20,965 nucleotides of DNA from a virus, in IMG/VR virus record IMGVR_UViG_3300031227_004331, positions 1 to 20,965 of that record. The stretch is one strand, 5' to 3'. A program made the translations under genes and the position numbers. The notes beneath the pieces are model-generated. The model was not told where the DNA came from and made no database searches. It saw only the letters and a program-made list of their open reading frames with translations. How positions within the stretch are numbered: position 1 is the first letter of the stretch; every line of letters starts with the position of its first letter. Shown here in pieces: positions 1 to 20,965 of this stretch.

Positions 1-15
1 ACGCTCTTCCGATCT
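1..15. other. Illumina adapter remnant at contig end
   Basis: The first 15 bases are identical to the 3' end of the Illumina TruSeq read-1 adapter (it ends ACGCTCTTCCGATCT). The read-2 adapter differs at the second base of this stretch (TGCTCTTCCGATCT). The bases are untrimmed library sequence, not phage DNA, and phage sequence starts at about base 16. Confidence 0.93.
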
Positions 16-185
16 GTGGTAAAGGCGGAAATGCTGGATTACCTTCAGAAACAGTAATTAAATCATATGACAGCGTCAGCAAATCATTGAACATCACTGT
101 TAAAGATGGCGTTGCAGAATATGACAAACAACAATCTGAAGACTTAAACGGAATCAAAAAACAATTATCAAAAACCCCTTATTAA
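16..185 (+). CDS. C-terminal fragment of upstream virion gene, possibly portal
   Basis: An open frame is already running when phage sequence begins (first full codon at 18) and ends at TAA 183-185, giving the last 55 residues of a protein. The tail is hydrophilic and Lys/Gln/Asp-rich (SYDSVSKSL, VAEYDKQQSEDL) with no signal or membrane segment. It lies directly upstream of small genes and the scaffold gene, where podovirus-like phages of this capsid type usually carry the portal gene. The portal call is inferred from gene order only; no portal motif falls in this fragment. The gene is truncated by the contig end at an adapter, so the break is technical, not biological. Confidence 0.6.
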
Positions 186-192
186 TTGTTAT

Positions 193-215
193 TGGGCGGA
201 CTAAAAATCCGCCCA
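193..215 (+). terminator. Intergenic hairpin, terminator-like
   Basis: A perfect 8-bp inverted repeat (TGGGCGGA / TCCGCCCA) with a 7-base AT-rich loop lies 7 bases after the stop of the first gene. It is followed by ACTTTTAAA, so the T-run is only four bases. It could be a weak Rho-independent terminator or an mRNA 3'-end stabilising or processing hairpin. The next gene starts only 17 bases downstream with its own AAAGGA ribosome site. Confidence 0.6.
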
Positions 216-231
216 CTTTTAAAGGAATACT

Positions 232-387
232 ATGCCAACAAGCGTACGTAAAGACGGTAAAGCAAAAAAAGTAGTACTTGATCTGCTTGGTGAGCCAGCC
301 GGTGGAAACACTGATTCACAGGGCAAAAAGAAGAAGTTTAAGAAGAGTAAAACTGCTATAAAGGAAGATAGAATTAAGGGTAAATAG
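232..387 (+). CDS. Small basic protein of unknown function (51 aa)
   Basis: ATG at 232 is preceded by AAAGGA (221-226), five bases away, and the frame closes at TAG 385-387. The 51-residue product is strongly basic: it has a KAKKVVLDLLGE segment near the N-terminus, a GKKKKFKKSK cluster around residues 31-40 and a basic C-terminus. There is no hydrophobic segment. It sits between the possible portal gene and the scaffold gene. A small basic protein here could bind nucleic acid or be a minor head protein, but I recognise no family. The clear ribosome site and the tight spacing to its neighbours support a real gene, although it is short. Confidence 0.6.
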   Translation: MPTSVRKDGKAKKVVLDLLGEPAGGNTDSQGKKKKFKKSKTAIKEDRIKGK

Positions 388-406
388 GCTTTAAAAGGAG
401 AGATGA

Positions 407-616
407 ATGCAAAAAGTAGTAGCAAAGAGACCCATGCGCAAACGAGGAAGACCAGCTAAACTAGTATACGTAACAGGGCCTGGAAAATCTGAAAGGCTTC
501 TAATGAAATTCGAAATCATACTCAATGTTTTACTCGACTACATTCATAGAAAAATTGAGACATTTAAAACAAGTCGACTATTTAAGAAGACATATGATCT
601 TGATAAGCCGGAATAA
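407..616 (+). CDS. Small basic protein with AT-hook-like motif (69 aa)
   Basis: The start at ATG 407 is chosen because AAAAGGAG (393-400) lies six bases upstream. Another ATG four bases earlier, in a different frame, gives only a short dead-end peptide. The N-terminus is very basic (about residues 7-18) and contains RKRGRPAK, whose RGRP core is the signature of AT-hook minor-groove binders. The rest (residues 30-69) looks helical and ends DLDKPE. The frame ends three bases before the next start, so the two genes are probably co-translated. DNA binding is inferred from the motif alone; RGRP can occur by chance in basic proteins. The role is unknown. Confidence 0.65.
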   Translation: MQKVVAKRPMRKRGRPAKLVYVTGPGKSERLLMKFEIILNVLLDYIHRKIETFKTSRLFKKTYDLDKPE

Positions 617-619
617 TAC

Positions 620-1120
620 ATGAAAAGCATTATACATGATCGTGATACAGTAGGAACTCTTTCTAGCAAGTTAATAGAAAGCGAGCTAAGAAATCCGTCT
701 CAACATAGCGCAACTGATCAAATGCGCGAACAACTCAAAGACTATGATTACAATATTCATTTATGTATCAAGGACAATAAGAAGAAGTACGTAGGTAATT
801 TTTATGTAATAGTTCTTATTAAAAAAGAAAAGCTTATGCAGAATGTACTGCGTGCGTACTTTCTTGCTCGTGAAACGTGTCCAACTCCTCAGCATGACCA
901 AGTTGTGTATCTATATAATTGCAGAGAAGATAAGATTGATTTCTTATGGGTTGTCCCTAATGCAGATACTGCTAGCTATATGAAATGCAACCCGCATATA
1001 GTTTTACCAAGAGATTATGAATTATTACGTTATGTAGTAGAATTTTATGACGGTTCACTGTTAAGAAAAGCAAAAGAATTAAACGGAGAGAAACGTAATT
1101 CTAGTTTTTTAGAAATCTAA
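620..1120 (+). CDS. Conserved-looking phage protein of unknown function (166 aa)
   Basis: ATG at 620 follows the previous stop by three bases, with a weak GGA upstream. The 166-residue product has a charged N-terminus (1-60), a probable alpha/beta core at about 60-140 rich in aromatic residues (FYVIVLIKK, QVVYLYNC, KIDFLWVVPN) and a basic C-terminus. There is no signal peptide or transmembrane helix. From memory, similar proteins lie between portal and scaffold genes in metagenomic podovirus-like genomes; this cannot be checked here. It probably belongs to the head-assembly operon, since it is followed ten bases later by the scaffold gene, but no biochemical role can be assigned. Confidence 0.75.
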   Translation: MKSIIHDRDTVGTLSSKLIESELRNPSQHSATDQMREQLKDYDYNIHLCIKDNKKKYVGNFYVIVLIKKEKLMQNVLRAYFLARETCPTPQHDQVVYLYNCREDKIDFLWVVPNADTASYMKCNPHIVLPRDYELLRYVVEFYDGSLLRKAKELNGEKRNSSFLEI

Positions 1121-1130
1121 AAGGGAAGAT

Positions 1131-1898
1131 ATGATTGATAACGAATTAAATGACAACGCTGTTGTTGAAGAAACTAGCGTTGACAATACAAGTGTTGAAG
1201 AAACAGTCGTTGAAAACACTGAAGTTGAAGAGCCAGTTCAACCTGTTGAGGCTGAAACTGCAAAAGAAGCTCCTGTAGCAGAAGATGCAGATGAGCGAGC
1301 TAGTAACTTTAGGCAGATGCGTATTGACAAGGCTCGTGCTGAACGTGATCTTGCAGAAACACGCAAACTTTTAAGTGAAATTCAAGAGAGTCGCAAGCCC
1401 GTCCAGCAAAAAGAAGAAGAGTCTACTTTTGGCGACGATGATCTTATCGAAGGAAAACATCTTCGTAGAGAAGTCGAACGCTTAAAGAATAATCAGAAGC
1501 GTTATGAAGAAGTTATGAAGCAACAGGCTGATGAGAATCGCTTACAATCAAAATACAGCGACTTTAAAAAGGTTGTTAATGATGATACTTTAATGCTTCT
1601 TAAAGAAGAAGATCCTGAGTTTGCTGAAACAATTGCAACATCAAGTGCATCTTTATATGCTCGTGGTTCTTCAACTTATAAGCGTATTAAAGACTTGGGT
1701 CTCTATGTTGAAGATAAGCATGAACCAGATCGTTTAAAGGCTCAAGCCAATATGGCAAAGCCTAAGGCGGTTAATAGTATTTCACCGCAACGTGGCAATA
1801 GCCCTTTAGAGCAAGCCAATGCGTTTGCTAATTCGAATTCAAAAGAAGCTCGTGAACAACTATGGCGTGAAGTTCAGGAAGCAACTAAAAATCAATAA
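1131..1898 (+). CDS. Capsid assembly scaffolding protein
   Basis: Scaffolding proteins guide coat subunits into a procapsid and then leave or are degraded. This 255-residue product has the usual composition: a very acidic, low-complexity N-terminus with repeated V-E-E/V-E-N elements (residues 1-58), then a charged helical region with strong coiled-coil character (about 59-135, e.g. RIDKARAERDLAETRKLLSE), another helical stretch, and a basic polar C-terminus (about 200-255) that could contact coat protein. It lies immediately before the major capsid gene, the normal place. Start ATG 1131 has AAGGGAAG just upstream. Scaffolds diverge too fast for motif recognition, so the call rests on composition, length and position. 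Confidence 0.82.
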   Translation: MIDNELNDNAVVEETSVDNTSVEETVVENTEVEEPVQPVEAETAKEAPVAEDADERASNFRQMRIDKARAERDLAETRKLLSEIQESRKPVQQKEEESTFGDDDLIEGKHLRREVERLKNNQKRYEEVMKQQADENRLQSKYSDFKKVVNDDTLMLLKEEDPEFAETIATSSASLYARGSSTYKRIKDLGLYVEDKHEPDRLKAQANMAKPKAVNSISPQRGNSPLEQANAFANSNSKEAREQLWREVQEATKNQ

Positions 1899-1912
1899 GC
1901 CTACGTCACATT

Positions 1913-1958
1913 TGGTCGGTCGTGGATAATATCAGCGCGTCTGCGGCCGGCTATTTTT
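1913..1958 (+). terminator. Rho-independent terminator after scaffold gene
   Basis: Fifteen bases after the scaffold stop, GGTCGGTCG (1914-1922) pairs with CGGCCGGCT (1944-1952), nine pairs including three G-U. An outer T-A pair (1913/1953) extends it, and five T (1954-1958) follow. The 21-base loop can form an inner CAG/CTG stem. The GC-rich stem plus T-run in otherwise AT-rich DNA is a good terminator signature and would separate scaffold from capsid transcription. Confidence 0.65.
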
Positions 1959-1968
1959 ATCTAAATCT

Positions 1969-1998
1969 TTGCAATTATATCTAATCAGTTTGTATACT
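1969..1998 (+). promoter_or_regulatory. Sigma70-like promoter for the major capsid gene
   Basis: TTGCAA (1969-1974, 4 of 6 to TTGACA) and TATACT (1993-1998, 5 of 6 to TATAAT) are separated by 18 bases, just downstream of the terminator. Transcription would begin near 2005, giving a leader of about 140 bases before the capsid ATG at 2145. Promoter-like matches are frequent in AT-rich DNA; the position after a terminator and before the most highly expressed virion gene raises the likelihood. Confidence 0.5.
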
Positions 1999-2084
1999 TA
2001 CGTTGGCTGTATGGAATTCGCCATCCCAAAATCTGACGTATTGGAACTCGTCAATCCACTGACCGTATGAGACTCGTCAACTCG
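1997..2084 (+). repeat. Three degenerate tandem repeats with hairpins in capsid leader
   Basis: Three imperfect copies occupy about 1997-2030, 2033-2058 and 2059-2084. The last two match at 17 of 26 positions, sharing CTGAC and ACTCGTCAA. Each can fold into a small hairpin around a six-base loop ending TCG: ATGG-AATTCG-CCAT (2011-2024), ATTGG-AACTCG-TCAAT (2040-2055) and TGA-GACTCG-TCA (2068-2079). The stems differ while pairing is kept and the loop is conserved. They lie between the predicted promoter and the capsid start, so they would be in the mRNA leader. A role as a protein-binding or regulatory element is inferred. Confidence 0.5.
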
Positions 2085-2112
2085 CAGAGTTGTGATTGCA
2101 TTTTATAATGCA
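2078..2112 (+). promoter_or_regulatory. Two perfect hairpins upstream of capsid start
   Basis: CAACTC-GCA-GAGTTG (2078-2092) and TGCATT-TTAT-AATGCA (2097-2112) are adjacent perfect six-bp stems with 3- and 4-base loops, ending 32 bases before the capsid ATG. The first overlaps the third leader repeat, so the two folds are mutually exclusive alternatives. There is no long T-run after them, so simple termination is unlikely; mRNA stability or translational control is more plausible. Confidence 0.4.
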
Positions 2113-2144
2113 GTTTATGTTGTTTTTAATTGTTAGGGAAACCT

Positions 2145-3095
2145 ATGGCTATTGTAACAACGAGTACCCTCACTTCGCCGGTACAAAGAAGTTTCGATTC
2201 AAAACTTCTTGCTATTCCACACGCTACATTAATTCATAAAACATGCGCTAGTTTGAAAACTATGCCTGCTCGAAGCGGAAAAACTTTGAGAATGCGTCGT
2301 TATGAAAAATTAGGAACCGCAACCGTACCTTTAGGCAATTCAGGGGTAACTCCTCCAGGAAAATCACTTGAAGCAGTCGATATCGACGCAACAATTGGTT
2401 TTTATGGAACATACATCCAAATCAACGAACAAGTAACACTTCAAGCAGCAGATCCAGTATTGAATGAATCTGTTAAATTACTTGGTATCTGTCTTCGCGA
2501 AACAGAAGATTCACTTACACGTGACATGCTTGCAGCAACAGCTTCGGTTGTTCATTGTGGCGGTGGCGTAAATGGTGACAACCCAACCGAACTTACACAC
2601 TCAGACATTGATGGTATTGTTAAGAGTTTATTAAGCTCAAATGCAAATACTATTACTGATTCAATTCAAGGTGAAGATCGATTTGGTACAGCACCCGTCC
2701 GAGACGCTTACATTGCAATGACGCATTCTAATATGGCATCTGAACTTGAAGGTGTAGCTGGCTTCTTACACAAGAACCAATATCCTTCAAATATGGCAGG
2801 TCTCAGATCAGAATGGGGCGCAATCGGTAACGTTAGATTCCTAACATCTTCAGAAGGTTCTATTACTGAACATGGATCGGCTGATGGCGAAGATGTATAC
2901 AATACATTTATTACAGGCCTCGATGCATATGCAATCGTAGATCAAGCTGAATATTCATCGCAATTCATTTACTTGCCTCCATCAATTGCTGGTGGCCCAT
3001 TGGCATTAAATGCTTCTGCTGGTTTCAAAATGGCTACAGCACAAGCCATCTTGAATGATGAGTGGATTCTTAACCTTAAATCTACACTTTCGTAA
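2145..3095 (+). CDS. Major capsid protein, N4-gp56 family
   Basis: This forms the icosahedral shell. The 316-residue product has the layout I associate with the N4 gp56 / P22-coat-like capsid family (HK97 fold): an N-terminal arm with basic residues (about 35-55, ARSGKTLRMRRYEKL), an IDATIGFYGTYIQI strand region near 85-98, a helix with DPVLNESVKLLG, a central domain with AYIAMTHSNMASELE, and a C-terminal strand set (DAYAIVDQAEY) ending in ILNDEWILNLKS. I chose ATG 2145 because AGGGA (2135-2139) is five bases upstream; an in-frame TTG at 2130 would add five residues but has no ribosome site. It follows the scaffold gene, with its own promoter and structured leader. Family call is from recognition, not a search. 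Confidence 0.88.
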   Translation: MAIVTTSTLTSPVQRSFDSKLLAIPHATLIHKTCASLKTMPARSGKTLRMRRYEKLGTATVPLGNSGVTPPGKSLEAVDIDATIGFYGTYIQINEQVTLQAADPVLNESVKLLGICLRETEDSLTRDMLAATASVVHCGGGVNGDNPTELTHSDIDGIVKSLLSSNANTITDSIQGEDRFGTAPVRDAYIAMTHSNMASELEGVAGFLHKNQYPSNMAGLRSEWGAIGNVRFLTSSEGSITEHGSADGEDVYNTFITGLDAYAIVDQAEYSSQFIYLPPSIAGGPLALNASAGFKMATAQAILNDEWILNLKSTLS

Positions 3096-3104
3096 GGAAT
3101 AAAT

Positions 3105-4121
3105 ATGAACGGCACAATTATTCAACAAGGCCATTTTACTTCTGACGGAATTGATAAAATTATCCCTTTACGTTCGGATGTAGACTGGGTTGAAGTATAT
3201 AATTTGACAAACATTGCTGCATCCACACAGTGGGCAGCAACAAAATGGTACTGGCAACGTGAGCTGGCTTCTGATGACTCAATTCTTGAGTTCCATTCAA
3301 CAGCATCTCAAATTGCTTCGTCATCGACATCTGCTATTGGTTTTAACGGAGCAGTCTATAGAGGTATTTCCCTTATAGATTCTTCTGATAAAACTCCTGG
3401 TGGAGCAGTCGCTGTAACAGCTGGAACAAATGCAACTCAACCTGTATATAGCACGGCTGATACAGGAAGATTAGTAGCTGGTAGTATCGTAAGAATTCAA
3501 GGTACAGACCATGACAATCTTAATGGTTTGGATTTTTCAGTTGATACACTTGTTTTGAACACAAGTTTTAGACTTGCAAACACAATAGCTACAGCTCCTG
3601 GAGTTGTCGCTGGCGCAGCTGGAACATATAGATATATCGCTCCAAGTGCAGCAGTTTATGACATGTTCAAACCAAAACAACGCGTAATTGCAAATATTAC
3701 ACAAGCAGCAGCTGGTGTTGTTACAACATTAGTAGATCATTCCTATACAACAGGCCAAAAAGTAAGAATGAACATTCCTACTGGTAATGGCATGGTTGAA
3801 TTAGATGGTCAACTAGTAACAGTAACATACCTAACAGCAGCAACGTTCTCAATAGATGTTGCTACAACTGCTTATACAGCATTTACGTTCCCACTTCCTG
3901 CAGCAATTCCTTACACACCGGCTTCAGTAGTTCCGGTTGGAATTGATATTGCTCTTAACACATCAAGTGATACAGCTTTCGAGAACACAGGCTTTATTGG
4001 CATGGTTCTTGGAACATCAAGTGATGCAGCTATTGCACTTGGAAGTCCTGGTGGAACAGCTAATGATGTAATTAAATGGCGCGCTGGCAAGTCTTTTGCT
4101 ACAGACGTACCAACTCTTTAG
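3105..4121 (+). CDS. Virion-associated protein with two FCCH-like modules
   Basis: This 338-residue protein starts ten bases after the capsid stop, with AAGGA overlapping that stop. The N-terminus (1-75) has strand-like segments (KIIPLRSDVDWVEVYNLT). Residues about 121-158 (GRLVAGSIVRIQG...LDFSVDTL...SFRL) and 208-251 (LVDHSYTTGQKVRM...LDGQLVTVTYL...FSID) are two copies of a small beta module that resembles the 'E1 FCCH-like' repeat often annotated in phage structural proteins. There is no signal or membrane helix. Composition is rich in Ala, Thr and Ser, like decoration or fibre proteins. Position next to the capsid gene suggests a head decoration or head fibre protein, by inference. Confidence 0.75.
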   Translation: MNGTIIQQGHFTSDGIDKIIPLRSDVDWVEVYNLTNIAASTQWAATKWYWQRELASDDSILEFHSTASQIASSSTSAIGFNGAVYRGISLIDSSDKTPGGAVAVTAGTNATQPVYSTADTGRLVAGSIVRIQGTDHDNLNGLDFSVDTLVLNTSFRLANTIATAPGVVAGAAGTYRYIAPSAAVYDMFKPKQRVIANITQAAAGVVTTLVDHSYTTGQKVRMNIPTGNGMVELDGQLVTVTYLTAATFSIDVATTAYTAFTFPLPAAIPYTPASVVPVGIDIALNTSSDTAFENTGFIGMVLGTSSDAAIALGSPGGTANDVIKWRAGKSFATDVPTL

Positions 4122-4129
4122 TAGTATCT

Positions 4130-4155
4130 GGAGAGGGGGAATAATCCTCCTCTCC
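4130..4155 (+). terminator. Strong intergenic hairpin after FCCH-module gene
   Basis: GGAGAGGGGGA (4130-4140) pairs with TCCTCCTCTCC (4145-4155) over 11 bp with one G-U, closed by an ATAA tetraloop, eight bases after the stop. The tail is TTATTAAAA, so it lacks a full T-run. It may attenuate read-through or protect the 3' end of the capsid-region mRNA. The 5' arm also resembles a ribosome site but no start codon follows it. Confidence 0.6.
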
Positions 4156-4172
4156 TTATTAAAAGGAAGATT

Positions 4173-4580
4173 ATGATAGAAACAAATTCAGCTCTCGGCG
4201 CTAAAGCAGCTAAAAAAGCTAAACCAAGTCTTAAATATCTAAGAGATAAAGACAGAGAAAAAGTAACTGGTATTTTTAACTATAAAGAAATGCCAAATGG
4301 CATATTACGCTTTAGTTGCAAGTTTCATAAAGATGATCAAATCGAACGATTCGAGTTTGTAGATGGCGAAACTTATACAATACCACTTGGAGTTGCTAAG
4401 CATTTGAACAGAAATGGTTGGTATCCAGTTAATAAACATGCGGTAGATAAGAATGGACGACCTGTTGCAAGGCTAGGCGCTAAAGTTCGTCGTTTTGGGT
4501 TCCAAAGCTTGGAATTTATCGATCCGGAGGATTTCTCAACAGTAGAGTCAGACCTAGTTACCGTAGAACATATACTGTAA
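4173..4580 (+). CDS. Conserved-looking phage structural protein (135 aa)
   Basis: ATG 4173 follows AAAAGGAAG with about five bases spacing. The 135-residue product has a basic Ala/Lys-rich N-terminus (1-30, GAKAAKKAKPSLKYLRDKDRE), then a compact beta-rich body: RFSCKFHKDDQIERFEF, then GETYTIPLGVAKHLNRNGWY, then a basic segment GAKVRRFGFQSLEF. Acidic residues dominate the C-terminus. I recall homologous proteins between capsid and adaptor genes in metagenomic podovirus-like phages, but no function is established that I can name. A head-completion or capsid-accessory role is inferred from position. The gene is flanked by a strong hairpin upstream and a short leader with an inverted repeat downstream. 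Confidence 0.72.
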   Translation: MIETNSALGAKAAKKAKPSLKYLRDKDREKVTGIFNYKEMPNGILRFSCKFHKDDQIERFEFVDGETYTIPLGVAKHLNRNGWYPVNKHAVDKNGRPVARLGAKVRRFGFQSLEFIDPEDFSTVESDLVTVEHIL

Positions 4581-4599
4581 TTTATAAGCCTACGTATCT

Positions 4600-4614
4600 T
4601 GATACTACGTATCA
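4600..4614 (+). promoter_or_regulatory. Small inverted repeat before adaptor gene
   Basis: TGATAC-TAC-GTATCA (4600-4614) is a perfect six-bp inverted repeat with a three-base loop. A direct repeat CTACGTATC overlaps it (4590-4598 and 4605-4613). It lies between the 135-residue gene and the adaptor start. No T-run follows. It could be a weak mRNA hairpin or operator-like site; no function can be shown. Confidence 0.3.
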
Positions 4615-4641
4615 GGGTAATTAAAATTTAGGAGCATCGAT

Positions 4642-5628
4642 ATGTCAACCGATTCAGACCTTTCTAAGTTAAAAGCAATTAGAACTAAGGTGCGTAGGCT
4701 TACTCGAACTACTTCAGAAGCGCAACTTTCAAATGATGATATTGATAACTATATCAATACATTTGTTCTATACGACTTCCCAGAGTTCTTAGTCGATAAA
4801 AAGATCCCATTCTATCTTATGCCCAACATAGATACATATGGTGATAACACAAAGAATTTAACCGACCCTCTTTATAACTTTAAGAATATTTATACCAATA
4901 TTAAAGCTCCTATATATGTTGGTGGAACTGAAATCTATCTCTCAACAGATAGAAATGAGTTCTTTTCGATGTATCCACAAGTGCTGTTTGAAGAAAATGT
5001 AGGTACCGGAAATAGTATTATTACTGCTTATTCAGGAACACTTTCCCATCATCCAATAAATCCAAAATCAATAAACTTTAGTTCAGTTGATGCAAGTGGA
5101 AATGGAATAGTTATTAAAGACCTTCCACAAGTAGATGGAACATCAGGCGTTATCACCACTACAGGACTTTTAGTCATTCCTGATACAACAACATCGGTTG
5201 GAACAATAAACTATCATACAGGTGTATATACATTCACTTTCCCAGTAGCTCCTGGTACATCCGAACCAATCATTGCTCAAATGTATGCATACGAAGCTGG
5301 AAAACCTAATGCAGTGTTATTTGACAATCAAAAACTTACTTTTAGACCTATTCCTGATAAGACCTACAAAGTTGAACTCAGTGTATTTCAACGTCCAACT
5401 GCTTTAATAGCTGCTGATTCAGTTCCTGAACTTGCTCAGTGGTGGCAATACATTGCGTATGGTGCGGCTAAAAAGATATACGAAGATCGCATGGATACGG
5501 CTTCACTTGAAACACTTATGCCTGAATTTAATAATCAACGCTTATTAGTGCTCGAAAGAAACATTATTCAACGTGGCGGACAACGAACAGCTACGATTTA
5601 CAGCCAGGGAGGAAGTTTTAGATGGTAA
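4642..5628 (+). CDS. Head-to-tail adaptor (connector) protein
   Basis: Adaptor proteins sit under the portal and join it to the tail nozzle. This 328-residue product begins with a helical region (residues 1-60: LKAIRTKVRRLTR, then a DDIDNYINTFVLYDFPEFL segment) that looks like the helical gp6/gp11-type adaptor N-terminus. Then comes a beta-rich central insert (about 85-240, including an ITAYSGTLSHHPI segment), and a helical C-terminus (about 255-328: ELAQWWQYIAYGAAKKIYEDR, then MPEFNNQRLLVLERNIIQR) typical of phage adaptor proteins. The start has TTTAGGAG upstream at good spacing. Order after the capsid genes and before the long nozzle-like gene fits. The assignment is by recognition of layout, not by search. 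Confidence 0.72.
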   Translation: MSTDSDLSKLKAIRTKVRRLTRTTSEAQLSNDDIDNYINTFVLYDFPEFLVDKKIPFYLMPNIDTYGDNTKNLTDPLYNFKNIYTNIKAPIYVGGTEIYLSTDRNEFFSMYPQVLFEENVGTGNSIITAYSGTLSHHPINPKSINFSSVDASGNGIVIKDLPQVDGTSGVITTTGLLVIPDTTTSVGTINYHTGVYTFTFPVAPGTSEPIIAQMYAYEAGKPNAVLFDNQKLTFRPIPDKTYKVELSVFQRPTALIAADSVPELAQWWQYIAYGAAKKIYEDRMDTASLETLMPEFNNQRLLVLERNIIQRGGQRTATIYSQGGSFRW

Positions 5629-5735
5629 GCAGACTGTTTACAGAACCATACCCACAAATAATTGTTTCCATAATGGTATGCGTTATAGTTGCTTTATTTA
5701 TTATTGAATTTACTAAAGATCATGGAGAAAGATAA
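5622..5735 (+). CDS. Small single-span membrane protein (37 aa)
   Basis: ATG 5622 overlaps the last codons of the adaptor gene in another frame, and its TAA (5733-5735) overlaps the next ATG as TAATG. A very strong ribosome site, GGGAGGA (5607-5613), lies eight bases upstream. The product starts MVSRLFTEPYPQ, has one hydrophobic helix at about residues 13-31 (IIVSIMVCVIVALFIIEF) and a short charged tail TKDHGER. The strong ribosome site and the double overlap argue that it is translated. Small single-span phage proteins include holins, pinholins and membrane-anchored virion or ejection factors; which applies is not known. It is too short for usual gene-finding cut-offs. Confidence 0.65.
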   Translation: MVSRLFTEPYPQIIVSIMVCVIVALFIIEFTKDHGER

Positions 5736-6313
5736 TGGCATATAAACCAAACATCCCAGCAGCAAGCGATATTCCGTACCAATCTCAGGCAGATATCGCG
5801 ACTAACTTTTCAGGACTTAAAACATTCATTGAAGTTAATCATGTAGCTATTGATAACGCTAGTGAAGGCAAACACAAATACTTACATTTCCCTGTTCAGG
5901 GAGCAGCAGCTCAATTAACGCCATCTGCATCTGAAATAGGTGTCTATTCTAGATTATCAACTAAGACCTCCAAGAATGAACTTGTTTTTGCACGCTCATC
6001 TATAGCAGCAGCAGCTGCAACAGAAATGACTGCGTGTAAAGAACATGTAAATGGTTGGACAAGGCTTCCATCAGGCATACTTATGAAATGGGGACAATAT
6101 ACAGTTGCTGCAAATGGAGAAACTACAATAACATTTCCAACCGCAGCTACAGATCAAGCTTTTGCTGCAATATATTCTGCTCAATTAACAATGGATGGTA
6201 CATCTGGAAAAGATAAAGGTGTATTCGTAACAAGCATTGATACAACAAATATTGTAATGTGGAATGCAAATTCAACTGGCGGAACCGTTAGATACTTAGC
6301 AATAGGAAAATAA
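5735..6313 (+). CDS. Tail protein with gp53-like C-terminal domain
   Basis: The 192-residue product has an N-terminal segment (NIPAASDIPYQSQADIATNF) followed by NHVAIDNASEGKHKYLHFP, a pattern I associate with phage minor tail or fibre proteins, and a C-terminal domain (about 105-192) that opens GWTRLPSGILMKWGQYTV. This resembles the gp53-like C-terminal domain of tail fibres, a beta-structured knob. The start ATG overlaps the stop of the small membrane protein (TAATG), with GGAGAAAG upstream, so translation is probably coupled. The position between adaptor and nozzle suggests a structural tail or neck part, perhaps a head-neck fibre. Role is inferred. Confidence 0.65.
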   Translation: MAYKPNIPAASDIPYQSQADIATNFSGLKTFIEVNHVAIDNASEGKHKYLHFPVQGAAAQLTPSASEIGVYSRLSTKTSKNELVFARSSIAAAAATEMTACKEHVNGWTRLPSGILMKWGQYTVAANGETTITFPTAATDQAFAAIYSAQLTMDGTSGKDKGVFVTSIDTTNIVMWNANSTGGTVRYLAIGK

Positions 6314-6314
6314 T

Positions 6315-8876
6315 ATGGCAGCTCTATTTGATAAGTTTGTAATAGCGCCATATAAAAATGGGCTTAATACAGACCAAAGTCCTTGGCTTATTCCAGATGA
6401 CGCATTTGAGCGACTTGATAACGCGTATGTTTTTAGGGGAAAGGTTCGAAAGAGATTTGGAACTAAACTTACTGGATATGCTGAATTATCTGAGGCAACT
6501 AAGCAACTTAATTCTCGTTTACGGGTTCCTCTCTATGTTGCAGTTGAAAGTCTTGGTGATACAAATGGTGGCGGTGACATATCTGGAACTGTTGCAGGTG
6601 GTTACTATGCCATCGGTCAAACATTCAAGATTGGCCAAGAAATCTTTACAGTTACAGCTCTTGGAACTCCCGGAGTCATGACAACGACCGGAGCTGCAAC
6701 AACGCATACATTTAATACGACTACAGGAGCTTTTGTTATTGTTGCCTCAGAAGCAACAACTGCAGCCTACTTTGATTCAAATAAAGCAGTCGTAACAAAT
6801 TCAGATACAAGCATTGCAACAACTGGTACAGTACCTGGATCATCGTTTACAATAGGACAGACTTTCTCAATTGGAACTGAAATATTTACCGTATATCAAG
6901 ATGGAACACTACATCGTTCAAGTGGAGACGTTACTGCTAGTCACGCATGTACATTTAATACGACAACTGGTGCGTATAGATTTATATATGTTGAAGTTGA
7001 TACACAAATTTACTTTTATCCTTCACAGCCTGTAATGGCTCTTACTCAATACGAAGAAACTGATAAAGCGATTGCATTCGATCAACAATTTGCATATCAA
7101 TATACGGGTTCCGCATGGGAACGACTTAAATACATTAATGCAACATGGCACAGTTCTAATAGCAAATTCTTTTGGACTACTAACTGGGCTAATATATCTC
7201 CTGCCACAAAATATCTAATTGCAACTAATTTTAATGCGACTGTCGGTGCTCCAGGAGCAAATGATGATCCAATTAAGTATTATAATGGAACAGCTTGGAC
7301 AGACTTTATACCTAAGTTTTTAGTCGCTGGGGATGCAGTTGCGAGTGCAAAGTTAATTATACCCTTTAAGAATAGATTAGTTTTCCTCAGTACAATCGAA
7401 ACAAATGCAGCTGGAACGCTTAATAGTGCTCATGAAAACAGATGCCGATTTTCTAGAAACGGAAGTCCATTCAACTTAGATATATCATTTCTTGAACAAA
7501 ACCAAGTTGGCTCACAAGGAGCTGGTTGGATTGACGCATCTACTGATGAAGCAATTGTCAGTGCTGGATTTATTAGAGATAAACTTATTGTCTATTTTGA
7601 ACGAAGCACATGGGAACTTTCATATACAGGTAATGAAGCGCAACCATTTTTATGGAGCAAGCTTAATAACGAACAAGGCTCTCAGTCAATGAAATCAACA
7701 GTTCCATTTGATAAAGCACTTATAACTGTTGGAGAACGCGGTATTACTGGATGCACTGGAACAACACTTGAGCGTTTAGATAATAAGATACCTGATGAAA
7801 TATTTGATATTAGAACTACAGATAATGGCCCTCTTCGAGTAGCTGGAATTAGAGACTTTACTAATGAAATGGTCTATTGGACATTTCCAAATAATTCAGA
7901 AGACATAAATTCTTCTATTTTTACGAATAAAGTTCTTGTTTTTAACTATAAGAATGGAAATTGGTCGTTTAATGATGATTGCTTTACGGCATTTGGTTAT
8001 TATCAACAACAAGAAGGTGCTCCATGGTCATCATTGACTGATTTTAAATGGGCACAATGGGCAAAACCATGGGATTCTGGATCAGCACAACCAGCATTTA
8101 AGCAAATTGTTGCTGGAAATCAACAAGGATACGTAGTTAAAATTGATCCAAACGTTACGACAAACGCATCTGCACTTCAAATTACAGATATTGCTTTCGA
8201 TCAAGCAACAGGACTAGCTACTTTAAAGATAATGAATCATACACTTGGTGATGATACGTCAGATAATATGGACGTAATTAAACTATTGAACTGTACCATT
8301 GATATAACTGTAACAGCTGGTGGAGCTCTCGTAGAATCAAAAAATATTGATGATTTCTATGAGATGTCTATTGCTGGAGTTAATACGGTTACGATTGATC
8401 CTAAATTTAGCGCAGCATTAAGAAATCCATTGTATACATACACATGCCATGGTGGAGCAACTGTAGCACGTGTTTCAAGAATAGATATTTTGTCTAAAGA
8501 ATGGAATTTCTACCTACCAGAAGCGCGATCAATATACTTATCGCAAATTGATTTCATTATTAAACGAACAAGCGCTGGAAAGATTACAATTGATTACTTT
8601 CCTTCTACAAGCAACATTTCAATGATTGATGCAGCTAAAGCATCAAAATCAAGCCTTGGAACTAATATATTAGAAACTGGCGCATATGCAGACCTTCCAT
8701 TTGAAGCAACATTTAAGAGATTATCTCATCGTATTTACTTTCAAGCAGAAGGAACATGTGTTCAGATAAGAATATTCTTAAACGATGAGCAGATGGTTGT
8801 ATCGGCAACAGCAGAGTGTGATTTTCAATTAGAAGGCATGATTATATCTGCATCTAGAACGAGCGATTTTGAATAA
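6315..8876 (+). CDS. Tail nozzle-like structural protein (853 aa)
   Basis: This large protein has the features I expect of the short-tail nozzle or tail-tubular-B-like component: an N-terminus PYKNGLNTDQSPWLIPDDAF followed by NAYVFRGKVRKRFG (residues 12-49), a long beta-rich body and a C-terminal beta region (about 720-853). Two related modules lie at about 90-155 and 170-236; each contains GQTF.IG.EIFTV (101-113 and 181-193, 80 residues apart) and a later TFNTTTGA, which indicates an internal duplication. There is no signal peptide or clear membrane helix. It is the second-longest complete frame here and starts one base after the preceding stop. T7 gp12-type function is an analogy from position and composition, not shown homology. 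Confidence 0.72.
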   Translation: MAALFDKFVIAPYKNGLNTDQSPWLIPDDAFERLDNAYVFRGKVRKRFGTKLTGYAELSEATKQLNSRLRVPLYVAVESLGDTNGGGDISGTVAGGYYAIGQTFKIGQEIFTVTALGTPGVMTTTGAATTHTFNTTTGAFVIVASEATTAAYFDSNKAVVTNSDTSIATTGTVPGSSFTIGQTFSIGTEIFTVYQDGTLHRSSGDVTASHACTFNTTTGAYRFIYVEVDTQIYFYPSQPVMALTQYEETDKAIAFDQQFAYQYTGSAWERLKYINATWHSSNSKFFWTTNWANISPATKYLIATNFNATVGAPGANDDPIKYYNGTAWTDFIPKFLVAGDAVASAKLIIPFKNRLVFLSTIETNAAGTLNSAHENRCRFSRNGSPFNLDISFLEQNQVGSQGAGWIDASTDEAIVSAGFIRDKLIVYFERSTWELSYTGNEAQPFLWSKLNNEQGSQSMKSTVPFDKALITVGERGITGCTGTTLERLDNKIPDEIFDIRTTDNGPLRVAGIRDFTNEMVYWTFPNNSEDINSSIFTNKVLVFNYKNGNWSFNDDCFTAFGYYQQQEGAPWSSLTDFKWAQWAKPWDSGSAQPAFKQIVAGNQQGYVVKIDPNVTTNASALQITDIAFDQATGLATLKIMNHTLGDDTSDNMDVIKLLNCTIDITVTAGGALVESKNIDDFYEMSIAGVNTVTIDPKFSAALRNPLYTYTCHGGATVARVSRIDILSKEWNFYLPEARSIYLSQIDFIIKRTSAGKITIDYFPSTSNISMIDAAKASKSSLGTNILETGAYADLPFEATFKRLSHRIYFQAEGTCVQIRIFLNDEQMVVSATAECDFQLEGMIISASRTSDFE

Positions 8877-8896
8877 TTTTAACGGAAAGGTATAGG

Positions 8897-9439
8897 GTGG
8901 CATCAAATAGTTCTGGAGTATTTGTACCTACGACTCGCATCATAGATGCTGGTGAAATCAGAGAAGCTAAGGTTGGTAGTGAGCAGTTTAAGGATATTCT
9001 TATTAACCTAACTGAAACTATTAATTCAATGTCATCTGCTATTAATAATAAAGTTAACGGGACAATGGATACTAGAGAATCTATTAGTGGGAATCAATTC
9101 TTTCCAGATCCAACATTAGATTCATCAAGTGAAACTACACCAATAGAAAGACCAGAGTATAGGAAAGTAATTAATTTTGGAGTCTTAGATCCAACTGGCA
9201 CTACAAAAAACGTTGCACATGGAATATCAGTAACATCTAATACAATATTTACTCGCATATATGGCACTGCTACAAGGTCAACAGCATTTCTTTCAATAAC
9301 TATTCCAGCTGAAGTTAATGCAGCAATAGGAACACCTAATGTAAAATTAAGTGTAGATGAAACAAATGTTAGAATAGATACAAATCCTGGAGACTGGAGC
9401 GACTGGTATGCAATTGTAGTTTTAGAATATTTAAAATAA
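8897..9439 (+). CDS. Probable minor tail protein (180 aa)
   Basis: The start is GTG 8897, chosen because GGAAAGG (8884-8890) is six bases upstream and no ATG is well placed. The 180-residue product has a short helical N-terminal part (about 20-50, EQFKDILINLTETINSMSSA), a polar linker, and a beta-rich C-terminal half (RKVINFGVLD, TKNVAHGISV, NVRIDTNPGDWSDWYAIVVL). The C-terminal pattern is common in small phage tail and fibre-base proteins, and resembles a beta-sandwich. No membrane or signal segment. It lies between the nozzle-like gene and Gln-rich internal proteins, so a tail accessory role is likely but unproven. Confidence 0.62.
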   Translation: MASNSSGVFVPTTRIIDAGEIREAKVGSEQFKDILINLTETINSMSSAINNKVNGTMDTRESISGNQFFPDPTLDSSSETTPIERPEYRKVINFGVLDPTGTTKNVAHGISVTSNTIFTRIYGTATRSTAFLSITIPAEVNAAIGTPNVKLSVDETNVRIDTNPGDWSDWYAIVVLEYLK

Positions 9440-9451
9440 AAAAGGAATAAT

Positions 9452-9982
9452 ATGGCTAATCCAGCTTTGAGCTCGGCTATGTTTGGAAACTATCTTTCAG
9501 GTTCACAGCCTGGTGGTCAAATGGGCGGCGGAACAGAAGGCGGAATGGGAAACTTTTTAAGTAGTCTTCTTTTTGGTCAAGGTGGCCAAGAAAACCAGTT
9601 CTCAAAAGTTACTCCTGAACAAAAATCTATATTAGATCAACTACTTCAACAAGGTGGTGAGAATACAAACTTTCAAGGCATCGAAGACACTGCTCGTCAA
9701 CAATTTCAACAACAAACAATTCCTTCGTTAGCTGAACGTTTTACATCAATGGGAGATGGACAGACCTCCAGTGCATTCCAGAACGCCCTAGGGCAATCTG
9801 GAGCCGGTCTAGAGTCACAACTTGCAGGCCTCAAGTCTCAATTTGGACTTCAACAACTTGGAATGGGTATGCAACCACAATTTGAATCTACATATAACCC
9901 TGCTCAGCCAGGACTTTTACAGGGTGGAATGGGAGCGTTAGCACAACTGTTACCACTATTAATGTTAAAAAATGTTAAATAG
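9452..9982 (+). CDS. Gly/Gln-rich virion protein, probable ejection component
   Basis: ATG 9452 has AAAAAAGGA upstream. The 176-residue product begins with a Gly/Ser/Gln-rich segment (about 17-45), then has a Gln-rich helical middle (STPEQ-like, e.g. ILDQLLQQGG and ARQQFQQQTIPSLAERF at about 85-101), a second Gln/Leu helix (LESQLAGLKSQFGLQQL) and a hydrophobic Gly/Leu C-terminus (about 155-173, LLQGGMGALAQLLPLLML). That C-terminal stretch could be amphipathic or membrane-inserting. Low-complexity, Gln-rich proteins with such helices are typical of phage internal (ejected) proteins. It is clustered with another Gln-rich gene and a 1045-residue protein, in line with an ejection set. Function is inferred. 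Confidence 0.6.
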   Translation: MANPALSSAMFGNYLSGSQPGGQMGGGTEGGMGNFLSSLLFGQGGQENQFSKVTPEQKSILDQLLQQGGENTNFQGIEDTARQQFQQQTIPSLAERFTSMGDGQTSSAFQNALGQSGAGLESQLAGLKSQFGLQQLGMGMQPQFESTYNPAQPGLLQGGMGALAQLLPLLMLKNVK

Positions 9983-9990
9983 GTGAAATT

Positions 9991-10596
9991 ATGCCACAAA
10001 TTATAAGAGAACAGAACTTAGGTACTAGCTTCGGTTCTGCAATGAGCAAAGGCCTTAATGACTCATTAAAAGCATTAATCGGTGCTAAAGTTAAACAAAT
10101 GTTGCAAAGAAGAAAAGCTGATCAACCTGCTAAATCTCAACAAAGAAGTGCTAAAGGTCAGCAGATATTGCCTGAATTTATGCAAACACAAACTGCTCAA
10201 CAGCTTTCTCCTCAGAATATGGCACCACAACAAAATCAAAACCCAGTTCAAGCTTATGGCGACTTGCTGCAACAACTTTCTTCAAGCACTGAAGTTCCTT
10301 CTCAGCAACAACAACAACAACAAGTTCCTCAAGTAGCTCCTCAAGTAGCTCATATAGCACCTATAGAATATAATTCAGCCCAAGGGTTTAGTAAGAAGAT
10401 AAAATCGTTTTCAGGTAAAAATATTCCTGAAAAACTTATGTCCAGCCTGGTTAGTAAAGGTTTTGAAAAAGATGAAATGAATGCTATTACATCAACAGAA
10501 TTAACTCCTAACATTGTAGATTTCTTTTTATCTAAAACAAAAGGTAGTCCAACAAAGGCTCGAAATTTAGCTAAAAAGTATGGCTTTAAGGTGTAA
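9991..10596 (+). CDS. Gln-rich protein, probable ejection component (201 aa)
   Basis: The frame starts eight bases after the previous stop with a weak AGGTGAAA site. The 201-residue product has a basic N-terminal helical part (about 20-55, KALIGAKVKQMLQRRK), a long Gln-rich disordered middle (about 50-125) that includes a run of seven Gln (105-111), and a more ordered basic C-terminus (about 128-201, ending KARNLAKKYGFKV). It lies between another Gln-rich protein and the 1045-residue protein, and ends two bases before the latter begins. Phage internal virion proteins often look like this, but no family-level homology is visible to me, so ejection is an inference from composition and position. 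Confidence 0.58.
   Translation: MPQIIREQNLGTSFGSAMSKGLNDSLKALIGAKVKQMLQRRKADQPAKSQQRSAKGQQILPEFMQTQTAQQLSPQNMAPQQNQNPVQAYGDLLQQLSSSTEVPSQQQQQQQVPQVAPQVAHIAPIEYNSAQGFSKKIKSFSGKNIPEKLMSSLVSKGFEKDEMNAITSTELTPNIVDFFLSKTKGSPTKARNLAKKYGFKV
10303..10323 (+). repeat. CAG/CAA run coding for seven Gln
   Basis: One CAG followed by six CAA codons gives a Gln homopolymer at residues 105-111 of the 201-residue protein. A short triplet repeat of this kind is prone to length change by slippage. An adjacent short duplication (CTCAAGTAGCT, twice just downstream) adds to the low complexity of this part. Confidence 0.8.
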
Positions 10597-10598
10597 AA

Positions 10599-13500
10599 AT
10601 GGCAGATTTATTTCAAGAACGATCAGCGATTTATAAGCAACCGACTAAGGATATTTTTGACGAACAAGCAAGTTCCTATGCTACAGAAGAACAAGAAGAA
10701 CAAGAATCTACTATAGGAAAAGTTTTAAAACATATTCCAAAGCCTTTAGGGATGCCAGAACTTTCTGGTTCTATAGATGGAAATTTAATTGAAGGATTAA
10801 AAGCATCTGCAATAGGACAGATGCTTGGATTTAATGCACAATATCCAGCTGGAGATGCGTCACTTGGAGAGTCTCTTAAATTTAAAGCTGGAGCTCTTAG
10901 TGGAGATATTCCAGCAATGTCTCTTGGTAGTGTAGGTGGCGGTGCTCTTGCCGGACTTCTAGGGGCAGGGCCTCTTGGAGCAGCTATTGGAGCTGGAGCA
11001 GGAGCTTTTGGATTGCCAGAGCTAGTCAAGCAAATAGCTACATATATTAAAAAACCATCGGGTGATACGTTTGTAGATAAACTTGGAAATATTGCTGATA
11101 TACCGATTCAAACTGGTAAACAAGCCCTAATTGGTGCTGCAACAGGTGGCGCTGGTAGATTAGCTCCATTGTTGAAGTTTGGTAATAGCAAAATAGGACA
11201 AGAAGTTATTAAGAGCGGTGCAGAATTAGCAGCTATGACTGGTGCTGGAGCTGCTATTGAGGGAGAATTGCCTTCTGCTAGAGAAGTAGCAGAAAATGCT
11301 TTATTGCTTGGTGGAATGAAGGTAGCTGGAGCTGGAGCAAAAGGTATAGAGCGTATAATTGGAAAAGAAGGATTGCCAAAGTCCACTCCTAAGCAAGCGC
11401 GTGCTGAACTTGATATATTCAAAGAAAGAGCTTTAGAGCTTGCTCCTAAAAAAGTAAAAGCTGGAATAGAAAAATTTAAAAAGGAACAACCATATTTTGA
11501 TGTACTTAGAGATGTTGTTGGTAAAAAACACGAACGAATTGTTATAAGCCAAGAAAAATGGAATGAAACTTTTGATAAAGCCCAAGGCAAAGAACCGTAT
11601 ACTCCAAAACAATTAGAAGACGCAATACATTATGCTCAACGCAATCCCAATCCTGAAATTGCAAACGATAGTTTTCAAAAATTACATGAGCGAACACCAA
11701 AATCACTGCGTAATCTAATTGATAAAGACCTTAGAGAGCATTTTAAAACTACACTTGAAGAAAGAAATAAAAATCCATATTTAAAAAGTGTTGTTCCAAG
11801 AGAAGAAGTTGTTCAAAAATATTTACCAGGACTTTATGAAAATCCAGAAAAGTTTGATTCTGTATCCAAAAAATTAAGAGTAAAAGATCCATTCACAAAT
11901 CAAAAAGAATTCTTAAACTATAACGAAGCATTAATAAAGGGCGGTTTAAAGCCTAGATATAAAGATTTGCGTAAAATTGTACAGGTTTATGATGAAATTG
12001 TAGCTAAAGAGTTTGCGGCAGCCGATATGCTGGAAAATATTCAAAAAATAGAAAAAGAACAAGACCGTAAATTAATAGTTACAAAGCATGATAAGGCTGA
12101 ATATATCAATGCATTACATGATGGATATGAACGCTTTGATGATCATATGTTGCGTAGGATTAATAAAGATGGAATGTCAGAACATCCAACTGACGCTCCT
12201 GCATTAGTTGCCCCTGAAGTAGCTAGTTCGCTTAGAGGCATATTTAATAAAGATGCATACAAGCCTGGCAATAAGGTTTCGGATAGATTCTGGAAAGGTT
12301 ACGACGCTCTTGCTGATACAATAAGAACAGGAAGAGTTAAGGCCTCTTTTTTCCATTATGTTCCTCTTGCAGAAAGTGCAGCTGGAGCTTTAGGTGGGAA
12401 AAAAGTATTTGGCATGAGAGGCTTAATGAAACAAGGCGAATCTCTAATTGATAATTTTGAATTTAGGAAAGATGCTGCGCGAAGTGGTCTAGTAATTCAT
12501 AAACCTGCTGAACGATGGGAAACAGCTCAAAGAGTATCAAGTAAAATGGTTGATACTGCTATGAAATATCTGCCAGAAAAAGTAACAACTAAGGCACAAG
12601 AAAGCATATTCAATAAGGGTTTAACAAAATATATAAATTCACAAAAATATTTGTTTGAAAAGTTTCACCCACGTTTAAAATCTGTTGTTTGGAAGAACTA
12701 TGTAGATGGATTTATTGATAAAGGAATCAAAGAAGGAAAACCTCCATCGCCAGAACAAGTAATAAAAATTAAAAAACAAATGGCAGATCGTGTTAATGCT
12801 GAATTTGGTGGCCAAAACTGGGAGATTCAGCGTGGATTTAATAATCCGGAATATAGAAAATGGCTTAAAAGAGTAATCGCATATCCCGATTGGACTACAT
12901 CAGCTATAAAACAAGCAGCAGGTGTATTGTCAGGTGGTCTTAAAGGAGAACAATCAAGGAAGTATTTTCTTCGTGTTGGTCTAAATACTATGCTTTTGCA
13001 TGGAACTTTAAAGTATCTTTTTGGAGGTTTTAAAAAAGCTGATCCAGGAGATAAGCTACAAGTTGGTGGAGCAGCTTGGAGTCCAAAGAAAGCAAAAGAA
13101 GAAATTACTAGTCCTGATCCATCAGAATGGTATAAATTTCCACTACCAGATGTACCATTTAATATTGCAGGAATTAAATTTAATCCAGGACGAGAAGCGC
13201 CAAGTGAATGGAAGAAAGTTGGTTCAAAGTTATACACACATTCTGGAAAACAGTTTCTTGAAATTAAAGACTGGTATAAAAATCCAGCAGTTACGTTTTT
13301 TAATAAATCAAATCCACTTCTTTCAATGGTATATAAACAAATGATGGGCAGAACTCCTTCAAAAGGTGATCGCGAAGGATTTGCAGTTCGTGGAAAGTTT
13401 TCAAGAGGAAAATTCGAACCATGGGACGCAACTAAATCAGGAACTGGTGCTCGTGCTGTTTCTAGAATAGCTTCAATAGCTGAAGAACCAATTCCATTTT

Positions 13501-13736
13501 CATTTAAAGCAGCAAAACAACATGGTATAGCTTCATTTGTGGCAACAGGATTTGGAGCAGTTCCAATATCAAAGGGAACAACTCCATACAAGGCAGCTCC
13601 TGAATTAGAAAAAGCATTTAAGAAAAATGACACTAAAATGGTTAATAGAATAAGAGCTGCATTAAAAGACAATGGATATACAGAGAGACAAATTAATAAA
13701 GTTGTTGGTATATCAAGAAGAAAAGTAAAAAAATAG
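10599..13736 (+). CDS. Large internal virion (DNA-ejection) protein, 1045 aa
   Basis: This is the largest complete gene here. The N-terminus (1-40) is acidic. Residues about 104-140 are a Gly/Ala-rich hydrophobic stretch (SVGGGALAGLLGAGPLGAAI) that could insert in membrane, with a second Gly/Ala-rich zone near 175-250. The remainder (about 265-740) is charged and helical, followed by an aromatic/basic segment (YRKWLKRVIAYPDW, about 751-764) and a basic C-terminus ending SRRKVKK. I see no RNA polymerase, lysozyme or protease motif. The length, the single large frame after two Gln-rich proteins and the amphipathic or membrane-active segment suit a protein ejected into the host with DNA. The C-terminal half is reminiscent of large polyvalent protein-associated domains, but I cannot confirm which. 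Confidence 0.68.
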   Translation: MADLFQERSAIYKQPTKDIFDEQASSYATEEQEEQESTIGKVLKHIPKPLGMPELSGSIDGNLIEGLKASAIGQMLGFNAQYPAGDASLGESLKFKAGALSGDIPAMSLGSVGGGALAGLLGAGPLGAAIGAGAGAFGLPELVKQIATYIKKPSGDTFVDKLGNIADIPIQTGKQALIGAATGGAGRLAPLLKFGNSKIGQEVIKSGAELAAMTGAGAAIEGELPSAREVAENALLLGGMKVAGAGAKGIERIIGKEGLPKSTPKQARAELDIFKERALELAPKKVKAGIEKFKKEQPYFDVLRDVVGKKHERIVISQEKWNETFDKAQGKEPYTPKQLEDAIHYAQRNPNPEIANDSFQKLHERTPKSLRNLIDKDLREHFKTTLEERNKNPYLKSVVPREEVVQKYLPGLYENPEKFDSVSKKLRVKDPFTNQKEFLNYNEALIKGGLKPRYKDLRKIVQVYDEIVAKEFAAADMLENIQKIEKEQDRKLIVTKHDKAEYINALHDGYERFDDHMLRRINKDGMSEHPTDAPALVAPEVASSLRGIFNKDAYKPGNKVSDRFWKGYDALADTIRTGRVKASFFHYVPLAESAAGALGGKKVFGMRGLMKQGESLIDNFEFRKDAARSGLVIHKPAERWETAQRVSSKMVDTAMKYLPEKVTTKAQESIFNKGLTKYINSQKYLFEKFHPRLKSVVWKNYVDGFIDKGIKEGKPPSPEQVIKIKKQMADRVNAEFGGQNWEIQRGFNNPEYRKWLKRVIAYPDWTTSAIKQAAGVLSGGLKGEQSRKYFLRVGLNTMLLHGTLKYLFGGFKKADPGDKLQVGGAAWSPKKAKEEITSPDPSEWYKFPLPDVPFNIAGIKFNPGREAPSEWKKVGSKLYTHSGKQFLEIKDWYKNPAVTFFNKSNPLLSMVYKQMMGRTPSKGDREGFAVRGKFSRGKFEPWDATKSGTGARAVSRIASIAEEPIPFSFKAAKQHGIASFVATGFGAVPISKGTTPYKAAPELEKAFKKNDTKMVNRIRAALKDNGYTERQINKVVGISRRKVKK

Positions 13737-13749
13737 CTTTTTGCAAACG

Positions 13750-13808
13750 GCTGAGGACAAAATTATGAGAAAAATATCACTTATTTGTTTTGTAGTATTG
13801 TCCTCAGC
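13750..13808 (+). promoter_or_regulatory. Inverted repeat sequestering the lipoprotein ribosome site
   Basis: GCTGAGGACAA (13750-13760) is an exact reverse complement of TTGTCCTCAGC (13798-13808). The 5' arm contains the AGGA ribosome site of the small lipoprotein-like gene. The start codon at 13765 lies in the 37-base loop, and the 3' arm covers codons 12 to 15. In mRNA the 11-bp stem would hide the ribosome site until it is opened by a ribosome, protein or temperature. A repeat this long is unlikely by chance at this exact place. Confidence 0.65.
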
Positions 13809-13929
13809 TTTCTTAAATTGTTCTGGAAAGCATCAAAAAATAGAAACAACTCACAAGTATTTAAGAAATTTAGAAAGAATTTTAATATTCGTCGAGGCAA
13901 CGGAAGTTCTGAACCAAGTCCGACAGTAG
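13765..13929 (+). CDS. Small secreted, probable lipoprotein (54 aa)
   Basis: ATG 13765 is chosen over an in-frame TTG at 13741 because TGAGGA (13752-13757) is seven bases upstream of it and because the resulting N-terminus is a textbook signal: MRKI, then a hydrophobic core (about 5-17) ending SSAFLNCSG. The Cys at residue 19 is at the expected lipidation position, but the lipobox (F-L-N-C) is non-canonical: Asn at -1 and Phe at -3. The mature part is only about 36 residues and basic to neutral. Small phage lipoproteins include outer-membrane spanins and superinfection-exclusion proteins; neither can be chosen here. It lies 28 bases after the ejection gene and converges with the HNH gene. Confidence 0.6.
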   Translation: MRKISLICFVVLSSAFLNCSGKHQKIETTHKYLRNLERILIFVEATEVLNQVRQ

Positions 13930-13937
13930 ATACAGAT

Positions 13938-14411
13938 CTATAAAGTCTTTCTCTTTTCATAAGAAGCTTCTAATACAAGAGCATTCAAGATCAATAAACT
14001 AACATACTTAGTAATCGTGACATTTCGCTTGTGGGCATTCTTTCTAACGCCATCAATCATATGTGGCGGAAGATCTATCCCTAGACGTTCTCTATTTGGC
14101 CTAGCTGATTTACTTGCCTCACAATTGATTTTAGGGCCCTTCTTAATAGATATATATAAGTGATCTAGGTTCGTACATAATTTATTGTTACAGGTGTTAC
14201 GTACATAATGAAATTCAGGTATCTTACCGTTAAATGCCATCCATGATGCACGATTCGCCCCTAGGGAAACTCCAAGAAATGAGATTCTAGGGAAACCACT
14301 TGTGCACACAGCACCCTGCCAGCCATAACAATCATCTTTTTTACTGCCACGAACTTGAAACTTTTTAAGCCTAGCAATAAGATTAACTTTTTTCGATTCA
14401 GTCATATTCAT
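13938..14411 (-). CDS. HNH-like endonuclease fused to ribbon-helix-helix domain
   Basis: This 157-residue protein is the only gene on the minus strand. Residues about 26-90 match the HNH homing-endonuclease pattern: a GWQG opening (30-33), the R-A-S-W stretch (54-57), GKIPEF (62-67) and a zinc/HNH core C74-NNKLC79-TNLDHL (80-85). In active relatives this reads HR...H-x-C-D-N...N-x-x-H; here the corresponding residues are Asn53-Arg54 and Asn72-Thr-Cys74, so the usual catalytic His is replaced by Asn. His84 and Asn81 remain. Residues 107-147 (RLGIDLP, then two helices) look like a ribbon-helix-helix DNA-binding domain. A homing or mobile element role is likely by family, but activity is doubtful. 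The start has a weak GGA upstream. Confidence 0.75.
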   Translation of the reverse strand: MNMTESKKVNLIARLKKFQVRGSKKDDCYGWQGAVCTSGFPRISFLGVSLGANRASWMAFNGKIPEFHYVRNTCNNKLCTNLDHLYISIKKGPKINCEASKSARPNRERLGIDLPPHMIDGVRKNAHKRNVTITKYVSLLILNALVLEASYEKRKTL

Positions 14412-14490
14412 ATGTGATCCATTTTTTGTACTATTTATTTCGTTACTACTTCTAAAAAACAGCTTAAAACAAAGTCTATTTTTTGTTTAT

Positions 14491-14519
14491 ATAATAGCAT
14501 TGACAATTGTGAATGTCAA
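14491..14519 (-). promoter_or_regulatory. Sigma70-like promoter for the HNH gene
   Basis: Read on the minus strand, a perfect -35 TTGACA (at 14514-14519) is followed after exactly 17 bases by TATTAT (at 14491-14496), five of six matches to the -10 consensus. Transcription would start near 14484 and give a leader of about 72 bases before the HNH start at 14411. This is the best promoter match that I noticed in the window. Confidence 0.72.
14500..14519. promoter_or_regulatory. Nested palindrome over the HNH -35 region
   Basis: TTGACA (14500-14505) and TGTCAA (14514-14519) form an inverted repeat with an eight-base spacer. A second palindrome ACAATTGT (14503-14510) overlaps the left arm. Because the right arm is the minus-strand -35 box, a dimeric protein bound here would block the HNH promoter. 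It could be an operator for the RHH domain encoded by that gene; this is inference from location and symmetry. Confidence 0.45.
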
Positions 14520-14574
14520 CATAGTACATTTCTATTAGTAAATAAGGTGGTTTAATTGATAAATTAGTTGTTGA

Positions 14575-14600
14575 TATAATTTTTTCAAATCCAAAGGAGG
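14575..14600 (+). promoter_or_regulatory. -10 box and strong ribosome site of the first fibre gene
   Basis: TATAAT (14575-14580) is a perfect -10 match but no convincing -35 is seen at 17 bases (TTTAAT or TTAATT only). AAAGGAGG (14593-14600) is an ideal ribosome site five bases before ATG 14606. Transcription from this -10 would give a leader of about 20 bases. Together with the divergent HNH promoter it makes 14412-14605 a two-way promoter region. Confidence 0.5.
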
Positions 14601-14605
14601 ACGCG

Positions 14606-17020
14606 ATGGCGGTAAATAAGACAAGGAATTTAAAGTATAACGTATTTAATCCTGATCAATTAGGTGGTATTTACCAAGCCCCTATTGTTTCAGAAACACG
14701 TTCACCTGCAACATCAGATTTTGCAGAAATTGGTACTGTATGGATCAATAAGGCTACTGATGATGCTTTTATTATTACTAGCATTGCAGCTGGATCGGCA
14801 ACATGGACTGACCTTGCAGGGATTCCTGCAACAGGCACAGATGGTCAATTATGGATTGGCGCAACAGGAGCACCTGCTTTATGGGCAAATTTAGCTTCTG
14901 CTGGTGGATCTGTAACAATTACAAATACTGCTAATGGTATTAACTTAGAAGCAGCTGGTGTAGCTGCATTAACAGCATTAGACGGTGACGCAGGAACAGC
15001 GGTTCCTTTGGCTGGTGTTATTACAATTGCTGGTGGTACAAATATAACTACTGCTGGTGGTGTAAATACACTTACTATTAATCTTGATGGAAGTCCTAAT
15101 GTAGCGGGCTCATTAACAGCTGGCACAACGATTTCTTCTGGCACTGGAATCACTTCAGTTCTTGGAAATATCGTTGCAAGCGCAGGAAATATTTCTACAA
15201 CTGTTGGCTCAATTGACGCAGCATCAAGTCTTAGTTCAGGAACCTCAATAACTGCAGGAAATACCATCACCGCTACCGCAGGCGACATTACTGCCGCAGC
15301 AGGAGCAATTGAAGCAGCAACTACGATGCTTTGTGGAACTGGACTAACCGTTACCACTGGCGGTGCTCTTGTTTCAGCAGGAGATATTGACGTAACGCTG
15401 GGTGGAGTCACAGTTGCTGCAGGCGATTTAGCTGTAACTTTAGGCTCAATTGACGCAGGCGCGATGATAACCGGAGCGGTTGGATTGACAGCAACCACAG
15501 GCGGCGTATTAATATCGGCTGGTGATTTAGATATTACACTTGGTGATCTTAATCTTGATGCCGGTGATTTTAATATAACAGTTGGTGGAATTGACGTAGC
15601 GGCTCAAGTCGTTGCAGGAACTGGACTGGTTGCTACCACTGGTGGAGCATTAATCTCGGCTGGTGATGTAGATATTACACTTGGTAATCTTAATGTTGAT
15701 GCCGGTAATTTAGATGTAACTATAGGAACAATCGACGCAGGCGCGATGATAACCGGAGCGGTTGGATTGACAGCAACCACAGGTGGTGTATTAGTATCAT
15801 CAGGCGATGTAGATATTACACTTGGAAATCTTACAGTTGACGCTGGTAATATTGAAGCAACTTTAGGAACAATCGACGCGGGTGCTATGATAACCGGAGC
15901 GGTTGGACTAACAGCAACCACAGGCGGTGTATTAGTATCATCAGGCGATGTAGATGTAACTCTTGGAAACCTAACTGTAGATGCAGGTAATATCGAAGCA
16001 ACTGCAGGATCTATCGAAGCTGGTACAACTTTAGTTTCTGGCACTGGACTGACAGTAACCACAGGTGGAGCATTAGTTTCAGCTGGAGATATTGATGTAA
16101 CTTTAGGAAATGTAAACGTTGATGCTGGTAATCTAGACGTAAGCTTGGGAACCATCGATGCAGGCGCACTAATCACTGGAGCGGTTGGATTTACAGCGAC
16201 CACAGGAAATATCACGACGAGCACTGGAAATTTTGTTTCAACTCTTGGATCTTGTACTGTAGCAACTACCCTCGAAGCAGGAACTGGAATAGAAACCGTG
16301 CTTGGCGACATCGTAAGTACGGCCGGAAAAGTCACAGCAAATACTACGATTGAAGCTGGAACTGGACTGATTACAGCCACGGGTGACGTCGTAAGTACCG
16401 CCGGAAAAGTTACCGCGGCAACTACAATGGAAGCTGTCGGAAATATTATCACTAGCACTGGAGATTTTACAAGTACTTTGGGTGGAATTACAGTTGCGAC
16501 ACTAGTTTCAGGTGGAACTGGAGTTACAGCTGTGACAGGTGACCTCACAAGTACTGCAGGAGCATGTTCAGCAGCAACTACGATTACTTCGGGAACAGGC
16601 ATCAGCAGCACTATTGGAGATATTACGGCCGACGCAGGAGACCTAGTAGCGACCCTCGGTGGAGTTACCTGTGCGACTATTGTTCAAGCAGGAACTGGCC
16701 TCGCAACGAGCACGGGTGATATAGTCTGTACGGCCGGAAAAGTCACTGCGGCGACTACCATAGAAGCAGGAACTGGACTGACCACAGCGGCAGGAAATGT
16801 AACAAGTGCGGCGGGTGATGTTGAAGCAGAAACAGCAGCCAAGGGATTCATTTGTGGATCTGGAAGTAAAGTTATTGATGGATCAGGAACACCACACGGT
16901 TCAGTAACAGCACCAAAAGGTTCTTTATATTTAAGAGTTGATGGTTCTGGAGCAGCAGATCGTGCATACATCAACACTGATGGTTCAACAACTTGGACAA
17001 ACTTAGTAACAGCAGCGTAA
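14606..17020 (+). CDS. Long repeat-based tail fibre / adhesin (804 aa)
   Basis: This is probably a trimeric beta-solenoid fibre. Residues 1-75 resemble phage tail-fibre N-termini (LGGIYQAPIV, EIGTVWINKATDDAFIITS), and 126-161 (DAGTAVPLAGVITIAGGTNI onward) recur in the second fibre. From about residue 170 to 735 nearly everything is built from short repeats: seven-residue rungs with pattern G-[DNGT]-[ILV]-x-x-x-x interrupted by six-residue rungs. Six units of exactly 47 residues occupy 252-533, followed by units of 33, 26, 26, 26, 26, 33 and 26. The C-terminus (about 745-804: GSVTAPKGSLYLRVDGSG, then RAYINTDGSTTWT) is a common fibre tip module. No enzyme motif is visible. Receptor-binding or fibre-shaft function is inferred. 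Confidence 0.85.
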   Translation: MAVNKTRNLKYNVFNPDQLGGIYQAPIVSETRSPATSDFAEIGTVWINKATDDAFIITSIAAGSATWTDLAGIPATGTDGQLWIGATGAPALWANLASAGGSVTITNTANGINLEAAGVAALTALDGDAGTAVPLAGVITIAGGTNITTAGGVNTLTINLDGSPNVAGSLTAGTTISSGTGITSVLGNIVASAGNISTTVGSIDAASSLSSGTSITAGNTITATAGDITAAAGAIEAATTMLCGTGLTVTTGGALVSAGDIDVTLGGVTVAAGDLAVTLGSIDAGAMITGAVGLTATTGGVLISAGDLDITLGDLNLDAGDFNITVGGIDVAAQVVAGTGLVATTGGALISAGDVDITLGNLNVDAGNLDVTIGTIDAGAMITGAVGLTATTGGVLVSSGDVDITLGNLTVDAGNIEATLGTIDAGAMITGAVGLTATTGGVLVSSGDVDVTLGNLTVDAGNIEATAGSIEAGTTLVSGTGLTVTTGGALVSAGDIDVTLGNVNVDAGNLDVSLGTIDAGALITGAVGFTATTGNITTSTGNFVSTLGSCTVATTLEAGTGIETVLGDIVSTAGKVTANTTIEAGTGLITATGDVVSTAGKVTAATTMEAVGNIITSTGDFTSTLGGITVATLVSGGTGVTAVTGDLTSTAGACSAATTITSGTGISSTIGDITADAGDLVATLGGVTCATIVQAGTGLATSTGDIVCTAGKVTAATTIEAGTGLTTAAGNVTSAAGDVEAETAAKGFICGSGSKVIDGSGTPHGSVTAPKGSLYLRVDGSGAADRAYINTDGSTTWTNLVTAA
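15359..16204 (+). repeat. Six 141-bp tandem units inside the fibre gene
   Basis: Copies of the same coding unit start at 15359, 15500, 15641, 15782, 15923 and 16064, all exactly 141 bases (47 codons) apart. Each begins GG[AV]L[VI]S and contains four heptads followed by a 19-residue closing block. The 50 bases at 15452-15501 are identical to 15734-15783, two units away, whereas other copies differ at many synonymous positions, so the copies have mixed ages. Confidence 0.92.
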
Positions 17021-17031
17021 TTTAAATTAAT

Positions 17032-17059
17032 ATACGGGGCACCGAAAGATGCCCCGTAT
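17032..17059 (+). terminator. Hairpin terminator after the first fibre gene
   Basis: ATACGGGGCA (17032-17041) pairs perfectly with TGCCCCGTAT (17050-17059) around an eight-base loop, eleven bases after the fibre stop. It is followed only by TTAC, so the T-run is short. It is the strongest stem in the right half of the window and probably ends or attenuates the fibre mRNA before the next gene at 17077. Confidence 0.65.
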
Positions 17060-17076
17060 TTACAGTAAGGTGAACG

Positions 17077-17406
17077 ATGCGTACAAATAATAGAATCATA
17101 GCTATTGAGTTAACTTCGTTGGATTCAACTTCTTTAACGGTCAATTATCAAGCAATTAATCCAGATGGATTGGAAGAAGCATGTTATTTACTAAGAATTA
17201 TTAATGATTCTGGTATGGATGTTACATTAAGTGGTGATGGTGTGACTGATAATGATTTTGTAATGGCAGGTGATACTGCAATGGTTACTGCTCCTTATTC
17301 GAGTGCTGATATGCCTAATTTTAAAGAAGGATCAATAATTTACGTTAAGAGTACTGGAGCAGGACAATCTGGTGCTGTATATCTTGCAGGTTATGCACGT
17401 ACATAG
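17077..17406 (+). CDS. Small beta-rich virion protein, copy 1 (109 aa)
   Basis: ATG 17077 has AAGGTG upstream. The 109-residue product shares a core with the next gene: ACYLLRIINDSG, then DVTLSGDGVTDNDFV and, near the C-terminus, IIYVKSTGAGQSGAVYLAG (about residues 35-106). Related small proteins are common next to tail-fibre genes in podovirus-like phages in my recollection; the fold is probably a beta sandwich. No signal or membrane segment. The copies are likely homologous, not identical, which implies gene duplication. A virion decoration, fibre-tip or fibre-chaperone role is possible but not established. Confidence 0.65.
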   Translation: MRTNNRIIAIELTSLDSTSLTVNYQAINPDGLEEACYLLRIINDSGMDVTLSGDGVTDNDFVMAGDTAMVTAPYSSADMPNFKEGSIIYVKSTGAGQSGAVYLAGYART

Positions 17407-17414
17407 GAGATTTA

Positions 17415-17744
17415 ATGATTTCCAGTAATGCAATAAAAGTAATTGAGCTTACGACATTCGATGCAGGTGATCTTATTGCTACGTTTTTACCTATCAATAC
17501 TACTGGGTTGCCTGATGCATGTTATAAGATTCGTATTATAAACAGGTCTAAGGGCGATGTTATTGTTAGTTATGACGGTGTGACTGATAATGATTACGTT
17601 CAACATGATACTGTTTTAAATGTGACAGTTCCAACACAGAAAAAAGACGCACTAGCTTTTAGAAAAAAAATGAAAGTGTATTTAAGGGGAGCTATTGGAA
17701 TTGGTTATATCCATCTTATTGGATATTATCAACCACGAGGGTAG
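17415..17744 (+). CDS. Small beta-rich virion protein, copy 2 (109 aa)
   Basis: This starts eight bases after the previous gene, whose stop overlaps the AGGAG ribosome site. It is the same length (109 residues) and aligns end to end: ACYKIRIINRS, DVIVSYDGVTDNDYV, then IYLR-like strands and a terminal YIHLIGYYQPRG. The closest shared segment is DGVTDND, identical in both. Copy 1 is acidic in its loops whereas copy 2 has a basic patch (QKKDALAFRKKMK, about 75-88), so the surface has diverged. Tandem duplication followed by divergence is the simplest reading. Function as for copy 1. Confidence 0.65.
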   Translation: MISSNAIKVIELTTFDAGDLIATFLPINTTGLPDACYKIRIINRSKGDVIVSYDGVTDNDYVQHDTVLNVTVPTQKKDALAFRKKMKVYLRGAIGIGYIHLIGYYQPRG

Positions 17745-17779
17745 CTTTAATTAAAGTATAGAATAGATTTAATGTAGCG

Positions 17780-17788
17780 TGGTACAAT
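17780..17788 (+). promoter_or_regulatory. Possible extended -10 promoter
   Basis: TGGTACAAT (17780-17788) fits the extended -10 pattern TGn-TA..AT in the 76-base gap before the next gene. No -35 is clear. A start near 17795 would give a leader of about 25 bases. Such short matches arise often in AT-rich DNA, so this is a weak call. Confidence 0.3.
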
Positions 17789-17820
17789 AAATCTTAATCG
17801 TATTATTACAAGGAGTTATG

Positions 17821-18099
17821 ATGACAAAAGACAAAAAAGTTGAAGAAGTAAAACATCAAGTTATGAAGACTGGAACATCAAATGAGATGGTAATTTCAGT
17901 TGAAGGAACAGAAGGCAGAGTTTATAAATTTAGCATGCCTTTTTTTGCCCCTCTTCCAGAATGTTATGATGCAGGAATTAATATTTTAAATGAAGTTGCT
18001 CGTTTATTTAACGAAGCAGTTGAACTTGCAAAAACAAAAGCTGCTGAAGAAAAAACAGAAGAATCAGTTGAAGTAGTAACAGAAAAAAAAGATAACTAA
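17821..18099 (+). CDS. Small acidic protein of unknown function (92 aa)
   Basis: Two ATG codons are adjacent (17818 and 17821). The second is preferred because AAGGAG (17810-17815) is five bases from it but only two from the first. The product has a polar basic/acidic N-terminus, a beta-hairpin-like segment (MVISVEGTEGRVYKFSMPFF), a helix (about 50-75, GINILNEVARLFNEAVELAKT) and a low-complexity acidic tail (EEKTEESVEVV, then EKKDN). Small acidic proteins with a similar central pattern occur among phage fibre genes, in my recollection, but no function is known to me. The neighbour arrangement (between fibre-associated small proteins) suggests an assembly or accessory part. Confidence 0.6.
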   Translation: MTKDKKVEEVKHQVMKTGTSNEMVISVEGTEGRVYKFSMPFFAPLPECYDAGINILNEVARLFNEAVELAKTKAAEEKTEESVEVVTEKKDN

Positions 18100-18108
18100 T
18101 TATTTAAC

Positions 18109-18143
18109 TTGGCTGTAGGTATGTACATCGTGCCTGCAGCCAA
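18109..18143 (+). terminator. Hairpin between small genes, terminator-like
   Basis: TTGGCTGTAGGTA (18109-18121) pairs with TGCCTGCAGCCAA (18131-18143) over 13 bp with two G-U, around a nine-base loop, nine bases after the previous stop. It is followed by ATTTAAAAA, again without a true T-run. Like the other intergenic hairpins it may stabilise or attenuate the mRNA before the next gene at 18164. Confidence 0.6.
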
Positions 18144-18163
18144 ATTTAAAAAGTGGAGAGAGT

Positions 18164-18496
18164 ATGGCACGTTCACTATCGGAAAGAATGCAGTATGAAG
18201 AACTTCGCACATTAGCATTTGGTTCAATTGCTGCTGGCTATACAGGAATAGGAACATCCCTAGAATATCCAGCTCGTATTACAAAAATTCAAAATTTAAC
18301 AAACGTTACACTTCTTTTTTCAGTTGGTGGTGTATTAGACAATGATATTATTCCACCGAATGGATTTGCATTACTTGATGCTAAATCAAACGATTTCTAT
18401 CTTGCAGAAGGAGATCGTATTTATGTAAAAATTTATGATGACGCTCCAACTGAAGGGATCGTAGCTGTTACTTCAATTTATGGTGTCTCTGAATAA
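18164..18496 (+). CDS. Small beta-rich virion protein, divergent third copy (110 aa)
   Basis: ATG 18164 has GGAGAGAG upstream. The 110-residue product is nearly the same length as the two earlier copies and keeps the order of elements: an ITKIQNLTNV strand, then a SVGGVLDNDII turn (compare DGVTDND), then GDRIYVKIYDD and a final VAVTSIYGV strand. The identity is low, so homology is a judgement by pattern. It lies directly before the second fibre gene, as the other two copies lie after the first fibre, which suggests that members of this family accompany fibres. Function unknown. Confidence 0.6.
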   Translation: MARSLSERMQYEELRTLAFGSIAAGYTGIGTSLEYPARITKIQNLTNVTLLFSVGGVLDNDIIPPNGFALLDAKSNDFYLAEGDRIYVKIYDDAPTEGIVAVTSIYGVSE

Positions 18497-18511
18497 AACT
18501 TAGGAGTAGGT

Positions 18512-20965
18512 ATGAGTCAAGCGGGTCAATTTTACCAAAAGACATTAGTATCAACTTTAACCGGTGATACGGGCGGAGCGGTAGGGCCCGTAGCTGGCAA
18601 TATCGACTTAGTAGGTGGAGCTGGTATAGCAGTTGATGGATTTCCAGGAATTAGCACATTAACTATTACTGCTAGTGGAATGGCATCAAGTTTTGTAACT
18701 GACGCTGGGACGGCAACTCCAGTTGCTGGTGCTATTAATGTACTTGGTGGATCTAATATACATTCAAGTGGTGCTGGAAATACAATAACACTTGATCTAG
18801 ATGATGATGTGACAATCTCAGGACAATTAGAAGCAAATGAAATCGAATCTATTACATACATTAACGCGCTTACTTCCATTAGCGCACTCACTGGAGATAT
18901 TACTGCACCTCACGGAGATATCTCTGCTGGTGGCCAAATGGTTTCTACAGGGGATATTACGTCTGTAAGTGGTGATATTACAGCCCTAGCTGGAAATCTT
19001 ACCATTGTGGGAACTGCATCAGTATCTGGAAACATTACTTCTTCCGCAGGAAATGTAATATCACAAAATGATGTCATCTCTAATACTGGAGATATTTATA
19101 CATCATTGGGGTCAATCATTTCAGCAGCTACGATTACATCTGCAACTACCATAACCAGTACTGCAGGGGATATCGTTGCAGCTGGTGGAAATATGATTGC
19201 GTCAGGCACTATTACTGGTATGTCTGGACTACGAGCTACGGCTGGTGGTGTAATTGTATCAGCGGGAGATGTTACCGTTACCCTAGGGGACATAGAAACT
19301 TTAGCTGGATCTATTGATTCGGCATCTACTATTTCAGCAGTTGGAAATATTACATCTTCTGGTGGAGACATTCAAACTACTGTAGGTGATTTAATATCTG
19401 GTAATGACATTACAGCTACAAATGATATTAGCACTACAGCTGGTACGATTTCTTCATTTGGAACTATTACAAGTACTAACGGAAACATCGAAACCACAAC
19501 TGGATCCATTGATTCCGGATCCACAATTTCTGCAGTTGGAGACATCACAAGCTCCACTGGAGATATCGTATCGACGAATGGTGATCTCCGAGCTCCCAAC
19601 GGAACGCTATTCGTCAATACGTTCTCAGCAACCGGCGACATTATTTCTAGTGGTGGAGACTTAATTGCCACTGTTGGAGATGTTAAGGCTGGAAATAAAT
19701 TATATTCTGGAGCTGGTCTCGAAGTTACGACAGGAAATATTGATGTATTGACAGGTCGAATCAATGTTAATGTTGGTGGAATAGAAGTTAATCAAAACAT
19801 TGTATCTTTAAATGGTAGTATATTTGCTACAAATGGCGATATAACTGCTGGATATTCAATAGTTGCTGGAAGTGATATCACTTCTGTAATTGGCGATATA
19901 ACTGCTAGCGCAGGAGATATTACTGCAAAATATGATGTTGAATCTATTAGTGGAAATATCAATGCATTAGCTGGAAATATTACAACATCTGTTGGATTTA
20001 TACGGTCAGCTGGAGCTCTTATAGCAGATGTTAATCTGCAAGCAACTGGAACTGTTCAGTTTACTGATATTACAGATGGCTATCTTAAAGCAGATGCGAC
20101 TGGTTTTGTATCTTCAGTTGATTTCGATCAAGACAATATGCTTTATGTTGGTAAACATGGTGATGATGCTAATAGTGGATTATGTCCATCAGAAGCTAAG
20201 TTAACCATTCAAGCAGCAGTTACTGCTGCCGCAGCCGGTGATACAATTATTGTTTATCCTGGAACATACGAAGAAACAATAACTCATGCTGCAAGCAATG
20301 TAACTATCTTAGGGCAAGGTAAACCAAGTAATTGTATTATTACTCAGGCAGATGCTAATGTTATTGACTTCGCAACATTTTCTGGAATCCAATATAAATT
20401 CTTTGGAATTAGTTGTACGGCAGCAACAACAGCTATATGGACAGTTGAGGGTTCTACCGGTTCATGCTCATTTAAAGAATGTCAATTATCTATGACTTCT
20501 GCTGCTGCTATAGCTGCTGTAGCGCAACCTGGCGTTGGTAGGGTAACTGGAGCTGGAACGTTATCTGTTATTCTCGGAAAAGCATATTACTATCATACCG
20601 GCAATGGTGGTGCAACTGCCAATAAAGGAGCATTTGCAACTGCAGATGGTGGCCTTGTTTCATTAAGCCTTATTGAAGATTTAACAGTTTCTAATAGTGG
20701 TACAGCTTTGGTAAGTGGTATAGGTATCGATACAGCATCTACTGGTAATATTAATATTCATGATTGTATTATTGATGTTACTGATCCAAATGCTACAATC
20801 GTGGTTGGTTTAGCATATCTTGGTGGTACGGGAACAGGTAGTGAGTTTTATAGAAATACAATCCATGTACAAGCAACCAACAATACTGCGTACGGTTTCT
20901 TTAGTGCTGATACAGCTTCAACAAGTAGGTTCTTTTTTAATCATGTTCATGTAGAAGACGCAGCT
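18512..20965 (+). CDS. Second repeat fibre with pectin-lyase-like spike domain (partial)
   Basis: The frame starts at ATG 18512 (TAGGAG five bases upstream), runs 818 codons and is still open at the right end. Residues 61-97 (FVTDAGTATPVAGAINVLGG and onward) match the module at 126-161 of the first fibre. Residues about 128-510 are again heptad/hexad rungs (GDITSVS, GDITALA, GNLTIVG and so on), more variable than in the first fibre. From about 545 the protein changes: YVGKHGDDANSG, then TIQAAVTAAAAGDTIIVYPG and TYEETIT look like the opening of a right-handed parallel beta-helix of the pectate-lyase / DUF1565 type. This is the plan of a tailspike that binds or cuts surface glycans. Catalytic residues cannot be identified in the portion seen. 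Confidence 0.82.
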   Translation, partial: MSQAGQFYQKTLVSTLTGDTGGAVGPVAGNIDLVGGAGIAVDGFPGISTLTITASGMASSFVTDAGTATPVAGAINVLGGSNIHSSGAGNTITLDLDDDVTISGQLEANEIESITYINALTSISALTGDITAPHGDISAGGQMVSTGDITSVSGDITALAGNLTIVGTASVSGNITSSAGNVISQNDVISNTGDIYTSLGSIISAATITSATTITSTAGDIVAAGGNMIASGTITGMSGLRATAGGVIVSAGDVTVTLGDIETLAGSIDSASTISAVGNITSSGGDIQTTVGDLISGNDITATNDISTTAGTISSFGTITSTNGNIETTTGSIDSGSTISAVGDITSSTGDIVSTNGDLRAPNGTLFVNTFSATGDIISSGGDLIATVGDVKAGNKLYSGAGLEVTTGNIDVLTGRINVNVGGIEVNQNIVSLNGSIFATNGDITAGYSIVAGSDITSVIGDITASAGDITAKYDVESISGNINALAGNITTSVGFIRSAGALIADVNLQATGTVQFTDITDGYLKADATGFVSSVDFDQDNMLYVGKHGDDANSGLCPSEAKLTIQAAVTAAAAGDTIIVYPGTYEETITHAASNVTILGQGKPSNCIITQADANVIDFATFSGIQYKFFGISCTAATTAIWTVEGSTGSCSFKECQLSMTSAAAIAAVAQPGVGRVTGAGTLSVILGKAYYYHTGNGGATANKGAFATADGGLVSLSLIEDLTVSNSGTALVSGIGIDTASTGNINIHDCIIDVTDPNATIVVGLAYLGGTGTGSEFYRNTIHVQATNNTAYGFFSADTASTSRFFFNHVHVEDAA

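Follow-up and report, generated by a model that had tools for sequence, protein, structure and literature searches.

Tailed phages need hundreds of capsid subunits and far fewer scaffold proteins, and make both from neighbouring genes; to our knowledge, how the ratio of capsid to scaffold is set is mostly unknown outside model phages. The locus considered here raises this question through a long capsid leader. In the window (the whole of a 20,965-base IMG/VR virus record), a gap of 246 bases separates an open reading frame at 1131-1898 from the start of the major capsid gene at 2145, and the gap contains three degenerate tandem repeats. What are these repeats, how widely are they shared, and what might they do for the capsid message?

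The capsid leader and its repeats

The repeat unit is about 25 nt long, roughly GACG-UA(A)-GGG-AUU-CGUC-AA-CCC, and fits an H-type pseudoknot with two stems (S1 and S2) and three loops (L1 to L3), in the order S1 5′ strand, L1, S2 5′ strand, L2, S1 3′ strand, L3, S2 3′ strand. With the repeats read in this way, the features of the locus are:

1131-1898: upstream open reading frame, probable scaffold gene, judged by position only
1913-1953, + strand: terminator-like hairpin 3′ of this frame, 15 bp and then TATTTTTAT
1969-1998, + strand: sigma-70-like promoter, −35 TTGCAA at 1969-1974 and −10 TATACT at 1993-1998
2004-2028, + strand: pseudoknot 1; S1 GGC(U)G 2005-2009 with CGCC 2019-2022, outer pair 2004-2023; S2 UGG 2012-2014 with CCA 2026-2028, or GGA with UCC
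2034-2058, + strand: pseudoknot 2; S1 GACG 2035-2038 with CGUC 2049-2052, outer pair 2034-2053; S2 UGGA 2042-2045 with UCCA 2055-2058
2060-2084, + strand: pseudoknot 3; S1 GAC(C)G 2061-2065 with CGUC 2075-2078, outer pair 2060-2079; S2 GAG 2069-2071 with CUC 2081-2083
2078-2092, + strand: hairpin CAACUC-GCA-GAGUUG, which would disrupt pseudoknot 3; a possible switch
about 2096-2112, + strand: hairpin UGCAUU..AAUGCA, predicted by folding, between the array and the ribosome-binding site
2135-2144, + strand: Shine-Dalgarno AGG within AGG-GAAA-CCU
2145-3095, + strand: major capsid gene (PHROG 1357 major head protein, E = 1.8e-35)

The upstream frame had no PHROG match; the capsid has distant plasmid-borne homologues annotated as N4-gp56 family. 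The region 1899-1990, which covers the terminator-like hairpin, folds with z = −2.04 (6 of 200 shuffles were equally stable). The predicted transcription start is near 2005, the −10 box ending at 1998 and the first copy beginning at 2004; taken alone, this promoter is not significant (12 promoter-like sites in 1-5000, against 14.4 expected). No terminator was found 3′ of the array in the window. Hairpins resembling the one at 2096-2112 were seen by eye in near relatives. At the ends of the record, positions 2-15 resemble the end of an Illumina adapter, presumably a contig-end artefact, and two long open reading frames (14606-17020 and 18512-20965) consist of recurring TATGGALVSAGDVDITLGNL-like units and probably represent tail or fibre repeats.

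The original prediction gave the sequence of 1997-2084 correctly, and the three degenerate tandem copies that it described are present, at 2004-2028, 2034-2058, and 2060-2084. Each was thought to fold as a simple hairpin, with a conserved six-base loop ending in TCG on a stem of variable sequence. Three such loops, closed by three-pair helices, do occur in the leader, and three such helices (G-U pairs allowed) were reached by 27 of 20,000 mononucleotide shuffles, in a test defined after the finding had been seen; on folding, they do not behave as simple hairpins. The copies have no excess stability when folded in this way (z = −0.13, −0.65, and +0.82; +0.74 for the whole stretch), and in minimum-energy folds the proposed hairpin appears at copy 1 only. 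What was taken for a conserved TCG loop is really the end of L2 and the start of the S1 3′ strand (AACTCG TCAA comprises L2, the S1 3′ strand, and L3), and the variable stems are a mixture of pieces from both real stems. Single-strand folding, together with pseudoknot pairing in relatives, rules out the simple-hairpin reading. The broader claim, that the capsid leader holds a repeated RNA element of conserved structure, is supported by tests in relatives; loss of both the repeats and stem covariation from relatives with the capsid gene had been named as what would count against it, and most relatives that have a leader keep both.

Pairing in related leaders

A capsid-protein scan of viral contigs found 312 relatives, and loci were taken from the best 80 of these 312. 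The two stems were tested separately. For S2, only S1, L1, and one T served to detect copies in the 61 leaders used, which share at most 60% of 9-mers; this gave 160 copies, spread over 58 leaders. At least three S2 pairs could form in 126 of the 160, whereas exchanging downstream letters among copies gave 61.8 on average and at most 82 over 1000 permutations, plainly chance sites being kept in the count. For S1, with YTCGYY alone as anchor in 95 leaders sharing at most 40% of 9-mers, the stem was fully paired at 158 of 193 sites (permuted mean 68.4, maximum 85 in 300). In a second phage group with a different head protein (L292-L312, described below), at least four S2 pairs were found in 21 of 53 S1-detected copies (permuted mean 4.1, maximum 10 in 1000); related leaders are non-independent events, so none of these permutation figures is an exact probability. 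Chance is ruled out for the family by the stem permutation tests in both phage groups. In the window leader, a pseudoknot-motif scanner finds three copies, and none of 2,000 mononucleotide-shuffled leaders had two or more.

A covariance model built from 25 copies (S1 only, the window's own excluded) ranks the three window copies first to third across the 20,965 bases. Copy 2 is the only significant one (26.3 bits, E = 1.1e-4); copies 1 and 3 score 10.1 bits (E = 1.4 each), against a background of 9.9 bits. A 24-nt alignment, A3 (26 of the 53 copies of its length class), gives high scores that are inflated because the scanner choosing its copies already demanded most of the pairs; the evidence for pairing rests on the independent S2, S1, and second-group tests, and not on A3.

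Within this architecture, S1 has about 4-5 bp, and S2 has 3-6 bp and is freely variable in sequence. Among 242 loosely defined copies, the S1 pairings are GACG/CGUC (72), GGCG/CGCC (42), AGCG/CGCU (18), UGCG/CGCA (8), AACG/CGUU (5), GGUG/CACC (4), GACC/GGUC (3), and others. The loops are less free: in the 190 high-confidence copies, L1 opens with UA (155) or CA (35); L2, of 2-3 nt, ends in CU or UU in 162 (its final U being so by construction); and L3, of 1-2 nt, usually has A first (142). A leader holds one to seven loosely defined copies, most often three. In a wobble-strand comparison meant to tell RNA from DNA, S1 has 19 G-U against 11 A-C, and the outer S2 pair 19 G-U against 22 A-C. It is well supported that the RNA element exists and is under selection, and the keeping of pairing while letters change points to an undescribed control element on a heavily used capsid message.

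An L3 of 1-2 nt spanning a stem of 4-5 bp is tight for a classic coaxial pseudoknot; S1 and S2 might therefore alternate instead of coexisting. The most divergent arrays (L047 and L055) have S1 GGACC/GGUCC or AGACC/GGUCU, S2 UUAGG/CCUAA, and longer loops. In L130 and L138, some copies have an extra small hairpin within a pseudoknot loop.

Distribution among phages

The window's capsid family gave 95 non-redundant leaders: two or more high-confidence copies are present in 62, a single one in 12, and none in 21. Where the gap before the capsid gene is at least 100 nt (75 leaders), 55 have two or more, 10 have one, and 10 have none; where it is under 60 nt (12 leaders), eight are without copies. 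The element is mostly absent where no leader exists. Several of the long-gap leaders scored as empty hold longer-looped variants by eye, and one (L068) holds an intron. Clusters of at least two motif copies were found 54 times in capsid leaders and nowhere else in 764,187 bases (80 loci, both strands).

Viral contigs were also scanned without regard to genes, using DNA patterns of two S1 copies; many of the contigs found are the same as those in the capsid-protein scan. The pattern GACGTA gave at least 120 stretches, and 52 of the 120 listed have at least two motif copies (the 68 with fewer than two strict copies were left out). Among the matches listed, 47 of these 52 arrays have a capsid of the window's family (family 1) downstream on the same strand. 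The other five comprise two that end at the capsid start (L230 and L287), one that precedes a different major head protein (L187), one that precedes a 499-aa protein (L244), and L213. The patterns GGCGTA and GACGCAA gave at least 120 stretches and 21 stretches, respectively; 140 loci were examined, 115 with fewer than two strict copies were left out, and 22 of the remaining 25, among the matches listed, have a family-1 or family-2 capsid downstream. L213, L356 (inside an open frame), and L414 pass the copy count yet look like chance, while L339, from a 104-kb phage, has three clear copies between a scaffold-like open reading frame and an intron-riddled gene.

No arrays were found in eight named or faecal relatives examined (of 30 matches): Bacillus phage Pascal, Pseudoalteromonas phage vB_Pun_Y3, Pseudomonas phage Rollin, Stenotrophomonas phage StenR_269, Paenibacillus phage API480, a Manatee Spring podovirus, and two faecal phages whose records are without annotation. 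In six of the eight, the annotated capsid gene begins 4-90 nt after the preceding annotated gene. Arthrobacter phage Brad, with a gap of 27 nt, had no covariance-model match.

Insertions resembling group I or group II introns lie in or beside the capsid gene in L061, L064, L068, L093, L095, L180, L194, L222, L299, L350, and L464, some carrying homing-endonuclease-like open reading frames. The leader array is intact ahead of the insertion in L180, L194, L222, and L350.

The protein downstream of the L187 array matches the PHROG 14242 major head protein (E = 5.9e-22) and has no BLASTP similarity to the window capsid. Its relatives form the second phage group: 22 were found and 21 examined, with arrays visible in 12 (L292, L293, L295-L298, L301, L303, and L307-L310) and weaker signs in L300; the remaining loci are without a leader, have an intron, or show no array by eye. 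In this group the array starts soon 3′ of the scaffold stop, with no promoter evident by eye, and some loci have an extra small open reading frame between array and head gene. In a third group (L314-L317), the copies upstream of the head-position protein (AlphaFold mean pLDDT 27.6) are fewer and have diverged further. The element is common to at least two head-protein families without detectable sequence similarity.

As to hosts, the capsid was found at seven loci in GTDB genomes, three of them in chlamydial MAGs. In the phylum of a Simkaniaceae MAG it occurs in 8 of 232 genomes (34-64% best identity, the centre genome included), and in the class of a Methylococcaceae MAG in 4 of 369 (three at 23-29%, the fourth being the centre genome). 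Two contigs from the chlamydial phylum were checked; both are of phage size (39,969 and 36,464 bases) and may therefore have been binned wrongly. An array is present on one (G512), and the strict scan found none at the other capsid loci of that phylum. Capsid relatives are commoner in the chlamydial MAGs than in the gammaproteobacterial sample (L090, L093, L095, and L473/L480). These records hint at tailed phages of environmental chlamydiae, as a lead rather than a result.

Possible roles and known systems

The position of the array in the mRNA was examined in the 62 leaders that hold two or more high-confidence copies. The 60 nt upstream reach a promoter score of 9 or higher in 24 of them (12.6% of shuffles do so), and in 20 of these 24 the first copy begins 5-12 nt 3′ of the −10 box, a spacing at which the first pseudoknot would coincide with the expected start of transcription. 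Between the last copy and the ATG lie 3 to 125 nt (median 42.5 nt). In 10 of the 62 leaders, the last copy is followed by a hairpin (5 bp or more) able to compete with it, compared with 4 of 116 inner copies; in 9 of 62, a CCU beside the ATG could pair with the Shine-Dalgarno AGG. The window leader has both; judged by sequence, the nearest relatives seem to add a hairpin competing with the last pseudoknot.

Our preferred explanation, offered tentatively and with somewhat less than even confidence, is that the array acts in cis at the 5′ end to protect or insulate the capsid mRNA. The arrays are observed to be paired, conserved, tandem, and beside head genes in two families; from this we infer action at the RNA level, a 5′-terminal block, and its mechanism. 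A transcript from the promoter at 1969-1998 would start at pseudoknot 1, and the array would form a compact block, shielding the capsid message from 5′-end-dependent or 5′-to-3′ nucleases and separating it from the scaffold mRNA. Capsid, required in far larger amounts, would then be translated from a message that persists. In the second group, once the upstream part of a longer transcript had decayed or been cleaved off, the block would set the 5′ end of the capsid portion. Such a block fits with a start at +1, variable copy number, free S2 letters, and use by unrelated capsids, and a first pseudoknot at the predicted start is as expected of a 5′-terminal structure. The L350 array, which persists before an intron-split capsid gene, also counts in its favour. 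As precedents, in the accessible portions of the sources, a viral pseudoknotted RNA is reported to stop bacterial RNase J1 in vitro (PMC5760640), and 5′ roadblocks to stabilise mRNA in Bacillus (PMC3997798). Against it, 10 of the 75 leaders with gaps of at least 100 nt are without a high-confidence copy, and 5′-terminal placement is not universal, given that only 24 of 62 leaders reach the promoter score and that no promoter is evident by eye in the second group.

The conserved loop letters (UA/CA, YU, and A) could equally be read as protein contacts, and the main rival, which we consider doubtful, builds on this. Here the capsid, scaffold, or another phage protein would bind the pseudoknots and repress capsid translation when in excess, several sites giving cooperativity, much as T4 gp32 acts on its own leader (PMC3014915, to the extent that the source was available). 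Such an autogenous operator fits the unpaired letters conserved in L1, L2, and L3, the presence of two to six copies upstream of the ribosome-binding site, and the competing hairpin and Shine-Dalgarno-hiding stem of the nearest relatives. However, the array precedes two head-protein families without BLASTP similarity, which weakens the case for binding by the virion protein itself; and family 1 mostly loses the array where scaffold closely precedes capsid, though the capsid protein stays, with a similar loss seen by eye in the second group.

An unlikely alternative is a translation element, which would keep the ribosome-binding site open, recruit a host factor (e.g., ribosomal protein S1), or uncouple capsid from scaffold translation. 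The leader position, the spacing from array to start, and the intercistronic location in the second group are all compatible with it, but that spacing ranges from 3 to 125 nt, and two to six copies seem excessive for a spacer.

It is still less probable that the array is a bistable switch or attenuator, in which S1, S2, and the downstream hairpin (the last in near relatives) alternate, with folding order or a ligand deciding between them. The S1 and S2 strands do interleave, and the competing hairpin is commoner after last copies than after inner ones (10 of 62 and 4 of 116, as above), but most leaders are without it, and the window has no terminator 3′ of the array.

We think it very improbable that the array is an RNA decoy, a pseudo-ToxI that would imitate type III antitoxin arrays and, transcribed from a strong late promoter, neutralise a host endoribonuclease. 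Pseudoknots repeated in tandem make up the type III antitoxins (PMC12373285), and a phage with pseudo-ToxI repeats escapes ToxIN (PMC3475682), according to the parts of these papers that could be consulted; but the copies here vary in S2 and in length where antitoxin repeats are near identical, they lie almost always in head-gene leaders, and eight window proteins gave no convincing PADLOC match. Least probable of all is a DNA-level element (a repeated binding site or a single-stranded DNA structure, as suggested for STAXI): wobble-pair strand asymmetry is not evident, in its favour, but the array nearly always adjoins a head gene in that gene's orientation, begins, in leaders with a recognisable promoter, where transcription is predicted to start, and changes its letters while pairing stays.

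The element is widespread in environmental phages and short enough for reporter testing. If the array blocks nucleases, it would offer biotechnology a minimal natural mRNA stabiliser; if it serves as an operator, it would represent a new assembly-feedback circuit.

Among known RNAs, no accepted match to an Rfam family was found in the window leader or in six other loci. A match of the window leader to a nematode snoRNA (E = 3.1), and matches below gathering to mir-26 and ST7-OT3_4 in other loci, were taken as chance. No description of tandem pseudoknots in phage capsid leaders was found in the literature within reach, though an earlier one may exist in subscription journals or in an extensive 2017 survey of bacterial RNA candidates.

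The STAXI RNA motif (RF01728) consists of two or three tandem copies of a pseudoknot, its function given as unknown in the available part of PMC2864571. The tandem repeated pseudoknot is common to both, but STAXI is described there near ssb, topoisomerase, antirestriction, and integrase genes in Enterobacteriales, and the present arrays lie in capsid leaders. Its model had no match in the window at E ≤ 10, nor in L062, L047, L292, L309, L314, or L080 at E ≤ 1. STAXI is set apart by this model and by its description only, and the model likewise gave no match over the cut-off in control genomes. STAXI examples were looked for in K-12 CP4-57, P4, P1, ColIb-P9, 369 genomes of one class, and IMG/VR, and none was found.

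Type III antitoxin RNAs (ToxI and others) and phage pseudo-ToxI are likewise arrays of small tandem pseudoknots, one of them phage-made. As far as the sources at hand describe them, the antitoxins have near-identical repeats of 34-50 nt, followed by a terminator and a toxin gene, whereas the repeats here are degenerate, of about 25 nt, and the next gene encodes a major head protein. A type III toxin-antitoxin locus was rejected, PADLOC finding no toxin among eight window proteins. In the T4 gene 32 leader, a pseudoknot lies 67 nt upstream of the start codon (PMC3014915, in the part available); like those considered here, it is in a phage mRNA leader upstream of the ribosome-binding site, but it is single rather than an array, belongs to a DNA-binding-protein gene, and is recognised by gp32.

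Flavivirus xrRNAs, finally, can be tandem and are pseudoknotted, and are described in the accessible text of PMC5760640 as 5′-to-3′ nuclease blocks that stop RNase J1 in vitro as well. They differ in having a larger, three-way-junction fold and in lying in the 3′ UTR of RNA viruses, and what is suggestive in likening the array to an exoribonuclease-resistant RNA is only its 5′-terminal position. It is conceivable, if rather doubtful, that the arrays are a phage counterpart of tandem exoribonuclease-resistant RNAs: two to six pseudoknots of about 25 nt that would stop 5′-end-dependent decay at the 5′ border of the capsid mRNA, so that capsid outlasts scaffold mRNA, and that might form a module taken up by tailed-phage lineages unrelated to one another, in almost every case for the head gene.

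Follow-up and report, generated by a model that had tools for sequence, protein, structure and literature searches.

The fold class closest to the fibre shafts described here is the triple beta-helix, an intertwined trimer. In its typical form, adjacent strands of a given side always come from different subunits (PMC8326128). In the MyRF stalk, each layer contributes six residues to the core, and those of the same strand are spaced one residue apart (PMC8326128). In the needle of T4 gp5, each strand touches the preceding and the succeeding strands of the other chains, and Asn and Asp residues form a ladder at repeat position 2 (PMC4576200). The helix of T4 gp34 is 2 nm wide, and its aliphatic interior is combined with turns made of Gly, Ser and Asn (PMC5537660).

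Here, two putative fibre proteins (p1 and p2) were analysed, which are encoded by the viral record IMGVR_UViG_3300031227_004331. This complete IMG/VR record of 20,965 bases is the window. The shafts of p1 and p2 resemble the narrow triple beta-helix of T4 gp34 and gp12 in their short strands, their aliphatic core, their small corner residues (Gly, Ser, Asn) and their location in a phage fibre shaft (PMC5537660). However, the segments of gp34 comprise 17–44 residues, are punctuated by domains and show no clear sequence motifs according to their authors, whereas the shafts of p1 and p2 extend over 412–576 residues and display an explicit 6/7 motif. With the helix of the gp5 spike (VxGxxxxx) they have in common a regular repeat, a Gly corner, Asn or Asp at repeat position 2 and a modular length (PMC4576200). 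In contrast, gp5 is built from octads, has 23 strands, is wider and forms a needle instead of a long shaft. The stalks of endosialidase and MyRF likewise consist of hexapeptide strands with two core residues per strand (PMC8326128). They differ by their small number of layers and by an attached, cleaved chaperone domain; no such domain was recognised in the p1 and p2 fibres.

Results

Two putative fibre genes in a tailed-phage record

The window contains structural genes of a tailed phage. The major head protein matches PHROG 1357 (E 6e-36), a Gp53-like fibre C-terminus was found by a Pfam search, and an SU10-adaptor-like protein scores just under the Pfam cut-off. Eight records carrying relatives of p1 or p2 were searched, and seven of them also contain a relative of the major head protein (best match per record, 38–73% identity). 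Most of the comparison set therefore belongs to the same broad phage group. The two candidate fibre genes and their parts are listed in Table 1. The C-terminal domain of p2 has, as judged by eye only, the appearance of a parallel beta-helix, and it gave no match in Pfam.

Two further observations concern the neighbourhood of p1. The two adjoining 109-aa proteins encoded between p1 and p2 (17077–17744) are paralogues with 42% identity. On the minus strand, an ORF resembling an HNH_3 endonuclease (13938–14411; E 2e-4, under the Pfam cut-off) lies antisense between the gene of a 1045-aa protein and p1.

Table 1. Putative fibre genes of the window and their modules.
Feature	Coordinates	Strand	Basis or remark
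Fibre gene 1 (p1), 804 aa	14606..17020	+	ORF; homologues in L004 and L005 over most of their length
p1 N-terminal anchor/collar module, residues 1–167	14606..15106	+	68–71% identical in three relatives
p1 shaft, residues 168–743	15107..16834	+	step parsing, alphabet test
p1 exception to the rule, 7+6+6+6 (GSIDAAS SLSSGT SITAGN TITATA), residues 201–225	15206..15280	+	
p1 array, six 47-residue units in series, 141-bp period	15344..16189	+	TRF and unit listing
p1 C-terminal module, residues 747–804	16844..17017	+	recurs in many fibre-like ORFs that are otherwise unrelated
Fibre gene 2 (p2), at least 818 aa, open at window end	18512..20965	+	ORF; homologues L030, L031
p2 shaft, residues 104–515, about 63 six- or seven-residue steps, looser order	18821..20056	+	parsing; missing in the L031 homologue
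p2 C-terminal domain, cut by window end	20144..20965	+	conserved in the L030 and L031 homologues

Both shafts are composed of steps of six and seven residues

A preliminary description of this DNA had placed a repeat of 7- and 6-residue elements at 15116–16851, which corresponds to residues 171–749 of the ORF 14606–17020. The units were read as n heptads followed by a closing block of 7+6+6 residues. We parsed the sequences by means of an EM procedure that allowed free steps of 4–10 residues and was only loosely seeded, with Gly at position 1 and an aliphatic residue at position 3. For p1, L004 and L005, 201 of the 217 steps comprised six or seven residues, and the score of 687 compares with values of at most 14 for 20 refitted shuffles. 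The profile was then frozen and applied with a uniform step prior to proteins outside the training set, including p2. Among the 339 resulting steps, 315 were again six or seven residues long (116 sixes, 199 sevens, 24 others).

Every pair of step lengths between 4 and 10 was compared, which makes 21 alphabets. The alphabet {6,7} ranked first throughout, with scores of 258 for p1 (runner-up 206), 215 for p2 (runner-up 113) and 713 for three relatives (runner-up 549); shuffles scored 46 or less. The key position is occupied by I, L, V, F or M in 93–97% of the steps (97% in p2), as compared to 52–59% on average in shuffles. Under {6,7}, the p1 shaft is parsed without gaps into 87 steps, of which heptads account for 53 and hexads for 33; p2 yields 63 steps and L004 yields 98. 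Among 162 hexad runs, 83 consist of exactly two hexads, while 43 are expected from a shuffled order and 1000 shuffles gave at most 65. The 6/7 step pattern is thereby confirmed in both fibres. This includes the previous assignment of the second fibre to the same alphabet with a looser order: p2 does not obey the order rule, and its hexads are single, double and triple. In p2, L036 and L038, hexads are also found singly or in threes or fours.

The residue preferences were tabulated for 241 heptads and 144 hexads. Positions one to seven of the heptad contain G, D/G/N, I/L/V, T/V, A/S/V, T/S/D and A/L/T (consensus G-[DNG]-[ILV]-x-[AVS]-[TSD]-[AL]). The corresponding preferences of the hexad are G/T, T/A/S, V/I/L, T/S/E, A/S and G/A (consensus [GT]-[TSA]-[VIL]-x-[AS]-[GA]). 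Each step has two inward positions, of which position 3 is large and aliphatic and position 5 is small. Due to this alternation and the Gly corner, what had been termed a rung corresponds to one face. Judged by this residue pattern, one step is probably a single short beta-strand and not the whole rung of a single-chain solenoid. The inward positions are one residue apart and thus match the core rule of the triple beta-helix (PMC8326128). At position 2, Asp or Asn recurs at lag 1 in 138 cases (108 expected) and at lag 3 in 56 cases (101 expected), both counts being confounded by the way in which heptads and hexads follow each other. Among the computed lags 1–4, the enrichment at lag 1 is suggestive.

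Unit lengths follow a 19+7n rule with exceptions

Every integer of 30 or above is a sum of sixes and sevens (the largest that is not is 29), and unit lengths alone therefore give no support for a 6/7 alphabet. Their use as proof was dropped in favour of the alphabet comparison and of a falsifiable form of the claim, namely that the spacing of closing blocks equals 19+7n, i.e. 5 mod 7. In 16 parsed proteins, 57 of 65 spacings between closing anchors are 5 mod 7. The observed lengths are 26 (nine cases), 33 (27), 40 (three) and 47 (18); 54 of these 57 spacings (26, 33 and 47) correspond to units of 4, 5 or 7 faces. The rule is broken by spacings of 20, 32 (three cases), 46 (two), 52 and 59. In p1, spacings of 47 occur six times, 33 and 26 three times each, and 52 and 32 once each; the spacing of 52 represents two units of 26 with a degenerate anchor. 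L036 contributes one spacing of 46, and the p2 homologue of L004/L030 has spacings of 59, 46, 32 and 32. Units of the same gene are to some extent duplicates of one another, and the binomial p (1e-39) is therefore overstated. The agreement of distinct lengths across proteins is the sturdier point.

The relatives reuse the lengths 26, 33 and 47 and add 40, which bears out the proposal that length changes by whole steps. L044 may contain a unit of 54 residues: its parse has six heptads between hexad pairs, and its anchors show no spacing of 54. The statement that 47, 33 and 26 are the only lengths has to be abandoned, because p1 contains an extra hexad within the window (Table 1) and because 40, 46 and 32 occur in relatives. 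The array of p1 was detected by TRF with 5.5 copies and 73% matches. Its 47-residue units align without gaps with units of L005, L033 and L037. By TRF, the 141-bp array was not found in p2.

The shaft is absent or replaced in relatives

The p2 homologue of L031 (6001–9069) has kept about 100 N-terminal residues and the C-terminal domain, and lacks the shaft of about 400 residues. The homologue of L030 has kept the shaft at a different length. L053 (1501–3501), a relative of p1 from the same record as L031, begins with an N-terminal module that is 71% identical to that of p1 and continues with a different type of repeat. Similarly, L034 (2741–4681) combines an approximately 70% identical N-terminal module with a different repeat at the position of the shaft. 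The C-terminal module of p1 (about 50 residues, KGSLYLR.DG...DRAYINTDG.T.W) terminates many otherwise unrelated fibre-like ORFs from IMG/VR (L008–L029); it had no match in named phage records. Absence and replacement of the shaft and the occurrence of the C-terminal module on many otherwise unrelated ORFs indicate that the shaft behaves as an exchangeable spacer that links a conserved anchor to an exchangeable tip.

The N- and C-terminal modules of p1 (14666–14809 and 16844–17017) look distantly alike, a likeness that is unproven; we do not claim that they are one duplicated domain (hhalign P 0.0015, probability 16.8). In the fibre ORFs L037 and L048, the 6/7 shaft directly follows a shaft of another kind, in which GTLGVTGTSTLG-like repeats abound that by eye also look hexad-based.

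Structure prediction and database searches

Modelling of p1 alone with AF2 and no alignment resulted in a mean pLDDT of 51.5, with the best values (70–76) within residues 350–460. This model has strands every 6–7 residues and intrachain bridges, and is solenoid-like. For the AF2 model of four p1 units, repeats of p1, L005, L044, L033 and L037 were aligned; it has a mean pLDDT of 62.5 and zero strand residues. Such a strand-free chain may be what is expected of an isolated chain of an intertwined fold, and also of a failed model. Foldseek searches with both models, which are of low confidence, yielded nothing significant.

As a positive control, the triple-helix segments of T4 gp34 and gp12 were used. 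They can be divided into steps of six and seven residues (ININAS GLMNVN GTATFG RSVTAN is one example), but under the p1 profile they score only slightly above shuffles (combined p = 0.006), which is a weak likeness. In whole-protein scans with the same profile, these segments were not singled out. The regular part of gp5 is parsed as a run of octads; an octad period was not found in the shafts, where {6,7} is far above any alphabet containing 8.

No match was found in a PDB sequence search with the shaft proteins, nor in Pfam for the shaft, for p1 and p2 or for the proteins of the relatives. In PHROGs, the shaft gave one partial match of 25 residues (phrog_4281, function unknown), and among seven proteins of relatives only L043 matched, in its downstream domains. 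A tblastn search of 50,697 named phage records with p1, p2 and the L004 relative gave no match; BLAST masks low-complexity repeats. A scan of genome contigs produced 28 pattern matches, none of which was confirmed as a relative, so that no clue to the host was obtained. The view that no named family follows this rule is thus right for sequence families. The presumed fold class, by contrast, has precedents in T4 gp12 and gp34 and in MyRF and endoNF.

Discussion

On balance, we favour the reading that the shafts are long, sequence-regular and narrow intertwined C3 triple beta-helices of the T4 gp34/gp12/gp5 type. The short regular strands, the core residues one apart and the small or turn-forming corner residues of the shafts are in line with it. 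The recurrence of Asp or Asn at lag 1, confounded as it is by step order, recalls the ladder of gp5. The beta structure, the trimer, its intertwining, the layer widths, the lengths and the fibre role are features that we infer. p1 and p2 would form fibres on the tail or the head of a tailed phage, with rod-like spacers as their middle parts. The spacer would consist of consecutive beta-strands of six or seven residues with a Gly corner between them. Three chains would run round one axis, and each strand would pair with the preceding and the following strands of the other two chains. Each step would then add one layer of three identical strands, or about 0.48 nm. A heptad layer would be wider (21 residues round) and a hexad layer narrower (18 residues round), the narrow layers being mostly paired. 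The three faces would be equivalent by symmetry, such that whole steps could be gained or lost without a break in register. This equivalence would account for the unit jumps of seven residues and for numbers of strands per unit that are not multiples of three. The shaft would set the distance from the conserved virion-proximal module to the exchangeable tip.

In its most specific form, the proposal is somewhat less certain than an even chance. It describes a motif-regular, narrow triple beta-helix of about 60–100 layers whose length is digital: one heptad or hexad per chain would make one three-strand layer, and paired hexads would form periodic narrow bands. At 0.48 nm per layer, intertwined rods would measure about 42 nm (p1) and 30 nm (p2), as compared to about 14 nm and 10 nm for single-chain coils.

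The strongest competing explanation, which we nevertheless regard as unlikely, is a single-chain, three-sided, right-handed beta-solenoid of the filamentous haemagglutinin kind. Here, the closing block of 7+6+6 = 19 residues would be one coil and the heptad runs would be extra sides; in a variant, three such chains might lie side by side. One coil of the haemagglutinin helix comprises about 19 residues, which is the size of the closing block, and the sum of three consecutive steps amounts to 18–21 residues. The strand pattern of the single-sequence AF2 model is solenoid-like, and the secretion domains of FHA and HxuA are among the non-significant Foldseek matches. However, 54 of the 57 rule-abiding spacings are not whole coils, so that 6-residue sides would repeatedly come to lie on 7-residue sides; 26, 33 and 47 are not multiples of whole coils of 19–21 residues. 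A single-step quantum in these spacings is better explained by an intertwined trimer. The depletion of Asp and Asn at lag 3, confounded as it is by step order, points in the same direction, as do the missing TPS domain, the lack of a family match in Pfam and the absence of intrachain strands from the AF2 model with alignment. Of the beta-solenoid with two rung types that was suggested originally, the two step lengths are retained, whereas the whole-rung solenoid is not, given units of 4, 5 or 7 faces.

Still less probable is another trimeric fibre fold, such as a left-handed roll of the YadA kind, each coil of which has two faces of seven residues, a left-handed hexapeptide helix or a triple beta-spiral. 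By eye, the relatives L009 and L040 contain YadA-like segments, and the hexads are reminiscent of hexapeptide helices. Yet units of five or seven faces are not whole two-sided coils. A helix of the [LIV]-G-x4 type would consist of hexads only, in coils of 18 residues, whereas heptads outnumber hexads here (241 versus 144). The repeat of the triple beta-spiral comprises about 15 residues, and no family match was found.

That slippage or recombination expands tandem copies of 21 bp and 141 bp, which would make the quantum a DNA effect and the 7-residue step a record of copying rather than a structural constraint, is highly improbable: the array and its adjacent units are plainly copies, but p2 obeys {6,7} with its aliphatic key positions and has no 141-bp array, diverged relatives retain the steps, and the hexads, which are not a product of heptad slippage, keep the phase. 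Slippage can be a route of length change, with structure selecting the lengths that survive.

The 6/7 shaft is thus probably a triple beta-helix as known from the fibres of phage T4, in a form of great length and unusual regularity. If this is true, the narrow form of the fold, which was described as being without clear sequence motifs, gains an explicit sequence rule, and the helix exceeds the gp5 needle several-fold in length. The sequences of phage fibre shafts are in general difficult to interpret; an alphabet of two words would predict strand boundaries, allowed lengths and the length of the rod. It would also make the fold recognisable in metagenomic phages, in a way that is testable by rod measurement. 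The single-strand quantum is a sequence signature by which intertwined trimers might be told apart from single-chain solenoids. Finally, the repeat-dependent, changeable length of gp5 has led to its proposal as a scaffold for engineering (PMC4576200), and a natural shaft that varies over dozens of steps would show the reach of such length engineering.
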